Shown here one piece after another: positions 1-64,000 of a stretch of 64,000 nucleotides of DNA. Origin of the DNA: Demequina iriomotensis. Lineage in GTDB: Bacteria > Actinomycetota > Actinomycetes > Actinomycetales > Demequinaceae. Numbering within the stretch: the first letter of the stretch is position 1; each line of letters begins with the position of its first letter. The position numbers and the translations under genes were made by a program. Below the pieces are notes generated by a model, which was not told where the DNA came from, did not search any database, and worked only from the letters and a program-made list of their open reading frames with translations. The stretch covers positions 248,001 through 312,000 of the forward strand of contig NZ_BBME01000010.1 of NCBI RefSeq assembly GCF_000971395.1. The letters run 5' to 3'.

Positions 1-145
1 CATGGAGTCCGAGGACACGATGATGGAGGACGACTCCACCATGGAATCCGACGACGAGATGATGGAGGAGGACGACTCGATGATGTCCGAGTCGCCCGAC
101 GCCATGATGTCGGAGGACGACGAGATGATGGAGGACGAGGGCTGA
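1..145 (+). CDS. C-terminal end of an acidic Met/Asp/Glu-rich protein (partial)
   Basis: The reading frame is open from the window edge to a TGA at 143-145, so only about 48 C-terminal residues are present. They are almost entirely Met, Asp, Glu and Ser, with repeated MM-E/S-(E)DD blocks. No fold can be assigned from this tail. In actinobacteria a SigK-type sigma factor and its anti-sigma factor often follow a secreted fasciclin-domain (MPT70/83-like) protein, and the next two genes are such a pair, so that identity is a guess from context. The Met-rich tail could bind soft metals such as Cu(I). The 3' end is certain; the identity is not. Confidence 0.6.
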   Translation, partial: MESEDTMMEDDSTMESDDEMMEEDDSMMSESPDAMMSEDDEMMEDEG

Positions 146-162
146 TCGCCCGGTGAGGGACG

Positions 163-819
163 ATGCGGGGGGACGGCATGAGCGCGCAGCGGCGTGAGCG
201 GGGGCTTCGGGCGGTGCCCGGCGGCTCCGACGCCGTCGGCGCGCCCGCGAGCCGGCCGGGCCAGGACGCCGCGCGTCTCGCGGACCTCCTCGTGCGATCC
301 GGTCGCGGCGACGCGGCCGCGTTCGAGGAGCTCTACGACGCGCTCGCCGGAACGGTCCACGGGCTCGCCCACCGCATCGTCCGCGATCCCCACCTGGCGG
401 AGGACGTCGCTCAGGAGGCGCTGGTCGAGGTGTGGCGCGTCGCCGCGCGCTACCGCCCCGATCAGGGCTCGGCGCGCGCATGGGTGATGACCATCGCCCA
501 CCGCCGTGCCGTGGACCGGGTGCGCTCCGAGCAGTCCCACGCCGATCGCCTGCTCACGCACGGCGCGCGGCACTCCGGCGAGGTCGAGCACCCCGAGCAG
601 GTGGTGGACACGATGGACGCCCAGTGGCGGGCGGCGCGCGTGCGGCGCGGCCTCGCCGCCCTCACCCCGCTCCAGCGCGAGGCGCTCGAGCTCACCTACT
701 ACAAGGGCTACACGAACCGGCAGCTGGCCGAGTCTCTCGGCATCCCGCTCGGCACGGCGAAGGCGAGGATCCGGGATGCGATGATCCGTCTGCGGGACGG
801 CTGGGAGGTGGCGCGATGA
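163..819 (+). CDS. sigK: ECF RNA polymerase sigma factor, SigK-like
   Basis: Extracytoplasmic-function sigma-70 factor of 218 residues. Region 2 lies at about residues 43-125 (core recognition, -10 melting; ends IAHRRAVDRVRSE). Region 4 is at about 165-214, with the helix-turn-helix NRQLAESLGIPLGTAKARI contacting -35 elements. There is no long C-terminal domain, as expected for the SigK type. A second ATG at 178 has a G-rich stretch upstream and could be the true start; 163 has GAGG five bases upstream. The stop overlaps the next start (ATGA), so it is translationally coupled to its anti-sigma factor. SigK regulons in mycobacteria control exported proteins; the targets here are unknown. The gene start region contains one copy of the GGACGATGCGG repeat. 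Confidence 0.9.
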   Translation: MRGDGMSAQRRERGLRAVPGGSDAVGAPASRPGQDAARLADLLVRSGRGDAAAFEELYDALAGTVHGLAHRIVRDPHLAEDVAQEALVEVWRVAARYRPDQGSARAWVMTIAHRRAVDRVRSEQSHADRLLTHGARHSGEVEHPEQVVDTMDAQWRAARVRRGLAALTPLQREALELTYYKGYTNRQLAESLGIPLGTAKARIRDAMIRLRDGWEVAR

Positions 820-1580
820 GCGAGAACGTGCACGCCCTCATCGGCGCGTACGCGGTGGACGCGGTGACGCCCGCCGAGCGCGACGAGTTCGAGTCGCACC
901 TGGGCGCGTGCGAGGACTGCGCCGTCGAGCTCGCCGGCCTGCAGGAGGCCACGGCGGTCCTCGCCGAGGCCGAGGCGAGCGCGCCTCCGGCCACCCTCAA
1001 GGCACGCGTGATGGCCGACATCGCCCGCACCCCGCAGGCCGCCCCCCCCACCCGGGACGACCGCGACGCCGCAGGACCCATGCCCGCCGAGGGGGCATCG
1101 GCCGCGTCGGCGACCGCCGCATCGTCCCGTCGCCGACTGTGGCCGCGGCTCACGCTCGCGGCGGCGAGCGTCGCGGTGCTCGCGGTCGGAGGCCTGGTGG
1201 GATCGTCGCTGGTGCAGCAGCGCCAGGAGGAGCTCGCGCTCGAGAAGGACGTGATGATGGTGACGAGCGCGCCCGATGCGCACTCGATGGACCTGGGCCT
1301 CGGCGCGGCTCACCTGGTGATGAGCGACAAGATGTCCTCCGTGGTCGCGATGGGCGAGGACTGCCCCGAGCCCGAGGCGGGCATGGAGTACCAGCTGTGG
1401 GTGGTGATGGCGGACGGCTCCAAGCACGCCGGGCCGACGTTCGCGCCGGAGCCCGACGGCAGCTTCATGACCATGATGGAGATGGACATGGAGGGCGCCA
1501 CGGCCTTCGTGGTGACCGAGGAGCCCATGGGCGGCTCGGAGCAGCCGACCACCGACATGGTCGCCGTCGTCGAGCTGTAG
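816..1580 (+). CDS. rskA: Anti-sigma factor, RskA-like membrane protein
   Basis: Predicted membrane-bound regulator of the upstream sigma factor, 254 residues. The cytoplasmic N-terminus has the zinc anti-sigma motif H28-x3-C32-x2-C35. One membrane segment is at about 111-132. The extracytoplasmic domain (133-254) matches the RskA C-terminal domain in layout (YQLWVV.ADG repeats). RskA-type proteins are cleaved by regulated proteolysis to release SigK. The outer domain is unusually rich in Met, with clusters MTMMEMDME and MSDKM, matching the Met-rich tail at the window start. That suggests, but does not prove, metal or oxidant sensing. ATGA overlap with the sigma gene fixes the start. Confidence 0.88.
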   Translation: MSENVHALIGAYAVDAVTPAERDEFESHLGACEDCAVELAGLQEATAVLAEAEASAPPATLKARVMADIARTPQAAPPTRDDRDAAGPMPAEGASAASATAASSRRRLWPRLTLAAASVAVLAVGGLVGSSLVQQRQEELALEKDVMMVTSAPDAHSMDLGLGAAHLVMSDKMSSVVAMGEDCPEPEAGMEYQLWVVMADGSKHAGPTFAPEPDGSFMTMMEMDMEGATAFVVTEEPMGGSEQPTTDMVAVVEL

Positions 1581-1583
1581 GGG

Positions 1584-3284
1584 TCAGTCGTCGCCGTCGG
1601 GGTGGTCGGCGCGCAATTGCAGGGAGATCTGCTCGGCGTCGAGGATCCGCAGCGCGTCGCCCAGGGCCTCGGAGCCGAACGTCCCCACGGACCGCGCCTC
1701 GAGCAGCCGGGTGCGCTGGGCCTCGATGATCGCGAGGCGCAGGTCGTAGAAGCGGATGCCGTGGTGGACGGTCTCCTGGTCCTCGGCGCGCGCGTGGGCC
1801 ATCGCGCGCTGGACCGCCTCGACCACGGCGGGCTCGTACTCGCGCCCCTCCGGGTCCCGCAGCTGCGAGTCCGCGAGCACGGCGTCGGCGGTCCCCGCGA
1901 GCAGGTCGCGCAGCTCGGCGCGCTCGCGCTCGTCGTGCACCGACTCCCCGGCGACGCCCAGCCGGCGCGTGAGCCACGGCAGCGTCGCACCTTGTGACAT
2001 CAGGGAGCCGACGGCGACCACGAACGCGATGAGCACCAGGGTCGAGCGCATCGGCGTGTCCGAGGGCAGCGACTGCGCCGCCGCGACCGTGATGGCCCCG
2101 CGCATGCCCGCCCACACCAGAACGCCGCCCTCGCGCCAGCCGAGCGGCCGGTTCTCGAGGTAGTCGGCGTACGCCGAGTGCTGCTCGACGCGCCGCGCCG
2201 CCGCCTCGCGATGCGCGGGATCGGGATGCGCCTCGGCGCGCTCGGCGAGCCCCTCGACACGCTCGTGACGCGCGCGCACGCGCCGCGCCCGCCGCGACGC
2301 CGCCATGACCACGGGCGCGATGTACGCGATGCGGATGAGCAGCGCGAGCACGAGCGCCGCCACGCCGAGCCCCACGGCCTTCCACACCGAGCCGTGCGTC
2401 TCCTCGACGTCGGTGACCAGGGTCACCACCTCGAGGCCGAGGAGCAGGAACACCACGCCCTCGAGCAGCAGCTCCGCGGTGCGCCAGTTGGCGCGCTCCG
2501 AGATGCGGTCGGCCGGCCGCAGGTACAGCGGGGCGCGGTAGCCGGTCACCAGGCCCGCGACCACGGCGGCGACCAGGCCCGAGGCCCCGAGGAGCTCCGC
2601 GGGCACGGCGGCGGCGAAGGGCGCGACGAAGCTGATCGCGGTGCTGTTCGCGGCGCCCGGGACCCAGCGCCGGAGGCGCACGTTGAGCTCGCCGGTCACG
2701 AGCCCCACCGCGACCGCGATCACCACCGCGGAGCCGAAGTCCCAGGCGGCCTCGCCCAGCGTCATGGTGGCGCCGACCGCGGCCACCGCGGTGCGCATCG
2801 TCACCAGCGCCGTCGCGTCGTTGAACATCGACTCGGCCTCGAGCACCGTGACGATGCGCGGGCTCACCCCCATCTTGCGGATGATCTGCACCGCGACCGC
2901 GTCGGTGGGGCTCACCACCGCGCCCAGCGCGATGCCGAGCGCGAGCCCGATGCCAGGGATGAGCGCCATGAAGAACAGCCCCATGAGCACGGCGCTGAGC
3001 AGCACGAGCACCACCGACAGGCTCGAGATCGCGCGGAAGTCCCGGCGGAACTCGGTCGAGGGCAGGTTGACCGCCGCGGAGTACAGCAGCGGCGGGATGA
3101 TGCCCAGCAGGATGAACTCGGACTCGACCTCGATCTCCGGCATGCCGGGGATGAGGCTCACCACCACGCCGAGCGACACGAGCAGCAGGGGCGCCGCGAC
3201 ACCCACGCGCGGCGCGATCGAGTGGATCGCGACGATCGCGATGACCGCGACCACCGCGATGAGCAGCACCTCGTCCAACAGCAC
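1584..3284 (-). CDS. Na+/H+ antiporter, CPA1 family
   Basis: Monovalent cation/proton antiporter of the plasma membrane, 566 residues, homologous to NhaP/NHE exchangers. About 12 hydrophobic segments fill the first 430 residues. The motif GAVVSPTDAVAVQII, typical of the Na_H_exchanger core, is present, and a charged cytoplasmic tail of about 150 residues follows. The GTG at 3284 is chosen because AGGGAGG stands six bases upstream; an in-frame TTG at 3329 lacks a ribosome site. The gene is monocistronic and convergent with the anti-sigma gene, ending 3 bases from it. Likely role: pH and Na+ homeostasis. Ion preference cannot be read from sequence. Confidence 0.88.
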   Translation of the reverse strand: MLLDEVLLIAVVAVIAIVAIHSIAPRVGVAAPLLLVSLGVVVSLIPGMPEIEVESEFILLGIIPPLLYSAAVNLPSTEFRRDFRAISSLSVVLVLLSAVLMGLFFMALIPGIGLALGIALGAVVSPTDAVAVQIIRKMGVSPRIVTVLEAESMFNDATALVTMRTAVAAVGATMTLGEAAWDFGSAVVIAVAVGLVTGELNVRLRRWVPGAANSTAISFVAPFAAAVPAELLGASGLVAAVVAGLVTGYRAPLYLRPADRISERANWRTAELLLEGVVFLLLGLEVVTLVTDVEETHGSVWKAVGLGVAALVLALLIRIAYIAPVVMAASRRARRVRARHERVEGLAERAEAHPDPAHREAAARRVEQHSAYADYLENRPLGWREGGVLVWAGMRGAITVAAAQSLPSDTPMRSTLVLIAFVVAVGSLMSQGATLPWLTRRLGVAGESVHDERERAELRDLLAGTADAVLADSQLRDPEGREYEPAVVEAVQRAMAHARAEDQETVHHGIRFYDLRLAIIEAQRTRLLEARSVGTFGSEALGDALRILDAEQISLQLRADHPDGDD

Positions 3285-3403
3285 GGGCGACCTCCCTGGA
3301 ACGGGCCAGCATCGGATGCCCTCAGCCAACCACCCCGGGGCCGTGCCGCGCGAGCGACGCGGCCAGCGGTCGCGCCGACAGGCTCGCAGCGAGAGGATGA
3401 GTC

Positions 3404-3997
3404 ATGGCCGAGATTCTTCTGTTCCACCATGCGAAGGGGCTCACCGAGGGGCTCCAGTCCTTCGCCGACCGCCTCCGCGCGAACGGCCACACCGTCCACT
3501 GCCCGGACTGCTACGCGGGCGCCACGTTCGACAACATCGACGAGGGCGTCGCGTACGCCCAGCGCATCGGGCACGATGCGCTGCAGGAGGCCGCGCACAG
3601 CGCCGCGCGCCGCCACCGCGAGGCCGACGTGGTGATCGGCTACTCCCTCGGCGCGATGCAGGCCCAGCTCCTCGCGCAGGACCGCCGCCGCTTCCGCGCG
3701 TGCCTGCTGGTCGGCGGGGCTCTCCCGCCTGCCGCGCTCGGGGGCGTGTGGCGCCACGAGGTCGCGCTGCAGATTCACGTCGCCGACCCGGACGAGTGGG
3801 TCGAGCCGGACGAGATCGACGCCCTGCTCTATCACGCACCCCACGCGCGCATCTTCCGCTACGCGGGCAAGAGCCACCTGTTCATGGACTCGTCGCTGCC
3901 CGACTACGACGCCGACGCGGCGGACCGCTTCGAGGAGCGCGCCACGGCCTGGCTCGCGGAGCTCGACGAGCACCAGCGCTCGCGCCAGATGGCGTGA
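3404..3997 (+). CDS. Dienelactone hydrolase family protein
   Basis: Small cytosolic alpha/beta-hydrolase of 197 residues. The nucleophile elbow GYSLGAMQ places Ser81. The acid is probably Asp128 (VADPDEW), and the histidine is H158 in the GKSHLF segment near the C-terminus. True dienelactone hydrolases use Cys as nucleophile; the Ser here is the common variant in this broad family, so the substrate is unknown. GAGAGGATG lies just upstream of the start. It is divergent from the antiporter gene and convergent with the next gene. Confidence 0.82.
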   Translation: MAEILLFHHAKGLTEGLQSFADRLRANGHTVHCPDCYAGATFDNIDEGVAYAQRIGHDALQEAAHSAARRHREADVVIGYSLGAMQAQLLAQDRRRFRACLLVGGALPPAALGGVWRHEVALQIHVADPDEWVEPDEIDALLYHAPHARIFRYAGKSHLFMDSSLPDYDADAADRFEERATAWLAELDEHQRSRQMA

Positions 3998-4021
3998 GAC
4001 CGGCGGGCGCCGCGCGGCAGG

Positions 4022-4792
4022 TCAGGCCGTCCGCAGCCGCCGCTTGATGCGCTCGAGCGCGTCCTCGATGACCGCCTCGTGCTCGGCGCGCGTGCGCATG
4101 CGGCGCGGCGGCTCGTCCCAGGACGCGGCGTCCGCATCGTCCCGACGCGGCGGCCACGGCAGCCATCGCTCGCCGTGACGCTCGCGCTGGCTCTGCTTGA
4201 GGGCCTCGATGCGCTCCTTGCCGGCGGCGTGGCGCGGCTGGCGGTTGTAGCTCGCGCCGTCCGCTCCCCCGATGGTGATCTCGATGCCGTCGGTCCAGGA
4301 GTACCGCTCCTGGTAGTAACCGTCGACCACGGAGAAGACCAGCCGCTCGAGCTCCTCGGCGCTGGCCTCGAGCGACTCGTCGCACGCGTCGCAGCCGCAG
4401 TCGGGGGCGCGCTCGAGGCCCGCGGCGCCCATGGCGACCACGACGCTGGGGAAGCTGGTCTCGGCGATCACGAGCGGCGCCGACGCATCGTGCCGCGGCA
4501 GCAGGGTGGTCGCGCGGACGATGCGGAGGTCGCCGTGCTCGAACCGGCGCAGGGCCTCGGGGGCGTCGCCGGGCAGGCCCTCGGTGCGCCGCACGTCGAC
4601 GTCGTAGGTCGCCTCGAGATGGGCGATGAGCGCCTCGGCCACGTCGATGAGCGGGGCGAAACGCTCGGGGTGGCGGGTCCGCGAGTAGGTACGCTCGGGC
4701 GGCCCGTCGTCCCCCCAGCGGGAGCCGTACGGGATCGGGTGGCCGTCCACGTCCGTGAAGACGAGCTGCGGCAGCGCGGGCCTGTCGTACAC
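4022..4792 (-). CDS. DUF6226-like protein of unknown function
   Basis: A 256-residue soluble protein. The N-terminus (YDRPALPQLVFTD, then PYGSRWG) resembles the actinobacterial DUF6226 family, which has no known role. A CGCDACDE segment in the middle could bind metal. The C-terminus is basic and rich in Arg. I chose the GTG at 4792 because AAGGTGG lies five bases upstream; an upstream GTG at 4801 has none. It lies 20 bases downstream of the deacylase gene on the same strand and may be co-transcribed with it. The family name is from memory of the N-terminal pattern and is moderately sure. Confidence 0.65.
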   Translation of the reverse strand: MYDRPALPQLVFTDVDGHPIPYGSRWGDDGPPERTYSRTRHPERFAPLIDVAEALIAHLEATYDVDVRRTEGLPGDAPEALRRFEHGDLRIVRATTLLPRHDASAPLVIAETSFPSVVVAMGAAGLERAPDCGCDACDESLEASAEELERLVFSVVDGYYQERYSWTDGIEITIGGADGASYNRQPRHAAGKERIEALKQSQRERHGERWLPWPPRRDDADAASWDEPPRRMRTRAEHEAVIEDALERIKRRLRTA

Positions 4793-4812
4793 GTGCGCCA
4801 CCTTACAAGGGC

Positions 4813-5322
4813 TCAGGCGCCGCGGGGCGCGAGCGGCTCGGTGACGTCGGCGATTCGCGCGTCGAGCACCTCGACCAGCTGCTGCGTGTCGACGGTCGCC
4901 GCGACGCCGTGCGCGCCGGCGCCGATCGACACGGGCCCCTCGCGGGAGACGATGAGGGCGTCCGCGATGACGGGCCACGGCCGGCCGGTCGCGGGATCGG
5001 GGTGCGCGCCGAACGGGGTGATGGTGCCGCGCTCGTAGCCGGTGACGTCGCGCGCACCGTCCTTGTCGGGCATGGAGATGCGGTTGACCCCCAGCAGCGC
5101 GCGTAGCTTGGGCCAGCTGATCTCGCGGTCGCCGGGCACGAGCACGAAGAGGTACTCCCCCTCGGCGCGCCGCACCACGAGGGTCTTGAGGATCTGGCGC
5201 GGGTCGAGCCCGCGCGCGGCGGCGGCCTCCTCGAGCGAGCGCACCGGTCCGTGCACGGTGATCTCGACGTCGATGCCGGTGTCCGCGAGCGCCCGGGTCG
5301 CGGGCGTGTCGGGGGCGTCCAT
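4813..5322 (-). CDS. YbaK/EbsC-type aminoacyl-tRNA deacylase
   Basis: A 169-residue protein of the YbaK/ProX fold, which hydrolyses mischarged aminoacyl-tRNA (Cys- or Ala-tRNAPro in characterised members). Visible family features are ILKTLVVRR with its conserved Lys, the strand LFVLVPGDREISWPKL, the glycine-rich GYERGTITPFG loop and ALIVSREGPVSIGAGAHG. Length matches free-standing YbaK proteins. The start codon shares one base with the stop of the upstream gene (TGATG), so the two are translationally coupled. The exact tRNA substrate cannot be told. Confidence 0.85.
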   Translation of the reverse strand: MDAPDTPATRALADTGIDVEITVHGPVRSLEEAAAARGLDPRQILKTLVVRRAEGEYLFVLVPGDREISWPKLRALLGVNRISMPDKDGARDVTGYERGTITPFGAHPDPATGRPWPVIADALIVSREGPVSIGAGAHGVAATVDTQQLVEVLDARIADVTEPLAPRGA

Positions 5323-5783
5323 CACTCGCCCAGGTAGCGGGTGCCGGTGGCGTCCGGGCCGTGAGGCGAGACGAAGGCGAGCCGCGCGATGCCGCGGACC
5401 GCGGCGACGAACCACTCCGCGATCATCTCGTCCGCCTCGCCCTCGACGCCCGAGAACGCCACGACCATGCCGTGGCGGACCACGCCGCCCGGGTACACGA
5501 TGTCGCCCGCGGTGTAGAGGTGCGGGACGTCCATCCGCACGCGCGACGTGTCGTACCCGGTCCGTTCGGCGACCTTGGCCTTCGCGACGGCGTACCCGTA
5601 GGTCTTGTCCTCGGTCTCGCCGATGCTGCCCGACCACAGCAGCGTGCCCGGCCGCGCGGGATCCATCACCACGAGGTCGCCGGCCGCGCCGCGGATGACG
5701 CCCTGCTCGGCGGCGCGCTCGATCGCGGGCCTCACCAGGTCCCAGGCCTGGGCGCACAGCTCGGGTGTCAGTCCGGTGAACAT
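5322..5783 (-). CDS. Possible GlcG/HbpS-like (heme-binding family) protein
   Basis: A 153-residue soluble protein coupled to the YbaK-type gene by a one-base stop/start overlap. It has a central segment with regularly placed Ala and Lys (YGYAVAKAKVAERTGYDTS), then a Gly-rich strand (YPGGVVRHGMVVAFSGVEGE) and a C-terminal helix. This recalls the GlcG/HbpS fold, but the match is weak and the usual motifs are diverged. The ATG at 5783 is preferred over 5810 because AGGAAGGA lies five bases upstream. Function unknown. Confidence 0.6.
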   Translation of the reverse strand: MFTGLTPELCAQAWDLVRPAIERAAEQGVIRGAAGDLVVMDPARPGTLLWSGSIGETEDKTYGYAVAKAKVAERTGYDTSRVRMDVPHLYTAGDIVYPGGVVRHGMVVAFSGVEGEADEMIAEWFVAAVRGIARLAFVSPHGPDATGTRYLGE

Positions 5784-5816
5784 GGGGATCCTTCCTCGCG
5801 GTGACCCCACGCTAGC

Positions 5817-6227
5817 TCAGCGGCTCATCGTGGCCTGGAACTCGAGCGCCTCGGGAGCGTTGTAGGTGAGCGCGACGGGCGGTTCGGGCGCGGGCGCGAA
5901 GTAGCCCTCGCCGAACTCGGAGGAGCCGAGCACCCCCGCCGTGCCCATCGCGAACGCCGGCGTGACGCTGCCGACGTACCAGTCGGCGAAGCCGCGCACC
6001 GCGTTGCCGAACGCCCCCGCCGTCAGCACCCACCACAGCGCGTACACGATCGCGACGCCCACGACCGCCTGGACCAGCATGTCGACCCACGCGACCCCGT
6101 TCCCCGTGGCCACCGCCGTGCGGGTGCGCACGGGCCACCGGAGCGCGCTCCAGGCGCGCGCCTCGGGCAGGAAGCCGCGGACCCGGCGGGTGCCCCACCC
6201 GGTGACGGAAATGTGTGGAACTGTCAC
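5817..6227 (-). CDS. Hypothetical single-pass membrane protein
   Basis: Encodes 136 residues with no recognised domain. A basic N-terminal half is followed by one clear membrane segment (MLVQAVVGVAIVYALWWVL). A second moderately hydrophobic stretch and a Pro/Glu-rich tail (APAPEPPVALTYNAPEALEFQ) follow. The GTG start at 6227 has GAGGGG about six bases upstream. The gene is divergent from the acetyltransferase gene and separated from it by a 196-base region that must hold both promoters. Real gene likely from start signal and codon bias; role unknown. Confidence 0.6.
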   Translation of the reverse strand: MTVPHISVTGWGTRRVRGFLPEARAWSALRWPVRTRTAVATGNGVAWVDMLVQAVVGVAIVYALWWVLTAGAFGNAVRGFADWYVGSVTPAFAMGTAGVLGSSEFGEGYFAPAPEPPVALTYNAPEALEFQATMSR

Positions 6228-6423
6228 GATTTACCCCTCTCCCAGTTCACTGGCTGGGCGCCCTTCCCGCAACCGGAGCGCGGTTACGGTTATTCCAATC
6301 TCAGGTAAAGACGTAGCCAACTTCGGAAACGTTGGGTCGTCCCGCCCGCCCCCGCGGGATCCTCCCCTTCCCCACGCTCGCGCGGCACGGCATGATCGGA
6401 GTGACGCGACGCGGAGGGGGCCG

Positions 6424-7005
6424 ATGACCGTGGACAAGGACGTGCGGGAGCAGCCGCCGGTGATCCCGTTGAGCGAGGCCCCCGGGGAGCGCGCCGCGTG
6501 GGGCAGGTCGCCCCTGGTGGTCGCCGCGTGGATGGCCGTGGAGTGGCTAGTGGTCACCAACGCGCTGCAGCCCTCGTCCCGCCTCCGGGTCGCCGCGCTG
6601 CGGGCGTTCGGCGCGCGCATCGGCGAGGGCGTGATCATCCGCCAGCGCACGCGCGTCAAGCTGCCGTGGAAGCTCGAGGTGGGCGATCACTGCTGGATCG
6701 GCGAGGGCGTGTGGATCCACAACCAGGACCAGGTGACGCTCGGGCACGATGCGGTGCTGTCGCAGGAGACGATGGTCACCACGGGCAGCCACGCCCACCG
6801 GCGCGACATGGCGCTCCTCACCCGTCCCGTGGTGATCGAGCCGGGCGCGTGGGTGACGTCGCGCTGCATCGTCACCGGGGGCGTGACGCTGGGCCGCTCG
6901 TGCCTGGTCTCCCCCGCGACCGTCGTGATGAAGGACGTGCCCGCGGGGCGCATCGTCGCCGGCAACCCGGCGCAGGACGTCGGGGAGCGATTCCCCGAGG
7001 CGTGA
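6424..7005 (+). CDS. WcaF-like hexapeptide-repeat acetyltransferase
   Basis: Putative O-acetyltransferase of 193 residues with a left-handed beta-helix. The repeats run from about residue 60 (IGEGVIIRQRTRVK, then VGDHCWIGEGVWIHNQDQV) to the C-terminal GRSCLVSPATVVMKDVPAG. The conserved His of the active site lies in GSHAHRRDM. This layout matches WcaF-type enzymes that acetylate exopolysaccharide sugars with acetyl-CoA. One hydrophobic helix near residues 30-45 may touch the membrane. GGAGGGGG stands just before the ATG. No polysaccharide cluster surrounds it, so its acceptor is unknown. Confidence 0.82.
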   Translation: MTVDKDVREQPPVIPLSEAPGERAAWGRSPLVVAAWMAVEWLVVTNALQPSSRLRVAALRAFGARIGEGVIIRQRTRVKLPWKLEVGDHCWIGEGVWIHNQDQVTLGHDAVLSQETMVTTGSHAHRRDMALLTRPVVIEPGAWVTSRCIVTGGVTLGRSCLVSPATVVMKDVPAGRIVAGNPAQDVGERFPEA

Positions 7006-7009
7006 CCCG

Positions 7010-8527
7010 CTACTCGGGCGTGTCCTGGTCCACCCAGTCGAGCGAGCGCGCGACGGCCTTCCCCCAGTTGCGGTACAGCCGCTCCGCCTCGATGCGCGGC
7101 ATGAGCGGTCCCCAGCGACCGTCCTCGTGCCAGTGGTCGCGCAGCTCCTCGAGGTCCCGCCAGAAGCCGACCGCGAGGCCCGCCGCGTAGGCCGCGCCCA
7201 GCGCGGTCGCCTCGGTCACGCGCGGGCGCACCACGTCGCAGCCCAGGACGTCGGCGAGCATCTGCAGCAGCAGCGCGTCCACCGCCATCCCGCCGTCGAC
7301 GTTGAGCGCACGCAGCGCGACCCCGGCGTCGGCCTCGCCGGCCTCGACCACGTCGCGGGTCTGGAAGGCCGTCGCCTCGAGCACGGCCCGCGCGAGGTGC
7401 GCCTTGGTGACGTACTGCGTGAGCCCCACGATCGTGCCGCGCGCGTCGGGCCGCCACAGCGGCGCGAACAGCCCCGAGAACGCGGGGACGATGTAGACGC
7501 CGCCGTTGTCGGGGACGGACGCGGCGAGCGCCTCGATGTCGCCCGACGCGTCGAGGATCCCGAGGTTGTCGCGCATCCACTGGACCAGGGCGCCCGTGAC
7601 CGCGATCGAGCCCTCGAGCGCGTAGGTGGGCGGCCCGTCGCCGAGCTTGAACGCCACCGTGGTGAGCAGCCCGTGCTCGCTGTGGACCACCTCCGCGCCG
7701 GTGTTGACCAGCAGGAAGGCGCCCGAGCCGAAGGTCCCCTTGGTCTCGCCCTCGTAGAAGGCCGCCTGGCCGAACATCGCCGCCTGCTGGTCGCCCAGGA
7801 TCCCGGCGATGGGCACGTCCCGCAGCAGCGAGTTCATGGGCGCGGTCCCGTAGACCTCGGAGCTGGTGCGGATCTCGGGCAGGAGCGCGCGCGGGATGCG
7901 GAAGGCCGCGAGCACCTCGTCGCTCCACTCGAGGGTGCGGATGTCCATGAGCAGCGTCCGCGAGGCGTTGGTGACGTCGGTGACGTGGAGGCCGCCCTCG
8001 ACCCCGCCCGTGAGGTTCCACACGAGCCACGTGTCCGGCGTGCCGAACGCGAGGTCGCCGGCCTCCGCGGCGGCACGGGCGCTCGGGACGTGGTCGAGGA
8101 TCCATGCGATCTTGCTCGCGCTGAAGTACGTCGCGAGCGGCAGCCCCGTGATGTCGCGGAAGCGGTCGACCCCGCCCTCGTCGGCGAGCGCGTCGATCTC
8201 CGGCTGGGTACGGGTGTCCTGCCACACGATCGCGGGGTGGACGGGCTGGCCCGTCCGCCGATCCCACACGATGGTCGTCTCACGCTGGTTCGCGATGCCC
8301 ACGGCCGCGAGGTCGAGGCGCGTGATGTTCGCCGAGGCGAAGGCCTCCGCGACCACGAGCCGGGTGTGCGCCCAGATCTCCAACGGATCGTGCTCGACCC
8401 AGCCGGCGCGCGGCAGCAGCTGCCGATGCTCGCGCTGCGCACTCGCGACCAGCCCCGCGTCATGATCGAAGACGATCGCGCGGGTCGAGGTGGTGCCCTG
8501 GTCGATGGCGAGGACGTAGCGCGTCAT
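7010..8527 (-). CDS. glpK: Glycerol kinase
   Basis: Phosphorylates glycerol to sn-glycerol-3-phosphate with ATP in the cytoplasm. At 505 residues it is the normal length for the FGGY family. The phosphate loop DQGTTSTRA is at residues 9-17. [17 protein letters not shown] (substrate site), [11 protein letters not shown] and the C-terminal ATP-site region [20 protein letters not shown] are all intact. No glpF or glpD is next to it. It ends four bases from the convergent acetyltransferase gene. The start has GAGG three bases upstream, slightly close. Confidence 0.96.
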
Positions 8528-8589
8528 GACCTCACGCTAGCCACTCGCGCACGGGCGCGCCGGGCGCGGCCGCGAATCGCCGCCGGGCG

Positions 8590-8805
8590 CTACCAGGAAC
8601 GTCGCGTCGGACGGTACGCGCGGTACACGCCGTAGCCCCACAGGGGAACGATGACGGCGAGGCCCAGCAGGAACTGGATCACGGAGGCGCTCCAGCCCGA
8701 GCCGTCGCGGAACATCCACACGACGTACGCGACCACGGCCAGCGCCACCACGGCCGCGAGGGTCGCGTCGATCGCGGACCTCGTGGTCTCCTTCATGCCC
8801 TTCAC
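8590..8805 (-). CDS. Small two-helix membrane protein
   Basis: About 71 residues with two membrane segments (ATLAAVVALAVVAYVVWMF and VIQFLLGLAVIVPLWGYGVY) separated by a short polar loop, and a basic C-terminus. No family recognised. A GTG at 8805 is chosen because AGGGGGA lies five bases upstream; ATG codons at 8796 and 8823 are alternatives. The upstream region 8882-8927 holds two short G/C-tract inverted repeats that may be operators. Confidence 0.6.
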   Translation of the reverse strand: MKGMKETTRSAIDATLAAVVALAVVAYVVWMFRDGSGWSASVIQFLLGLAVIVPLWGYGVYRAYRPTRRSW

Positions 8806-8881
8806 AACATCCCCCTGGATCATCACGGCGCTCGTCCGAGCCGCCTCCGTCAGCCTGTCGCGGGACCCGAGGAACGCCAAG

Positions 8882-8927
8882 CCCCCTCTTCTGGGGGTGC
8901 GCGCGCACGAACCCCCACAAATGGGGT
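8882..8927. promoter_or_regulatory. Paired CCCCC/GGGGG inverted repeats upstream of a small membrane protein
   Basis: Two inverted repeats sit about 30 bases apart: CCCCC-tcttct-GGGGG (8882-8897) and ACCCCC-acaaat-GGGGT (8911-8927). A GC-alternating stretch lies between. They lie 77-122 bases upstream of the gene ending at 8590, in a short gene-free interval. The even spacing, roughly three helical turns, suggests tandem operator half-sites, but no known regulator matches well. Low confidence. Confidence 0.3.
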
Positions 8928-8963
8928 CTGGCACGCGCGCCGCCTCCGCGCGACGATGCGGTC

Positions 8964-9071
8964 ATGACCCAGCCGACCCGTGACGACGTGCCGTCCTACG
9001 CCATCCTGGTGTGGGCGTGGGGTGCGCTCGTGGCCGTCGGCGCGGCCGCGCTCGCGACGCTCCTGCCGTAG
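8964..9071 (+). CDS. Possible 35-residue membrane peptide
   Basis: A short frame from ATG 8964 to TAG 9071. It has a polar start (MTQPTRDDVPSYA) and one hydrophobic helix rich in Ala, Leu and Val. Codon choice fits the genome. No good ribosome site is visible: the bases upstream hold a GACGATGCGG repeat copy instead. It is divergent from the small membrane protein gene. It could be real or chance. Confidence 0.35.
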   Translation: MTQPTRDDVPSYAILVWAWGALVAVGAAALATLLP

Positions 9072-9154
9072 CCCGCGCCTCGTCCCCTTGCCGCGGTCGC
9101 GGCGCGGGGAGACCATGAAGAAGAGTCCCCGCACCCGCTCTGAAGGAGCACACC

Positions 9155-9631
9155 ATGCCTGCCATCAAGGAGGCCGCGGAGGCCTTCCTCGCTCATAAGC
9201 GCATCGCCGTGACCGGAGTGTCGCGGACCCCCGGATCTCATGGATCCAACGCCGTCTATCAGCGGCTTCGCGATCGCGGCTACGAGGCGATCGCCATCAA
9301 CCCGCACGCCGAGTCCGTCGAGGGCGACCCGTGCTACCCCTCGCTCTCCGCCGTGCCGGGCGGCGTCGAGGCCGTCGTCATCGGGACGCGGCCCGATCGG
9401 GCGCTCGCCACCATGAAGGAGGCGGCCGCGCTCGGCATCGGGGACGTGTGGATGCACCGCGGGCCCGGCGGCGGCAGCGTGGACGATGCGGCGGCGGCCT
9501 GGGGACGCGAGCACGGCATCCGCGTGATCGACGGCGGCTGCCCGTGCATGTTCGGGCCCACGGCCGACGGCGGCCACAAGGTCATGTGCGCGATGCTCAA
9601 GCTGTCGGGGAACGTGCCGCGCGCGGTGTGA
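9155..9631 (+). CDS. CoA-binding (YccU-like) protein
   Basis: A 158-residue Rossmann-fold protein of the CoA_binding_2 type. Family marks are IAVTGVSRTPGSHGSNAVY (nucleotide loop), the strand AIAINPHAESVEGDPCYPSL, VEAVVIGTRPDRA and GIGDVWMHRGPGGGS. The conserved C-terminal Cys cluster (GGCPCMFGP) is present. Members bind CoA; their biological role is not settled. Start supported by GAAGGAG about seven bases upstream. Monocistronic by spacing. Confidence 0.85.
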   Translation: MPAIKEAAEAFLAHKRIAVTGVSRTPGSHGSNAVYQRLRDRGYEAIAINPHAESVEGDPCYPSLSAVPGGVEAVVIGTRPDRALATMKEAAALGIGDVWMHRGPGGGSVDDAAAAWGREHGIRVIDGGCPCMFGPTADGGHKVMCAMLKLSGNVPRAV

Positions 9632-9677
9632 CCCCGGTCGCGTGGGCGGTGTCGGTGCCGGGCGCTAGCCTCGCGGC

Positions 9678-10874
9678 ATGCGGATCCTGCACACGAGCGA
9701 CTGGCACATCGGGCGGACCTTCCACGGGCACTCGACCGGCGAGCACCTCGCGCACGTGCTCGCCGCGATCGGGTCCGCCGTGGCCGAGCACGCCGTCGAC
9801 GCGGTGATCGTCGCCGGCGACGTGTTCGACAGTTCGACCCCCAAGGCCGAGGCCTTCACCATGCTCAACGCCGCCGTGTCCGCGATCCGCGAGGCGGGGG
9901 CGGCGGTGGTGCTGACCTCGGGCAACCATGACGGCCCCGCGCGCCTGGGTCACATGGCGCGGTTCGCCGCCTTCGGCGGGGTGCACGTCCTCACCGATCT
10001 CGCGGCGCTCGCGACGCCGGTGGTGCTCGAGGATGCGCACGGCGACGTCCTCATCTACGGCATCCCGTATCCGCACCCCGAGTTCCTCCGCGCCGCCTTC
10101 CCCGCCTTCGAGGGCACCACGCAGGCCGCGGCGCACGCGTTCGCCATGGGCCTCATCCGGGACGATGCGGCGGCGAGGGGCGGCGCGGATGCCCGGGTCG
10201 TGGTCGCCGCCCACACGTTCTGCTCGGGCGAGGCGGGGGCCGCGGTGCACGACACCGCCGAGGAGTCGGGGCGCACCGAGGAGCGCGACATCTCGCGCGG
10301 GGGCCTCGACATCGTGCCGCCCGCAACCTTCGACGGCGCGGACTACGTCGCGCTGGGGCACATCCACTCGCACGCGACGCTGTCGCACCGGGTGCGCTAC
10401 TCGGGCGCGCCGCTGCGGTTCTCCTTCGGCGAGATCAGCGGGTCCAAGGGCGCGTGGCTGGTCGAGCTGGGCGCACCGGGCACGGAGCCCGCCGTCGAGC
10501 GCCTGGACCTGCCCACGCCGCGCGCGGCCGTGCGGCTCGAGGGCACGCTCGAGGAGCTGCTCGCGGACGGCGCCCATCCCGAGGCCGAGCACGCGTGGGT
10601 CGACGTGGTGCTGACCGACGATCAGCGCCCGCGCGACGCGATGCGCCTCATCCAGGAGCGCTATCCGCACGCGGTGACCCTCACGCATCGTCCCGCGCAC
10701 GTCGCCGACCATGGTCAGGCGAGCTATTCCGAGCGCACCCGCGGCAAGACGGACGCGGAGCTGGTCGAGGCCTTCCTCGCGTTCACACGCAACGGCCACG
10801 GCGCGACCGCCGCCGAGGACGCGCTCATCGCCGACGCGCTGGGCGCGCTCGACGCGACGGAGGCGACGCGATGA
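9678..10874 (+). CDS. sbcD: Exonuclease SbcCD, nuclease subunit D
   Basis: Calcineurin-type metallophosphoesterase, 398 residues, the nuclease half of the SbcCD (Mre11-Rad50) complex that opens DNA hairpins and trims protein-blocked ends. The Mn-binding motifs are all present: SDWHIG (D8, H10), VIVAGDVFDSS, SGNHDGP, VVAAHTF and ALGHIHSHA. A C-terminal capping domain follows. The stop overlaps the sbcC start by ATGA, so the subunits are made together. Confidence 0.95.
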   Translation: MRILHTSDWHIGRTFHGHSTGEHLAHVLAAIGSAVAEHAVDAVIVAGDVFDSSTPKAEAFTMLNAAVSAIREAGAAVVLTSGNHDGPARLGHMARFAAFGGVHVLTDLAALATPVVLEDAHGDVLIYGIPYPHPEFLRAAFPAFEGTTQAAAHAFAMGLIRDDAAARGGADARVVVAAHTFCSGEAGAAVHDTAEESGRTEERDISRGGLDIVPPATFDGADYVALGHIHSHATLSHRVRYSGAPLRFSFGEISGSKGAWLVELGAPGTEPAVERLDLPTPRAAVRLEGTLEELLADGAHPEAEHAWVDVVLTDDQRPRDAMRLIQERYPHAVTLTHRPAHVADHGQASYSERTRGKTDAELVEAFLAFTRNGHGATAAEDALIADALGALDATEATR

Positions 10875-13822
10875 AGGCGATCAGCCTCACGGTCGAGGGC
10901 TTCGGGCCGTACCTCGCGCGCCAGGAGGTGGACTTCACGGCCTTCGACGCCGACCGGCTGTTCGTCATCACCGGCAGGACCGGCGCGGGCAAGTCCACCA
11001 TCCTCGACGCGATCACGTTCGCGCTGTACGGCGACGTGCCGCGGTACGACGGGACCCGGTCGACCGCGCGCAGCCACTTCTGCACGCCCGAGGACCCGAC
11101 CGAGGTGACGCTGGTCTTCGAGGTCGGCACGCGGCGGTACCGGATCACGCGCTCCCCCGAGTACGAGCGCCCCGCCAAGCGCGGCGGCGGCACCACGCTC
11201 GAGAAGCCCTCCGCCAAGCTGTGGCGCTGGGAGGGCGGCGCCTGGGAGCCGATCGCGATGGCGCCGCGCGAGGTGGGGCACGAGGTCGGCGCGATCATGC
11301 AGCTCACGTCGGACCAGTTCCTCCAGGTGATCCTGCTCGCGCAGGGCCGCTTCGCCGAGTTCCTGCAATCCGGAACGGACAGCCGGCTCAGGCTGCTGCG
11401 CTCGCTGTTCGGCACGCAGCGCTTCGAGGACCTCACGGCGTCGCTGCGGGACCTGGCGCGATCGCGGCATCGTGCCATCGAGGCCGCGGATGCCGGGCTC
11501 GAGGTGATCGTGGGCAACGCCGCGACCGTCGCGGGAGTCGAGGCGCCGGGCGCGACGGAGCGCGAGACGTGGCTGGCCGGTGTGGACGATGCGCTGCGGG
11601 CGGCCGCGTCCGAGCGCGAGACCGCGGCCCGTGCGGCGGCCGAGGCGGCGACCGCGGCGCGAGAGGCGCTGTCCGAGGCACGCCGGGTCGAGACCGAGCG
11701 CGTGCGGCTCGCGACCGCGCGAGCGCGCGTCACCGAGCTCGGGTCGCGATCCGAGGCGCACGCCGCCGACGTCGCGCGGCGGGACCTCGCACGCCGAGCG
11801 GCGCCCGTCGCCCCCGCCCTCGCGGCGGCCGACCGCGCGGAGGCGGCGCTGGCCGCGGCCCGTGAGGCGCGCGAGGCGGCGCTGGGCGGCGACGCGGCGC
11901 TCGCCGCGACGGCGCTCGAGGACCTCCGCGGGCGCGCCGCGGCGCTCGCGACCGAGCGGGGTGCGCTGAGCGTGGCGCTCGAGGCCGAGCGATCGCTCGA
12001 CGCGCTCGCGTCGGTCGCAGCCGCGGCCGCCGCCGCGGTCGAGGAGGCGCGCGGGACCCGCGACGCCGTCCAGGAGCGGATCGACGCGCTGCCCGCCCGC
12101 GAGCAGGAGCTGCGGGCGCGACGCGAGGAGCTCGCGAAGGCCGCGGCACGCCTCGACGATCTCGAGGGGGCCGTGCACCGCGCGTCCGCGGCGGTCGACG
12201 CGCATGACCGCCTGTCCGCGCTCGAGACGGCGCTCGCCACGGCGCGTGAGCGCGAGGCCGCCGCATCCGGTGCGCGGCGCGCCGCGGTCGAGGAGCACGA
12301 CGTGCTGCTGCAGCGGCGGGTGCGGTCGCAGGCCGCGCACCTCGCCGAGACGCTCGTCGACGGGAAGCCGTGCGCCGTATGCGGCGCCACCGCGCACCCC
12401 TCGCCCGCGACGCCCACTGACGAGCACGTCACGGATGCGGAGGTCGACGCCGCCGGCGAGCGCGCCGCGGCGGCGACCGCCTCGTTCGAGGAGGCACGCG
12501 CGATCGCCGCCGAGGCCCACACCGCGACCGAGGTCGCCCGGACCGAAGCGGGTGCCGGCACGCGGGACGAGGCAGCCGCGGCGCTCGAGGCGGCGCGAGA
12601 TGCACGCCAGGCGGCCGCCGATGCCGCTGCCGGCGAGGCACGAGCGGCCATGGACCTCGCCGCGCTCGACGAGGAGGCCGCGGCGCTCAAGGAGCGGGTC
12701 GCGGCCGCCGCGCGCGAGCTCGAGCACGCTCAGACGGTCGCGACGCAGGCGGCGGCGGCGCTCGCCGGCGCGCGCGAGACCACGGCCGAGGGTCGAGGCG
12801 ACCACCCCACGGTCGCCGCGCGCGCGGCCGCGCTGGATGCTCAGCGCGTGCGGGTCGACGCGATCACCCGCGCGACGGAGGAGCGGGACGGCGCCGTGCG
12901 CGCCGCGGCCGAGGCGCACGAGTCGCTCGACGCGGCGGTCGCGGCCGCGGGCCTCGCGGGGGCCGACGCCGCCCGAGCCGCGACGCTCCCGCCGGCGGAG
13001 CTCGAGGCTCTGGAGGCGCGCATCGTCGACCACGACGGCGAGCTCGCGGGCGCGCGGGCCGTGGTCGTGGAGCTCGAGACGGCACAGCTGCCCGAGGCGG
13101 TCGCGGACCTCGCGGCGCTCGAGGCCGCAGCGCGCGAAGCGGACCGGTCCGCGACGGAGTCCACGCAGGCCCACGCGGCGGCCGAGGGCCGCGCGGCTCA
13201 GTTCGCCTCGCTCGCGTCGCGGTACCGCGAGGCGGCCGCGGAGACCGCAGAGGCGCGCGAGCGGCACGCGGTCGTGGAGACGCTCGCGAGCACCCTCGAG
13301 GGCAGCCCGCCCAACGAGCGACGGATGCGCCTCGAGTCCTTCGTGCTCGCGGCGCGGCTCGAGGAGATCGTCGCGGCGGCGAATGCGCGGCTCGGCGTGA
13401 TGTCGAACGGGCAGTACCTGCTCGAGTACGACGACTCGGCGCAGTTCCGCAACCGGCAGACCGGCCTCGAGCTGCGCATCGCCGACGCCCACACCGGGCG
13501 GTCGCGCTCGACACGCTCGCTTAGCGGCGGCGAGACGTTCCTCGCGTCGCTCGCTCTCGCGCTGGGCCTCGCGGAGACCGTCACCGCGGCTGCGGGAGGC
13601 GTCCAGCTCGACACGATCTTCATCGACGAAGGCTTCGGCTCGCTCGACGCGGACACGCTCGAGATCGCCATGTCGACGCTCGACGATCTCCGCGACGCGG
13701 GCCGCACCATCGGCCTCATCTCCCACGTCGAGACGATGAAGGAGCAGATCCCGGCGAAGCTCGAGGTCGTGAAGTCCGGAGACGGCTCGAGCCGCGTCAG
13801 CGTGTCGCTGGGCGACGGCTGA
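10871..13822 (+). CDS. sbcC: Exonuclease SbcCD, ATPase subunit C
   Basis: SMC-like ATPase of 983 residues, partner of SbcD. Walker A is GRTGAGKST (35-43). Two long Ala/Glu-rich coiled-coil arms flank a zinc hook at C501-x2-C504 (KPCAVCGATAHP). The ABC signature LSGGETFLASLAL starts near 884, and Walker B TIFIDEGFGSLD near 915-926. The ATG at 10871 begins the standard MKAISLTVEGFGPY start and overlaps the sbcD stop. Length is normal for actinobacterial SbcC. A very long opposite-strand reading frame here is a codon-bias artefact. Confidence 0.95.
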   Translation: MKAISLTVEGFGPYLARQEVDFTAFDADRLFVITGRTGAGKSTILDAITFALYGDVPRYDGTRSTARSHFCTPEDPTEVTLVFEVGTRRYRITRSPEYERPAKRGGGTTLEKPSAKLWRWEGGAWEPIAMAPREVGHEVGAIMQLTSDQFLQVILLAQGRFAEFLQSGTDSRLRLLRSLFGTQRFEDLTASLRDLARSRHRAIEAADAGLEVIVGNAATVAGVEAPGATERETWLAGVDDALRAAASERETAARAAAEAATAAREALSEARRVETERVRLATARARVTELGSRSEAHAADVARRDLARRAAPVAPALAAADRAEAALAAAREAREAALGGDAALAATALEDLRGRAAALATERGALSVALEAERSLDALASVAAAAAAAVEEARGTRDAVQERIDALPAREQELRARREELAKAAARLDDLEGAVHRASAAVDAHDRLSALETALATAREREAAASGARRAAVEEHDVLLQRRVRSQAAHLAETLVDGKPCAVCGATAHPSPATPTDEHVTDAEVDAAGERAAAATASFEEARAIAAEAHTATEVARTEAGAGTRDEAAAALEAARDARQAAADAAAGEARAAMDLAALDEEAAALKERVAAAARELEHAQTVATQAAAALAGARETTAEGRGDHPTVAARAAALDAQRVRVDAITRATEERDGAVRAAAEAHESLDAAVAAAGLAGADAARAATLPPAELEALEARIVDHDGELAGARAVVVELETAQLPEAVADLAALEAAAREADRSATESTQAHAAAEGRAAQFASLASRYREAAAETAEARERHAVVETLASTLEGSPPNERRMRLESFVLAARLEEIVAAANARLGVMSNGQYLLEYDDSAQFRNRQTGLELRIADAHTGRSRSTRSLSGGETFLASLALALGLAETVTAAAGGVQLDTIFIDEGFGSLDADTLEIAMSTLDDLRDAGRTIGLISHVETMKEQIPAKLEVVKSGDGSSRVSVSLGDG

Positions 13823-13836
13823 CGCGGCCGCGTCAG
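13819..13836. terminator. Palindrome spanning two convergent stop codons
   Basis: CTGACGCGGCCGCGTCAG is a perfect 18-base palindrome. It contains the TGA stop of sbcC and, on the other strand, the TGA stop of the convergent acetyltransferase-like gene, which lie 10 bases apart. It may help end transcription in both directions, though it lacks a loop and a T-tract, so termination strength is doubtful. Confidence 0.4.
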
Positions 13837-14309
13837 CTCAGCTCGCCGAACGGGTATCGCACCGTAGCGAACGGCCACTCTCGCGCAAGCCACGCCGGCA
13901 CGAAGGCGCGGATGCTGTCGTCGAGCCCCGCCGGTGCCTGCGCGCTCACCCACCACGACACGTCTGCCGCGGGCACCGAGTGACCGTCTCCTGCGTCCGC
14001 CGGGTCGATGTAGATGCACCCCCACAGCGCGCTCTCGTCAGTCGGCAGGATCGCGTAGTTGAAGGACTCGTGCCGTTCCATCTCGGCGGCGTGACGTGCG
14101 AGGTCCTCGAGGTCGGCCTCCGCCGACATGCCGACGGGCGGCCAGCCCCACGCCTCGCCGTACTTGGCCCAGAGGATCGCCTGGTTGTCCATGACAGCGG
14201 GCATGTCGATGCCGAGATCCTCGGCCCGGATGGGGCGAACATGCACCCCGTCCGAGACCGCGGCCGTCTCGGGGTGGAGGTAGTCGGCCGGCAGCCAAGG
14301 TGTCTTCAT
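13833..14309 (-). CDS. GNAT-like N-acetyltransferase (probable)
   Basis: About 158 residues. The segment VHVRPIRAEDLG is the usual first strand of GNAT enzymes, and YAILPTDESALWGCIYIDP fits the beta4-beta5 region. The Q/RxxGxG/A acetyl-CoA loop is not obvious, so activity is uncertain. The ATG at 14309 (MKTPWLPADY) is preferred with GAGG four bases upstream; ATG codons at 14324 and 14330 are also possible. It is convergent with sbcC. Substrate unknown. Confidence 0.65.
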   Translation of the reverse strand: MKTPWLPADYLHPETAAVSDGVHVRPIRAEDLGIDMPAVMDNQAILWAKYGEAWGWPPVGMSAEADLEDLARHAAEMERHESFNYAILPTDESALWGCIYIDPADAGDGHSVPAADVSWWVSAQAPAGLDDSIRAFVPAWLAREWPFATVRYPFGELS

Positions 14310-14424
14310 CTCGCCTCGTCTCATGCTCATCGCGCGACCGCCATGATCTCGGCCGGGCCTCGCCTCGTCAACGAGTGACGGCGGACCGAGCCGCTGGCAC
14401 ACTCGAAGGTGACGGAGGCGACGC

Positions 14425-14979
14425 GTGGACGGGCATCTCTTCAGCGACGAGTCGAAGGTCGACGGCTACCGGTTCGCAGGCGCTCTGGTGGCCGCCGAGG
14501 ACGTCCGTCGTGTGCGTCGCGAGGTGCTCACGTGGCGCGTGGGCGAGTCGCACCGCTTCCACACGTCGCACGAGCGCCCGGAGGCGCGCGAGCGGGCCGT
14601 CGCGTCGCTGCTACGGATGGCCGGCACGGTGGACCTGGCGGTGATCGAGCACGCGAAGACGCACCCGGAGTTCCTCGCGCGCGAGGCCTGCGTCGCGGGG
14701 ATGGCGTTGTGGGCCGGCTCCGCGGGCGTGACGCGCTGGCTGCTCGAGCGCGACGGACCCTCCGAGCGCCGCGACAGGCAGACCATCGCCGCGCTCATCC
14801 GGCTCGGCGCCATCCCGAAGCTGCGCTACAGCCACGCGCCGGGCGTCTCCGAGCCGCTGCTCTGGATCGCCGATCTCGCCGCCTGGATGTGGAGCCGCGG
14901 AGGCGAGCACCGCGCCGCCCTGGCGCCGCTCATCGTCCATCACGAGGTGGTGCGCGACGAGGCGGACGCCGCCGCCTGA
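14425..14979 (+). CDS. DUF3800-like protein
   Basis: A 184-residue protein starting at GTG with GGAGG six bases upstream. It opens with HLFSDESKVDGYRFAGALV, which matches the start of DUF3800 proteins (an Asp-Glu-Ser motif on a first RNase H-like strand). Two further acidic sites (WIADLAAWMW; HHEVVRDEAD) may complete a metal centre. DUF3800 proteins are sometimes found near mobile or defence genes, and their activity is unproven. A repeat-rich interval follows the gene. Confidence 0.65.
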   Translation: MDGHLFSDESKVDGYRFAGALVAAEDVRRVRREVLTWRVGESHRFHTSHERPEARERAVASLLRMAGTVDLAVIEHAKTHPEFLAREACVAGMALWAGSAGVTRWLLERDGPSERRDRQTIAALIRLGAIPKLRYSHAPGVSEPLLWIADLAAWMWSRGGEHRAALAPLIVHHEVVRDEADAAA

Positions 14980-15109
14980 GCCCGGACCGCACGAAGCCCG
15001 GCTGACCAACCATCCGGAAGGCTGCCGGGCCCGCTCCTCGGGGCTAGTGCCCCTCGTTACCTCCATCATCCCACCGGCACGTGAGGGTCGCCAGTGTCCC
15101 TCCCACCTC

Positions 15110-15205
15110 CTCCGCATATTCATGCGAATCGCGACAGGCCGCTGTCCTACATGCTCCGCAGATTCATGCGGATCGCGACGGGCCGCTGTCGCAATCCGCA
15201 TGAAT
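15110..15205. repeat. REP-like repeat cluster with long hairpin
   Basis: Two direct copies of a 36-base unit lie at 15111-15146 and 15155-15190, 33 of 36 bases the same, with core TTCATGCG then ATCGCGAC and GGCCGCTGTC. The second copy runs into an inverted partial copy, so 15162-15179 pairs with 15188-15205 (17 of 18 bases) around an 8-base loop. The cluster fills the gap between the DUF3800-like gene and the convergent cbiM. The same core returns at 60068-60247. It may act as a bidirectional terminator or be a REP/MITE-type element. Confidence 0.7.
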
Positions 15206-15232
15206 TCGTGGAGGAGCGCGACACGACGGTAG

Positions 15233-15946
15233 TCACGCCGTGGTCCGACGGGGTTCGTCGACATAGCCGAGCGCCTCCAGATCGCCGTCCACGACGGCCT
15301 GGTGGCGGTGCCCGAGGCCGAGCGCGTCGGCATGGTTGAGCAGCCGGGCACGATGCGCCTGCCAGGCGACCACGAGCGCCACCGCGATCGCCGTGACCGC
15401 GCCCTCGAGAGCCGCCCACGCGACGTGGTGCCACAGCACAACCGAGGCCGCTCCCGGAGCGCCGAGCGCAAAGGCCGCCCACAGCGCTGCGGAGGAAGCG
15501 AGGACGCTCGCGAAGCCCGCGAGCCCGGCCGCGGGCACGCGCCAACGGTCGCCGCGCACACCCAGCCATCGCCACACGGACCAGCCGACGGCGATGCCCG
15601 CCACCCCCATCACCAGAACGTTGACGCCGAGCGCGAGCACTCCCCCGTCGCCCCACAGCAGGGCCTCGGTCGCGAGCGCGGCCGTCATGGTGAGCAGCGC
15701 GAGCGACGGCCCGAGCACGATCGCCAGCAGCGTGCCGCCGATGACATGGCCGGTGAGCGCCCCGGCGGTGTCGAGCGGCACGTCGAGCAGGTGCGCGATC
15801 AGCACCCCGCCCGCGCCCGCGAGCGCCCAGCCCAGCCGCAGGTGGCCGTGGCGCATCGTCCACCCGGCGTACGTGACCGCGCCGACGGCGGCGGCGCCCG
15901 CGCCGATGACGACAACGGGATCGAGAACCCCGTCGTGGATATGCAT
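15233..15946 (-). CDS. cbiM: CbiM-type nickel/cobalt uptake membrane protein
   Basis: Membrane S-component of an energy-coupling-factor transporter, 237 residues with about six to seven membrane helices. The N-terminus MHIHDGVLDP matches the MHIPDG start of CbiM/NikM, whose first His residues bind the metal. GHVIGGTLLAIVLGP is also typical. No CbiN, CbiQ or CbiO follows, so the energy module must be elsewhere. The neighbourhood is a [NiFe]-hydrogenase operon, so nickel is the likely cargo. AGGAG lies six bases before the start. Confidence 0.85.
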   Translation of the reverse strand: MHIHDGVLDPVVVIGAGAAAVGAVTYAGWTMRHGHLRLGWALAGAGGVLIAHLLDVPLDTAGALTGHVIGGTLLAIVLGPSLALLTMTAALATEALLWGDGGVLALGVNVLVMGVAGIAVGWSVWRWLGVRGDRWRVPAAGLAGFASVLASSAALWAAFALGAPGAASVVLWHHVAWAALEGAVTAIAVALVVAWQAHRARLLNHADALGLGHRHQAVVDGDLEALGYVDEPRRTTA

Positions 15947-15958
15947 GATCGTCTCCTC

Positions 15959-16771
15959 TCAGGAGAGCACCGCAGCCGGTGCGGAGTATGCGCAGGAGTT
16001 GACCGCGGCGAGCTCGCGCGCGGTCGCGTTGCGGAGGCGGGTGAGGCGCATCGGCCCGATCCAGTCGCAGATCCAGTCCCAGTGCAGCGCGACGAAGTCG
16101 CCGGGCGTGACGGTCGGTGCGAGCGAGCGGCCGTCGCGGCGGAAGCGTGCGATCTCCGCGGTGGGCGGCGCGAGCGAGAGCGTGCGCCCGTCCCAGGCCA
16201 GGCGGCGGCTCTCGACCAGAGCGGTGTCACCCTCGATCGAGAGCACCTGACCCCAGCGAATGCGGCACCGGTCGAGGACGGTGAGCGGGCCCTCGACATG
16301 GCCGTTGCGGATCAGCCCGATCCACGGGTAGGCGGCGAACACATGGAAGTTGTGGTGCGGGGTCCCGCCCGCGGCGACGGCCGCGACCAGGCGCTCGAAC
16401 TCGAGCCGCGTGAGGCGCGGCCGGAAGCGCCCCTCGAGGCTGCGCGCGAAGACCGCGCCGCCGCAGCGGTCCAGCTCGGGCCCGCCCAGCCAGTACGCCT
16501 CCACCACGCGCGGGTCGAGCGGCGCGCGGCCGAGGTGCTCGCCGATCAACTCAAGGTACGGCCACGCGCCCTCGAAGGCCCGTGCGACCTCCTCGAGACC
16601 GGGCCCGGACGCGCCGGAGCTCACCCGGTCGAGGAGCTCGTCGGCGCGGTCCGGGCCGCAGTAGCCCAGGTCGTTCGGCGGGAAGGCGTATCGGCCGAAC
16701 AGGAGCGCTCCGTCCTGCGGCGGCAGGGCCTCGGGGTGCGCGGACGGGGGACGATGCAGGGTGTCGGTCAT
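15959..16771 (-). CDS. DUF6390-like hydrogenase-operon protein
   Basis: A soluble 270-residue protein with no assigned activity. It begins by an LLFGRYAFPPNDLGYCGPDRA segment (here split: LLFGRYAFPP, NDLGYCGPDR) and has conserved HHNFHVF and WDWICDW motifs with several His, Cys and Trp residues. I associate this pattern with DUF6390 proteins, seen beside actinobacterial hydrogenase genes. Its ATG overlaps the upstream transporter stop (ATGA), with GGGAGGG six bases before it. A role in hydrogenase maturation or metal handling is inferred from context only. Confidence 0.65.
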   Translation of the reverse strand: MTDTLHRPPSAHPEALPPQDGALLFGRYAFPPNDLGYCGPDRADELLDRVSSGASGPGLEEVARAFEGAWPYLELIGEHLGRAPLDPRVVEAYWLGGPELDRCGGAVFARSLEGRFRPRLTRLEFERLVAAVAAGGTPHHNFHVFAAYPWIGLIRNGHVEGPLTVLDRCRIRWGQVLSIEGDTALVESRRLAWDGRTLSLAPPTAEIARFRRDGRSLAPTVTPGDFVALHWDWICDWIGPMRLTRLRNATARELAAVNSCAYSAPAAVLS

Positions 16772-17682
16772 GTGACGGCCCTCCCGGGCAGTCGGGGGGC
16801 GAGCCAGACGAGCAGCCCGCCCGAGGCGAGCAGGACGAGCCAGGGCACCTGCGCCGCGAGGGGCGCAGCATCGAGGGCTCCGGCGAGGATCGCGGTCACC
16901 AGCGCACCGAGCACGAGCACCGCGGTGACGTCGACGGCCTGCGCTCGCGCGAGCGCCTGATGCCAGGTGGCGACATAGCCCGCAAGCAGCACCCCGGTGA
17001 CCAGGACCCAGCCCCACTGGGCCGCGGTCGCGGGGATGACGCTTCCGAGGCGGCCGGTGACGGCGCACCACGCGAGCAGCGCGACGGTGCCGCCGCCCAT
17101 GCGCGTGAGCGACAGGGTCCAGGGGGTGAGGTCCGCGAGCAGCCGCTTGGTCACGACCACCTCGACGGCCCAGAGGAGCGTGGCGCCGGCGATCATGGCG
17201 GTGCCGGGGTCGGCGACCAGGCTGACGCCGCCCCCGGCAAGCCCCCATTGCGCGGCGATCAGCACCGCGATCGCCGCGAGGTGCCACCACGTGAGCCGCT
17301 CCTTGAGCACGATGACGGCGAGGAGCGTGACCCAGACGACGAGCGTCTTGTGGAGGAACGCCGCCTGCGTGGAGCCGGTGGTGGCGAGCCCCTCGAAGAA
17401 CAGCACGAACGGGACCGCTCCGCCCAGGATCGCCACGTAGACGAGCCCCCACCGGTGGCCGGGGCGGGTGGGTCGCGACACTGCGACCGACCCGGCCCCG
17501 GCAGACCGGCGCCCTACCGCGAACACGAGTGCGAGGATGAGCGCTGCGGCGCCGTTCTTCGCTGTCGTGTAGGCGGTCGCGTCGCCGTAGGCGGCGACGC
17601 CGAATCCGTTGACGTAGACGGCCACCCCGGAGATCGCGGCGGTGACCGCCGCGAGCGCGATGCCGCGGGTGCGAGTGCTCAT
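16768..17682 (-). CDS. EamA/DMT-family transporter in hydrogenase operon
   Basis: Ten-helix membrane transporter of 304 residues, two EamA repeats (about 10-145 and 160-295). The second repeat starts MIAGATLLWAVEVVVTKRLL. It is linked by ATGA overlaps to both hypC upstream and the DUF6390-like gene downstream, so it is made with the hydrogenase maturation genes. DMT proteins export metabolites or amino acids; some handle metals. The cargo here is unknown, and presence inside a hydrogenase operon is notable. Confidence 0.82.
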   Translation of the reverse strand: MSTRTRGIALAAVTAAISGVAVYVNGFGVAAYGDATAYTTAKNGAAALILALVFAVGRRSAGAGSVAVSRPTRPGHRWGLVYVAILGGAVPFVLFFEGLATTGSTQAAFLHKTLVVWVTLLAVIVLKERLTWWHLAAIAVLIAAQWGLAGGGVSLVADPGTAMIAGATLLWAVEVVVTKRLLADLTPWTLSLTRMGGGTVALLAWCAVTGRLGSVIPATAAQWGWVLVTGVLLAGYVATWHQALARAQAVDVTAVLVLGALVTAILAGALDAAPLAAQVPWLVLLASGGLLVWLAPRLPGRAVT

Positions 17683-17927
17683 GTCGGCTGCTCCTGTCCT
17701 GTGATCGCGGCGGAGCCCGAGTCGCGGATCGCGAGGGCCTCGCGGGCCTCCTTCTCCGAGATCCGCTCGAGCGCGAAGCCGGACTGGATCACCACCCAGT
17801 CGCCGGGCGCGATGTCGTCATCGCTGACGGTCATCTCGAGCACCAGCTGGCGCTTGCCGTGGTCCTCGACGACGGCGCGACCGTCCCTGTGGACCTCGAC
17901 GACCTGGGCGATGGTTCCTAGGCACAT
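17679..17927 (-). CDS. hypC: Hydrogenase assembly chaperone HypC/HupF
   Basis: An 82-residue chaperone beginning MCLGTIAQVVEV. The N-terminal Cys2, exposed after Met removal, is the residue that carries the Fe(CN)2CO unit and contacts the large subunit during [NiFe] site assembly. The C-terminal tail DDDIAPGDWVVIQSGFALERI is typical of the family. It overlaps the upstream protease gene by 10 bases and the downstream transporter by 4. HypA, B, D, E and F are not in this window. Confidence 0.9.
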   Translation of the reverse strand: MCLGTIAQVVEVHRDGRAVVEDHGKRQLVLEMTVSDDDIAPGDWVVIQSGFALERISEKEAREALAIRDSGSAAITGQEQPT

Positions 17928-18415
17928 GACTGCATCTCCTCTGTGAGCGCGATGAGCTCGGCCGAGGCGGTGGCGACCGCGCCGTCGAGCGCTTCCTGGA
18001 TCTCCGGGGACATCGGACCGAAGTCGAAGGTCCTCGCCTCGACCCCGACGACCGTGACGTGCGCGGGCAGCGTGCCCAGCGTGCGCGCGAGCTCGACCGC
18101 TCCGGCCAGCCCGAAGGCGTGGCTCCCGCCGCGACCGGCCGCCGTGAAGGCATGGGTGGGCAGCGGCTCGCCCGCGTCGCCGACCTCGCGGATGTGCAGC
18201 GTCCCCGGGCTGCGGCCCGAGGCGACCGCGTCGACGACCAGCGCCGCGCCGTGGCCGGCCCACAGCTGGACCAGCTGGGTCGGGTCCTCCCGGGTGACCA
18301 CGTCGACGCCGTCCATGCCCAGCGCGGCCAGGCGCTCGGCGACCGCGGGGCCCACCGCATCGTCCCCCCGGTCGGGGCTGCCGAGGCCGACCACCAGCAC
18401 GCGTCCCGCGGTCAT
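17918..18415 (-). CDS. [NiFe]-hydrogenase maturation protease
   Basis: A 165-residue HyaD/HycI-type endopeptidase that trims the C-terminal tail of the large subunit after nickel insertion. Seen: VLVVGLGSPDRGDDAVGPAV with the nickel-sensing acidic residue, and VVDAVASGRSPGTLHI with the second Asp. The start overlaps the large-subunit stop (ATGA). The large subunit next door ends shortly after its last Cys-His motif, leaving only a short tail to be cleaved. Confidence 0.88.
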   Translation of the reverse strand: MTAGRVLVVGLGSPDRGDDAVGPAVAERLAALGMDGVDVVTREDPTQLVQLWAGHGAALVVDAVASGRSPGTLHIREVGDAGEPLPTHAFTAAGRGGSHAFGLAGAVELARTLGTLPAHVTVVGVEARTFDFGPMSPEIQEALDGAVATASAELIALTEEMQSCA

Positions 18416-19719
18416 GATCGCTTCACCCGTAGATCCAGGAAATGCGTGGCGCAGGAGATGCACGGGTCGTAGTTGCGGATCGCCTCCTCGCAGCGGTGGG
18501 TGAGCATGTGGTCGTCGAGATCGGTCCACTGCTCGGCGGCCCGGCGGAGGTCCGCCTCGATGCTGGCCTGGTTCTGCGAGGTGGGCGGCACGATCTGCGC
18601 GTCCGTGATGATCCCGTCCGCGTCGATGCGGTACCGATGCCAGATGAGACCGCGCGGCGCCTCGGAGGCCCCGATGGCCTCCCCCTCACGAGGCGCCACG
18701 GGCACGGAGGGCGGGTGGCCGTCGTGCCAACCGTCGATGATGCGCAGCGCCTCCTCGAAGGCGTAGGCGAGCTCGACGGTCCGGACGATGATCGACTTGA
18801 ACGGGTTGCGGCACGTCTCGCCGAGCCCCGCGCGGAGAGCCGCCTCCTGCGTGGACGGGCTCAGCTGGTCGAAGTTGAGGCTGTAGCGCGCGAGCGGGCC
18901 CACGACGTAGGGCTGGCCGTCGAAGGACGCGTGCAGGGCGTTGGAGTGCGCGACGTGGAACTCCGTGATGTGGTCGGGGATCTCGGCGACCGGGACCTGG
19001 AGCCCCGTGGTGGTGACGATGCGGGTGCCGCGCTCGAGCGGGTACCGATCCGGGTGACGCAGGGCGACGTAGGTGTACTCCTGCTCGAACTCCGGGAAGT
19101 CGAAGCCCGCGACGAGCGCCACGGCCTCCAGCGCATCGTCCCTCCCCTGCGCGAGCGCGGGCCGCAACTTCTGCAGCTCGGCGACCATGGGCATGCGGTA
19201 GAAGCCGCCGACCTTCACGTTGACGGGGTGGATGGCGCGGCCGCCGACCGCGGTCATGAGGTCGTTGCCCGCCTTCTTGAGGCGCAGCGCCATCTGCACC
19301 ACGTCGGGGTGGTCCGCGGCCATCTCGATCGCGCCCTCGTAGCCCAGGAAGTCCGGCGCGTGCAGCATGAAGATGTGGAGCGCGTGGGACTCGATCCACT
19401 CGCCGCAGTAGAGCAGGCGCCGCATCTCCTGGATCTCCGGGGTGGTCTGCGCGCCGCAGATGGTCTCCATCGCCTCGGTGGATGCGGACTGGTACGCGAC
19501 CGGGCAGATGCCGCAGATACGTGCGGTGATGTCGGGCGGCTCGGTGAACTTGCGTCCCCGCAGGAAGCCCTCGTAGAAGCGCGGCGGCTCGAAGATGTTG
19601 AGCTTCACGTCCGTGACGCGGCCGTCCTTGAACTCGATGTGCATGCCGCCCTCGCCCTCGACGCGCGCGAGCATGCCGACCTGCATCACCTGGCCGCCGT
19701 CCTTGAGCTGATGGGTCAT
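18412..19719 (-). CDS. hyhL: [NiFe]-hydrogenase large (alpha) subunit, group 3b-like
   Basis: Catalytic subunit of 435 residues. The nickel-iron site ligands are in RICGICP (C69, C72) and [11 protein letters not shown] (C420, C423), with a short tail after His426 for the maturation protease. The wording of both motifs and the partner genes (beta, gamma, delta) point to the cytosolic NAD(P)-linked group 3b, called Hyh in mycobacteria. These enzymes couple H2 to NAD(P)H and help redox balance under low oxygen. ATGA overlaps join it to the small subunit and the protease. Confidence 0.94.
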
Positions 19720-20507
19720 GGCGCACCCCCGGCGGCAACGTTGTCGGAGGCGGCCGCGAACTCGGGCGCGCCGGCGTTGAAGGTCCGGTAGACGCGGACG
19801 ATGTCGGCATTCGACATCCCGAGCTCGGCCAGCTGGCGCGTCATGGCCTCGGTGTTGGCGCTGTCCTGGGGGCCGAAGCAGCCGTAGCAGCCGCGGCCGA
19901 AGCTCGGGCAGAGCGCGCCGCATCCGGCCTGGGTGACGGGGCCGAGGCACGGCGTGCCGGTGGCGACGGGGACGCACACGTTGCCCTTGAGCTTGCACTC
20001 GACGCACACGGAGTAGGTCGGGATGCGGGGCTTGCGGCCGTTGAGGAAGGCCGCGAGCACCTCGACCAGCTGGACCTTGTCGACGGGGCAGCCGCGGAGC
20101 TCGTAGTCGACGTCGATGTGGCTCGCAATGGGTGTGCTGGTGTCGAGCGTCTTGAGGTACTCGGGGTGGGCGTAGACGATGCTGCGGAACTCGTCGACGT
20201 CGGCCCAGTTGCGGAGCGCCTGGATGCCGCCGGCGGTCGCGCATGCGCCGATGGTCACCACGGTGCCGGAGCGCGCACGGATCTCGTGGATGCGCGTCAC
20301 GTCCTCGGGCGTGGTGATGCTCCCCTCCACGAGGGAGAGCTCGTAGGGGCCCTCGACGACCGCGCGGGTGGCCTCGGGGAAGTATGCGATGTGGATGCTC
20401 TCGGCGATCTGGAGCAGCTCGTCCTCGCAATTGAGAAGGCTCAGCTGGCAGCCGTCGCAGGACGCGAACTTCCAGACGGCGAGCTTGGGGCGGGTGTCGG
20501 GGGCCAT
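19716..20507 (-). CDS. hyhS: [NiFe]-hydrogenase small (delta) subunit
   Basis: Electron-transfer subunit of 263 residues with iron-sulfur sites. The proximal cluster motif is SCDGCQ (C17, C20), followed by [15 protein letters not shown], and a C-terminal run of Cys ([36 protein letters not shown]). No Tat signal is present, so the enzyme is cytoplasmic. One base separates it from the gamma gene upstream, and it overlaps the alpha gene by ATGA. Confidence 0.93.
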
Positions 20508-20508
20508 C

Positions 20509-21456
20509 TCACAGCTCCCTCACGTTCACGAGCGGCTCGAGGCGGTCCCACGGCAGCACCGGCCCGTCGACGCAGACGAACAGCTCGCGCAGCTGGCAGT
20601 GGCCGCACAGGCCCACGCCGCACTTCATGCTTCTCTCCATGCTGAGGCGGATCTGCGCCTTCGGGATGCCGCGAGTGTGCAACGCGGAGGCGGCGGACCG
20701 CATCATCACCTCCGGTCCGCACACGAAGGCGAAGGCGTTCCGGGGGTCGAACCCGGCCCGCGCGACCAGCTCCGTCACGAACCCGACCTTGCCCTGGTAG
20801 CCGTAGGGCGCGTTGTCGACGGTCAGCTGGACGTTGACGTCGTTGAGGTCGGCCCAGCGGTGCATCTCGTGGCCGTAGAGGATGTCGTCCGGGGTGCGCG
20901 AACCGTAGAGCAGGAGGACCTTGCCGTAGTCGTCGCGATGGTGGAGGACGTCGAGGATCGCGGGGCGCAGCGGGGCGAGGCCGATGCCGCCGGTGACGAA
21001 GACGACGTCGTGCCCCACCGCATCGTCCACGTCCCATGAGGTGCCGAAGGGTCCGCGGACGCCGACCTCGGTGCCGGGGCTTGCCTCGACCAAGGCCCGC
21101 GTCACCGCGCCGACGTTCCTGATGGTGTGCTCGAGCGGGGCGGGGTCGAAGGGGTCGCCGCTGATGCTGATGGGGACCTCGCCGACGCCGAACGCGTGGA
21201 GCATGGTGAACTGCCCGGCGCGGAAGTCGATCGGGGGCCTTCCGTCCGCCGGATCCAACAGCAGCGTGAAGGTGTCGCGAGTGTCCTGCCGGACGTGGGT
21301 GATGACGTAGCGCCGCGGGACCATCGGGTCGGGGTCGAGGACGGCGGTGGACGATGCGGTCGCCGGGGCGGCGGCGGCCGTGACGGAGGCCGCAGTCGAG
21401 CCTGGCGCGACTCTCGCGTCGAGACCGAAGGGCTCGGGAATGCGGATGTCATCCAT
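20509..21456 (-). CDS. hyhG: Hydrogenase gamma subunit, FAD/NAD(P)-binding reductase
   Basis: Ferredoxin-NADP reductase-like subunit of 315 residues. The flavin site [20 protein letters not shown], the NAD(P) site [24 protein letters not shown] and a C-terminal [2Fe-2S] motif ([12 protein letters not shown] plus a later Cys) are present. It passes electrons between NAD(P)H and the delta subunit. The ATG at 21456 has GGAGG six bases upstream. Its first residues MDDIRI and its 5' region match those of the beta gene at 26509. A Ser/Ala/Thr-rich insert sits at about residues 18-45. Confidence 0.92.
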
Positions 21457-21474
21457 GACACGCCTCCGCATTCG

Positions 21475-21516
21475 ACGCTAGGCCGCTATTCGAGGCGCAC
21501 GAGGGACCTTGGTCCG
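21475..21516 (-). promoter_or_regulatory. DosR-like box and -10 element, hydrogenase gamma-delta-alpha operon
   Basis: The near-palindrome GGGACCTTGGTCCG at 21503-21516 contains arms GGACC and GGTCC around TT. On the minus strand a TAGCGT element at 21480-21475 lies 32 bases from the box centre, placing the box at about -42, where an activator would contact polymerase. The form fits DosR (DevR)-type operators of actinobacteria. In M. smegmatis the group 3b hydrogenase is DosR-controlled. The same arrangement is found upstream of three other genes in this window. Confidence 0.6.
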
Positions 21517-21559
21517 GGTGCGGCTCGCACGGCGAAACGGGACCGCCCGTCGCGAGGCG

Positions 21560-22858
21560 TCAGGCGGCGAGCTCGAGCGCACCTCGCCCGCCGAGCCTCG
21601 GTTCTCGGGCCAGGTCGACATCGGGCGGAGGGACGAACCACACGCGGTCCCGCGTCACTTTCACCTCCCATCCGTCGTCGTGGATCCTGTGGTGACATCG
21701 CGTGCATAGGAGCACGCCGCGGTCGAGGTCGGTCCGCCCGCGTTTCGCCTTCCATTCGTCCACGTGGTGCGCGTCGCACCAGGCCGCAGGCGCGTGGCAG
21801 AACGCGCACCCGCCGTCCCTCTCGACCAACGCGATCCGTTGCGCCCGTGTGAAGTACCGCCGACCCCTGCCCAGGTCGAGCGGAAGCGACTCACCACCGA
21901 GGACCGCGGGGATCACCTCCGCGTCGACCGCCATGCGCCGGAGCTGCCCGGCGGTGAGAGGCGTCGAGAGCTGGTCGCACTCACCGAGTCCCAGCCCGGT
22001 GCCCAGCGCCTCCTCGCTCAGGCGCACCACCACCGTCGTGGAGACACCGGTCCCGGGCGCGTCGCAGCGGCTGCCGTGGCGCGCGAGGCCCGCCAGCGCG
22101 TCGACGCGCAGCCAGCCCGCCTCGCGCGGATCTTTGGAGGTGTCGCCGCCGTCGCGCTTGCGCGCGAACCCGTCGCGTACCTGCGCGTCGAGCCAGGCGA
22201 TCACGGGCGCCGCAGATGCCGGATCGAGCAGGCCGGAGACCCTCACCATCCCGTCCGCCTGCTCGGTGAGCGCGAGGTAGCGCTCCGACCTCATCCGAGC
22301 CTCGCGCTCGGCCGTGCGGTCGAGGTTCCAGCGAGCGACCACCTGGGCGCACGCTTTGCGCAGCTCCTCGAGCGAGACGCGTCGCGCCTTGGCGACGAGC
22401 CTCCGCTCGATCTCCGCGCGGGGCACCGCGACATCGCCATCTCCCGCCAGCTGGTCGAGGGTGCGCGCCAGCAGGGAGACCTTCGCCGCCGACAGGTCAC
22501 CCGCAGAGAACGCCTCGGCTACACAAGGATGGCGGCCCGTGCCCGGCGGCCCGACAAGCTCGCCCGCCGCGATCAGGTCATGCGCACCGGCCCGGGACCC
22601 GCCCGTCCCGTGCGCCACCATCTGCACGGGGTTGCGGTGCCCGTGGCGACGCGCCAGTCCAGTCCCGACGTCGGGCGCGGAGCGCCGCGCGATCTCCCCG
22701 GCGACGACCGCGGCCGGTACCTCGACGACGCGCTGGAGACGCGCGACGGCGTCGCGCACCGTCAAGAGGTCCGTCTCGGAGAGCCCGGCCACCTCCACGC
22801 CGTCGAACGCGCGCAAGGCCGCGACCGCATCGGCCACCGGCAACAGCGAGATGTTCAT
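21560..22858 (-). CDS. DUF222 HNH endonuclease
   Basis: A 432-residue protein. The long helical N-terminal part is the DUF222 domain common in actinobacteria. The C-terminal HNH nuclease (about 355-415) has CAFCHAPAAWCDAHHVDEW and LLCTRCHHRIHDDGW, so the metal and zinc ligands are intact. Such proteins exist in many copies per genome and some derive from inteins or mobile elements. The start MNISLLPV at 22858 was chosen because longer readings run into the divergent kinase gene. It sits between the gamma and beta hydrogenase genes, apparently as an insertion. Confidence 0.88.
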   Translation of the reverse strand: MNISLLPVADAVAALRAFDGVEVAGLSETDLLTVRDAVARLQRVVEVPAAVVAGEIARRSAPDVGTGLARRHGHRNPVQMVAHGTGGSRAGAHDLIAAGELVGPPGTGRHPCVAEAFSAGDLSAAKVSLLARTLDQLAGDGDVAVPRAEIERRLVAKARRVSLEELRKACAQVVARWNLDRTAEREARMRSERYLALTEQADGMVRVSGLLDPASAAPVIAWLDAQVRDGFARKRDGGDTSKDPREAGWLRVDALAGLARHGSRCDAPGTGVSTTVVVRLSEEALGTGLGLGECDQLSTPLTAGQLRRMAVDAEVIPAVLGGESLPLDLGRGRRYFTRAQRIALVERDGGCAFCHAPAAWCDAHHVDEWKAKRGRTDLDRGVLLCTRCHHRIHDDGWEVKVTRDRVWFVPPPDVDLAREPRLGGRGALELAA

Positions 22859-23032
22859 GTGAGCAGTCCACCACCACGGTCCGACAATCGGGACAAACGG
22901 GGTGCAGGGCGGTGGACAAGGCGCCGCCGGCCTGCCTCCTCCCCGCGCCGACCCACCCGGGAACAGGCACCATAGGCATGAGGGCATCGATGACGGCCCT
23001 CGCTGGTTGAGCACATGTGGTGGGGAGGCCCC

Positions 23033-24247
23033 ATGGTGCAGACCGACGCCGACGCGGGCGCGCGCACGCGCAGCGCGCTCGAACGCATGCAGCGCACCGT
23101 GTACTTCGCGACCGGCCTCGCCACCGTCCTGGTCGCCGCGCTCCCCCGCGGCGCGAACGGCTTCCTCGCGCAGATCGACCAGCTCGAGCCGCCGTTCTGG
23201 GCCTTCACGGTGCTGGTCGGCGTCGCGGTGCCCGCGAGCTACGCCGTCCTCGCCTTCGTCCTGAGCATGCGGACGATGCGCTGGCTGGTGACCGCGTCGG
23301 CGGCGGGCTTCGTGCTGGCGCAGGCGCTGTTCGTGCCGTTCATGACCGTCGGTGTGCTCGAGGACGGCGCCGCGCCGTGGCTCCAAGGCTTCGGCGCGCT
23401 GCACGCGACGCTGCTCGCGGTGGCCTGGAACCGGCCGGCGGTCTGGGCGTATCCCCTGGCGCAGGGGCCGCTGGTCGCGGTCGTGGAGTACCACGCGAGC
23501 GGCGCCATGCTCGAACAGTCGCTGCTCGACGGGCTGGGCGCGCTGGTGACCTGCCTGATCCTCACCGGAGCCGGGGCGGGTGTAGTGACCGCGGCTGCGC
23601 GGCAAGACGAGGAGGCCGCGCGCGCCCGCGAGGAGGCTTCGCTCGAGGCCTCGCTGCGCACCGGCGAGCGCGAGCAGGCCCGCATCAACGCCCTGGTGCA
23701 CGACGAGATCATGTCCGTCCTCCTCGCCGCCGTCCGCACCCCCTCCCCCGCGGGAGTGCCGGAGCGCGCATCGCGGGCGCTGGAGTCCGTCGAGGGGATC
23801 CGCGGCGCGGGCACCCGCTCGCGAGCCTCGGCCTACGACCCAGCCGAGCTGCTCGCCGTGCTGCGCGCGACCGCCGGAGCGATCAGCGAGGACATCCACG
23901 TCGCGGCGACCGTCGCATCGTCCACCCCCGTGCCCGCGGCGGTAGTCGCCTCGCTCGCCGAGGCGACCGGCGAGGCGCTGCGCAACAGCGTCCTCCACGC
24001 GGGCGGGCCGGACGATGCGGTGGCGCGGACGGTCGACGTCGCCGTCACCGAGGGCGAGGTGAGAGTCACGATCCGCGACGACGGCCGCGGCTTCGTCCCC
24101 CGCACCGTCTCGCCGCGCCGGCTCGGCGTGCAGGTGAGCATCCGGGGGCGGATGGCGGCGCTGCGCGGCGGGGGCTCGCGGGTGACGTCGGCGCCCGGTG
24201 CGGGCTGCCTCGTGGAGCTGTGGTGGCGCGCGGAGGAGGCACGGTGA
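23033..24247 (+). CDS. Membrane sensor histidine kinase-like protein (NarL-class)
   Basis: A 404-residue membrane protein with five or six N-terminal helices (about 20-190). A dimerisation helix follows with probable phospho-accepting H223 (NALVHDEIMSVLLA) and a HATPase domain with EALRNSVLHAG (N-box) and DDGRGFVP (G-box). This is the layout of kinases that pair with LuxR-type regulators. GGGGAGG precedes the ATG. The next gene starts within its stop (GTGA). No response regulator lies nearby, so its partner is elsewhere or lost. Confidence 0.78.
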   Translation: MVQTDADAGARTRSALERMQRTVYFATGLATVLVAALPRGANGFLAQIDQLEPPFWAFTVLVGVAVPASYAVLAFVLSMRTMRWLVTASAAGFVLAQALFVPFMTVGVLEDGAAPWLQGFGALHATLLAVAWNRPAVWAYPLAQGPLVAVVEYHASGAMLEQSLLDGLGALVTCLILTGAGAGVVTAAARQDEEAARAREEASLEASLRTGEREQARINALVHDEIMSVLLAAVRTPSPAGVPERASRALESVEGIRGAGTRSRASAYDPAELLAVLRATAGAISEDIHVAATVASSTPVPAAVVASLAEATGEALRNSVLHAGGPDDAVARTVDVAVTEGEVRVTIRDDGRGFVPRTVSPRRLGVQVSIRGRMAALRGGGSRVTSAPGAGCLVELWWRAEEAR

Positions 24248-25284
24248 GCGCCGCATCGTCCGGCGCCGTGCCGGCCGCGGGCGGGACCGACATCAGCCGC
24301 CTGCTCGGGCTGCATACGCGGTACGCGCAGCTGATCCTGGGCGTGTACGTGGTCGCGAACGTGGTGTTCGTGGCGAGCACGGCGGACCTGCTCGACCATG
24401 CGTGGGCCTCATACGCGGCGGTGGCGCTGGTGACGGCCGGGGCGGTGGTGGTGACGCGGCCGCACCCCGACCCGTTCCCGCTGCGGCTCACCTGGGCGGC
24501 GCTGTGCATCGTGGTGACGTCCTCCGCGCTGGTGCTCTACGCGCTGCCGGACTCGGGACCGCTCGGGCGGGCGACCTGGTACCTGGGGGCGACCACGTGG
24601 ATCCTGTGGTTCCTCATCCTGCGCCGGCGGAGGGCGCTCGCGTGGACGGGCGGGCTGGTCATGCTGGTGGAGACCATGGCGTGGGCGGGCGCGTCGGGAC
24701 GCGGGGCGCTGTGGGGGCTGGCGCTTGCGAGCCCGCAGATCCTGCTCATCCTGATCGCGACGCTGTTCGGCGAGGGGCTGCGACGGTCGGCGTGGCGAAT
24801 CCATGCGCTTGCGCAGCGGTCGCTGGACGCGGCGGCGGCGTCCGGGGCCGTCGAGGCGGCGCGGCGCGTGCAGGACGAGCGTGCCGACGAGCTCGCCACC
24901 ATGGTCGGGCCGTCGCTCGCGCTGATCGCGTCTGGGGCTTCACTGAGCGAGGCCGAGCGCGACGAGATCGTGCGGGTCGATGCCCAGCTGCGCGACTCGG
25001 TGCGCGGGCACGGGTTGTCGCTCCCGCCGATCGTCGCGGCGGCGTACCGGGCACGTGCGCGAGGGGTCTCCGTGACGCTGCTGGACGACCTGGGGGCGCC
25101 GCTGTCGTCAGCCGAGACCGATGCCGTGGTCGGCGCGGTGTCGACGGCGCTCGACTCGGCGGCGGGCGGGTCCGTGACGGTGCGGCTGCTGCCCGCGGGA
25201 CGCGAGGAGCTGCTGACGATCGTGTCGCAGGCGGCCGAGGAGATCCGGCGGGTGGTGCTGCCGCGGGGGGCGGCGGCTGTGTAG
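24244..25284 (+). CDS. Membrane protein, degenerate kinase-like partner
   Basis: A 346-residue protein translated from a GTG inside the stop of the preceding gene. It has about six membrane helices (residues 30-190), a linker helix, and a C-terminal region shaped like a reduced kinase core (ETDAVVGAVSTALDSAAGGSVTVRL). No catalytic His or G-box is seen. It is probably a paralogue of the upstream kinase that has lost activity and may act as its partner. After the gene the bases CGGCTGTGTAGG, including its TAG stop, repeat once (25274-25285 and 25291-25302). Confidence 0.65.
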   Translation: MSAASSGAVPAAGGTDISRLLGLHTRYAQLILGVYVVANVVFVASTADLLDHAWASYAAVALVTAGAVVVTRPHPDPFPLRLTWAALCIVVTSSALVLYALPDSGPLGRATWYLGATTWILWFLILRRRRALAWTGGLVMLVETMAWAGASGRGALWGLALASPQILLILIATLFGEGLRRSAWRIHALAQRSLDAAAASGAVEAARRVQDERADELATMVGPSLALIASGASLSEAERDEIVRVDAQLRDSVRGHGLSLPPIVAAAYRARARGVSVTLLDDLGAPLSSAETDAVVGAVSTALDSAAGGSVTVRLLPAGREELLTIVSQAAEEIRRVVLPRGAAAV

Positions 25285-25346
25285 GCGAGGCGGCTGTGTA
25301 GGTGCGGCTGCTGCCGAGGTGGGCGCGCGGCGGCTGAGTGCGCCGC

Positions 25347-25375
25347 GCATCGTCCTGCGGTTGTCAGGACGATGC
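25347..25375. terminator. Bidirectional hairpin built from the GGACGATGC repeat
   Basis: GCATCGTCCTG (25347-25357) and CAGGACGATGC (25365-25375) form a perfect 11-base stem with a 7-base loop between convergent genes. Each arm is a copy of the window-wide GGACGATGCGG repeat, in opposite orientation. The right arm also encodes the last residues and stop of the beta-subunit gene. Inverted pairs of a genome repeat used as terminators are known for DNA uptake sequences in Neisseria and Haemophilus. No T-tract is evident. Confidence 0.55.
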
Positions 25376-26509
25376 GGCGGTCGCCATCCTCCCGAGCGCG
25401 GCGGCCTCCTCGGTGATGTCGATGCCGACGGGGCACCAGGCGATGCAGCGACCGCAGCCGACGCAGCCGAGCATCCCGAACTGGTCCTGCCAGCTGGAGA
25501 GCTTGTGGGTGATCCACTGGCGGTAGCGGGCCTTGACGTCGCCGCGGAGGGGGCCGCCGTGGATGTAGCTGAAGTTCTCGGAGAAGCAGGAGTCCCAGAC
25601 GCGGTGGCGCTCGGCGTTGTCGCCGGCCAAATCACTTGTGTCTTGGATGGTGGTGCAGAAGCACGTCGGGCACACGAGCGTGCAGTTGGTGCAGGCGAGG
25701 CAGCGGGAAGCGACGTCGTCCCAGCGTGGGGACTCTGCGGAGGCCTGGAGGACGTCGTGGATGGTGGCGGTGTTGATTCTTCGTGTTTGGCGGGCCGCCG
25801 CTTGGTCCGTGACCGCTAGTGCTTCCTGCTGCGCTTCCGCGCTGGCCTTGGTGGTCTCGATGGCGTCGGCCACCTCCCTGCCTCGGTCGGTGCCGACCTC
25901 AAGGATGAAGCGGTGGGCCGGCTGCATGACCTCGGTGAGGAGCAGGTCGTAGGCGGGCTCTCGCGTTTGGGGGTTGGTGGCGGCGGGGCGCGGGCCGGTG
26001 CCCATGGAGGCGCAGAAGCAGGTGGCGGCGGGCTCGCCGCAGGCGACGGCGACGGTGAAGGTGCCATCGCGGCGGGCGACGTAGTGGGCGTCGTGGAAGG
26101 GCCTGTCGGCGAGGACTGCATCGTGGATCTGGACGGCGCGGAGGTCGCAGCTCCTTACTCCTAGGAGGGCAATCGACTCTTGTTCGGGCGCGTCACGCTC
26201 GACCGTGAAGTGGCCCTCGTCCCGGCGGCCGCGCCACACGACCTCCTCGGCCGGGAAGAACACCGGCTTGGTGGATTGGGCGGGGTCGGCGAAGCCGAAG
26301 TAGGCATCGTTGTCGCGCCGTCTCAGCCGGTAGGTGCCCGCCTCCTGCGTGTCGCCTACGCCCTGCGGGAGGTCGGAGGCCACATGGATGTCGCCGGTGA
26401 CGATCGCATCGCCCCGAACGGTCGGCCCCACGACGCGGTAGCCGCGCCGTCGCAGCTCCGCGATGAGGGCATCGAGGCCTTCAGGCTTGAGGATTCGGAT
26501 GTCGTCCAT
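25364..26509 (-). CDS. hyhB: Hydrogenase beta subunit, 4Fe-4S protein
   Basis: A 381-residue iron-sulfur subunit of the group 3b hydrogenase. Two ferredoxin-like motifs lie in the C-terminal third: [16 protein letters not shown] and [16 protein letters not shown]. The N-terminal two-thirds match the HydB domain ([18 protein letters not shown]). In usual operons beta directly precedes gamma; here about 3.9 kb with three unrelated genes divides them. It starts MDDIRI at 26509 with GAGGAGG upstream, and its 5' region copies that of gamma. Confidence 0.92.
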
Positions 26510-26527
26510 GACACGCCTCCTCTTGCG

Positions 26528-26569
26528 ACGCTAGGCGTGTTCTCGCGCTGCGCTCGGGACCTTGGTCCG
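26528..26569 (-). promoter_or_regulatory. DosR-like box and -10 element, hydrogenase beta gene
   Basis: GGGACCTTGGTCCG at 26556-26569 is identical to the box of the gamma gene. The minus-strand TAGCGT element is at 26533-26528, the same 32-base distance. The whole 80-base stretch 26496-26575 matches 21443-21522 at 64 positions without gaps. Conservation is complete in the box and around the -10 element and lowest between them, as expected if both sites are functional. DosR-type control is inferred. Confidence 0.6.
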
Positions 26570-26775
26570 GGCGCGGTGCCGCTGTGACGTTCGCCACCTT
26601 CGCCCTTCGGACCCCATCGGGCCCTCACCATCATGGCAAAATGCCGGGACTCCACGCGGAACCATCGACTATGTCAGAGGGGTTCGCTACCGTCGTGGAC
26701 ACGCCGCGGGCGTCGAAACTGGAAGTACTACGGGGTACGAGCCACAGCTGCTCTGCCTTGCTGGGGGGGCAAGAC

Positions 26776-28491
26776 ATGTTCGAATGGCTCTGGCTGCTCA
26801 TTCCCGACTCGTCGTGGTTCTCTGAGGGCGGCACTCAGTCGCTGACCGCGACATTCATCACCCTCATGATCGCGATCAGCCTACTGACGGTCCTGTGGCT
26901 CTGGCGTCAACGACGCACGTTCGCGCGCCGCATCACGGGGCTCCGCGCAGTGGTCGCGAAGGCGGGCGCGAGCGATCCGATGGAGACGCGCCGAGGCCTG
27001 GTCGCCGAGGCGATCAAGCACGACAAGGTCGTAGCGAGCCTCTGGCGCGAGTTCGACGAGACGCTCGTCGCGTCCCCGGACGGCATCAAGCTATACAACA
27101 CGGTCGACGCCGACTACTTCTTCAACGAACGCACCATTGCCCCAGGCTTGGTGCACAACCGACTGCTCACCGCTGTTCCCGCGATCCTGACCGCCGTGGG
27201 CGTCCTCGGCACGTTCCTCGGACTCACAATGGGTCTGGGTGGCTTGAACGTCCACACCACCCTCGGCGAAGGAGCCGACACACAGGAGCTCCTCGAGGGA
27301 ATCCAGGCCATGATCGGCGCCGCAGGAGTCGCGTTCGTCACGTCAGTCTGGGGTGTCCTCCTCAGCATCGTGGTCAACCTCATCGAGAAGGCCGCTGAGC
27401 GACGCGTGCTTGATGAGATCTCGTCGCTGCAGCAGTCGATCGATCACGTCTACCCCCGTGTGACGCCAGAACAGCCGTTGCTCGCGATTCAGCACTCCTC
27501 TGACGAATCGCGCCAGTCTCTGCAGGAGCTCCACGAACGCATCGGCGACCGTCTTCAGCAGACGGTCGAACAGGTCTCGCACAACCTCGAGACCGCACTT
27601 TCGTCGGCGATCTCGACGGCTATGGGCCCAGCGATGGAGAAGCTGGTCTCCACTACAACCGAGCAGTCCACCGAGGTCTTCGGACAATTGGTGGACAAGT
27701 TCGCGGCCTCCTTCACCGACATCGGCCGCAAGCAGGCCGAGGCTCTCGACGACTCGTCGACACGACTCACAGCCTCGATCGACTCGATCGCGGAGACGTT
27801 CGCCGCCATCACCGAGGAGTCGCGTCGCCAATCGCTGGAAATGCGCAACCAGCAAGCAAGCGTGCTCATGGAGCTCACCAATCTCACCGAGGCGCTCAGG
27901 AGCTCGTCCCGCGATCTCGGCGATGCGGCGACCGAGTTCGGCGAGGCAAGCCCGAAGATCGTCGCGGCGGGCACGGCGATCGAGGGAAGCCTCACGCTGG
28001 CAGCAACGACGCTGAGCAAGATCCAGGAGAATTTCGACTTGCAGGCGAGGCTTGTAGGGAGGATGCAGGAGCAATCCGCGGCTCTGGGCGGCGAGCTCGC
28101 CGCAGCAGCGACTACCGTCACCTCGGGCACCGACGCAATGGCGCAGCGGCTCGCAGAGATTGGTGATGCGCAGCACGTATTCCAATCCGAGCTGCGGACC
28201 GATGCCGAAACGGTCGCCCAGGCACTTCGCGCACACGTGTCGGATCTCGAAGCACAGGTGTCGAAGTGGCTCTCGGATTACTCCGCGGACATCGAGTCGC
28301 AGATCGAGCGCCGGATGACCGTCTGGAACTCCCACAGCCAGGACTACGCCAACCAGATGCTCGAAGTCTCGAAGGTCCTCGCGACAGTCATCAGCGAAAT
28401 CGAGCTGAAGTCACAAACCGCACGCGTAGTCGGCGAGGCCGATGAGCTAGTCCGCGAAGCCGAGGCCTCCGCCGAGGACCGCCGAGCATGA
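26776..28491 (+). CDS. zorA: Zorya type I anti-phage system, ZorA motor protein
   Basis: MotA/TolQ/ExbB-type membrane protein of 571 residues. Membrane segments are at about 21-43, 130-157 (LLTAVPAILTAVGVLGTFLGL) and 179-203. A cytoplasmic tail of about 370 residues rich in Gln, Glu and Ala heptads follows, matching the long ZorA tail. With ZorB it forms a proton-driven motor that senses phage invasion at the envelope. The ATG at 26776 has GGGGGG six bases upstream. Base use is less GC-extreme than in neighbours, which fits acquisition by transfer. Stop overlaps zorB (ATGA). Confidence 0.92.
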   Translation: MFEWLWLLIPDSSWFSEGGTQSLTATFITLMIAISLLTVLWLWRQRRTFARRITGLRAVVAKAGASDPMETRRGLVAEAIKHDKVVASLWREFDETLVASPDGIKLYNTVDADYFFNERTIAPGLVHNRLLTAVPAILTAVGVLGTFLGLTMGLGGLNVHTTLGEGADTQELLEGIQAMIGAAGVAFVTSVWGVLLSIVVNLIEKAAERRVLDEISSLQQSIDHVYPRVTPEQPLLAIQHSSDESRQSLQELHERIGDRLQQTVEQVSHNLETALSSAISTAMGPAMEKLVSTTTEQSTEVFGQLVDKFAASFTDIGRKQAEALDDSSTRLTASIDSIAETFAAITEESRRQSLEMRNQQASVLMELTNLTEALRSSSRDLGDAATEFGEASPKIVAAGTAIEGSLTLAATTLSKIQENFDLQARLVGRMQEQSAALGGELAAAATTVTSGTDAMAQRLAEIGDAQHVFQSELRTDAETVAQALRAHVSDLEAQVSKWLSDYSADIESQIERRMTVWNSHSQDYANQMLEVSKVLATVISEIELKSQTARVVGEADELVREAEASAEDRRA

Positions 28492-29300
28492 AACTTGCCC
28501 GCAGGGCCCGACGGGGCGCTGTCGACGAGGAGAACTCCTACTGGGTGTCGTTCGCCGACATTATGTCGAGCCTCCTCATCCTGTTTATCCTTGCCGCAGT
28601 GGCACTCATGGTCCAACTGATGACCAAGCAGGATGAGCTCGGCACAGCGCTCGCAGAAGTCGATCGGCAGATGAACGAGCAAGAGCTTCAGCAGGCCGCG
28701 TTCGACGAGCAGATCAGCACGATCAGCGAGGCGGAGCGCGTGCGCGCCGAGATTCTCAGCGAGATGCGCGCGCGCCTCGAGGCAGCCGGCATCAAGGTGG
28801 TTCTGAACGACGACTCGTCAGTGCTGAGCATCCCGAGCTCCGCGCTCGGGTTCGGTGCCGGAAACTATGACATCGCCCCGGCCTACCAGGACCGCGCGAC
28901 CATCATCGGAACGATCCTCAGCGACGTACTTCGAGGCTCTGATCGGACGCGCTTCCTCGATACCGTGTTCGTCGAAGGACATACAGATTCCGTACCGTTC
29001 GAGGGACCCCTCGACATGGACAATTGGGGCCTGTCTACTTTCCGAGCGATCTCCCTCTGGCAGCTCTGGGACGAGACTCTGTCGAAGAAGCAGCAACTCG
29101 ACACGCTCCGAAACGCTGAAGGAGCGCCGCTCTTCTCCGTATCGGGGTATGCCGATACACGTCCCGTCGCGGGAACGCCTGACGGCGCGTCCGAGCATGC
29201 GCCGAACAGGCGAATCGACATCCGGATCACGATTGTCCGGCCCACCAGCGACGAGCTCCGAATCATCAGCGATGAGTTCGCTACCGGCACCGCGTCATGA
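28488..29300 (+). CDS. zorB: Zorya ZorB, MotB/OmpA-like anchor protein
   Basis: A 270-residue protein with one membrane helix at about 20-43, holding the conserved ion-channel Asp24 (SFADIMSSLLILFI). A short periplasmic coiled coil follows, then an OmpA-like peptidoglycan-binding domain from about residue 150 (FVEGHTDSVPF, NRRIDIRITI). This matches ZorB, the stator partner of ZorA. Overlaps both zorA and zorC by ATGA. Confidence 0.93.
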   Translation: MKLARRARRGAVDEENSYWVSFADIMSSLLILFILAAVALMVQLMTKQDELGTALAEVDRQMNEQELQQAAFDEQISTISEAERVRAEILSEMRARLEAAGIKVVLNDDSSVLSIPSSALGFGAGNYDIAPAYQDRATIIGTILSDVLRGSDRTRFLDTVFVEGHTDSVPFEGPLDMDNWGLSTFRAISLWQLWDETLSKKQQLDTLRNAEGAPLFSVSGYADTRPVAGTPDGASEHAPNRRIDIRITIVRPTSDELRIISDEFATGTAS

Positions 29301-30844
29301 CCCTGAGGCTGCCGCCGATCGGACTTCAGATCCCGCGCGCTTGGTCTGAGAGTTCAGAACGCAGGTGGGCCCAACTCGCCTCTTCGGCGCATGATCTCCA
29401 GGGATCGGCGTCGGCATCGGGAGTGGCCAACTACGCCGAGGTTCTCCGTCCCCCGCTCCGCCGAGGCGACACAGGCACAGTCTCTCAGCTCCTCACCTCT
29501 GCCGGTGCTGTCCGTGCCCTGGCCTGGCTTTGGACCGAGGTTGACGGCGACTGCGCCGACAGCATTTCGGTAGACCTCCTAGGAGAGTTTGAACGGGCTT
29601 CGGGTGCGATCTCGCGGCTTGCGATGCAGCACCTGTTCAGGGTCTACTTCATGCGATTCGACGAACTCGACGACCTACCTGCCGACCAAGGTGGCGCGGC
29701 GATCCTCGACACACTTGGCGCGCTATTGGCCAACCAAGCGGCGCTCCGTTCCCGGAGTCCGCTTGCAGGCACGCGCGCCCCGCGGACGGAACGCGACGGC
29801 CCGTTCGCTCTCGCGCAGGCAATCCGGCAGGGTGGCGCCGATCCCGCACGGGCAATTGCAGCCGCCGGTCTCGCCTCTTACGAGGGTGGACGCTATCTGG
29901 AGCTTGTGCGACAGCACCTCTTCCTAGAGGAGTTGCGCACGCTGCCACTCGGCGCCGAACAGCCCGTTCTCGGCGAGATCCGCAATCCGGCCACGCACCG
30001 CAAGCCGCACCTTCGTGGGCGCATGCTCGGCCACGCGGCACTCGAGATCCTCATCGATCGTGCGGACCACAGCTATCCGGGGGACGCCTGGCGAGATGCG
30101 GTACTCGACGTCGCCGGTGACCCGCGCCTCACGTACCACGAGTCATATGCGACATGGTGGCCGGTGCTGGGCTCCGAGCGCGAGGATCGCGTCGCGTCCT
30201 GGTTGGCCCGCGCCGACCTCCAGATCTTCCTCGACGTGCTGGCAAGGTACTCGGAGGAAGCCGGGATCCAGGGCATGTCCCGCATGCTCCCTCCGCGCAA
30301 GCGGATGCTCGAGGGTCTGATCGATCTGGGCATCGTCCGGCGCAGCCGCCTCTACGTGGGCGACGACGTCCGCCGCTTCGCACGGCAGGCGAGCCTAGCT
30401 GCCTCGGCAAACCTCACAGGAAGCCAGTACTCGCAGCGCGCGCTCCTGTACCTCGATTGCGGCGAGTTCCACATCATCGAGGGATCGCACAACACCCAGC
30501 TCTGGACATACCTCGACGTGCCTTCGAGCCGCATCATCGATCCCACCAGGCGCCGCTTCTACTACGAGGAGCTCACGAGTGAACTTGCATCAGGATTCGT
30601 ACGCCGCTGGCAGGCCACGATGGGGACGGCGCAGGGGACCGGGCATCTTGGAATCCGCCATGCAGGCCTCTGGCAAGCGAAGTTCCTCGAGTTCCTCGCC
30701 CATCATGGGATCGCAGTCAACCCCGAGGCGCTTCTGAGCCGAGCCGATTACCAGCAACTTCGCCAACGCCATGGGCTTCCGTGGGTCAACCCGGACGGCC
30801 GCCCCGTTGCGCTGGAGAGCGAGGACACACGTGGGACTGCGTGA
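29297..30844 (+). CDS. zorC: Zorya ZorC, EH-signature domain protein
   Basis: A soluble 515-residue protein. Its position between zorB and the helicase gene, its length, and its C-terminal stretch (FLEFLAHHGIAVNPEALLSRADY with preceding aromatic FYYEEL) fit ZorC of type I Zorya, which carries the EH_signature domain and binds DNA as an effector with ZorD. No catalytic motif is visible. Overlaps zorB by 4 bases and zorD by 14 bases. Codon use includes more A/T-ending codons than the genome norm. Confidence 0.88.
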   Translation: MTLRLPPIGLQIPRAWSESSERRWAQLASSAHDLQGSASASGVANYAEVLRPPLRRGDTGTVSQLLTSAGAVRALAWLWTEVDGDCADSISVDLLGEFERASGAISRLAMQHLFRVYFMRFDELDDLPADQGGAAILDTLGALLANQAALRSRSPLAGTRAPRTERDGPFALAQAIRQGGADPARAIAAAGLASYEGGRYLELVRQHLFLEELRTLPLGAEQPVLGEIRNPATHRKPHLRGRMLGHAALEILIDRADHSYPGDAWRDAVLDVAGDPRLTYHESYATWWPVLGSEREDRVASWLARADLQIFLDVLARYSEEAGIQGMSRMLPPRKRMLEGLIDLGIVRRSRLYVGDDVRRFARQASLAASANLTGSQYSQRALLYLDCGEFHIIEGSHNTQLWTYLDVPSSRIIDPTRRRFYYEELTSELASGFVRRWQATMGTAQGTGHLGIRHAGLWQAKFLEFLAHHGIAVNPEALLSRADYQQLRQRHGLPWVNPDGRPVALESEDTRGTA

Positions 30845-33800
30845 CATCATCCGGTCCGTCCTTCAGCAGGACGAGTCCGTCGAGCCCGGCATCGGCTTCC
30901 AGGTCTCCACGGACAGCGACGGCATCAACGTCGTCACTGGCCCAGACCAGTTCGAGCGGATCGATCGCGGCGAGGGTAGCCCCCTCGCGACGGCACAGCT
31001 GATCCTGATGCGCATGCTGGTCGAGCAGGGTCTGGCCGATGAGATCCCGCGCGGCTTCCAGATCGATGCGGTGCACGCGGCCGCGTTGGACGGCGAGGCC
31101 GCAGCTCTCCTGGACCTCCCGCCTCGCTATGCCGGGCGCGTCACCACCACCATCACGGGTCACACAGCCTCCACCAGGTTCGCCGTCGCCGCATCCGGCG
31201 AGGTCGACGGCGTGAGCGGCCGCATCCGCCTCAGCGGCCCCACGATGCGCATCGCGGGCGCTGACTTCCTCGCATCGCCCGTCGAGCTCGCCGCGCTGCG
31301 CGCCATCGACGCACACGCGGAGCTCGCGGAGGCCGACCGCACCGAGACCGCCAATGCGATGCTCGTCGCTTCGCTCCAGCGCGCCGCCGCCGAGGGCATG
31401 GACATCGACCTTGCGCACTTCACGCGGGGCGGCTGGACCACGTCCGTGCCCGGCGAGGTCGGCATCTCGGCTGCGCAGACCGCCGACGGCGGGCTGGTGC
31501 TCTCCCCCGCGCTTGCAGGCCTGCGCGTCGACGAGGCCGAGTCGCGATGGCACCAGGTGAGCGGTCGCTCGAGCGGCGTGCTGCGCGTGGGCAAGGGGCT
31601 CATCGTCCTCGAGGAGAGGTCGATGACAGCGGTGCACGAAGTCCTCCGCAATCGCACCATCGCGCCGGAGGAGGTCGAGGCGTTCCTCAGGACTCCGAGC
31701 GCGTTCCTCGACGCCGCGTTGGTGAACCTCGAGCTAGGCTTCTCCGTCCGCGTCGAGGGCATCGGTCGCATCGAGCACATGGACTTCGGCGACGGCACCG
31801 CGAGCAACCTCGACTGGTTCGCATCAGACTCATTGCCCAAGCTGCCCCAGGTCCTCGTCGACCTTCTCAAGACGCCGGACGATGTGGCGAGGTTCGAACG
31901 CCAGCTCGAGGCCGCCAAGGTTCAGGGTGCCGATGCAGTCCGCTTCGACGCCGAGCTCATCGATATCGGCGACCCTGCGGCCGTGACGGCCGCATTGGAG
32001 AAGGCGCGCGATCGCATCGTCAACGGCGCGCCGGACGATGCACCGGTCGCCAAACGCGCGCTCGCCCCCGAGCCGACCGAGAAGGTCGGCTTCCTGCTGC
32101 GTGAGGCCGACCGCGTCGAGACGGGTCTCCCGGACCGCGCGCGCGAGGCCTCTCTCCCCCACTCCCCCGACTACTCGGGCCTACTGCGCCAGCCGTTCCC
32201 GCACCAGCGTGAGGGCATCGAATGGATGCTCCGGCTGATGTCTGCGTCTCGCACCGAGGATCGCGATCAGCTCTACCGACTCCAGGGCGCGCTTCTCGCG
32301 GACGACATGGGCCTGGGCAAGACCTACATGACGCTCGTTGCGATCTCGGAGGTGGCACGTGCGGTCGAGAACGCCGGAACGGCGGCCAAGCCCGCGCTCG
32401 TGGTTGCGCCGCTCAGCCTGATCGAGAACTGGGAGGACGAGGTCTCCAAGACCTTCGCATCGTCGCCCTTCACCGAGATCGTGGCGCTGCAGTCAGGTCG
32501 AGACCTGCGCCGATTCCGCCGGTCGGGATCAGGCCGCGAGACTGCGCAGGCCGTCACGGCGATCGACGCGGGCGGCCGGGTCAAGGACGGCGAGCTGCGC
32601 ATCTCGCTCAAGGTGGGCGCCGATGCCCGGGCGGAGCGCCTCGACAAGCCTGGGCGTCTAGTGCTCGCCACCTACGAGACCCTGCGGGACTACCAGTTCT
32701 CCCTCAGCCAGATCGACTGGGGCGTGGTGGTCTTCGATGAGGCGCAGGCGCTGAAGAACCCCGATTCGATGCGGACTCGCGCCGCCAAGGCGATGAAGGC
32801 GGACTTCAAGCTGCTGGCGACCGGCACCCCGGTGGAGAACTCGCTCGGCGAGTTCTGGTGCCTCGTGGACACCGCCCAACCCGGGCTCCTGGGCGACTGG
32901 AGCGACTTCCGCGAGCGGTACATCGTCCCCGCGCAAGAAGCCGAGGGCGTCGAGGCGGACGCCGTCCGCGCGCGCCTGGGCCGCGAGCTTCGGGAAGCGG
33001 TCGGACCCTTCATGCTCCGCCGCGAGAAAGAGGACCACCTCGAGGGGTTGCCTCCCAAGTACCTCCACACCGCGCTGGCTGCGCCTGCGGGCGCTCGCGT
33101 CATCAACGACCCGACGCTCGCCCGCACGATGCCACCAGCGCAGCGCGACGCATACGAGGCCCACCTCCATCGCTTGCGCTCGGCTACCGGCGAGGGCGGC
33201 ACCGCCGCACTGGCTGTGCTCCTAGCGCTCCGGCTCGCCTCGCTCCACCCGGAGCTGGGCGCGCACGGTGCGCGGCCGTCCATCCCCACGGATGCACGCG
33301 ACGCCGAACGTCAGTGGAGAGCCTCGGCGAAGCTCGCGGTGACGATGGACGTGCTGCGCGACATCCAGGCGCGTGGCGAGAAGGTCATCGTCTTCGCGAT
33401 GTCGAAGGACCTCCAGCTGCTGCTCGCGCTGTGGCTCAAGTTCGAGCTGGGCGTGCGACCGCACGTCATCAACGGCGACACCGCAGCATCGTCGGGCGGG
33501 CGCTCACAGTCGCGCAAGGAGCTGATCGCGGACTTCGAAGCCCGGGAGGGCTTCAACGTCATCATCATGTCGCCCATCGCGGCCGGTGTGGGGCTCACGG
33601 TGGTGGGTGCGAACCACGTCATCCACCTGGAGCGCCACTGGAACCCCGCCAAGGAGGCGCAGGCCACGGATCGCGTCTACCGCATCGGCCAGACGCGGGA
33701 CGTGCACGTGCACCTGCCCGCCGCGACGCATCCGGACCTCGACTCCTTCGATGTGCTGCTCGACCGTCTGCTCGCTAGCAAGGTACTGGTGCGTGACGCG

Positions 33801-33860
33801 GTCATGGCACCTGGGGTGGTGTCGGAGGCGGAGATGTTCGCGGCGTTCGGCGGCCGCTAG
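30831..33860 (+). CDS. zorD: Zorya ZorD, SNF2-type helicase/nuclease effector
   Basis: A 1009-residue protein. The N-terminal half (1-430) is family-specific. The SNF2 ATPase core has Walker A DDMGLGKTYM near residue 490, Walker B VVFDEAQALKN near 635, TGTPVENS, and helicase motifs V and VI (MSPIAAGVGLTVVGANHVIHLE, ATDRVYRIGQTRDV). Type I Zorya is defined by ZorC plus this large helicase. The GTG at 30831 begins GLRDIIRSVL and lies within zorC. The operon ends in a strong hairpin. All four subunits look intact. Confidence 0.92.
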   Translation: MGLRDIIRSVLQQDESVEPGIGFQVSTDSDGINVVTGPDQFERIDRGEGSPLATAQLILMRMLVEQGLADEIPRGFQIDAVHAAALDGEAAALLDLPPRYAGRVTTTITGHTASTRFAVAASGEVDGVSGRIRLSGPTMRIAGADFLASPVELAALRAIDAHAELAEADRTETANAMLVASLQRAAAEGMDIDLAHFTRGGWTTSVPGEVGISAAQTADGGLVLSPALAGLRVDEAESRWHQVSGRSSGVLRVGKGLIVLEERSMTAVHEVLRNRTIAPEEVEAFLRTPSAFLDAALVNLELGFSVRVEGIGRIEHMDFGDGTASNLDWFASDSLPKLPQVLVDLLKTPDDVARFERQLEAAKVQGADAVRFDAELIDIGDPAAVTAALEKARDRIVNGAPDDAPVAKRALAPEPTEKVGFLLREADRVETGLPDRAREASLPHSPDYSGLLRQPFPHQREGIEWMLRLMSASRTEDRDQLYRLQGALLADDMGLGKTYMTLVAISEVARAVENAGTAAKPALVVAPLSLIENWEDEVSKTFASSPFTEIVALQSGRDLRRFRRSGSGRETAQAVTAIDAGGRVKDGELRISLKVGADARAERLDKPGRLVLATYETLRDYQFSLSQIDWGVVVFDEAQALKNPDSMRTRAAKAMKADFKLLATGTPVENSLGEFWCLVDTAQPGLLGDWSDFRERYIVPAQEAEGVEADAVRARLGRELREAVGPFMLRREKEDHLEGLPPKYLHTALAAPAGARVINDPTLARTMPPAQRDAYEAHLHRLRSATGEGGTAALAVLLALRLASLHPELGAHGARPSIPTDARDAERQWRASAKLAVTMDVLRDIQARGEKVIVFAMSKDLQLLLALWLKFELGVRPHVINGDTAASSGGRSQSRKELIADFEAREGFNVIIMSPIAAGVGLTVVGANHVIHLERHWNPAKEAQATDRVYRIGQTRDVHVHLPAATHPDLDSFDVLLDRLLASKVLVRDAVMAPGVVSEAEMFAAFGGR

Positions 33861-33874
33861 CTGCTCGCTCGACC

Positions 33875-33912
33875 GTGCAGGAGGACGGCGCTCTCGCGCC
33901 GTCCTCCTGCAC
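33875..33912. terminator. Strong bidirectional terminator hairpin after zorD
   Basis: A perfect inverted repeat with 17-base arms (GTGCAGGAGGACGGCGC, and its complement at 33896-33912) and a TCTC loop. It sits in the 55-base gap between zorD and the convergent sigma-like gene, so it probably ends both transcripts. The arms are all paired, with no mismatch. Confidence 0.8.
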
Positions 33913-33915
33913 CAG

Positions 33916-36354
33916 TCAGTCGACCTGGGGAGTCTCGGGCGCGTTCCCCGCAGTCTCGAGCAGTCCGAGCAACGTCCCGAGGTCCATTCCGCTAGTTCGC
34001 ATGAACGCACGAAGCTTGGGGCCGTAGGCCGACTGAATCTGCTCGGCGAGCGCGAACTGTCCCACCCGCTGCGCGGCACGGAAGTCTCGCTGGAGGGCAA
34101 ACAGCTCGCCGAGCGCGTCGTCACCGACCGGGGTCGGACCGTCCGCCGGCGATGCATCGTCGCTCGGTTCCTCGTCCACCCGGGCCGAGTCTGCGATCAA
34201 CAGCTCCAGCACCTCGGTGACATCGTGGTCGCCGCGCGTCGACGACCAGGTGAGAAGCTCCCGAATGCCCGCGCTCGCGGCGCAACCCACGGCCGCTGCG
34301 ACATCGCTGAGGTCGTTCCCCGCATGGGGTTCGAGGCCGACCAGACCCCGGAGGCGCGCGAGCGGCTCCGCATCGCGCCCCGCCACCGCGCGGAGCTCCA
34401 CCGTTCCTGAGTCGTGGAAGACGACGAAGAAGTCGTCTCCCAGTCGGAGGTCGGTCGTGGCGAGCTCCCGGCGTACGGTGCCAAGCGACGGCTGAAGGCC
34501 CGTCCACCGAACCGCGACTGAACCCGCGACGCCGTCGAAATCGCGCGACTCGCCGTAAGCGAGACCGAGCGCGGACGCGATGCCCGGGAGCAGTGCCGTA
34601 CCGCTGCCGCGCACATGGTCATCGTTCACCACGGACCGGAACAGCCAGGCTTCGCCCACGCGGTAGACGCGCTTGGTGCGTTCGGGCGACTTCAGGCTGT
34701 CGGGGCCCACCGCGCCCGCGCGACGGACCACGCCGCCCTCGTTGACGTACGGCGGCGCGCTCGCGTAAGCCACGACAGAGTTCGGAGCGACGGAGTACTT
34801 CGCGCAGATGGACGCCACGAGATCAGCGAGCTCGAGCTCGCCGTCATGCTCGTCGAGCACGCGCCCGATGAGTCCCCGAATGTTGTCGTAAGCCTCGAGG
34901 TCCCATTCGACCAGCGCCCACTCGTCGCGGTCGACGCGCATGAATCGTTGATCCGACCCCAGCCCGTTCTTCAGCGACCTCAGCGATCGATCCTGGCCCG
35001 TCTTCGCGAGGATCGCCTCCGATGTCAGCGGGGCACCCTCGATGGAGAGCACGGCCGCGGACCGGTCGACGATGCTGCGTGCACCGAACACCAGATGCCC
35101 GGCGATGACCTCGGCACCGCAGCGGACGAACCAGTCGAAGATCTCGTCCTCGGCACGATCTCCGCCGAACGACGCGGGCAGCGCGGGACGAAGGCCCGCG
35201 AGCCGCACCACGCCATGCGCGTCGGCGAGGTCCTTCGCCAGCGAACGCAGGCGGGCCTCGGCCTGGGCAAGGCTCGGCGCCGCGCACCACCCTTCCTCGA
35301 TCTCGTAGCGATCGTCGAGCCGGTCGAGCACACGCCACACCGGCATCCCGAGACCCGGGACCAGGTCGTCGAGCGCCGGATACTCCCGGAGAAGGTCCGC
35401 GAGCGGGAGCAGGTAGCCGATCGCCTTCGCGATGCCCTCATTCACCTCGCTCAGGAGCGCGTCCTCGCGGATCTCGCGCTCGAGGCGAGCTCGTGCCTTC
35501 GCCGAGACCTGACGAATGCGCTCACGCGTGACGCCGAAGTCCTCGCCCAGCGAGTCGAGGGTGCGCGGTGAGTCCGCGAAGAGTCGCTCGATCAGAGCGG
35601 CTCTCGCCATGTCCGACTCTGCTGCGACCAGTTCGCCCAGTCGCTCTGCGGGCGACGGCACCGCGTCGAGGAGAGACAGCAGGTCGATGGTACGCAGCGC
35701 ATGAAGGCGCCCGAATGCCGCCGCGACACCTTCCGGCAGGTCGAAGAAGGTGTCGCGCGCGAGAACCTTGCCGTCGTTGCGGCCCATCGCCGCCTGGAAC
35801 TCGACGAGGGTCCTGATGTCCGCGACCACATCGTCGATCGCTGCCGGCGTGGGATCCGGGACCGCGACATCGTCAGGCGCCGGGTTGGCCTCCACCTGCG
35901 CCTCCGCCTCGCGCCCGGCCGAGAGCGCCGACGAGACAGCCCTGTCGATCAGGAGCTCGAGCGCCCGGTCGACCGTCCGGACGGCACCACCGAGGAGGTT
36001 GGCCACCTCGGACGAGTCGACGTTCTCGAGCGCACCCGGGTCCTCATCGAACGGGTACGGGAGCGTGGCGATGCCTGCCGCTTCCCGGAGGGCGTCCGCG
36101 AAGTCCTCGCCCGTCAGCGACGGGAACAGCTCTTCGAGGGTCCAGAGCTGCAGGAAGTCGCCGATGACCGCGACGAGCTCGCGGTTTCGGGTGCTGCCCG
36201 CGGCTGCAGGCTCCTTGGTGATCCCGCTCCACGCCGCATCGTCCTCCGGGCCCCGCCAGACGCGGAGCGGGATCGCGTCCACCCACGGGAAGACGTCGAT
36301 CCACGTCGGACTGGAGTCGCCTTCCCTGGCGGTCGCCTGCGTCTCTGCCGTCAT
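33916..36354 (-). CDS. Large sigma-region-4-like DNA-binding protein
   Basis: An 812-residue soluble protein. At about 258-290 is a sigma-70 region-4-like helix-turn-helix (LDSLGEDFGVTRERIRQVSA), followed by ARARLEREI as in true sigma factors. There is no region 2. About residues 430-560 look like winged-helix DNA-binding modules (SEAILAKTGQDRSLRSLKN; ELADLVASICAKY). The N- and C-terminal thirds are not recognised. It follows the DGQHR gene by 9 bases, so they form an operon within the defence island. It could regulate the island or recognise DNA for a defence pair. Confidence 0.7.
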   Translation of the reverse strand: MTAETQATAREGDSSPTWIDVFPWVDAIPLRVWRGPEDDAAWSGITKEPAAAGSTRNRELVAVIGDFLQLWTLEELFPSLTGEDFADALREAAGIATLPYPFDEDPGALENVDSSEVANLLGGAVRTVDRALELLIDRAVSSALSAGREAEAQVEANPAPDDVAVPDPTPAAIDDVVADIRTLVEFQAAMGRNDGKVLARDTFFDLPEGVAAAFGRLHALRTIDLLSLLDAVPSPAERLGELVAAESDMARAALIERLFADSPRTLDSLGEDFGVTRERIRQVSAKARARLEREIREDALLSEVNEGIAKAIGYLLPLADLLREYPALDDLVPGLGMPVWRVLDRLDDRYEIEEGWCAAPSLAQAEARLRSLAKDLADAHGVVRLAGLRPALPASFGGDRAEDEIFDWFVRCGAEVIAGHLVFGARSIVDRSAAVLSIEGAPLTSEAILAKTGQDRSLRSLKNGLGSDQRFMRVDRDEWALVEWDLEAYDNIRGLIGRVLDEHDGELELADLVASICAKYSVAPNSVVAYASAPPYVNEGGVVRRAGAVGPDSLKSPERTKRVYRVGEAWLFRSVVNDDHVRGSGTALLPGIASALGLAYGESRDFDGVAGSVAVRWTGLQPSLGTVRRELATTDLRLGDDFFVVFHDSGTVELRAVAGRDAEPLARLRGLVGLEPHAGNDLSDVAAAVGCAASAGIRELLTWSSTRGDHDVTEVLELLIADSARVDEEPSDDASPADGPTPVGDDALGELFALQRDFRAAQRVGQFALAEQIQSAYGPKLRAFMRTSGMDLGTLLGLLETAGNAPETPQVD

Positions 36355-36363
36355 GGCGGACGC

Positions 36364-37659
36364 CTAGCCGACGACGAGCGCCGGGTCCGCCACCGTCGCG
36401 CGGTACCAGACCGCGTCAGGACCCTTGACCGCCTGGCTCACGATGAACGCGGTCAGCGTCTTCATGTCCTGGACGCGCGACGTCGTGCTGGTCGAGCCCT
36501 CGCTTCGCGCGGGCACGACGCCGGTCTGGAACCAGGAGTCCCGCACGTCGGGGAACACCGGCACCGCGAAGTGCGGCGCCATCTCGGCGAATGCCTCCTG
36601 GATAGCCGCAGGCTTCCACCCGAGCTGCCGCAGCTCGAACCACGCACCCGCGATGGCGCGCAGCACGACGTTGGAGCCGATCAGCGAGCGAGACCGCACC
36701 TGCGCGGGAGTCAGCGATCCGGCCACCACGTCCCTGAGCTCGGGGAACGCCGCCGCGATCGCGTCGGTGAAGGCGGTGAACTCGATCGCGATGTTCTTGT
36801 GGTCGAGCTCGTCCTCGAGACGCGGCGTGATCTTGCGCTTGCCGTTGGTGAGCGCGTGCAGCATCTCCGACACGTGCTTGGCGCCGATCAGGTACTTCGA
36901 GGCACCGGACACGCGGTCCTGCTCGAGGTCCACGCGGCCCTCGAGGAGCTCGTTGGAGATGAGCACCGCGTTGAGCGCCCGCACCAGCACCTTGCGGTCG
37001 TCGAAGCGGCTCTTGACCGAACCGGTGATGCCCTTGGCGTTGTCATTGATGTCGAGGAAGATTCGTCGCGCGGTCTCGGGGTTCTCTACGAGCACGATCT
37101 GGATCGAGACGCGCTCGCCCGCAAGCGCGTCGCGTCGGTCGACCTTCTTCTGCAGCTCCTTCTCGGCGTTCGCGATCACGGGGCGCTCGCCGAGCTCCTT
37201 GGCTCGGCCGACGAGCGTGCGCGCCTCGGAGATGTCCGCGGTGAGCTGCTCCCACGCGAGGTGGAAGCCCAGAGTGCGGTGCTGGCCGTCGACGATCGCG
37301 ATCTCCGACTTGGCGTCCTTCGGCACCGCGAGGGTGCCGAACTGCGTGGTACCCGTGTCGAGGTCCTGGCGGGAGTCGAACTCGAAGATGTGGGGCGCGC
37401 GCAGCAGCAGCGGCGGGGACACCCAGTCGGCCTGCTCGACCACGTACGTGCCGAACTGCTTGGCGTGGGTGGGAACGATGCGACGCTGCGTCGCCGAGGC
37501 GTCCAGAGGCTTCTCCGGGTCGGGCTTCGGCAGGAAAGTGACCAGCTCGCGGACCGACAGGTCGAGCGAGAAGACGGTCCTGCCTCCCTGACGGTACTTG
37601 GCCGCGAAGAAGTACTCGTTCGGGTCGTAGCCCGTGGGAATGTGCGCATTGTTCAGCAT
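36364..37659 (-). CDS. DGQHR-domain (DndB-like) protein
   Basis: A 431-residue protein. The hallmark DGQHR is at residues 124-128 (IAIVDGQHRTLGF). A central conserved stretch (IFLDINDNAKGITGSVKSRFDD) matches DndB, the transcriptional regulator of DNA phosphorothioation genes, and related DGQHR proteins. No dndCDE or dptFGH genes are near, so it is not a canonical Dnd locus. GAGGGG is seven bases before the ATG. It is the first gene of a two-gene operon with the sigma-like protein. Confidence 0.82.
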   Translation of the reverse strand: MLNNAHIPTGYDPNEYFFAAKYRQGGRTVFSLDLSVRELVTFLPKPDPEKPLDASATQRRIVPTHAKQFGTYVVEQADWVSPPLLLRAPHIFEFDSRQDLDTGTTQFGTLAVPKDAKSEIAIVDGQHRTLGFHLAWEQLTADISEARTLVGRAKELGERPVIANAEKELQKKVDRRDALAGERVSIQIVLVENPETARRIFLDINDNAKGITGSVKSRFDDRKVLVRALNAVLISNELLEGRVDLEQDRVSGASKYLIGAKHVSEMLHALTNGKRKITPRLEDELDHKNIAIEFTAFTDAIAAAFPELRDVVAGSLTPAQVRSRSLIGSNVVLRAIAGAWFELRQLGWKPAAIQEAFAEMAPHFAVPVFPDVRDSWFQTGVVPARSEGSTSTTSRVQDMKTLTAFIVSQAVKGPDAVWYRATVADPALVVG

Positions 37660-37693
37660 CGTTCTGCCCCTCAGTGTCGTCCGATGTGGGGAG

Positions 37694-37722
37694 AGCTAAT
37701 CGGAAGGGTCTGACAATGTCAA
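37694..37722 (-). promoter_or_regulatory. Promoter with overlapping operator for the DGQHR operon
   Basis: On the minus strand TTGACA (37722-37717) and TTAGCT (37699-37694) are 17 bases apart, ideal for a housekeeping promoter. The palindrome TGACATTGTCA (37721-37711) covers the -35 element, so a bound protein would block transcription. The start codon is about 35 bases downstream of the -10. The operon's own DNA-binding products are obvious candidates for self-control; this is inference. Confidence 0.55.
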
Positions 37723-38638
37723 AGATCTGCGATGGGTGTCACAGGGGTGGCGGCGTCGAGGCCATCTGCTCACGCGCGCGTCTCCGACCCCAGCGACGCC
37801 ACCGCGGCCTCGACGAGGTTCGATCAGACCTCGCGGTACGCCGCGAAGAGATCGAATGGACCAACCGAGGTATGCACCTGTCGGAAGTGATCGGACTCCG
37901 CTACCGGCTCGAGGTCCCGCATGAGCACTCACGCGTGCGCGAGAGCCTTCAGATAGATAGGGGCACGCGCCGCACCGTGCCCCAGCGCGCGCGGCGCGTG
38001 CAATGACGGCCAACCCACAACACCGGAGAGCCCTTCCCGGCCGTGCACTACTGACGGATCCTCGGGACGCTGACCGCGTACGGTCCACGAGTGACGCGAG
38101 TTCACCGCCATCGAGAGCACCTGTGCGATCGCGCGGTAGCCGATGTGCTCCGGTGTCACCGGTGGAGATCGGCCCAGGCCCCTGATGTCTTGCTCCGCTT
38201 CAAGCCGCTGCGTCACCTCGCGCGGCCTTGCCGAACCGAGTACCGCGGCGGGCGGCGCCAACGCGAACAGGGCGGCGACGGCGTTGTGGCGCTCGGTGTC
38301 GAGGTCGCAACTCCCGCGAGGCCCCCCATGGCGCGATCTCCCAGCGATAATTCGCAGTGCTGCCCTGGGATCGACGGGGCAGGATCTGGGCGTGGAGCTC
38401 GGTCGGCACCTGGTCCCCGGGCACCCATCGGGGCGAGTAAATGTCGGTCGTCGTGTTACCCCTCGTCCGGGAGCGCCGGACCCGGCTGATCCTCGGCGCC
38501 CTCTGCATTGGTGACAGAGAATCTTCGGAGGCGCCAACGAGAAGTTCTGAAGCGGCGTCGTCGCGCCGTCGAAGTCCGACCATGCGCGGCTCGCTGGCGC
38601 GCTGAGCTAGGGCCGAGACCAGTTCCTGGGTCGACGGC
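37723..38638. other. Gene-free, apparently decayed interval
   Basis: About 900 bases without a frame that has both a plausible start and good coding bias. A minus-strand stretch near 37980-38260 reads as ordinary protein for some 80 residues (for example SPPVTPEHIGYRAIAQVLSM) but continues into Arg/Pro-rich nonsense on both sides. A plus-strand stretch near 37810-37950 is similar. Base composition is lower in GC than the flanks. I read this as remnants of genes lost after insertion events inside the defence island. No RNA gene was recognised. Confidence 0.5.
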
Positions 38639-39151
38639 ATGCACATGACCCACAGCGACCCCCTGGTCACTCTCCGCGCCACAGCTGAGCGCGTTGCGAA
38701 CGGTGTTCTCAAGGACCGGTGACGCGCCGAGGATGCCGCCCAGGACGCGATCAATCGACTGCTCGAGGACTGCATCGCGGGCCTTGATCGTCTCGACCGC
38801 AACGTGGCGTGCATGGCGAAGAGCACCGCCATCGATGTATTGCGGGCACCCACGATGGAGTGGTTGGCGGTCGAAGGCGACGTCGAGTGGATCGGCGACC
38901 TCGTCGACTCCCATGTCGGGCCGTCAACCTTGATTGCGCGGCCGGAGTACGTCAGGGACGTCTGCGATCCCTTGACGTCTGACGAGCGCGACAAGTTTCT
39001 AGCGACGCTCGACGGCGTCTCGAACGCCGAGCCCACCGATGCGCCGCAGAGCGCGCTGGCGACGATGCCTTGTCGCAGCCGAAGCCCAGTCAGCAGCGCC
39101 GATGTGCGGCACCGCGCGCGTGGCGGCCCTCGCCACGCATCACTACGGTGA
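38639..39151 (+). pseudogene. Decayed gene with in-frame TGA stop
   Basis: From ATG 38639 a good-looking frame reads MHMTHSDPLVTLRATAERVA and on to a TGA at 38720-38722. It then continues in the same frame with sound coding (NRLLEDCIAGLDRLDRNVAC, EWLAVEGDVEWIGDLVD, DPLTSDERDKFLATLDG) until about 39045, where it becomes Arg-rich nonsense up to a stop at 39151. A point stop plus a lost 3' end explains this best. No family recognised. Confidence 0.5.
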
Positions 39152-39155
39152 AAGA

Positions 39156-40091
39156 GTGACCGCTACTCCTGACGATGACCGGGGCATCGAGGTTCCGCGC
39201 TTTGACCACTTCTTCCGCCCCGTCCTGCTCGAGCTCGAGCGCGAGAGTCCATTGCGTACGCGCGACGTCATTTCACGAGTCGCGGACGCCCTCCGCCTGA
39301 CCGAAGCACAGCGCACAGCAGCAATCCCAAGCGGTCAGAGCAGGCTCGACAACCGCACCACCTGGGCCTGCAGCTATCTGTACCAGGCAGGCGCCCTCAC
39401 GAAACCCCGGCGCGGAATCTATGAGATCACCGACCGCGGACGCGACCTGCTCCGGACAAGACCAGATGTCATCGACGTCGACGACCTCCTCCAATTCGAA
39501 GAATTCCGCGAGTTTCAGCAGCGCAAGCGCGACACGGCCGCACCAACCGAGACCGTCGAGCCCGCCGAGGGCGATTCACCGCCGCGCGAACGCATCGAGT
39601 CCGCGATCAAGGCGGTCGACACCGAGGTCGCGGCAGACCTCCTACGCCGCCTTCGCGAGCGCGAGCCGAGGCTATTCGAACAGGCCGTGGTCGACGTCCT
39701 GCTCGCGATGGGGTACGGCGGCACAGAGCAGCGCGGAAAGCGCATCGGCGGCACTGCGGACGGCGGGGTGGACGGTGTGATCGATCAGGACGCACTCGGT
39801 CTCGACCAGATCTATGTCCAGGCCAAGCGCTACGCGCAGGGCAACAACGTCGGACGTGAAGCGATCCAGGCATTTATTGGGGCCTTGCACGGATTCGGCG
39901 CCAGCCGAGGCGTCTTCATCACGTCGAGCGACTTCACCCAGCATGCACGCGACTACGCGCAACAGATCCCGACGCGCGTCATCCTCATCGACGGCACCCG
40001 ACTCGCGCAGCTGATGATCAAGTACCGGGTAGGAGTCCAGGTCACCACCACCTACGACCTCGTCGAAGTCGACGACGACTTCTTCGAGTAG
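39156..40091 (+). CDS. mrr: Mrr-type restriction endonuclease
   Basis: A 311-residue type IV restriction enzyme that cuts modified foreign DNA. An N-terminal winged helix (about 10-100, DNA recognition) precedes a PD-(D/E)xK-like catalytic domain (170-290). The domain includes GGVDGVID (D206) and YVQAKRY (Q222, K224), the Mrr_cat signature, and GVFITSSDF. The GTG at 39156 gives the usual short N-terminus. All key residues are present. It stands alone in the island, downstream of the pseudogene. Confidence 0.9.
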   Translation: MTATPDDDRGIEVPRFDHFFRPVLLELERESPLRTRDVISRVADALRLTEAQRTAAIPSGQSRLDNRTTWACSYLYQAGALTKPRRGIYEITDRGRDLLRTRPDVIDVDDLLQFEEFREFQQRKRDTAAPTETVEPAEGDSPPRERIESAIKAVDTEVAADLLRRLREREPRLFEQAVVDVLLAMGYGGTEQRGKRIGGTADGGVDGVIDQDALGLDQIYVQAKRYAQGNNVGREAIQAFIGALHGFGASRGVFITSSDFTQHARDYAQQIPTRVILIDGTRLAQLMIKYRVGVQVTTTYDLVEVDDDFFE

Positions 40092-40176
40092 GAACGCGTC
40101 CTGTGTTGGCGTCCAAGTCCTCGATGCGAACCCAGAGCCGCCCATACAAGTCACATTCACGAGGGAGCGTGCACGC

Positions 40177-42102
40177 ATGAGCGTCGAGATGCAACAGCCG
40201 ACCATCACGGATCTCCTCAAAGACGTGCGAACGGGGCGCATCCAGCTGCCGGACTTCCAGCGCGAGTACCGGTGGGACGTCGAACGCATCCGTGAACTCC
40301 TGGTGACCGTGCTCAAGGGCCACCCCATGGGTGTGGTGATGGTCCTCCAGACCGGAAGCGACCACGTGAGGTTCAAGCCAAAGCCACTCACCGGCGTGGT
40401 GCGCGGAGGCGACGACTGCCGCGAGTGCCAGGAACGTTTCAGTTCCAAGGCCCCCGCCACGGTCGCAGCGCCGGACTACCTTCTCCTGGACGGCCAGCAG
40501 CGCCTCACTTCGCTGTTCCAGGCGTTGTCGGGGGACGGTGTGGTGCATTCCGCGGACGACAAGGGCAAGCTGCGTCACGTCCGCTACTTCTTAGACGTCG
40601 AGCTGGCTCTAGGCGACGACGGCAGCCAGTCTGATGCGATCGTGGTGATGCCCGCGGACGCCGTCGAACGCACCAATTTCGGCAGGGACATCGTGCGCGA
40701 CTGCAGCACACTTGAGGGTCAGGTCGAGCACGGGCTGCTTCCCATCACCGCGATCTACGACGACACGGCCATCACCTGGATGCTCGAGTGGATCAAGCCC
40801 GACGCGACGCGCGCAGCGACATTCCAGCGGCTTCAGAGCGACGTGTTCCTGCGCATGAAGTCGTACCAGATCCCCGGGATCGAGCTCCTCAAGTCCACAT
40901 CGCGCGAGGCGGTAGCTACCGTGTTCGAGAAGGTCAACACCGGCGGCCTTGCGCTCGACACCTTTGAACTGCTCACTGCGACGTTCGCGGGTGATCCGTC
41001 GGGGACAGGCGAGGACGGTTCCGACTTCCGGCTCGTCGACGATTGGAAGCTCACCAAGGAGATCCTGGAGCGGCACCCCACGCTTGGCGGCTTCCAACGC
41101 GTGTTCTTCCTCCAGGCCGTCACGCTCCTGGCCACCCACGCAAAGCGTCAGGCAGAGATAGCGGCCGACAAGTCCAAGCCGAGACCGACAAGCGCGCGGC
41201 GGGAGGATATCCTCAGGCTGCAGCTCACGGACTACCGCCGGTGGGCGGATGAGGTGCGCGCCGCACTGCCGTGGGTAGCGCACTTCCTCACCGAGCAGCA
41301 CATCCACTCGGACCGGTTCGTGCCCTACGCGACGCAGTGCGTGCCGCTCACCGTCATCCGGGTGCTGCTGGGTCACGATGCTGACAAGTACGCGGTCAAG
41401 CAGCGACTTCAGCAGTGGTACTGGTGCGGCGTGCTCGGCGAGCAGTACGGATCGACCACCGAGACCAAGTTCGCACGCGACGTGGATCAGGTACCCGACT
41501 GGGCGCTCGCTGCGGTGGACGGGCGCCAGGCGCGCCAGCCCGAGACTGTGACCGTCGCATCGTTCGCCGAGACGCGTCTCCTGACACTTCGCACGCGGCT
41601 GTCCGCGGCGTACAAGGGCGTCTACGCGCTGCTCATGCACGGCGGCTGCAAGGACTGGCAGTTTGACCAGGACATCGACCACGCGCACTACAACGAGATG
41701 AACGTGGACATCCACCACATCTTCCCCAAGAAGTGGTGCGAGAAGAACGACATCGACGATGCACGTCGGGAGTCGATCGTGAACAAGACTCCGCTCGGCC
41801 GCAAGACGAACATCATGATCTCGGCGAACTCACCTGCGGACTACGTTCCGATGCTCGAGGCAAGATCCGGACTCGCCCCGGAATCGATGGACGGAATCCT
41901 TCGTTCCCACCTGATCGATCCGCAGCTCTTGCGCGCTGCAGACTTCGACCGCTTCTTTGAAGCCCGTCGCGAAGCCCTTGTGACGATGATCGAAGGCGCA
42001 ATGGGCAAGCCCGTTCTTCGGGACATGGAGATGACGGACCGATCTGACCTCGTCTTTGAGGAGGCGGACGCGGACGAGCCCGACTTGGATGACGAAGCAT
42101 GA
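40177..42102 (+). CDS. GmrSD-like DUF262/HNH restriction protein
   Basis: A 641-residue fusion of an N-terminal DUF262 domain and a C-terminal HNH nuclease of the DUF1524 type. QLPDFQREYRWDVERI and LLLDGQQRLTSL (DGQQR, 105-109) are the DUF262 signatures for NTP binding. DIHHIFPKKW (H513, H514) is the nuclease core. GmrSD enzymes restrict DNA with modified, often glucosylated, cytosines. Four Cys near residues 87-90 and a further HNH-associated region suggest metal binding. GGGAG lies before the start. The stop overlaps the DUF429 gene (ATGA). Confidence 0.88.
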   Translation: MSVEMQQPTITDLLKDVRTGRIQLPDFQREYRWDVERIRELLVTVLKGHPMGVVMVLQTGSDHVRFKPKPLTGVVRGGDDCRECQERFSSKAPATVAAPDYLLLDGQQRLTSLFQALSGDGVVHSADDKGKLRHVRYFLDVELALGDDGSQSDAIVVMPADAVERTNFGRDIVRDCSTLEGQVEHGLLPITAIYDDTAITWMLEWIKPDATRAATFQRLQSDVFLRMKSYQIPGIELLKSTSREAVATVFEKVNTGGLALDTFELLTATFAGDPSGTGEDGSDFRLVDDWKLTKEILERHPTLGGFQRVFFLQAVTLLATHAKRQAEIAADKSKPRPTSARREDILRLQLTDYRRWADEVRAALPWVAHFLTEQHIHSDRFVPYATQCVPLTVIRVLLGHDADKYAVKQRLQQWYWCGVLGEQYGSTTETKFARDVDQVPDWALAAVDGRQARQPETVTVASFAETRLLTLRTRLSAAYKGVYALLMHGGCKDWQFDQDIDHAHYNEMNVDIHHIFPKKWCEKNDIDDARRESIVNKTPLGRKTNIMISANSPADYVPMLEARSGLAPESMDGILRSHLIDPQLLRAADFDRFFEARREALVTMIEGAMGKPVLRDMEMTDRSDLVFEEADADEPDLDDEA

Positions 42103-42791
42103 CCTACCTCGGCCTCGACGCCTGCAAGAAGGGCTGGGTCGTCGCGGCGATCGACGACGACGGCTGGGTCGACCTCTTCGTCGCCTCGGGTATCGCTGAG
42201 GCCGAGGCGCGCGGGATCGACGAATTCGGGGCGACGCTCCTGGTGGTCGACATCCCGATCGGCATCCCAGACTCAGGTCCGCGGCGCGCGGACCAGCTCG
42301 CGCGTCGGTCTATCGCCCCGCGAGGATCAAGCGTCTTTCCCACCCCCGTGCGGACCGCGCTGGTGGCCCCGACGTACGAGGCAGCCCGCATAGCCTCGCT
42401 CGCCGCATCCGGCAAGAGCCTCTCGAAGCAGGCGCATGCGATCGCCGAACGGGTCCTGGACGTCGACGGGTATGTCGCGCACGCGTCGATCCCGGTTCGC
42501 GAAGGCCATCCCGAGGTGAGCTTCCGTGCGATGGCCGGCAAGGGCATCGTCCACCCGAAGAAGACTTACGCGGGCGCATCACTGCGCCTGGACCTGCTTC
42601 GCGAGGAGGGCATCGCGGTGCCCGTCGGGCTCGAGCGCGATCTGCCTGGCGCAGCATGGGATGACGTGCTGGATGCCGCCGCGATGGCGTGGACGGCCCG
42701 CCGCGTCGCGCGCGGTGAGGCGGACCGATTCCCGGCACTGAAGAAAGCGGAGCGATTCAGCGACGGCATCGACTCCGCGATCTGGCTCTAA
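42099..42791 (+). CDS. DUF429 family, predicted RNase H-like protein
   Basis: A 230-residue protein beginning TYLGLDACKKGWVVAAID, the standard DUF429 start with its first acidic residue on strand one. LLVVDIPIGIPDSG gives the second Asp, and DDVLDAAAMAWTARRVARG carries the third acidic site. The RNase H-like fold suggests nuclease activity, unproven for the family. Translation is coupled to the upstream DUF262/HNH gene by ATGA, so the two probably act together. Confidence 0.85.
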   Translation: MTYLGLDACKKGWVVAAIDDDGWVDLFVASGIAEAEARGIDEFGATLLVVDIPIGIPDSGPRRADQLARRSIAPRGSSVFPTPVRTALVAPTYEAARIASLAASGKSLSKQAHAIAERVLDVDGYVAHASIPVREGHPEVSFRAMAGKGIVHPKKTYAGASLRLDLLREEGIAVPVGLERDLPGAAWDDVLDAAAMAWTARRVARGEADRFPALKKAERFSDGIDSAIWL

Positions 42792-42819
42792 CTGCTCCGA
42801 GTGCTTGCATCCGGCCAAC

Positions 42820-43680
42820 GTGGAGGTCAAGGAAGCGGCACTGCGCGCCGATAACAGCCACGTGGAACTACCGCGCGTGCGTCGATACCGGAGGAACGGC
42901 ATCGACCGCCTCTATGTCGACCACGTGATCGACGGCGTGCCGCGCTGCCTCGGCTGGGCCGAGACCGACTCAGGCGAGATCACCATTCAAGTTCCCGGAT
43001 CCGAGGCGCGGGTCGAGACTGCTCTCGAGAACTGGGCACGCTTCTTCCCCGAGGACGACCTGGCCTCGCATGCGCCCGGCAGGAACGTCCGGGCCCTCGC
43101 CGCCGCGTGGGCGCGCGAGATCGACGACATCGACGGCGAGCTCACCCAACTCGCGGCGTTGCGCGACATGGCCGTCTACCAGCACGCGCAGTATGCCAAG
43201 GGTAGCTCCGGCGAAACCATGATCGGTAACGAGCTCAACGCCCTTTACACGCACGGCTGGGGGCTGCTCCACTCGATCCCCACCTATGGCGGCCTCGGCG
43301 ACATCGACCGCCTCCTGATCGGGCCGGGCGGGGTGTGGACCGTCAACGCCAAGAAGCACCCGGCCGGTCCGATCGTGGTCGACGGCGACACCTTGCGCGT
43401 GGGCCGGGTTCGCGTCGACTACGTCCGAAGCGCGCGCCGAGAGGCCGGGCACGCCGCTGACGTCCTCGCGCGCTCGGGTGCGTCGTGCGACGTCCTAGCG
43501 ATGGTCGTGCTCGATATCCCCCGCGCGCGCGACCTGACCGTCTGGAACCCGCCGGCAGGCGTCGAGGTCGCTACGCGCGCATCGTCTATCCCGACCCTGC
43601 GCGGCCAGCCCCGGCGACTCGAGCAGGCGCAGATCAACCACATCTTTTCGATCGCCCGCCGACGCCAGACCTGGGAGTAG
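42820..43680 (+). CDS. NERD-domain protein 1
   Basis: About 286 residues. A helical N-terminal part is followed by a nuclease-related domain (NERD) at about 130-280: YAKGSSGETMIGNELNAL, LHSIPTYGGLGDIDRLLIG and GVWTVNAKKHPAG. The Asp and Lys fit a PD-(D/E)xK-like core. The C-terminus QINHIFSIARRRQTW resembles the next gene. No start has a clear ribosome site: GTG 42820 is my choice. GTG 42862 would line up with the start of its paralogue, and TTG 42805 is also open. Confidence 0.75.
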   Translation: MEVKEAALRADNSHVELPRVRRYRRNGIDRLYVDHVIDGVPRCLGWAETDSGEITIQVPGSEARVETALENWARFFPEDDLASHAPGRNVRALAAAWAREIDDIDGELTQLAALRDMAVYQHAQYAKGSSGETMIGNELNALYTHGWGLLHSIPTYGGLGDIDRLLIGPGGVWTVNAKKHPAGPIVVDGDTLRVGRVRVDYVRSARREAGHAADVLARSGASCDVLAMVVLDIPRARDLTVWNPPAGVEVATRASSIPTLRGQPRRLEQAQINHIFSIARRRQTWE

Positions 43681-43683
43681 ACC

Positions 43684-44574
43684 ATGACGGACATTGCCCT
43701 CAATCGCTGGACGCGCTACGGCCACGACCGCGTCTACGCGGCCGGGCCCGACGGCACGCGCCTCGGCTTCATCGACCTCAAAACCGGCGAGGTCACTCTC
43801 GAGCCCAGTGTCGACGCGTCCGTGGGCGATGCGCTGCGCACTTGGGGTTCCGGTCAGCGAGAGACATCGGCAACCGCCCCGGCCGAGGAGCATCCCGAGG
43901 CCGAGCCACCGGCGGCCGGGCCGGATGTGCGCGATTGGACTGACCTCGCTGGCAACCCGCCCGGGGCCATAGTTCGCGCGCAGGCCGCCGATGCATGGGA
44001 GCGCGAGAAGCGCGTCGGCAAGGTTATTCCCCACCTCGCGCGGGCTCTGGATGTCCACACCGACGAGCGTGCGTGGCGCAAGGGAGCGGAGGGCGAGGAG
44101 AAGGTCGGCGCGGTCCTGGAGCGCATGACGAAGCGTGGTTGGCGGATCATCCACTCGATCCCGGTCGGCGAGAACTCGGATATCGACCACCTCGCGATCG
44201 GTCCGGGCGGCGTGGTTCTCGTCAACACGAAGCACCACCCGGGAGCCAAGGTCACGGTCACCAAGTACGGGGTGCTGGTCAACGGATCGAAGACCGACCA
44301 CGCCCCGCAGGCCAGAGCACAGGCGAAGAAGGCATACGAGCTGCTCAACGCCGCGGGCGCCGACGTCGAGCGCGTGGTGCCGTGGATCGCCGTCTACAAC
44401 GGCAGCGTGCTGCAGCCCGAGATGAAGCTGGCGGGCAGGATCCCTGGCGTCGGCGTCGTGACGAACCACAACATCAACACCAACCTCAAGCGCCTCGATC
44501 CGGTGCTGTCACCCGAGCGAGTGGATGCGATCTACGAAATCGCGCGCCGGTCGACCACCTGGACCGCACTCTGA
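43684..44574 (+). CDS. NERD-domain protein 2
   Basis: A 296-residue paralogue of the preceding gene, three bases downstream. Shared features: a short N-terminal sheet region (RYGHDRVYAAGPDG), then a NERD domain with GAEGEEKVGAVLERM, IHSIPVGENSDIDHLAIGPG and VLVNTKHHPGAKV, and the end RVDAIYEIARRSTTW. A Pro/Glu-rich linker (60-85) is unique to this copy. Both nuclease cores look intact. GGGAG lies before the ATG. NERD domains occur in DNA-processing and defence proteins. Confidence 0.82.
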   Translation: MTDIALNRWTRYGHDRVYAAGPDGTRLGFIDLKTGEVTLEPSVDASVGDALRTWGSGQRETSATAPAEEHPEAEPPAAGPDVRDWTDLAGNPPGAIVRAQAADAWEREKRVGKVIPHLARALDVHTDERAWRKGAEGEEKVGAVLERMTKRGWRIIHSIPVGENSDIDHLAIGPGGVVLVNTKHHPGAKVTVTKYGVLVNGSKTDHAPQARAQAKKAYELLNAAGADVERVVPWIAVYNGSVLQPEMKLAGRIPGVGVVTNHNINTNLKRLDPVLSPERVDAIYEIARRSTTWTAL

Positions 44575-44881
44575 CTCAGCGCTGTCGAATCTCGCCTCTA
44601 GCGTTCGCCACATGATTCTCGACGGCCCCGCCTCGACGGGCGGCGAGCACCGCGATCCGTGCCCTCGATGCTTCACCGACTTCCCCGCGCCAAGGATGTG
44701 CGTACCCCACCACAGCGAGGACCGGCGGCCGCCTGCAAGTGACGGAACCCGCGCATCGTCCCGCGACACCGTTTGCCGGAATACCCACCCCGGTACCCGC
44801 GTTGACGTCTCCCGGCACCCCGCGCGCCCCTCCCGCACAATCGAGGGAGCCCCGCGCCCACCTCCCACAAGGAAGGCCCCC
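44575..44881. other. Intergenic region before quinone oxidoreductase gene
   Basis: A 307-base gap. The frame of the downstream gene stays open through it, so an upstream start is formally possible. However, the encoded residues (Arg/Pro/Cys-rich) do not resemble the enzyme family and the ribosome site is at 44882. It contains one copy of GCGCATCGTCC near 44752. No RNA gene recognised; presumably holds the promoter of the next gene. Confidence 0.5.
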
Positions 44882-45859
44882 ATGAAGGCACTGATCCACC
44901 GCTCGTTCGGCAACCCGGCCGAGGTCCTCCGCGTCGAGGAGGTCTCCACACCGGAGCCCGGCCCCGGCGAGGCCCGCGTCCGCCTGACCCTCTCCCCCAT
45001 CCACAACCACGACCTGTGGACCGTGACCGGGAACTACGGCTTCAAGCCCGAGATGCCCGCACGCTCCGGCACCGAGGCCGTCGGCGTCGTCGAGGCCGTC
45101 GGCGAAGGCGTCGAGCACCTCCAGCCCGGTACGCGCGTCGCCACGGGCGGCACGTTCGGCGTGTGGGCCGAGCAGTTCGTCGCCAAGGCCGCCGCGCTCA
45201 TCCCCGTGCCGGACGGCATCCCCGACGAGGTCGCGGCCCAGCTGGTCGCCATGCCCTTCTCCGCCATCAGCCTCCTGGATTCGCTGGACCTGAAGGAAGG
45301 CGACTGGATGATCCAGAACGCCGCCAACGGCGCCGTCGGCCGGCTCGTCGCGCAGCTCGCGACGGCACGGGGCATCAACGTCGTCGGCCTGGTCCGCCGT
45401 GCCGACGGCATCGCCGAGCTCGAGGCACAGGGCATCGGCCGCATCGTCGCCACCGACACCGACGGGTGGCAGGAGCGCGTTCTCGAGATCACCGGCGGCG
45501 CGCCGCTCAAGATCGGCGTCGAGTCGGTCGGCGGCAAGGCGGCGGGCGACGTCATGTCGCAGCTCGCCGAGAACGGCACGCTCGTGATCTTCGGCGCTAT
45601 GGCGTCGCCCACCCTCGAGATCGGGTCGGGCGACGTGCTCTTCAAGCAGGCCACCATCCGCGGCTTCTGGGGCTCGAAGGTCAGCGCGGCGATGCCCGCC
45701 GAGGACCGCGGCCGCCTCATGCGCGAGCTCTTCGCCCGCCTCTCGGACGGCACCATCACGCTCCCCGTCGAGGCCACCTTCGCATTCGACCAGATCGCGG
45801 ACGCCGTGAAGGCGCACTTCACCCCGGGCCGCGTCGGCAAGATCCTGCTCAAGCCCTAG
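44882..45859 (+). CDS. Zinc-less MDR oxidoreductase (quinone/enoyl reductase-like)
   Basis: Medium-chain dehydrogenase/reductase of 325 residues. An N-terminal GroES-like part (SPIHNHDLWTVTGNYGFKPE) is followed by a Rossmann NADPH site (NAANGAVGRLVAQLATARGI) and the C-terminal PVEATFAFDQIADAVKAHF. No zinc-ligand pattern is evident. Close relatives are quinone oxidoreductases and trans-2-enoyl-CoA reductases; the exact substrate is unclear. AAGGAAGG lies five bases upstream of the ATG, and a strong hairpin follows the stop. Confidence 0.85.
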   Translation: MKALIHRSFGNPAEVLRVEEVSTPEPGPGEARVRLTLSPIHNHDLWTVTGNYGFKPEMPARSGTEAVGVVEAVGEGVEHLQPGTRVATGGTFGVWAEQFVAKAAALIPVPDGIPDEVAAQLVAMPFSAISLLDSLDLKEGDWMIQNAANGAVGRLVAQLATARGINVVGLVRRADGIAELEAQGIGRIVATDTDGWQERVLEITGGAPLKIGVESVGGKAAGDVMSQLAENGTLVIFGAMASPTLEIGSGDVLFKQATIRGFWGSKVSAAMPAEDRGRLMRELFARLSDGTITLPVEATFAFDQIADAVKAHFTPGRVGKILLKP

Positions 45860-45871
45860 CCGAGGCACGAT

Positions 45872-45901
45872 GCGGCGGCCGGGTTCGCACCCGGCCGCCG
45901 C
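45872..45901 (+). terminator. Terminator hairpin after the oxidoreductase gene
   Basis: Perfect 13-base arms GCGGCGGCCGGGT and ACCCGGCCGCCGC around a TCGC loop, 13 bases after the TAG stop. It is GC-only, typical for this genome, without a clear T-tract. The left arm starts within a near copy of the genome repeat (CACGATGCGG). Confidence 0.7.
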
Positions 45902-46001
45902 TGTCGCGTCGACACCACGCAATGGTCCGGTGACGCTGTCGGCCCTCACCGCTACCGTGGGGTCACTCCCCTACCGACGACGCCGAGGAGCGACACCAGC
46001 C

Positions 46002-47030
46002 ATGAGGTCGAACGCCACCGTGTACATCGATGCCGGCTACCTGGTCGCGGCCGCCGCGACGCGCCTCACGGGAAGCTCGTTCCGGCGGGGAATCCAACCC
46101 GACTACCCGGCGCTGATCGGCGCGATCCTCACGCAGGCTGAGCAGATCGCCGGGCGCCCCGTCCTGCGATCCCACTGGTACGACGCGGCGCGCGACGAGC
46201 ACCCGGACGAGGACCAGCGGGTGATCGAAATGATCCCGCGCGTCAAGCTGCGCCTCGGGCGCATCGGAAACGAGGGTCAGCAGAAAGGCGTCGACCTCAA
46301 GATCGGCCTCGACATGGTCACGCACGCCCGCAACGGCGCCATCGACACACTTGTGCTGGTCTCCGGCGACGACGACCTCACCGAGGCCGTTGACCAGGCC
46401 CAGGCGAGCGGCGTCGAGGTGATCGTGCTCGCGGTCCCGGACGCTCTGGGTCGCCCGCATGGCGTCTCGCGCCACCTCCAGGCCACCGCCGACCGCCTCG
46501 AGCTCATCTCTGGTGAATCGCTCGACGCCTCGATCGTGCGTCGCATCGCGACCACGACCCCTGCAGAGGCGGTCAAGGCGGTGCACGACGCCCCGGCGCC
46601 GTCGAACACCGACAGCACCGCGGCATCGTCCGCCGCTACCGACGCCACGCCGCATCGTCCATCACCCGCGGACCTGGCCCGGCAGCACTCCGGCGCGAGC
46701 ACGCGACCGATCGACACACTGCTGGCGCCCGTGCCCGTCTACTCGTCAACCTCCGGCAGCACACCCACGCCGGCCCAGTCTGCCGAGGGTCCGGCGTACG
46801 ACGAGAGCATCGCGCAGGTCGCACGCGCCTCCCTCAGCGCCTTCCTCGCCTACGCCACCCAGCAACAGCTGGCGAGCCTCCGGACCAACCGCCCGTCGAT
46901 CCCGCGCGAACTTGATTCGACGCTGCTGCGCGACCTCTCGGACGCGCTCGGGATCTACACCCTCAGCGAGGTGGAGCGCCACGCGCTCCGCGACGCGTTC
47001 TGGGACGCGCTCGACACCGTCGAGGTGTAG
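46002..47030 (+). CDS. NYN-domain (PIN-like) putative RNase
   Basis: A 342-residue protein. Residues 1-185 are a NYN domain of the PIN-like nuclease fold: D10 (VYIDAGYL), KGVDLKIGLDM with two acidic residues, and LVSGDDDLTEAV. All metal sites seem present, so it may cleave RNA. A low-complexity Ser/Pro/Thr linker (about 200-260) leads to a helical C-terminal domain (ARASLSAFLAYATQQQLASL to the end) that may bind RNA or partners. GAGGAG is about 12 bases upstream, a little far. Lies at the right edge of the island. Confidence 0.82.
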   Translation: MRSNATVYIDAGYLVAAAATRLTGSSFRRGIQPDYPALIGAILTQAEQIAGRPVLRSHWYDAARDEHPDEDQRVIEMIPRVKLRLGRIGNEGQQKGVDLKIGLDMVTHARNGAIDTLVLVSGDDDLTEAVDQAQASGVEVIVLAVPDALGRPHGVSRHLQATADRLELISGESLDASIVRRIATTTPAEAVKAVHDAPAPSNTDSTAASSAATDATPHRPSPADLARQHSGASTRPIDTLLAPVPVYSSTSGSTPTPAQSAEGPAYDESIAQVARASLSAFLAYATQQQLASLRTNRPSIPRELDSTLLRDLSDALGIYTLSEVERHALRDAFWDALDTVEV

Positions 47031-47048
47031 ACATTCCCGCAAGCCGCG

Positions 47049-48776
47049 TCACATGTACCGGCCGCGCTCCTCGAGGATCCGCGCACGCCTCGCGCTCACC
47101 AGGAGGTCGGCGCTGCCCAGCGGGAGCGCCTGCCACCAGCCCACGTCAGGTGCGCCGATCGCCTGCAGGAACACACCGGCGCGCTGCGACACGTTGCCGC
47201 TCACGCCGAACCACCCCACGGCCTCCTCGACCGTCGGGCCCTGCTTGAAGGTGCCCGCGGTCTCGTTGGCCCGGCACACCGCCCAGCCGATCGCCGCCGC
47301 CCCGCGCGCGACCAGCGACCGCCGCCGGAAGATTCCCGGATCCCCGAGCGCCGCACGCGCGAGGACCCTGCGCATCGCGGTCCGATGCTCGACGTCGAGG
47401 TGCGCCTCCGCGACCGAGTCGAGCAGCGCGAGGTACTCACCCACCCGCTCGTGGATGTCCTCGGCGATGCCGTCCCAGACGAAGTCCTCGTCGGGCAGCG
47501 GCTCGTCATCGAGCGCGACCAGCGCCTCGCGACCTCCGACGGCCTCGTCGAGCCGCTCCAACATGAACTCCGCGAATTCGAAGTCCTCGTACGCGTCCGC
47601 GAGGCCCTCGTCCTGCATCGCCTCGCCGTACTCCTCGACCATCGACGCGATCACCTCCAGCACCTCGCCGGTGAACTCCGAGTCCAACCCCTGGCGCCGG
47701 TGCGCGAACCTCACGAAGTCACCCAGCAGCGACGGCATGCGCTCCACGTCGCTGAACGGGACCATCACCTTCCTCGGCATCCAGTCGAGCAGGAAGATCT
47801 CCGCCACCGCCGGGCTCCAACGCAGCGGCCCGCCCACGTTGTAGCCGTTGCCGAAGCTCAGGATCATGCTGACGCAGAACTCGTCCTCGACGTCGTCGAC
47901 TCCCTGCCCCTCCTCGGAGGCGAGGAACTCGACCCTGAGCGCCGCGAGCTCCTCCTCCGCCCACATGGGCGGGATGTCAGGCTCGCCGCCGTCCGGCAGC
48001 AGGCGCAGCAGCCACTCGATCGCGGGGCGCAGCGCGGGCCACTCCTCGCTCTCGGGCATGTCGATGGTGCGGCGGCCCTGCTCGATGGCCGATGCGACGG
48101 TCGCCCGGGCGATCGCGGGATCCCAGGCACCGATGTGCTCGGGGCCCAGCTGCTCGAGCGCCTCCGACCCCAGGCGACCCAAGGTCTCGTCGAGCGGCGC
48201 CGGCACCAGGAAGGCGTGCTTCACCGCGGAACCGAGGTTGTGGTCGGTGAGGACGAGCGCGGTGAACGCGGCGCCCGAGCCGAAGCGCACCCCGAGGACG
48301 CAGTTCTCCCCATCTCCGGCGATGTCCGTCATGCGCACCACGTCGATCTCGACACGGCCCTCGGCGACGTCCTGGATCCACCGCGGGAGCGGGTGGCGAC
48401 GATGCAGCAGCTCGGCCTGGATCTCGACGAGAGCGGCGTCGCCTGCGGGGAGCATCGCCGCGATGAGCGTGAGGAGCGCGGTGGTCTCGGCGTACGAGTT
48501 CTCGATGAAGGACCGCAGCAGGTCCGCGCGCGGGAGCGGATCCCTCGGCGCCTCGAACCACATCCCGTCCCCGGGCTCCGAAAGGTCGAGCATCACGCTC
48601 ACCGTGCGCAGAAGCACCGCGGGCGAGTCCGCGCGCAGCGCATGGCGCACCGAGACCAGCAGCTCCATCGCGCGCGGGTCCTGCTCGTGCGCACGGTCCG
48701 GCACCGCGTGGAGGTGTCGGCGCTGCTCGGGGCGACGATGCTGGGGACGCTTGGCGGGGCGACGCTTCTTGGGCAC
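47049..48776 (-). CDS. Uncharacterised 575-residue protein, possibly DUF6398-like C-terminus
   Basis: A long acidic protein with a basic start (PKKRRPAKRPQHRR). No enzyme motif is seen. Near the C-terminus, GPTVEEAVGWFGVSGNVSQRA resembles the helix-turn-helix-like end of DUF6398 proteins, where GWAVCRAN parallels their conserved upstream helix. The middle is rich in Glu, Asp and Leu. It begins with GTG and lacks a clear ribosome site. It is convergent with the NYN gene (18-base gap). Function unknown. Confidence 0.6.
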   Translation of the reverse strand: MPKKRRPAKRPQHRRPEQRRHLHAVPDRAHEQDPRAMELLVSVRHALRADSPAVLLRTVSVMLDLSEPGDGMWFEAPRDPLPRADLLRSFIENSYAETTALLTLIAAMLPAGDAALVEIQAELLHRRHPLPRWIQDVAEGRVEIDVVRMTDIAGDGENCVLGVRFGSGAAFTALVLTDHNLGSAVKHAFLVPAPLDETLGRLGSEALEQLGPEHIGAWDPAIARATVASAIEQGRRTIDMPESEEWPALRPAIEWLLRLLPDGGEPDIPPMWAEEELAALRVEFLASEEGQGVDDVEDEFCVSMILSFGNGYNVGGPLRWSPAVAEIFLLDWMPRKVMVPFSDVERMPSLLGDFVRFAHRRQGLDSEFTGEVLEVIASMVEEYGEAMQDEGLADAYEDFEFAEFMLERLDEAVGGREALVALDDEPLPDEDFVWDGIAEDIHERVGEYLALLDSVAEAHLDVEHRTAMRRVLARAALGDPGIFRRRSLVARGAAAIGWAVCRANETAGTFKQGPTVEEAVGWFGVSGNVSQRAGVFLQAIGAPDVGWWQALPLGSADLLVSARRARILEERGRYM

Positions 48777-48815
48777 GGTTCGAGGCTAACGGGCCGTCGC
48801 CCTCGCTGGCACCGC

Positions 48816-50294
48816 TCAGCTCCAGCCGCGCGGGTTCTCCGCCATCTCGGCGTTGCGCCGCTCGAGCTCGGCCGCGAGCGCCGCTCCCTCCTCGGGATAG
48901 CGCGCGAGCACGTCGTAGGACTCGCCGGGATCGGCCGAGAGGTCGAACAGCCACGGTCCCTGGTCGGTGACCGACACATCAGAGGACCCGGACGTCAGGT
49001 CGACGTACGGCTGCGCGGCGTAGTACTTGAACCGCCCGTCGCTGGCCGCGAGCAGCTGCTCGCCTGCGTAGAAGTAGTAGAACTCCCCCGCCTGCTCCGA
49101 GGAGCCGGCCAGCAGCTGCGCCATCGAAGCCCCGTCGAGGACCCGATCGGTGGGCGCTTCGACACCGATCCACTCCAGGAGCGTCGGCAGGATGTCCGTG
49201 CCCATCGCCATCGCGTCGAGCGTCCGCCCGCCTTCGAGCCCCGCGGGCCAGTGCACCAGGAACGGCACGAGCATCCCGCCCTCGTACACCTCGCCCTTGC
49301 GTCCGCGCGAGCCGCCGGTCGAGCCCTGGTACCAGGGGCCGTTATCGCTGGTGATGATGAGGATCGTGTCCTCGAGCTGCCCGGTCGCCTCGAGCTCGGC
49401 CACGATCTCGCCGATGCCGTCGTCGAGCCCCTCGACCACGTCGCCGTAGGTGCCCGCGTCCGAACGCCCGGAGTCCTCGGTTGTGGCGCTCAGGGGCTCA
49501 TGCGGGAAGTTGTGGGCGTAGTAGAGGAAGAACGGCTCGTCGGTCGCGGCAGCCTCGCCGATGAAGGCCACGGCCTCGTCCGTGTAGCGCGCGTTCAACG
49601 TGGCCTGGTCGACCTCCGCCTCCACCACGTCGCCGTCGCGGTAGAGCTGGAACGGGCTCATGTCGTTCGAGTACAGCGAGCCCAGGAACGTGTCGAAGCC
49701 GAAGTCGTGGGGCAGCGAGCCCGCGGTGTCGCCCAGGTGCCACTTGCCGATCATCCCCGTCGTGTAGCCCGCGGCCTGGAGGATCTCGGGCATGGCGACC
49801 TCCTCCTGGCTCAGGCCGTCGGAGGTGTTGAGCGCGGCGTACGCGCTATCGCTCGGGAACAGCACGTCGGGCACGCCCGCGCGCGGCGCGAGGCGCCCGG
49901 TGAGCAGCGCGGCGCGCGACGGCGTGCACACGGCGGACGGCGCGTGGAAGTTCGTGAGGACGATGCCGTCCTCAGCCAGCGCGTCCATGTGCGGCGTCGC
50001 GATGGGGGTGTCGCCCATGAAGCCGAGGTCGCCGTAGCCCAGGTCGTCGTAGTACACCAGCAGCACGTTCGGGGCGTCCCCGGTGGACGATGCGGCGCTC
50101 ACGTCCGCGAGGTAGGCGTCCTTCGCGACCTCGTGCTCCAAGGGCCCGGCCGGTGTCGCGGACGCTTCCGGGGCGGCATTCTCGCCGGATGTCTGCAGGT
50201 AGACGATGCCGCCGACCACTACCGCCGCGGGCATCCCCCACAGCAGTCCAGTCCGGATGCCCCGAGCACGTCCATCGTCGGGCCGTGTCGACAT
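48816..50294 (-). CDS. Membrane-anchored sulfatase
   Basis: Type I sulfatase of 492 residues, anchored outside the membrane by an N-terminal helix (about 16-36). C123 in CTPSRAALLTGR is the residue turned to formylglycine by a separate maturase not found here. Metal ligands are in YYDDLGYGD and ITSDNGPW, and GMIGKWHLGD carries the catalytic Lys/His. An Ala/Glu-rich spacer joins anchor and enzyme. The substrate (sulfated sugar or similar) is unknown. GGGGGAGG precedes the start. Confidence 0.9.
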   Translation of the reverse strand: MSTRPDDGRARGIRTGLLWGMPAAVVVGGIVYLQTSGENAAPEASATPAGPLEHEVAKDAYLADVSAASSTGDAPNVLLVYYDDLGYGDLGFMGDTPIATPHMDALAEDGIVLTNFHAPSAVCTPSRAALLTGRLAPRAGVPDVLFPSDSAYAALNTSDGLSQEEVAMPEILQAAGYTTGMIGKWHLGDTAGSLPHDFGFDTFLGSLYSNDMSPFQLYRDGDVVEAEVDQATLNARYTDEAVAFIGEAAATDEPFFLYYAHNFPHEPLSATTEDSGRSDAGTYGDVVEGLDDGIGEIVAELEATGQLEDTILIITSDNGPWYQGSTGGSRGRKGEVYEGGMLVPFLVHWPAGLEGGRTLDAMAMGTDILPTLLEWIGVEAPTDRVLDGASMAQLLAGSSEQAGEFYYFYAGEQLLAASDGRFKYYAAQPYVDLTSGSSDVSVTDQGPWLFDLSADPGESYDVLARYPEEGAALAAELERRNAEMAENPRGWS

Positions 50295-50478
50295 CGTCGC
50301 CCACCTCCCCCGCTTCCCTAGCGCTCCGTTCCGGCACAGTGTGACCCGGGCGCCGGGCCCAGTCAAAGCGCCGCGCGCGGTCGCACCGCGATGTCCACAG
50401 CCGCGCCTCCCGCGAGGCTCTCCACAGCGTGCGCGCCCGGCCAACGGTCGCGCGCCGCCCCTGGAGGAGCATCGACGC

Positions 50479-50958
50479 ATGGGCATCAGGTACTACGCAT
50501 ACTCCTTCCCCGCCGAGCTGACCGAGGCCGCCTTGGCCGACCCCCGGACCTTCATCGGCGCGGGCCCCTGCACCACCGCGTCGAGCACTGCTCCCGAGGC
50601 GCCCTGCACTTGCGGGAATGCCGTGCGGGACCTCTCGCGCGAGGACACGCTGGACCTCGACAAGGCCTGGAGCGACCTGCAGCGGCTGACTCGACCAGAC
50701 CCGTGGGGCGAGGCGCCCCGACCCGCCTTCCGGATGTTCGAAGGTCACATCACCATGGCCGACCACGGCTGGCTCCCCTGGGTGCGCGCGCTCGGCCCCG
50801 AGGAGGTCGGTGAGATCGCGGCCGACCTCGCGGAATTCCAGCGCCAGGAGAAGAGTGAGGTCACCGACGACTACGTCCGCGGCTACCTCGACGACGCCGT
50901 GACATTCACGGGGTATGCCGCGTCGAGGGGTCGAGGCTTCGTCTACCTCATCGGGTGA
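50479..50958 (+). CDS. DUF1877 family protein
   Basis: A 159-residue soluble protein. It opens MGIRYYAYSFPAELTEAALA, close to the MGIR/M start of DUF1877 (YfbM-like) proteins, and has the expected LDLDKAWSDLQRLT helix. The family has no known activity. GGAGGAG lies about ten bases upstream of the ATG. Divergent from the sulfatase. Confidence 0.8.
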   Translation: MGIRYYAYSFPAELTEAALADPRTFIGAGPCTTASSTAPEAPCTCGNAVRDLSREDTLDLDKAWSDLQRLTRPDPWGEAPRPAFRMFEGHITMADHGWLPWVRALGPEEVGEIAADLAEFQRQEKSEVTDDYVRGYLDDAVTFTGYAASRGRGFVYLIG

Positions 50959-50990
50959 GCACGTTGCCGCCGCACCCGGCTCCGCGCCTC

Positions 50991-51014
50991 GTTGCTATCG
51001 TGAGTGATAGCAAC
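50991..51014. promoter_or_regulatory. Operator of the VapBC/FitAB operon
   Basis: Perfect inverted repeat GTTGCTATC - gtgagt - GATAGCAAC, 24 bases long, ending 15 bases before the antitoxin ATG. FitA/VapB antitoxins, with their toxins, bind such palindromes to repress their own operon. It is A/T-richer than its surroundings and stands out in this genome. Confidence 0.75.
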
Positions 51015-51029
51015 TCGGGAGGTGCGCGC

Positions 51030-51263
51030 ATGGCGTCGATCATCGTTCGAGGGCTCGACGAGTCCGTCAAGGCGCAGCTTGCCGCCCAGGCCCAGGCGCA
51101 TGGGCGCTCGATGGAAGCCGAGGTGAGGGACATCCTCACCCGCGCGGCGCGCCGGCCCCACATCGGTCTGGCGCTGATGGAAGCGGCGCGCCATGCCGAT
51201 CTCGCGGCCGACCTTCCCGTTCCGGCGCGCTCCGACGTCGCGCGGGCGGTGGAATTCGAGTGA
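51030..51263 (+). CDS. FitA/VapB-type antitoxin (ribbon-helix-helix)
   Basis: A 77-residue antitoxin. The N-terminal strand and helices (ASIIVRGLDESVKAQLAAQA then GRSMEAEVRDILTRA) are a clear ribbon-helix-helix DNA-binding unit of the FitA/Phd-like Arc group. The C-terminal tail would wrap the toxin. GGGAGG is six bases upstream. GTGA overlap with the toxin gene secures more antitoxin than toxin. Confidence 0.9.
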   Translation: MASIIVRGLDESVKAQLAAQAQAHGRSMEAEVRDILTRAARRPHIGLALMEAARHADLAADLPVPARSDVARAVEFE

Positions 51264-51685
51264 TCGTCCTCGACACGAACGTCATCTCGGAGCTGTTCCG
51301 CCGCACGCCCGACCCGGCCGTGCTGTCATGGCTGAGCGCGCTCGACGGCGACGTCGCCATCACCGCCGTGACGATCGCAGAACTGCTGGCGGGCATCGCG
51401 CGACTCCCCGCGGGGCGAGGAAGGACCGAGCTCGGCGCGCGCGTCGAGGCCGCTCTCGAGCCGTACCGCGGGACCGCATCGGTGCTGCCGTTCGACGACG
51501 CAGCCGCGGGGCGCTACGCGGAGATCCTCGTCTCCCGCGAGCGTGCGGGGTTCCCCATCTCGATGGCCGATGCGCAGATCGCCTCGATCTGCCGTGCCCA
51601 CGACGCCGCCTGTGCCACCCGCAATGTCAAGGACTTCGCGCACGCCGGCGTCGCGCTGATCAATCCGTGGGAGCAGCCGGCCTAG
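51260..51685 (+). CDS. vapC: VapC/FitB-type PIN-domain toxin
   Basis: A 141-residue RNase toxin. Catalytic acids are D5 (VLDTNVISELF), the Glu of TIAELLAGIARL, and D104 in SMADAQIASIC. A C-terminal NVKDF segment follows, as in FitB/VapC. All four acidic positions seem intact. Likely target is tRNA or other RNA, halting translation when the antitoxin is lost. Its 3' end overlaps the convergent channel gene by 26 bases. Confidence 0.92.
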   Translation: MIVLDTNVISELFRRTPDPAVLSWLSALDGDVAITAVTIAELLAGIARLPAGRGRTELGARVEAALEPYRGTASVLPFDDAAAGRYAEILVSRERAGFPISMADAQIASICRAHDAACATRNVKDFAHAGVALINPWEQPA

Positions 51686-52880
51686 TGCCGCCGTCCTCAG
51701 CCGCCGCATCGTCCCCCTCGCCGCGCACGCGCGGGATCGCGTGCGTGAACTGGCTCGCGCGCTCCTCGGCCGAGGCGGACCCGGTGAAGAGGCCCGACTC
51801 CCCCGCCTGCTCGACCATGGTGGTCCGCCGCATGGGCGCGCTCGGCGCGGCCGCGACCTCCGAGACGAGCACGCGCTGCGCGGGCGCCGCGTCCGGCATC
51901 GCGGACTGGATCCACAGCACCATGGCCTCGCGCACGAAGCAGCGGAGGTCGTACAGCGTCGGCGCATCCTTCGCGGTGACGAGGATGCGCACGCGCACGT
52001 AGCCGGCGGTCGCCTCGGTCACCTGGAGCACGTTGGCGCGGCCGTCGTAAAGCGGCGTCTCGGCGAGCACCTGCTCGAGGTGCTCGCGCATCCTCTGCGG
52101 GGACACCCGCCAGTCGAGGTCGAACTCCACCGACCCGAGCAGCTCCGACCCCTGCCGGGTCCAGTTCTCATAGGGCGTCGTCGTGAAGTACGTGCACGGC
52201 AGGACCAGGCGGCGGTCGTCCCACAGGTCGAGCACCACGTAGCTGAGGGTGATCTCGCCCACGCGACCCCACTCGCCCTGGGCGACGATCACATCGTCGA
52301 CGCGCAGCGCGTCGGAGAACACCAGCTGGATGCCGGCGAACATGTTGCCGAGCACCGACTGCGCCGCGAGGCCGGCGACGATCGACGCGATACCGGCCGA
52401 GGCCAGCACCGACGCGCCGATCGCGCGCACCGAGTCGAACGTGAACAGCGCCGCCCCGATCGAGATGACGACGATGAGCGCGATAGCGAGCCTCTTCACG
52501 ATGAGCGTCTGGGTCCGCAGCCGCCGCGCCAGCCGGTTGTCCGGCATGTCGATCGAGTTGTACGCGAGCGCGAGGTCCGCGAGGAAGCGCACGAACGCGA
52601 TGAGCAGCCACGCGAGCAGCACGATCGCGACGATCGTGAAGAACCGGGTGATGAGCGGCATCCAGTCGGTGCCCCGCAGCGACGCGTGCACCCCGACCCA
52701 CAGCCCGAGCACCAGCGCCAGCGCCCAGAACGGGTTGCGGGTCCGCGTCTGCAGATCGCGCGCCCATGGGTAGCGACGCGCGACCAGCCGCATGATCACC
52801 TCGACCGCGAGCGCGACCAGCAGCGCGCCGCCGACGCCGAGCGCGACGGCGACACCGAATCCGAACCAGTCCTCGAGCAT
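51660..52880 (-). CDS. Small-conductance mechanosensitive channel, MscS family
   Basis: Membrane channel of 406 residues with five N-terminal helices. The pore helix region is GASVLASAGIASIVAGLAAQSVLGN, followed by the MscS beta domain (DALRVDDVIVAQGEWGRV). It relieves turgor on osmotic downshift. The C-terminal 60 residues are Ala/Glu-rich and probably disordered. AGGAGGAG precedes the ATG. Tail-to-tail overlap of 26 bases with the vapC-like gene. Confidence 0.9.
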   Translation of the reverse strand: MLEDWFGFGVAVALGVGGALLVALAVEVIMRLVARRYPWARDLQTRTRNPFWALALVLGLWVGVHASLRGTDWMPLITRFFTIVAIVLLAWLLIAFVRFLADLALAYNSIDMPDNRLARRLRTQTLIVKRLAIALIVVISIGAALFTFDSVRAIGASVLASAGIASIVAGLAAQSVLGNMFAGIQLVFSDALRVDDVIVAQGEWGRVGEITLSYVVLDLWDDRRLVLPCTYFTTTPYENWTRQGSELLGSVEFDLDWRVSPQRMREHLEQVLAETPLYDGRANVLQVTEATAGYVRVRILVTAKDAPTLYDLRCFVREAMVLWIQSAMPDAAPAQRVLVSEVAAAPSAPMRRTTMVEQAGESGLFTGSASAEERASQFTHAIPRVRGEGDDAAAEDGGTRPAAPTD

Positions 52881-53080
52881 GTCTCCTCCTGGGGTGGTCG
52901 TTGCCGTTCGACCGTACGGGAGGGGTGTTTCGGGCGGGTAACCCCCGGGTGAGAGTCCACCAAGAGCCGCGGACCAGGGACGATGTCAACCGCCGGCCGC
53001 GCGCGCTCACGTTGCCCGCCGCATCGGTCCCCGCTAGGGTCGATGGAAATCCGCGCGCACGACCACCGGGGGGAGCTCCC

Positions 53081-54514
53081 GTGCGGCACCTGCTTGCCAT
53101 CGCCTTGCTCGGGCTGAGCACCACGCTCGCCGCCGCCACCACCGACTCCGCCGGGTCGCTCGACAGCGTCATCGCGGCCGAGCTGCCCGGCTCGGGCGCG
53201 CCCGGAGTGGCGTACGCCGCGGTCACCGATGGCGTGATCTCTGAGGCCGGCGCACGCGGCGTCACCCGCGCCGGCTCCGAGACCGCGGTCACCGCCGACA
53301 CCCCGTTCTTGCTCGGCTCGATCTCGAAGAGCTTCACGGCGCTCGCGGTCATGCAGCTGGTCGAGGCGGCCCAGGTGGACCTGGACTCTCCGGTCGGCGA
53401 CCACGTCGACGTCCTCGCCGGCACCGCGGCCGGCGACCCGACGGTCCGCGAGCTGCTCAGCCACACGAGCGGGTTCTCGACGCTCCAGGGGAACACCTCG
53501 CGCACCGACCCGACCGGCGCGCCCGACGACCTCGCGGATGCGGTCGCGGCCCTCGCGGACGTCGCACCCGCGTACGAGCCCGGCACCCGGTGGGAGTACT
53601 CGAACACCAACTATCAGATCCTCGGCCGGCTGATCGAGGAGGTCGCGGGCACCGACTTCCAGACCTACGTCACCGAGCACATCCTCGAACCCGTCGGGAT
53701 GGAGGACAGCTTCGTCGCCGACGGGCAGGCGCACCCGGAGATCGCCGCTGGACACACCCCGTGGTTCTGGACCAAGCGTCCGCTCGCCGAGAGCACCACG
53801 GACCGCGTGACCGCGCCCCAGGGCGGCATCGTCGCCAGCGCCCGCGACGTCGCCCTCTACCTCGCGATGATGATGAACGGCGAGGACGACGTCCTCAGCG
53901 CCGACGGCAAGGCCCTGATGATGCGCCCCGCGAGCCCGACGTCGCCGTACTACGGGCTCGGCTGGTACGTCGACCCGTCCCATGGCACCGTGGGCCACAC
54001 GGGATCCACGCCGGGCAACGAGACCCAGGCCACCATGGTCCCTGCGAGGGACGATGCGGTGGTGGTGCTCGTCAACGCGGGCAGCGGCATCGGCTTCGGG
54101 GAGACGACGCAGCTGCGCAACGCCGTCACCGCGAGCGCGCTCGGCCTCGACTACAACGGCGAAGGGTCGCGCTGGAGCCAGAAGGCGTTGTTCCTGGGCC
54201 TTGCGCTGGCCCCGCTGATCTACCTGGTCAGCATCGTGTGGGCATGGCGCAAGCGCGCCGCCATCCGCGCCAAGTCCGGCATCGGCGGCCTGTTCAGCCT
54301 GTGGTTTCCGCTGCTCACCACCAGCGTCGCCGCCTGGGTGCTCCTGATCCTGGTGCCCGACCTCATGGGCGCACCGATCTCGACGCTGCGGGTGTTCCAG
54401 CCGGACCTGGCCCTCGCGATGATCGCGACGGCGGTGGGCGGCGTCGTGTGGGCCGCCTTCAGGCTCGCGGTCGCGTACAGCGGACGGTCTCGCGCGGTCC
54501 CGCGGTCCGGCTGA
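53081..54514 (+). CDS. Secreted beta-lactamase-fold serine hydrolase with membrane tail
   Basis: A 477-residue class C beta-lactamase/penicillin-binding-protein-like hydrolase. A signal peptide (RHLLAIALLGLSTTLAAA) directs export. The active site is S80-x-x-K83 (GSISKSF) with Y173-S-N175 and a HTG motif (VGHTGSTPG). The last 120 residues hold three or four membrane helices, an added domain seen in some actinobacterial members. The likely role is peptide or ester hydrolysis at the cell surface. The GTG has GGGGGGAG upstream. Divergent from the channel. Confidence 0.87.
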   Translation: MRHLLAIALLGLSTTLAAATTDSAGSLDSVIAAELPGSGAPGVAYAAVTDGVISEAGARGVTRAGSETAVTADTPFLLGSISKSFTALAVMQLVEAAQVDLDSPVGDHVDVLAGTAAGDPTVRELLSHTSGFSTLQGNTSRTDPTGAPDDLADAVAALADVAPAYEPGTRWEYSNTNYQILGRLIEEVAGTDFQTYVTEHILEPVGMEDSFVADGQAHPEIAAGHTPWFWTKRPLAESTTDRVTAPQGGIVASARDVALYLAMMMNGEDDVLSADGKALMMRPASPTSPYYGLGWYVDPSHGTVGHTGSTPGNETQATMVPARDDAVVVLVNAGSGIGFGETTQLRNAVTASALGLDYNGEGSRWSQKALFLGLALAPLIYLVSIVWAWRKRAAIRAKSGIGGLFSLWFPLLTTSVAAWVLLILVPDLMGAPISTLRVFQPDLALAMIATAVGGVVWAAFRLAVAYSGRSRAVPRSG

Positions 54515-54540
54515 GCGGCACGCTCACCGGTCGGACGGCG

Positions 54541-54975
54541 TCAGTCGCAGCCGCACGAGCCGGACGGTGTCCGCTCCTGCCAGCACACGTCGCACACGCC
54601 GTAGCTCTTGGGCGCGTCCGCGGCGACGGCGGGGATGATGCGCTTCTTGCTGCCCGGGCTCCCGCTCCTGGTGGTCACCGGATGATCGACCGCCCAGTTG
54701 ACCATCCCCTTGCCGTGCGTCTTGTCCCGCACGCGGTCGGGGAGGTCGGAGGCGGACACCGCCTCGACGCGTGAGCCGAACCACTCGGTCGAGCGCTTGC
54801 CGATGTGCAGCGGATGGAGCCCGTCCTCGCGGATCGCCTTGATGTAGCTCGACTTCACCTCGCAGTCGATCACTCCTGCTCGGCGGGCGATCTGCCTCAC
54901 CAGCGGCCTCGCCTCATCGGCGAGCTTGAACTGCTCCATGGCAGTCTCGAGGGCGGTCAAAGGGGCATCGTTCAC
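54541..54975 (-). CDS. Hypothetical protein with C-terminal Cys pair cluster
   Basis: A 144-residue soluble protein. The C-terminus has CDVCWQERTPSGSCGCD, four cysteines arranged like a small zinc ribbon. The middle is basic (RIIPAVAADAPKSYG). The start is a GTG with only AAAGG directly before it, so the exact start is uncertain. It is convergent with the serine hydrolase. No family recognised. Confidence 0.6.
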   Translation of the reverse strand: MNDAPLTALETAMEQFKLADEARPLVRQIARRAGVIDCEVKSSYIKAIREDGLHPLHIGKRSTEWFGSRVEAVSASDLPDRVRDKTHGKGMVNWAVDHPVTTRSGSPGSKKRIIPAVAADAPKSYGVCDVCWQERTPSGSCGCD

Positions 54976-55019
54976 CCTTTAGGGTCCCACGTGCGAACCG
55001 GGACCGCCGACCGGAGGCC

Positions 55020-57026
55020 CTAATCGAGGTCCCCCAGGTCGATCGACAGGTCCACCGCGGCCGGCGCGCTCAGCCCCGGCGGCGGCACCGGACGCATCGG
55101 CCGCGCGACCACGTGCGGCACCTCCTCGACCAGCCGCTCGGGCAGGCGGTTGAGGAAGTACGCGTCGTCGAGAGCATCGAGACCCGCCGGACCCATCCAC
55201 GCCCGCACCGGCGTGTGCGCGACGGTACGCGTCACCACCAGCCGGTCGCGCGCCCGGGTGAGCGCGACATAGAGCACGCGCCGCTCCTCCTCGACCTCCG
55301 CGACGTCGCCCAGCGACCGCGACGACGGATACGAGCCAGCCGACACTCCCGCGCAGAACGCCCAGTCCCGCTCGAGGCCCTTCGCCGAGTGCACCGTCGA
55401 CACGATGACGTGATCCTGCTGCGACTCCGGCTCCATCTCCGAGGTGAACACCGGCGACAGGATGTACTCCTCGATGAACTCGAGGATCGACGCACGCGAC
55501 GCCGCGAGCCGCTCGACATGGACCAGGTCGCGGGCGCGCGCCTCCCAGTTCTCGTTGCGGTACTTGTGCGCGAGCACCGGCTGGAGCATCGCCGCGGCCC
55601 TGCCCACCGCATCGTCCACGCGCCTCGCGGCGTCCTCGATCGCGTCCAGCCCGGCCGCCAGCCACGGAGGCATCCCCGCGAGCGCCGTGGCGCGCGCCTC
55701 GCGTGCGGAGGCCCCGCCCGACCGCGCCGACAGGAACGAGTCGAACGCCCGCGCGGCCGTCACGTCGCCGACCCGCGGCACCAGGGTGAGCAGGCGCATC
55801 CAGGCGACCTCGTCGTCGGGGTTGGCGACCACCCGCAGCGCCGCGAGCACGTCGCGCACATGGGCGCTCTCGAGCAGCTTCACTCCCCCGAAGAACACGT
55901 ACGGGATGTCGTTCTCGACCAACCGGGCCTCGATCGCGCGGCCGCTGTAGTTCGAGCGGACCAGGACCAGGTGCGTGGCCCACGGGAGCTCGTCGGCGCG
56001 GGCCTTGAGCAGCGACGCCGCGATGAACCCCGCTTCGTCCTGCGGGGTCTCGAAGCTGTGCAGCTCGGGCTTCGCCCCGCGACCGCGGACGGCGCGCAGC
56101 TTCTTGTCGTACCCGAGCGGCGACTCCTCGAGCAGCCAGTTCGACAGGTCGAGGATCTCCTGGGTCGAGCGGTAGTTGTCCTCGAGCTTGAGCACCCGCG
56201 CGCCGGGGACGCGCGAGGAGAACGAGTGGATCGACTCGAAGTCCGCGCCGCGGAAGCCGTAGATCGACTGAGCGTCGTCGCCCACGCAGTAGAGCTTGGT
56301 GTGCGGCACCAGCGGATCGAGGATGGTCCACTGCAGCGGGTTGGTGTCCTGCATCTCGTCGACGAGGACCTCGTCGTAGTGCGACCCCACCCACGCGGCC
56401 ACCGCATCGTCCGCGAGCCGCGCCGCGAACACCCGCAGGATGTCGTCGTACGTGAGGTAGCGGCGCTCGGCCTTGCGCTGCTCATAGGCGCGCACCGCCG
56501 CGCCGATCGCCTTCGCGTCGACGTCCAGGTCGGGCAGCTTGGCCTGGATGGCCGCGGCGAGCGTGCGCCGCGTGTTGTGCGCGAAGGACAGCACGTCGAC
56601 GATCTGCGCGGCCCGCAGCCCCTCGACCTTCTTGCCCCGCCCGAGCACGCCGCGCATCACCTGCAGCTGATCCTCGGCGTCGAGCACGCTCCAGCCCTCG
56701 TAGCCGAACACGTCCGGGGCGCCGCGCACCTCGCGCATGGCCCAGCCGTGGAACGTCATGGCGGCCACCTGGGACGATGCGCCGGCCAGGTCTCCCTGGA
56801 CGCGCGAGCGGATCTCGGCGGCGGCGCGGCGCGTGAACGTGATCGCGAGGATCCGCTCGGGCGGCACGCCCTGACGCAGCAGGTGCCGGATGCGCGCGAC
56901 GATCGTCGTCGTCTTGCCCGTCCCCGCGCCCGCGAGGACGAGATTGTGGCTCGCGCCGGTGAGCACCGCCTCGCGCTGTGCGTCGTTAAGGTGCGCCAGC
57001 ACCCCGTCGCCACCCGCCTCAGCCAT
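55020..57026 (-). CDS. UvrD/Rep-family DNA helicase
   Basis: Superfamily 1A 3'-5' helicase of 668 residues. It has Q-motif LNDAQREAV, Walker A GAGTGKTTT (33-41), LVDEMQDTNPLQ (Walker B), GDDAQSIYGFRG, and motif VI VALTRARDRLV. Length matches Rep/UvrD. The GTG inside GDGVLAHLND is an alternative start; the ATG at 57026 lacks a clear ribosome site. It probably serves in DNA repair or replication restart. It is on the same strand as, and downstream of, the TM2 gene. Confidence 0.9.
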   Translation of the reverse strand: MAEAGGDGVLAHLNDAQREAVLTGASHNLVLAGAGTGKTTTIVARIRHLLRQGVPPERILAITFTRRAAAEIRSRVQGDLAGASSQVAAMTFHGWAMREVRGAPDVFGYEGWSVLDAEDQLQVMRGVLGRGKKVEGLRAAQIVDVLSFAHNTRRTLAAAIQAKLPDLDVDAKAIGAAVRAYEQRKAERRYLTYDDILRVFAARLADDAVAAWVGSHYDEVLVDEMQDTNPLQWTILDPLVPHTKLYCVGDDAQSIYGFRGADFESIHSFSSRVPGARVLKLEDNYRSTQEILDLSNWLLEESPLGYDKKLRAVRGRGAKPELHSFETPQDEAGFIAASLLKARADELPWATHLVLVRSNYSGRAIEARLVENDIPYVFFGGVKLLESAHVRDVLAALRVVANPDDEVAWMRLLTLVPRVGDVTAARAFDSFLSARSGGASAREARATALAGMPPWLAAGLDAIEDAARRVDDAVGRAAAMLQPVLAHKYRNENWEARARDLVHVERLAASRASILEFIEEYILSPVFTSEMEPESQQDHVIVSTVHSAKGLERDWAFCAGVSAGSYPSSRSLGDVAEVEEERRVLYVALTRARDRLVVTRTVAHTPVRAWMGPAGLDALDDAYFLNRLPERLVEEVPHVVARPMRPVPPPGLSAPAAVDLSIDLGDLD

Positions 57027-57074
57027 GGCGACGAGTCTAGGCGGGGCCGCCGACACCCAGGTCGATGCGTGGGC

Positions 57075-57089
57075 GGGGCGGACCGCCCC
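57075..57089 (-). terminator. Short GC hairpin after the TM2 gene
   Basis: GGGGCGG-a-CCGCCCC sits at the very end of the TM2-domain gene on the minus strand, before the helicase gene. The one-base centre makes it a poor hairpin as drawn; inner bases would open into the loop. It could weakly separate the two genes. Confidence 0.3.
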
Positions 57090-57535
57090 TACAGCTGGCT
57101 GGAGTTGATGATCACGCTCACCACCACGAGCACGCCAGTGACGATCCACGCGACCACCTTGTGCTGGTCGTAGCCCGCGAGGCTGCGACCGTCGCGGTCA
57201 CGCATCGCGCCGGACAGGATGAGGATGATGTCGACGAGCGCCCAGATGCCCAGGCCGCCGAGGGTGAGGAGCTTGGCGATGCCGGTGCCGACCTTGCCCA
57301 GGTAGAAGCGGTCGACCCCCAGGAAGCCGAGGAAGTACGACAGCAGCCACGTCGCGACGAAGCTCTTCGAGCCCTCGCCCGCGGCGTACGGCGACGGCAT
57401 GGGCGCCTGACCGTAGGCGGGAGGCGCCGGCGGCAGCGGCATCTCGCCGTACGCGGGCGGCGCCGGCGGAGGCGGCACCGCGGGCATGGCGGGCGGGGTC
57501 GGCTGCTGGGCGCCGTACGGCTGGTTCTCTGACAT
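57089..57535 (-). CDS. TM2-domain membrane protein
   Basis: A 148-residue protein. A Pro/Ala/Tyr-rich cytoplasmic N-terminus ([13 protein letters not shown] repeats, about 15-55) precedes a TM2 domain: [31 protein letters not shown] is split over two helices with a conserved DRFYLG turn. A third helix ([17 protein letters not shown]) ends it. The role of TM2 proteins in bacteria is unknown. GAGGGGA is four bases upstream of the ATG. Confidence 0.85.
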
Positions 57536-57741
57536 CGGGGTCCCCTCGCATCGTGTGATCGGGCCGGCCGGCATCGGCAGGCGTCGCGCCGAACCTACCG
57601 GCACGGCGTTATCCGAGGCAAAACGCCATGCCGTGGATCACCGCGACGCGATGCGAGCCGTGCCCTCGCGTGCCACGGGCCGCGCGACCTACGCTGGCCT
57701 CGAGCATCCCTCGGCTCGGCGGCACGACCTGTGGAGCGTCC

Positions 57742-58083
57742 ATGACCGACGTCCGCGACCTCATCGACTTCGACACCCCGCACAACTACGCGGACCTGCT
57801 CGAGCGCACCTCGACGGCGCGCGACAGCGCCCACTGCACGCTGTGCGGGCTCGAATCCGAGCCGCTGCCGCCCATGCGCCTCACGCTCATCAAGTACCGC
57901 CAGGCCGGCAGCGACAAGGGCGCGAGCCGCCTCTACTGCGAGGTCCACCTCGCCCAATGGCGGGACGATGCGAGCGCGAGCCGCCGTCCAGGCCGCCGGG
58001 CCGCGGAACCTCCCGAGCAGAAGATCTGCCCGACGTGCTTCATGCAGATGCCGCTCACGGGCGGCTGCAACACCTGCGACTGA
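57742..58083 (+). CDS. Small CxxC...CxxH protein, family member A
   Basis: A 113-residue protein. The core is NYADLLERT, then CTLC, a Pro-rich hinge, and LYCEVHLAQW. A second possible zinc site follows at the C-terminus (CPTCFMQMPLTGGCNTCD). The core order (N-Y-A-D-L/V-L, CxxC, LxCxxHxxxW) recurs in the two genes at 59347 and 59716, so these are paralogues. GGAG lies five bases upstream. No domain name known to me. It is convergent with thymidine kinase. Confidence 0.7.
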   Translation: MTDVRDLIDFDTPHNYADLLERTSTARDSAHCTLCGLESEPLPPMRLTLIKYRQAGSDKGASRLYCEVHLAQWRDDASASRRPGRRAAEPPEQKICPTCFMQMPLTGGCNTCD

Positions 58084-58091
58084 GCGGGCGC

Positions 58092-58715
58092 TCAGAACAG
58101 GTGCGGCGCCGCACGGTCGGGCGCGCCGGCCGCCTGCACCGGGCCGACCTTCTCGAGGTAGCAGCGCCCGCACAGCGACTCGTACTCGGCCTGCTGGCCG
58201 TCGATCGCGACCTGGTCGCCGTGGCGCACGAACACGCCCTCGACGATGCGCGCGTTGAAGATCGCCTTCGACCCGCACCGGCAGATGGTCTTGAGCTCCT
58301 CAATGGAGTGCGCGATCTCGAGCAGGCGCAGCGAGCCCGGGAACGACCGCGTCATGAAGTCGCCCCGTAACCCGTAGCAGAGCACCGGCACGCCATAGCG
58401 GACGGCGACCTCGAACGCCTCGTCGACCTGCGCGGGCGTGAGGAACTGGGCCTCGTCGACGAACACCGCGTCGACCTGATCGAGCGGACGATGCGCCTGC
58501 AGGGTCTCGATCAACGACGCCTCGGCGTCGAGCACCACGTCGACCTTGCGGTCGACGCCGATCCGCGACGAGACCGACACCCCGGCCTTGGTGTCGATGC
58601 CGGGCTTGACCAGCACCGGGTGCTGGTCGCGCTCCTCGTAGTTGTACGCGGCCGTGAGCAGCAGGGCGGTCTTGGACGAGTTCATCGCCCCGTACCGGAA
58701 GTACAGCTTCGCCAT
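58092..58715 (-). CDS. tdk: Thymidine kinase
   Basis: A 207-residue type II thymidine kinase of the dTMP salvage pathway. Walker A-like AMNSSKTALLL, Walker B DAVFVDEAQFL, the lasso region and the zinc site CRCG...CGRC are all seen. The ATG at 58715 gives the common start MAKLYFRYGAMNS, with GGGGAGGG six bases upstream; an ATG two codons earlier is possible. The C-terminus is slightly extended. Confidence 0.94.
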   Translation of the reverse strand: MAKLYFRYGAMNSSKTALLLTAAYNYEERDQHPVLVKPGIDTKAGVSVSSRIGVDRKVDVVLDAEASLIETLQAHRPLDQVDAVFVDEAQFLTPAQVDEAFEVAVRYGVPVLCYGLRGDFMTRSFPGSLRLLEIAHSIEELKTICRCGSKAIFNARIVEGVFVRHGDQVAIDGQQAEYESLCGRCYLEKVGPVQAAGAPDRAAPHLF

Positions 58716-58914
58716 CGTCATCCCTCCCCTGCGCGCGACCGACTACCGGCACACGATAGCGGCGCGACGCGTCCGCCACGGCCGCCGCGGGCCCGGCACG
58801 CCGCCCACCAGGGCGTTCGCCCCGATGGTCATGAGCACCCTCGCAGGCATGGCATCCTCGTGCCTCGCATCGTGAACGGTCGGCAGCGTCGCCGGCAGGA
58901 AGGAGGGGGCGCGC

Positions 58915-59229
58915 ATGTCGCTCACCCGCACCGAGATCGCCCGCACCGGGCTCGAGCTCACCGCCAACCTCGAGAGGTCCGGGCTGTCGCGCGCGACGGC
59001 CGCGATCGACCTGGGGTTCAGCGAGCGCAGGCTCGCCGAGACGCTCGCCGTCGGCCCCGCGTCCGATCCCGTCGACGTGTGGCTGCTGCGCGACTACCTC
59101 GACCGCGCGATCCGCGAGCACGGCGACGAGCCCGCGCCGTGGAACGTCCTCACCGAGGCCGCCCACACCCAGGCGAGCAGGTGGTTCGCCCTGCGGGAGG
59201 CTCCGCGCGCACGCGACGAGGCGCGCTGA
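58915..59229 (+). CDS. DUF2316 family protein
   Basis: A 104-residue protein beginning MSLTRTEIARTGLELTANLE, with GLSRATAAIDLGFSERRLAE forming a probable helix-turn-helix and WLLRDYLDRAI after it. This matches DUF2316, a small family likely to bind [10 protein letters not shown] lies about six bases upstream of the ATG. It precedes the small Cys/His genes and could regulate them, though this is only by position. Confidence 0.8.
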   Translation: MSLTRTEIARTGLELTANLERSGLSRATAAIDLGFSERRLAETLAVGPASDPVDVWLLRDYLDRAIREHGDEPAPWNVLTEAAHTQASRWFALREAPRARDEAR

Positions 59230-59254
59230 CCGCCGCCCGATGACCCTCTCCCGA

Positions 59255-59298
59255 GGGACCTTCGCCCCTGTCGAACCCACCCCTTACGGACATAACGT
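59255..59298 (+). promoter_or_regulatory. DosR-like box and -10 element, small Cys/His gene B
   Basis: GGGACCTTCGCCCC at 59255-59268 with TAACGT at 59293-59298, centre-to-centre 34 bases, so the box lies near -43. The box sits between the stop of the DUF2316 gene and the ATG at 59347. It matches the boxes before the two hydrogenase genes in the first eight bases and the last two C positions. Confidence 0.55.
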
Positions 59299-59346
59299 AG
59301 TACCCGAGAACGCGCACGGGACCAGCACAGACGTCAGGGGGGCGAC

Positions 59347-59619
59347 ATGCACGACCTCACGGCGATGCTGGACGCCGCGACCCTCGACAACTACGCCGAC
59401 GTGCTCGTCCGCACGGGCCGGTGGCGCGATCGCGCGGCCTGCGACTACTGCCCGACCGACGAGCACGAGGTTCGCACCGAGGCCCTGTGGCGCCTGCGCA
59501 CCCCGCGCGCCGGGGGCGCCGCCCCGGTCGAGGAGCTGCTGTGCGCATTCCACGCGACGCAATGGCGCGCGACGGGCGCGGTATCGCGGGGCCGGCGCGG
59601 CAGCGCGACGACCGACTGA
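59347..59619 (+). CDS. Small CxxC...CxxH protein, family member B
   Basis: A 90-residue protein. The core is LDNYADVLVRTGRWRD, CDYC, TEALWRL and LLCAFHATQW, in the same order as genes A and C. Four putative zinc ligands (two Cys; Cys and His) suggest a small zinc-ribbon fold. The tail is basic. GGGGGG is about five bases upstream of the ATG. A DosR-like promoter lies 80 bases upstream, so hypoxia-linked expression is likely. Function unknown. Confidence 0.75.
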   Translation: MHDLTAMLDAATLDNYADVLVRTGRWRDRAACDYCPTDEHEVRTEALWRLRTPRAGGAAPVEELLCAFHATQWRATGAVSRGRRGSATTD

Positions 59620-59628
59620 CCCTGCGCC

Positions 59629-59670
59629 GGGACCAAGGCCCCGCCCGCGACTCGCAGCGCGCGCTAAGGT
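59629..59670 (+). promoter_or_regulatory. DosR-like box and -10 element, small Cys/His gene C
   Basis: GGGACCAAGGCCCC at 59629-59642 and TAAGGT at 59665-59670, centres 32 bases apart. It lies between gene B and gene C, giving gene C its own promoter rather than a shared transcript. Together with the other three sites this defines a common promoter plan. Confidence 0.55.
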
Positions 59671-59715
59671 GGCCGCTGCCCTGCTGACAACGACGTACAG
59701 GACTGGGAACCGAGG

Positions 59716-59970
59716 ATGATCGACGACACCGCGAACCGCACGGGCCTCACGCTCGACAACTACGCGGACCTGCTGGCGCTCGCGGGCGTGGTGCGCGCGA
59801 CCGCGCAATGCTCCTACTGCCCGCCCGACGCCGAGGCCGTCCCCGCGAACGCGCTGTACCTGCTCCATGACCGCTCCGGCGACACCGAGAACGTCGGCCT
59901 CATGTGCCCCGCGCATGCAGGCGAGTGGTGCAGCACGGGAGTGGTCGGAGTCGGCTCGCCGCTCACCTGA
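59716..59970 (+). CDS. Small CxxC...CxxH protein, family member C
   Basis: An 84-residue protein. The core is LDNYADLLALAGVVR, CSYCPPD, ALYLLHD and LMCPAHAGEW, parallel to genes A and B. It is shorter at the C-terminus, ending soon after the CxxH motif. GAGG abuts the ATG, so initiation may use the GGGAA a few bases earlier. Its own DosR-like promoter is upstream. Function unknown. Confidence 0.72.
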   Translation: MIDDTANRTGLTLDNYADLLALAGVVRATAQCSYCPPDAEAVPANALYLLHDRSGDTENVGLMCPAHAGEWCSTGVVGVGSPLT

Positions 59971-60067
59971 GACGCGCCGCCCGTCGCCGCCCGAGCCGGC
60001 GCGAACCGTCCGCGCGCCGCGCGCCCACTCTCCCGCCGCGCTTCCCTGCATACCCCTGTCCGCGGCC

Positions 60068-60247
60068 CTCCGCATTTTCATGCACGATGCGACGGCCGGC
60101 TCGGGAGGCGACACCTGTCATTCGGGGCCAGTCGCCGCCGTACGGCTGCGCTGGCCCCACGAGGCGCACTCCAGCACCGTCGGCGCCCCCTCCCGCCCCC
60201 TCCCGCCCCGCTCCGCTCCGCGTCGCAAGATGCATGAAATCGCGGAG
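60068..60247. repeat. 180-base structured element with inverted ends
   Basis: The end at 60068-60094 (CTCCGCATTTTCATGCACG...) is an inverted copy of 60221-60247, 22 of 27 bases the same. Both ends match the TTCATGC/GCGAC repeat found at 15110-15205. Inside is a strong imperfect hairpin at 60124-60158 (arms GGGGCCAG and CTGGCCCC, inner GCCG/CGGC), then C-rich short direct repeats. It fills most of the gene-free gap 59971-60310 before the MFS gene. A MITE-like or REP-like element, or a structured leader, are possible. Confidence 0.6.
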
Positions 60248-60310
60248 CACCGTGATGGGACACGCGTGACCACCTGATGCGCGCATCGTGCACGGACGTA
60301 GCCTGGCCGC

Positions 60311-61723
60311 ATGGCCGAGCCACCGGCACCGCACGCGCCGCACCCCGCATCGGCGACGCGCGCGCAGGTCACGGTGCTCTGGATCGCCATCCTCGGCAGC
60401 TTCGTCGCCTTCCTCGACGGGAGCATCGTCACGGTCGCGCTTCCGGCCATCGCGAGCGACCTCGGCGGCGGCGTCGCGCTCCAGCAGTGGGTGGTAGACG
60501 CCTACCTCATCACACTCGGCGCGCTGATCCTTGTGGCGGGCTCGGTGTCCGACCTGTTCGGACGCCTCCGGGTGCTGCGCATCGGCCTGCTCGGCTTCGG
60601 GGCGACCTCGCTCGCGATCGCGCTCGCGCCGACCGGCGCATTCCTCATCGGCGCCCGGCTGCTGCAAGGCATCGCCGGCGCCCTGCTGGTCCCCAGCAGC
60701 CTCGCGCTCATCATGAGCACGTTCCGCGGGCCCGCCCAGGCCAAGGCGATCGGCACCTGGACGGGCGCCACCACCGGCGCGTTCGTCGCCGGGCCCGTCC
60801 TCGGAGGCCTGCTCACCGACTACGCGTCGTGGCGCTGGGCCTTCGCCATCAACCTGCTGCCGATCGCGGTGACCCTCGTCCTGCTCGCGCGCCTGGGCCA
60901 GCGCGACGTGCGCCGCGAGAACGCGACCGTCGACTACGCAGGGGCCGTGCTGTGCGCGCTCGGGCTCGGCGCAGCGGTCTTCGCCCTGGTCGAGCAGCCG
61001 CGTCTCGGCTGGGCGGACCCGCGCATCGTCGCGTCCGGCGCGCTCGGAATCGCCGCCCTCGTCGCCTTCTTCTGGCGTCAGGCGCGGGCGAAGGACCCGA
61101 TGCTGCCGCTCGCGCTGTTCCGCGCGCGCAACTTCGCGTGGGGCAACCTCACCACGTGGTTCGCGTACGGCGCGCTCGCGCTCAACGGCTTCATCGTGAG
61201 CGTCTACCTCCAGCAGGGCGCGGGGCTGTCGGCGACCGCCGCCGGCCTGTCCGAGCTGCCGATCACGGTGCTGATGATCGTGTTCAGCTCGCGCGTCGGG
61301 GTGCTCGGCGGGCGGTTCGGGCCCCGCATCTTCATGACGGTGGGGCCGGTGGTGATGGGCATCGGCTCGTTCATGCTCGTCGCCATCTCGACGGACTTCG
61401 ACTACTGGACGCAGGCGTTGCCGGGCATCGTGGTGTTCGGCATCGGGCTCACGCTCATGGTCGCGCCGCTGACCTCCGCGATCCTGGGCGCGATCGACAC
61501 CGAGCGCTCGGGCATCGCGAGCGCCGTCAACAACGCGGTCGCCCGCATCGCAGGCCTCGTGGCGGTGGCGCTCGTCGGCACTATCGTCGGAGGCACGCTC
61601 GACCTGGACGGGTTCCATCGCGCGACCATCGTGACCGGCGCGTTCATGCTCGTCGCAGGGGCGATCTCCTGGGTCGGGATCCGGAACGATGCGGGCGTGC
61701 GAGGCGGCGCTGTGACCGAGTGA
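60311..61723 (+). CDS. MFS drug exporter, DHA2 (EmrB/QacA) type
   Basis: Fourteen-helix proton-driven exporter, 470 residues. Motif A-like GSVSDLFGRLRVLRIG, motif C GAFVAGPVLGGLLTDY, and the first-helix pattern LGSFVAFLDGSIVTVALPAI are typical of DHA2 members. Likely exports drugs or toxic compounds; the range is unknown. No repressor gene is next to it. The start has little ribosome site; the first residues are Pro/Ala-rich, so a slightly later start cannot be excluded. Confidence 0.88.
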   Translation: MAEPPAPHAPHPASATRAQVTVLWIAILGSFVAFLDGSIVTVALPAIASDLGGGVALQQWVVDAYLITLGALILVAGSVSDLFGRLRVLRIGLLGFGATSLAIALAPTGAFLIGARLLQGIAGALLVPSSLALIMSTFRGPAQAKAIGTWTGATTGAFVAGPVLGGLLTDYASWRWAFAINLLPIAVTLVLLARLGQRDVRRENATVDYAGAVLCALGLGAAVFALVEQPRLGWADPRIVASGALGIAALVAFFWRQARAKDPMLPLALFRARNFAWGNLTTWFAYGALALNGFIVSVYLQQGAGLSATAAGLSELPITVLMIVFSSRVGVLGGRFGPRIFMTVGPVVMGIGSFMLVAISTDFDYWTQALPGIVVFGIGLTLMVAPLTSAILGAIDTERSGIASAVNNAVARIAGLVAVALVGTIVGGTLDLDGFHRATIVTGAFMLVAGAISWVGIRNDAGVRGGAVTE

Positions 61724-61731
61724 CGCGAGGG

Positions 61732-62085
61732 CTACAGGTCCGCGACGGCCCGTTCGAGCAGGTACCGACGGTTCATGACGATCGCCTGCATGGTCGGCAG
61801 GAACATGCACGAGATCGCGACGAGCGGCACGAGGCGCGACAGGCTGTCCGGCATGAACGGCACGAGGAGCGAGACCAGGAACCACGCTCCGGCCGAGTAG
61901 AAGTACCTCCGCTCGCGCGTCTTCACACCCGCCCAGACGTAGCCTGCCCAGCACAGCACTCCGAGCGTGACCAGCGGCACCAGCACCCACCATGACCGCG
62001 CGAGCCGCCACCGCCTGTTCTCGAGCCGCGTGCGGGCGTAGGCGGGCACCGGGGTGCCGCCGGGACCGTGGACGTCGTCGGCCAT
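61732..62085 (-). CDS. Small three-helix membrane protein
   Basis: A 117-residue protein with three membrane segments (WVLVPLVTLGVLCWAGYVW; YFYSAGAWFLVSLLVPFM; LVPLVAISCMFLPTMQAIV) and a polar, Pro-rich start. No family recognised. GGGGGAA is three bases upstream of the ATG. It follows the RDD-FHA gene on the same strand with a 50-base gap. Confidence 0.65.
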   Translation of the reverse strand: MADDVHGPGGTPVPAYARTRLENRRWRLARSWWVLVPLVTLGVLCWAGYVWAGVKTRERRYFYSAGAWFLVSLLVPFMPDSLSRLVPLVAISCMFLPTMQAIVMNRRYLLERAVADL

Positions 62086-62135
62086 GCGTTCCCCCAGTTC
62101 GCTCCGCTTCCGCGATGAGGGTAACGCGACGCGCC

Positions 62136-63764
62136 TCAGTCCTCCGACCTCAGCTCGCAGGAGCGCGCGCCGATGACGATGCGGTCACCTTGAGCCACGA
62201 CCACCGGGCGCCCGGGTGCGAGCACCTGCTCTGCGCCGCCACGGACCACCAGGACACCGTTGGTCGAGTGCAGGTCCGTCACCGTGATGACTCCCGGAAT
62301 CACATCGAGTGCGAAGTGGGTCTTGGACAGCGAGCGCGTGTCGTCATCGAACGCGATGCTCGGGCGGCCATCGCCGCTTGCTGCCGGATCACGTCCGAGC
62401 ACCGCGCCTGCCGACACGTCGACCTCGGTCCCGTCGTCCCAGACCAATATCGTCCGTGGTGCACGGACCGGGGCCGGCACCGTCTCGATCACGACAGGTG
62501 CCTCGACGGGTTCGGGCGCGGCCCCTGCCGCAGGCTCACGCGACGGTACGACCTCCCGCGATGGCGCGGCCGCCCGATCGGGCTCCGGCGGGTTCCCCTC
62601 GGGCGCGAAGTCCGCGGCACTCGCACGTCCCACGAGCAGCACCACCTCCCCTGCCTCGTCGTGGAAGCCCTGACCGCTCAGGTTCCTGTCGTGCAGGATG
62701 GACGCCGCGCAGCCGACGCTGACGATCCAGCCCCAGTGCCAGGCGGTCGCGCCGATCACGCTGTAGAACCCGCCCGACGCCCCGCCCGCGCCCAGCAGTA
62801 GCAGGAGAGCGCCACCTGCGTTGCCCAGGACGACTAGCACGATGCCACCGAAACCCACGGCGGAACGGCGCACCCATGGCCACAGAGCGGTCGGGCTACC
62901 GGGGTGCACGGACACGGTGAGCGCCCGCATGCCCGGCGTCGCCCCCGCCCGCGCGAGCGCCGAGTAACCGACAAGCGCGCCCGCGAGCGCCGCGTACAAG
63001 AGGAACCACCGGGCGCCGACGCCTCCGCTCGCCCATATGAACGCGCTAGTGGAGACATGCTCGACCAGCGCGGTCAGCAACCACAACAACGCGGCATCGA
63101 TCGCGAAGGACGCCGCGAGCCGCTGGCGAGCCCGCACGTCGGGCTGGGTTGCGGCATCGTTCACCCGCACCGCAGACGTCTCCAACGGCGTGTAGGCGAC
63201 GGCGGGCGACGCCGTCTCCGGACCGCCGGCACCGATGGTCCCCCACACGACGTCACGCGCGCCTTCGCGCTCCGCAATGACGGCGGTCGCTCCGGGAAGC
63301 GCCTGGAGGGCGCCGACGACCGCGTCGCGGAGGCGAGCCATCGCCTTGGTCGCCTCCGAGACACCGTCGTGCTGGAGCCACTCCGCGATCGTGTACCGCA
63401 CCTCGACTCCCTCCGCACGTGGCGCGATGACCAGCAGCGCGGAGAAACTGGCACCCACCCTGGTGCCATACACCAGCCGCGCCTCGCGCGCCGTCGCCGC
63501 ATCAAGGCGGAGGACCGGGCTGGTCCACGGGGCCGCCTCGCGCGACACGGGGAACCGCTCGCCGATGAGCCGCACGACGTCCTCGACGGTGGCTGCGTCC
63601 GCGTATCCGATGACCATCTCGGCGGTGAGCAGCTTCTCCTTCGCCACGGTGCCACGACGCAGGCCGCGGTTGACGGCGCGCGTCGCGCGCGTCACGAGGA
63701 AGCGCTGCAGCATCGTCCAGCCGACGATCGCGATAACGCCCAGGACAAGGATGACGTAGATCAT
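62136..63764 (-). CDS. RDD and FHA domain membrane protein
   Basis: A 542-residue protein. A short N-terminal membrane helix (IYVILVLGVIAIVGWTML) and a soluble domain come first. An RDD membrane domain follows at about 200-370 (RQRLAASFAIDAALLWLL, PGMRALTVSVHPGSP). After a Pro/Ala/Glu-rich linker comes an FHA domain at about 440-540, with GAVLGRDP, LSKTHFALD and DLHSTNGVLV, the usual phosphothreonine-binding residues. FHA-RDD proteins occur with actinobacterial envelope and type VII secretion genes. Start weakly supported. Confidence 0.82.
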   Translation of the reverse strand: MIYVILVLGVIAIVGWTMLQRFLVTRATRAVNRGLRRGTVAKEKLLTAEMVIGYADAATVEDVVRLIGERFPVSREAAPWTSPVLRLDAATAREARLVYGTRVGASFSALLVIAPRAEGVEVRYTIAEWLQHDGVSEATKAMARLRDAVVGALQALPGATAVIAEREGARDVVWGTIGAGGPETASPAVAYTPLETSAVRVNDAATQPDVRARQRLAASFAIDAALLWLLTALVEHVSTSAFIWASGGVGARWFLLYAALAGALVGYSALARAGATPGMRALTVSVHPGSPTALWPWVRRSAVGFGGIVLVVLGNAGGALLLLLGAGGASGGFYSVIGATAWHWGWIVSVGCAASILHDRNLSGQGFHDEAGEVVLLVGRASAADFAPEGNPPEPDRAAAPSREVVPSREPAAGAAPEPVEAPVVIETVPAPVRAPRTILVWDDGTEVDVSAGAVLGRDPAASGDGRPSIAFDDDTRSLSKTHFALDVIPGVITVTDLHSTNGVLVVRGGAEQVLAPGRPVVVAQGDRIVIGARSCELRSED

Positions 63765-63784
63765 GGCGCGAGCCCCAACGTCGA

Positions 63785-64000
63785 CTACGGGCGCAGACCA
63801 GCGTGCTCGGCCACGGCGGCAGCGTCGAGCACGCCGACCTCGGCGAGCGTCACAAGGCCGTCGGCCGTCACCTCGACCGTCGCGACGGTACCCTCGGTGA
63901 CGACGAGGAACCGCGTCGGCGCGTCGGCACCGGCGATCGCGAACGCGAGTGCCTCGGTCCCCGCCGCATCGGCCACGCCCGAGGCGAACGCGCTGGAGGC
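63785..64000 (-). CDS. Hypothetical protein, 3' part only
   Basis: The frame runs from the window edge to a TAG at 63785-63787. The visible 71 residues are Ala/Val-rich (FLVVTEGTVATVEVTADG, then DAAAVAEHAGLRP). It lies 20 bases upstream of the RDD-FHA gene on the same strand and is probably in one operon with it. An in-frame GTG at 63976 exists, but the frame stays open beyond it. Too little to name. Confidence 0.55.
   Translation of the reverse strand, partial: ASSAFASGVADAAGTEALAFAIAGADAPTRFLVVTEGTVATVEVTADGLVTLAEVGVLDAAAVAEHAGLRP

What the first reader, a model, noticed from the sequence alone, without database searches (positions are those of the whole stretch)
33916..37722. Candidate new defence or regulatory pair: DGQHR protein plus an 812-residue sigma-region-4-like protein
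A DndB-like DGQHR protein and a large protein with a sigma region-4 helix-turn-helix plus winged-helix-like parts form a two-gene operon, back to back with Zorya and sharing its terminator. No Dnd modification genes are present. The promoter carries a palindrome (TGACATTGTCA) over the -35 box, hinting at self-control. DndB-type proteins bind DNA and repress or sense modification. A sigma-like partner without region 2 cannot act as a normal sigma factor, so a distinct function is likely, either controlling the island or acting as a defence unit.
Basis: partly seen in the sequence, partly recalled or inferred. Interest (0 to 1): 0.66.

Follow-up and report, generated by a model that had tools for sequence, protein, structure and literature searches.

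The report
Promoter-reader-like protein in defence islands
Next to a Zorya anti-phage system sit two linked genes, one of which belongs to a little-noticed bacterial family built from RNA-polymerase DNA-reading parts; relatives of that family turn up inside several other anti-phage operons, so it is probably a DNA-targeting part of bacterial immunity rather than a gene-switching sigma factor.

Summary
A DGQHR gene (36364-37659, -) and an 812-residue gene (33916-36354, -) lie 9 bp apart, convergent with a type I Zorya operon across a 17-bp perfect inverted repeat. DGQHR passes PF14072/TIGR03187 but fails TIGR03233, the DndB model. Its nearest kin are phage-borne, and no DndC was found in the genome. 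The 812-residue protein has sigma region 4 only. It belongs to an actinobacterial family (alphaCTD-like HhH, sigma-4 HTH, HARE-like winged helix, conserved C-terminus) with no full-length Pfam or PADLOC model.

Family members open Dnd-linked PbeA-PbeC operons in four loci, face one convergently in a fifth, fill the MzaA slot of an MZA operon, precede a GmrSD enzyme, and adjoin an exonuclease ORF beside an MmeI-type enzyme. Best reading: the 812-residue protein is a DNA-recognition subunit and DGQHR its ParB/Srx NTPase/nuclease or switch (inferred). A TGACA-N-TGTCA site over the -35 box, conserved in Demequina soli, fits self-control. Main rival: the pair only regulates the island.

The parts
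36364..37659 (-). DGQHR protein (ParB/Srx-like, phage-type DGQHR subfamily), 431 aa; DGQHR at residues 124-128, FLDIN (FxxxN) at 201-205
   Evidence: PF14072 113 bits, TIGR03187 94 bits; AlphaFold model pLDDT 78, top PDB hit BrxU (GmrSD family) prob 0.84 but E 0.014 and TM 0.23; groups with viral DGQHRs
33916..36354 (-). 812-aa multi-HTH protein: degenerate alphaCTD-like N-part, sigma-70 region-4 HTH (about 258-300), HARE-like winged-helix part (about 440-545), conserved C-terminal part with an RGSG motif
   Evidence: Sigma70_r4; RNA_pol_A_CTD and HARE-HTH hits in relatives, not in this protein; only about 70-125 and 487-545 modelled with pLDDT above about 70
37711..37721 (.). TGACA-T-TGTCA palindrome overlapping the TTGACA -35-like box of the pair's promoter: two inverted -35-like half-sites
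   Evidence: same position (-62) in Demequina soli, only the central base differs
33875..33912 (.). 17-bp perfect inverted repeat with 4-nt loop between the convergent ZorD and 812-aa genes, likely a two-way terminator
   Evidence: no T-run found by the simple terminator scan
26584..28491 (+). ZorA (type I Zorya)
   Evidence: PADLOC ZorA1 495 bits
28488..29300 (+). ZorB (type I Zorya)
   Evidence: PADLOC ZorB1 293 bits
29297..30844 (+). ZorC (EH signature)
   Evidence: PADLOC ZorC1 329 bits; PF15611
30771..33860 (+). ZorD (SNF2 helicase)
   Evidence: PADLOC ZorD1 1222 bits

Best explanation
The pair is an accessory two-gene defence module beside Zorya. The 812-aa protein is not a sigma factor but a DNA-recognition subunit: its sigma-4 helix keeps the residues that read TTGACA-like DNA, and its other HTH/winged-helix modules add contacts, perhaps to modified DNA. 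It would steer or license an enzyme partner. In Pbe-type operons the likely partner is the HKD nuclease-SF2 helicase (PbeA), in one locus GmrSD, and here the DGQHR protein, a ParB/Srx-fold putative NTPase/nuclease. On infection the complex would bind foreign DNA and trigger or control the enzyme; between infections it would sit on its own TGACA-N-TGTCA operator and keep the operon low. Shown: gene order, domain content, recurrence of the 812-aa family in defence operons, conserved operator sequence, purifying selection. Inferred: physical complex, nuclease/NTPase activity, DNA targeting, anti-phage effect, autorepression.
For: Family members are first gene of PbeA-PbeC operons next to dnd genes in four loci (Arthrobacter sp. 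StoSoilB13, G438, G263, G548) and convergent with a PbeA/PbeC-like set in G530; PbeA, PbeC, DndA, DndB, DndC and DndD checked against PADLOC in sampled loci. One fills the MzaA slot of an MzaC-MzaD-MzaE...MzaB operon. One lies directly upstream of a GmrSD enzyme. One continues, across one in-frame stop, from a DEDD exonuclease/BRCT ORF beside an MmeI-type enzyme. DGQHR and the GmrS domain are homologous ParB/Srx-type domains (PMC4619093), so the Demequina and G609 pairs are analogous. RERIRQ of sigma 4.2 is retained at 277-282, and the operator is an inverted repeat of TGACA. Intact under purifying selection. Present with Zorya in the same 2 of 44 Demequina genomes.
Against: The exact pair is seen only in one Demequina lineage, so co-occurrence with Zorya may be one event. 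Tandem family copies flanking a UvrD helicase are widespread in what looks like Streptosporangiaceae, and mycobacterial copies sit alone near nuo genes, so the family is not exclusively defensive. No catalytic domain is seen in the 812-aa protein. The 812-aa model is poor (pLDDT 46), and the DGQHR match to BrxU is weak. Defence association was judged locus by locus, without a formal random-locus control.
Confidence: 0.45

Rival explanations
1. The pair is purely regulatory: the 812-aa protein and DGQHR bind promoters (their own and perhaps others in the island) and set expression of Zorya and neighbours, DGQHR acting like DndB as a repressor.
For: DndB of Salmonella represses its own operon by binding palindromes in the promoter (PMC4507180). 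The TGACA-N-TGTCA site over the -35 box is conserved. The 812-aa protein has several HTH modules and no enzyme domain. First position in an operon is usual for regulators.
Against: The palindrome occurs once in the window, not before Zorya. Family genes lie inside operons (MZA) and in one case continue from an exonuclease. No similar operator is found before other family genes. The Demequina DGQHR is not a DndB equivalog.
Confidence: 0.3
2. The two genes are neighbours by chance: DGQHR is a phage-derived passenger and the 812-aa protein works alone or with Zorya.
For: DGQHR's nearest relatives lie on viral contigs, three directly upstream of terminase genes. None of nine related DGQHR loci has the partner. 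The pair is known from one lineage only.
Against: 9-bp spacing and one shared promoter; both genes conserved between two Demequina species whose right flanks differ; DGQHR is the most constrained gene of the module (98% identity, dN/dS 0.028).
Confidence: 0.15
3. The pair is a selfish or counter-defence element (phage-type DGQHR protein protecting or marking DNA) parked in a defence island.
For: DGQHR proteins occur next to packaging genes in phage contigs and on mobilizable plasmids.
Against: The 812-aa family lies in bacterial defence operons, with no match in 50,697 phage records and none in the viral-contig scan.
Confidence: 0.1

Closest known systems
PbeABCD / CxC-ABC-ATPase systems with DndABCDE (Xiong 2019, PMC6459918; PMC10853773)
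   Same: Relatives of the 812-aa protein are the first gene of Pbe-type operons beside dnd genes in four actinobacterial loci.
   Different: No Dnd or Pbe operon accompanies the Demequina pair, and the passages searched in these papers do not describe this gene as a component.
MZA system, MzaA
   Same: A family member occupies the MzaA slot of an MZA operon; both carry sigma region 4.
   Different: MzaA of Thalassospira is a full sigma-70 (regions 1.2, 2, 3, 4, plus ankyrin repeats); the family here has region 4 only, and the similarity stops there.
DndB / DGQHR proteins (PF14072, TIGR03187, TIGR03233)
   Same: DGQHR and FxxxN motifs and ParB/Srx-type domain; DndB also acts at promoter palindromes.
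   Different: Fails the DndB equivalog cut-off, no dnd genes alongside, and groups with phage-type DGQHRs.
GmrSD / BrxU type IV restriction enzymes
   Same: The GmrS domain is homologous to DGQHR (PMC4619093), and G609 pairs a family member with GmrSD.
   Different: The DGQHR protein has no HNH (GmrD) domain match.
HARE-HTH restriction-associated proteins (Aravind and Iyer 2012; cited in PMC12839542, not read)
   Same: HARE-HTH hits in relatives (E 1.4e-4 best) and in defence settings.
   Different: The window protein itself gives no significant HARE-HTH hit, and no nuclease is fused to it.

Membership tests
Sigma-70 RNA polymerase sigma factor | Region 4 HTH | tested here: met
   Sigma70_r4 23.7 bits alone (cut-off 24.1); all 8 family members match; family profile to SigA 7.6e-13
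Sigma-70 RNA polymerase sigma factor | Region 2 (core binding, -10 melting) and region 3 | tested here: not met
   No Pfam match to regions 2 or 3
MzaA (NF041931) | Full-length model score of at least 800 bits | tested here: not met
   29.5 bits, residues 262-301 only; hhalign to an MzaA-type sigma factor aligns 57 columns
DGQHR domain (TIGR03187 / PF14072) | Curated cut-off and DGQHR motif | tested here: met
   94.2 against 58.85 bits; 113.3 against 29.1 bits; motif at 124-128
DndB (TIGR03233) | Equivalog cut-off of 328 bits | tested here: not met
   44.4 bits
DndB (TIGR03233) | Linked dnd modification genes | tested here: not met
   No DndC match in the host genome; only a weak hit in a 1296-aa ORF with PbeC; both single-query searches
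GmrSD (DUF262 + DUF1524) | Both GmrS and GmrD (HNH) domains | tested here: not met
   DGQHR protein matches only PF14072 in Pfam; structural likeness to BrxU is weak
Type I Zorya | ZorA, ZorB, ZorC and ZorD in one operon | tested here: met
   genes 26584-33860
Type I Zorya | The DGQHR pair as a required Zorya component | not testable with these tools
   Both genomes with this ZorD in the genus carry the pair, but from one lineage
Pbe / CxC system | PbeA and PbeC beside the gene | tested here: not met
   Met for relatives L015, L058, L060, L095, not for the window

The most novel reading that the evidence does not exclude
The 812-aa protein belongs to an undescribed class of promoter-reading immune subunits, assembled from RNA polymerase modules (alphaCTD-like HhH plus sigma region 4) without the polymerase-binding region 2, that target defence nucleases or NTPases to promoter-like (-35) sites on foreign DNA; the Demequina DGQHR pair is a minimal two-gene version.
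Probability: 0.18. Interest if true: 0.85.

Novelty: new variant of a known kind. Interest (0 to 1): 0.55.

Why it matters
If the family is a shared DNA-recognition part, it links systems studied separately (Dnd/Pbe, MZA, GmrSD-type restriction, possibly Zorya) and would suggest that bacteria reuse promoter-reading modules of RNA polymerase to aim immune enzymes. It also gives a candidate extra subunit for actinobacterial Pbe systems, and a small two-gene unit with a defined operator that can be tested directly.

Tried and rejected
DndB proper: rejected by model score and absence of dnd genes. MzaA: only region 4 shared. True sigma factor: no region 2 or 3. The pair as a widespread system: no second independent instance found in the genome, plasmid, phage or viral-contig searches, although DGQHR itself was searched by single sequence only, in 296 genomes. 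A family-wide operator: TGACA palindrome only in Demequina. Full-length A1 profile search at phylum level was swamped by ordinary sigma factors, so a C-terminal profile (A3) was used. Structure of the 812-aa protein: too poor for a fold search. Structure search with DGQHR: only a weak BrxU match. The E. coli-type promoter scan found nothing. The original HARE-HTH paper was not held; supplements of the Dnd papers were not available.
Full report
What is there. The window holds a DGQHR gene (36364-37659, minus strand, 431 aa) followed 9 bp later by an 812-aa gene (33916-36354). They face a type I Zorya operon, ZorA-B-C-D at 26584-33860, across 55 bp that hold a 17-bp perfect inverted repeat. The host belongs to the genus of Demequina soli; the window is G000:C18:248001-312000.

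DGQHR. It passes PF14072 and TIGR03187 but not the DndB equivalog TIGR03233 (44 against 328 bits). It keeps the DGQHR and FxxxN motifs. Closest relatives (32-39% identity) lie on viral contigs, and in three of them the gene lies just upstream of a small ORF and a terminase large subunit (with a portal gene checked in L051); two plasmid relatives stand without the partner. A tree places the Demequina protein with the viral group and apart from DndBs of real Dnd loci. The AlphaFold model (pLDDT 78) has as top PDB match the GmrSD-family enzyme BrxU, weakly (E 0.014, probability 0.84, TM 0.23). This agrees with published homology between the GmrS domain and DGQHR, both assigned to the ParB/Srx fold with NTPase/nuclease members (PMC4619093).

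The 812-aa protein. Pfam sees only sigma region 4; a profile of eight relatives hits SigA/RpoD region 4 at 7.6e-13. Relatives add an RNA polymerase alphaCTD-like domain at the N-terminus (L095 9.2e-7, L058 4.2e-6, L060 9.4e-10) and HARE-HTH (best 1.4e-4). In the window protein the alphaCTD part is degenerate. Five close members keep R-E-R-I/V-R-Q of the -35-reading helix (window 277-282; R277, E278, R279, R281 and Q282 invariant). From established knowledge of sigma-A/-35 complexes, the equivalents of R277, E278 and Q282 contact the TTGACA element; here this is inference.

Distribution. Full-length family members are uncommon: seven of 396 genomes across the phylum at E of about 1e-30 or better, 2 of 47 in the family of the host, 6 of 396 in the order, 1 of 60 in the genus of G609. 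In the class sample 52 of 395 genomes match, most of them in one taxonomic family (f95, apparently Streptosporangiaceae), where tandem copies flank a UvrD-like helicase.

Neighbourhoods. (a) Four loci have the gene as first gene of a PbeA-PbeC operon followed by a small DndE-like gene, beside dnd genes: Arthrobacter sp. StoSoilB13 plasmid (L015), G438 (L058), G263 (L060), G548 (L095); in G530 (L101) a PbeA/PbeC-like set converges on it. PADLOC confirms PbeA and PbeC in sampled loci, DndB and DndC in L058, DndD and DndA in L015. The PbeA and PbeC homologues in Arthrobacter are each split over two frames, so that copy may be damaged or misassembled. (b) G1104: MzaC-MzaD-MzaE, then the family gene, then a cytosine methylase and MzaB; the MzaA-position protein of Thalassospira is a full sigma-70 with ankyrin repeats. 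(c) G609: directly upstream of a GmrSD gene. (d) G781: continues, across one stop codon, from a DEDD exonuclease/BRCT ORF beside an MmeI-type enzyme. (e) Microbacterium plasmids: after UvrD-type genes and before a DUF4011 gene. (f) Without evident defence genes: mycobacterial copies beside nuo genes, plasmid copies, and others. Three of the Pbe-linked members (L015, L058, L095) form one supported clade (100/100), while L060 and L101 lie elsewhere in the tree, so more than one association is likely; L060 is a long branch and its place is unsure.

The pair. It was found only in the host and Demequina soli NBRC 109394, at the same chromosomal site with conserved left flank and different right flank. 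The same two genomes, of 44 in the genus, carry the ZorD gene. Protein identities: ZorA 59, ZorC 69, ZorB 79, ZorD 82, 812-aa 88, DGQHR 98%; dN/dS 0.163 for ZorD, 0.166 for the 812-aa gene, 0.028 for DGQHR. None of nine related DGQHR loci (seven viral, two plasmid) carries the partner.

The operator. TGACATTGTCA overlaps TTGACA, 62 bp before the DGQHR start. In D. soli it is TGACAATGTCA at the same position, and similarity falls off just upstream. It reads as two inverted -35-like half-sites. None of 16 other family loci checked has it, so it is a Demequina feature.

Interpretation. Recurrence of the 812-aa family inside defence operons of different chemistry is hard to explain for a housekeeping regulator and fits a DNA-recognition part working with an enzyme: PbeA, GmrSD, or here DGQHR. 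The step from neighbourhood to mechanism is inference. A pure regulator is the main rival, since DndB represses through promoter palindromes (PMC4507180). Chance adjacency of a phage-derived DGQHR cannot be excluded because only one lineage shows the pair.

Novelty. No full-length Pfam, NCBIfam or PADLOC model covers the 812-aa protein. The passages found in the 2024 Dnd survey (PMC10853773) and the Pbe paper (PMC6459918) do not name such a component; supplements could not be read. NCBI labels one relative 'sigma factor-like helix-turn-helix DNA-binding protein'. Hence a new variant of known kinds rather than a categorically new system.

Noticed in passing
L051 7944-13340, L053 7896-12202, L054 7968-11814 (IMG/VR contigs): Viral contigs encode a DGQHR protein just upstream of a small ORF and terminase large subunit (portal checked in L051); no match in the INPHARED phage collection. 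A possible packaging-linked role of DGQHR proteins.
   Followed up: partly
L058 7086-10979 (G438): The family protein of this Pbe operon carries a roughly 600-residue N-terminal extension of repeated zinc-binding-loop-like (zf-His_Me_endon) modules.
   Followed up: no
window 39039-42102 (+): Mrr-type and GmrSD-type restriction genes adjoin the pair; D. soli has a type IIG enzyme and a PDC-S48 candidate at the same edge, so the right side of the island is variable.
   Followed up: partly
L012 5503-11509, L110 4931-10828: Two diverged family copies flank a UvrD-like helicase, widespread in f95 (apparently Streptosporangiaceae): a possibly non-defensive branch.
   Followed up: partly
window 26584-30844: ZorA (59%) and ZorC (69%) are far more diverged between the two Demequina species than ZorD (82%) and the pair (88-98%), suggesting fast change of Zorya parts or recombination.
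   Followed up: no
L101 10688-19862 (G530): PbeC-like, PbeA-like and PP-loop genes plus a large P-loop protein form a Pbe-type cluster that looks different from the canonical one.
   Followed up: no

Follow-up and report, generated by a model that had tools for sequence, protein, structure and literature searches.

The gene pair and its surroundings

The window, our term for the whole 64,000-nucleotide stretch of DNA analyzed, is part of a Demequina genome (G000), and the nearest relatives of its DUF429 protein in named records are also from Demequina. A sequence-only reading of this DNA had described two ORFs overlapping by ATGA, one encoding a GmrSD-like protein and the other an RNase H-like DUF429 protein. 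Both ORFs are present where that reading placed them (Table 1), and the final four bases of the GmrSD ORF form the start of the DUF429 ORF. The family calls also hold, as the GmrSD_N (DUF262) domain matches Pfam at 3.8e-27 (96.2 bits, cut-off 33.2; residues 10-270) and DUF429 at 1.4e-44 over residues 5-213, almost the whole protein.

Table 1. Positions of the gene pair, its predicted functional residues and the upstream restriction gene
Feature	Position	Strand	Details
Mrr-type type IV restriction gene	39039..40091 (start may be 39102)	+	85 bases upstream of GmrSD
GmrSD-type protein	40177..42102	+	641 aa; DUF262 N-terminal domain and putative His-Me (HNH-like) C-terminal part
DGQQR motif	40489..40503	+	residues 105-109; predicted NTP site of GmrS; invariant in 12/12 relatives
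DIHHIFP	41707..41727	+	residues 511-517; predicted HNH catalytic histidines; N536 and N545 downstream
ATGA overlap, GmrSD stop / DUF429 start	42099..42102	+	read from the sequence
DUF429 protein	42099..42791	+	230 aa; RuvC/RNase-H-like fold
DUF429 Asp 7 (42117-42119) and Asp 51 (42249-42251)	42117..42251	+	predicted catalytic; 33/35 rows each
DUF429 E135/H137/E139 and D188/D189/D192	42501..42674	+	conserved acidic/His; 34/35 rows, remaining row gapped

The region is a defense island. The Mrr-type gene immediately upstream matches Mrr_N (2.1e-24), Mrr_cat (2e-35) and the PADLOC model mREase_IV (5.5e-83), and further out the window encodes a DndB/DGQHR protein, two NERD proteins and a NYN protein. 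Four genes at 26584-33860, encoding a 635-amino-acid coiled protein, a MotB/OmpA-like protein, an EH_Signature protein and an SNF2 helicase, have a make-up that we take to resemble that of a Zorya defense operon. On the minus strand at 33916-37659, the DndB/DGQHR gene is followed 9 bases later by a gene for an 812-amino-acid protein with a weak match to sigma-70 region 4; scanning the neighbors of these two turned up no Dnd modification genes. The NERD genes are in tandem directly downstream of DUF429 (42805-44574), and single NERD genes occur near DUF429 in several other Demequina.

Searching 297 genomes of the order, we found relatives of the GmrSD protein in 12 other genomes at 48-55% identity. 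The (I/V)DGQQR feature of GmrS is present in the window protein, in the context LLLDGQQR; the available part of PMC4619093 proposes this motif as the NTP site of GmrS. The C-terminal part matched GmrSD_C (DUF1524) at an E value of 0.032 and 14.5 bits, below the Pfam cut-off of 23, and a match to this domain was seen in 6 of the 12 family members at E values up to 1 (best 0.0051). Because the domain scores below the cut-off, the HNH assignment rests on conservation of the motif: D, I, both histidines (513-514), F and P, together with N536 and N545, are invariant in the alignment of all 12 relatives.

In the DUF429 alignment of 35 rows, D7 is gapped in two, and D51 is replaced by threonine in one and gapped in another. 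With the predicted catalytic residues kept across relatives of each protein, the intact acidic or histidine sites attributed to both by the sequence-only reading are borne out. A structure model of DUF429 (pLDDT 79.7) maps D7 and D51 to strands 1 and 4 of the RNase H core. Its best structural match in the PDB is Thermus thermophilus RuvC (Z 11.1, rmsd 3.1, 146 residues), and RuvC resolvases account for all of the first eight matched chains, with Z scores of 9.6-11.1 and 136-146 residues aligned. Foldseek against the PDB gave no match that was counted at E ≤0.001, the best again being RuvC with a printed value of 1.0e-3, and a phmmer search of the PDB gave no hit for GmrSD or DUF429. The RuvC match agrees with PMC3985635, whose accessible portion describes DUF429 as usually a single-domain protein and assigns it to clade D, which also includes RuvC, within the RNase H-like superfamily. 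By its codon substitutions, DUF429 is under purifying selection, with dN/dS values of 0.15-0.24 against four close relatives.

Our literature search found little biology assigned to DUF429 beyond mycobacterial RelZ. To our knowledge, the nearest tested relative of the window protein is the N-terminal part of RelZ. RelZ (MSMEG_5849) is a DUF429-RelA fusion (PMC4429107, available part) that cleaves RNA:DNA hybrids and R-loops and removes R-loops under replication stress (PMC7591505, likewise in part).

Overlap by itself was ruled out as evidence of shared function. The GmrSD-DUF429 junction is not unusual, since 59 of 283 same-strand neighbor pairs at the loci of this study, with gene boundaries set by an in-house codon-usage gene caller, have an overlap of exactly 4 bases. 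At the same loci, 101 of the 283 pairs are spaced within 10 bases.

Distribution of the two genes beyond Demequina

The sequence-only reading had suggested that coupling of a second predicted nuclease to GmrSD makes a two-part system. The distribution of the two genes speaks against this. A DUF429 HMM detected no DUF429 near any of 13 GmrSD relatives (the 12 at 48-55% identity and a further one, in G618, at 31%) in up to 8 kb per side. When the order was searched for DUF429, 11 of the 12 genomes that carry a GmrSD relative at 48-55% identity gave no match, and the twelfth, G481, has one on another contig. Conversely, DUF429 relatives were found in 44 of 297 genomes of the order (taken, on the equal counts, as the same genomes as in the GmrSD search), 35 of them outside the family. 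None of these 35 carries DUF262 near DUF429, and 19 carry DUF262 elsewhere. The pair is thus kept neither with near GmrSD relatives nor with DUF429 relatives outside the family. As the genomes are drafts, contig ends can hide neighbors (the contig in G036 is 5.7 kb).

At the level of the phylum, where DUF429 occurs in 93 and DUF262 in 103 of 396 genomes, 20 genomes have both, versus 24.2 expected (Fisher p 0.28), and the two genes are adjacent only in the window (1 of 396 genomes). McrC lies within 5 kb of DUF429 in one of the 80 genomes searched (G221, about 4 kb away and uncoupled); these 80 were taken from 126 DUF429-bearing out-of-family genomes of the phylum and order samples. The idea that DUF429 is a generally defense-linked family was rejected: 20 neighborhoods (L093-L112) are without GmrSD and show contexts common to near relatives, their genes having been clustered rather than annotated one by one.

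Viral contigs held no relative of the GmrSD or the DUF429 protein by our search, and a phage collection yielded one putative DUF429 in a 9.6-kb record. Our literature search returned no paper with both DUF262 and DUF429, and the McrBC census in PMC11090510 gave no hit for DUF429 or RNase H.

Plasmids provided two further neighboring pairs. Of 15 records with a DUF429 match, 14 were examined, one of which was unannotated, and a 25% fragment (H57) was left out; DUF262 lies within about 2 kb of DUF429 in two of the 13 annotated regions, both haloarchaeal. On a plasmid of Haladaptatus sp. QDMS2 the two genes are neighbors, and on one of Natronosalvus rutilus they are divergent and 58 bases apart. 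A sister plasmid from Haladaptatus sp. DYSN1 keeps DUF429 and its next gene and lacks DUF262. The Natronosalvus rutilus locus (L141) continues from DUF262 into QueC/QueE/PTPS-type 7-deazaguanine genes, which may point to modification of DNA bases, and an AAA ATPase. A Natrarchaeobaculum plasmid (L146) has AAA ATPases close to DUF429 and a Piwi-domain gene at a distance of about 5 kb from it.

Changing neighbors at a Demequina hotspot

Among 47 genomes of the family, 15 contain a relative of the window DUF429, and 24 contain DUF262, at 39 places. In 7 of the 15 DUF429 loci (G000, G006, G007, G009, G013, G026 and G034), DUF262 lies within about 3 kb, versus about 0.05 expected by random placement according to our arithmetic. 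By the survey of DUF429 beside DUF262 that the sequence-only reading called for, the proposed two-part system fails, and what is left is genus-level: the two are associated in Demequina, but not in the order or the phylum. The genus-level association is real, but largely explained by residence in a hotspot.

The content of this hotspot varies. The DUF262 types beside DUF429 in the window, in G006/G009, in G013 and in the DUF1524-bearing loci of G007, G026 and G034 are 23-31% alike across types; the GmrSD types of the window, G006/G009 and the DUF1524-bearing loci are 23-27% alike. In G013, DUF429 lies beside McrB-McrC and overlaps McrC by 4 bases (GTGA). Type I restriction genes, labeled from reading the translations, adjoin DUF429 in G032, G044 and G026. 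A divergent set encoding DUF6361, PLD-like and helicase proteins stands beside DUF429 in G018, G008 and G041, with part of it in G036 and remnants in G021. This three-gene set, intact at L024, L029 and L032, cut at L028 and reduced to remnants at L034, looks like a recurring candidate defense cassette.

The right flank, by comparison, with NERD, alcohol dehydrogenase-like, MscS-like and beta-lactamase-like genes, recurs across genomes, although G011, G026 and G032 have few of the common flank genes. Since the flank recurs, and does so also in seven genomes that are without DUF429, these loci represent one hotspot with changing content. DUF262 is present in 7 of 15 hotspots with DUF429 and in 1 of 7 without it, a comparison with little power (p 0.19).

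In a maximum-likelihood tree of DUF429, the sister of the window protein is that of G018 (support 99/96), whose upstream neighbor is on the opposite strand and unrelated. Likewise, DUF429 of G006, which has a GmrSD neighbor, pairs with that of G013, which has McrBC (99/97). Within the window clade, the tight same-strand partners are GmrSDa (-4), McrC (-4) and GmrSDb (8 bases, in two species). Each of these four partners is a type IV enzyme, GmrSD in three genomes and McrBC in one. A 58-59% relative of GmrSDb in G030 has no DUF429 downstream.

One pair probably moved as a unit. Between G006 and G009, the GmrSD and DUF429 genes are the sole alignable block, and the sequence on both sides is unrelated. 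Their dS values, from a simple Nei-Gojobori count that is near saturation in places, are 1.07 and 1.09, versus 0.40 for the flanking MscS-like gene. Because the pair has equal dS above that of the flank and is the only homologous block, the two genes probably traveled together. DUF429 may also be a gene of the island rather than a fixed bystander, as its silent sites diverge more than the flanks. At these loci (L025 and L027), dN is 0.06 for GmrSD and 0.25 for DUF429, with dS about 1.08 for both, so that the DUF429 protein evolves roughly four times as fast.

In another group of loci (L030-L036), the motif GCCA[GT]G[CA]TC lies exactly 5 bases before the DUF429 start in 7 of 7 cases, and in five of them a TTG hexamer lies 17 bases before the CAGG[CA]T of this element. 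Per locus, the consensus scores are not significant (shuffle p 0.07-0.31), and support comes from the element being conserved in all 7 loci at an unchanging distance from the start. The element, absent from all seven window-clade loci, could be the promoter of a leaderless transcript. As L030-L036 carry this promoter-like element, DUF429 can be its own unit, which suggests that it was once independent and was later placed under the upstream gene in the window clade.

Interpretation and comparison with known systems

From the sequences, domains and conserved residues of the two proteins, the turnover of partners in Demequina and the absence of pairing elsewhere, we infer their biochemical activities, the order of events and their functional independence. 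GmrSD and DUF429 are probably two separate proteins in a recently formed operon, brought together as neighbors in a changing defense hotspot. GmrSD would be a stand-alone, NTP-dependent type IV (modification-dependent) restriction enzyme, its DUF262 domain sensing modified DNA and turning over NTP and its HNH-like part cutting. DUF429 would be a metal-dependent nuclease of the RuvC/RNase-H fold, acting most likely on RNA in RNA:DNA hybrids or on branched nucleic acid. It sits at one edge of the Demequina chromosomal hotspot, where the adjoining defense gene has presumably been exchanged repeatedly. When a newcomer arrives in the same direction, DUF429 would be expressed through it, the gap between the two being small or absent, so that coupling would set the expression of DUF429 and the restriction enzyme would not need it. 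The sequence-only reading had offered DUF429 three roles, namely processing the product, removing RNA or guarding the host; it may have any of these activities, but nothing in the genomic evidence calls for it to exert them together with GmrSD.

Type IV restriction enzymes are usually taken to act alone. A different reading would make DUF429 in Demequina a portable accessory of such enzymes, both GmrSD and McrBC, that goes with whichever of them holds the site and, by means of its RuvC/RNase H fold, handles R-loops, branched ends or RNA-primed fragments after the cut. Tight same-strand coupling to GmrSDa, McrC and GmrSDb argues for this, as do the inheritance of the G006/G009 pair as a block with equal dS and the purifying selection on DUF429. 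We nonetheless consider it unlikely: none of the 13 GmrSD relatives has DUF429, nor does the GmrSDb relative in G030, close DUF429s stand divergent to sets that are not type IV, and McrC near DUF429 was limited to the single uncoupled case in G221. Slightly less likely still is a fuller version, in which DUF429 is an interchangeable accessory nuclease of type IV restriction in Demequina, and perhaps independently in haloarchaea, that keeps a fixed site while GmrSD and McrBC enzymes are swapped in front of it, and that becomes coupled anew after each swap through a start-stop overlap or with just a few bases in between. If DUF429 were such an accessory, type IV enzymes would share a downstream nuclease and DUF429 would gain a role in defense; of the alternatives, this is the one worth a test at the bench.

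DUF429 might instead guard the host by clearing R-loops or repairing self-damage after the restriction enzyme misfires, in which case it may be hard to delete beside the nuclease. Removal of R-loops by the RelZ fusion (PMC7591505, available part) and the retention of DUF429 through several nuclease exchanges are in keeping with such a role, but 11 of the 12 genomes with a near GmrSD relative do without a DUF429 match, and we regard it as improbable. An obligate two-component nuclease, with both proteins acting on one substrate, was rejected as very improbable: translational coupling, intact sites in both proteins and recurrence beside several DUF262 types in Demequina favor it, but close relatives of either gene occur without its partner, the pairing is not conserved outside the genus, sister DUF429s have swapped partners, and GmrSD enzymes such as Eco94GmrSD work without a DUF429-type partner (PMC4437046, in the part available).

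If, as we favor, the two proteins are separate, the window adds a GmrSD-type enzyme and illustrates how overlapping genes in a hotspot can suggest systems that do not exist. Like the type IV enzymes GmrSD, Eco94GmrSD and BrxU, the window protein is a fused single chain that combines a DUF262 domain carrying DGQQR with a putative His-Me/HNH-like end in which H, N and N are conserved, and it lies in a defense-island setting. It differs in that its C-terminal part scores under the Pfam GmrSD_C cut-off and no PDB chain was matched by sequence.

The DUF429 protein has the domain and RNase H-like fold of its family (COG2410/COG4328/COG4923), to which the RNase HII part of RelZ also belongs, and its conserved acids lie on strands 1 and 4 and on the C-terminal helix. 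It differs in being a single domain without a RelA/SpoT or NUDIX partner, and it lies in a defense hotspot, whereas the 20 DUF429 loci sampled at order, class or phylum level are not next to GmrSD. With the RuvC Holliday-junction resolvases it has the fold in common, a likeness that shows no common substrate; identity is 17%, and the window protein has an extra conserved HPE motif.
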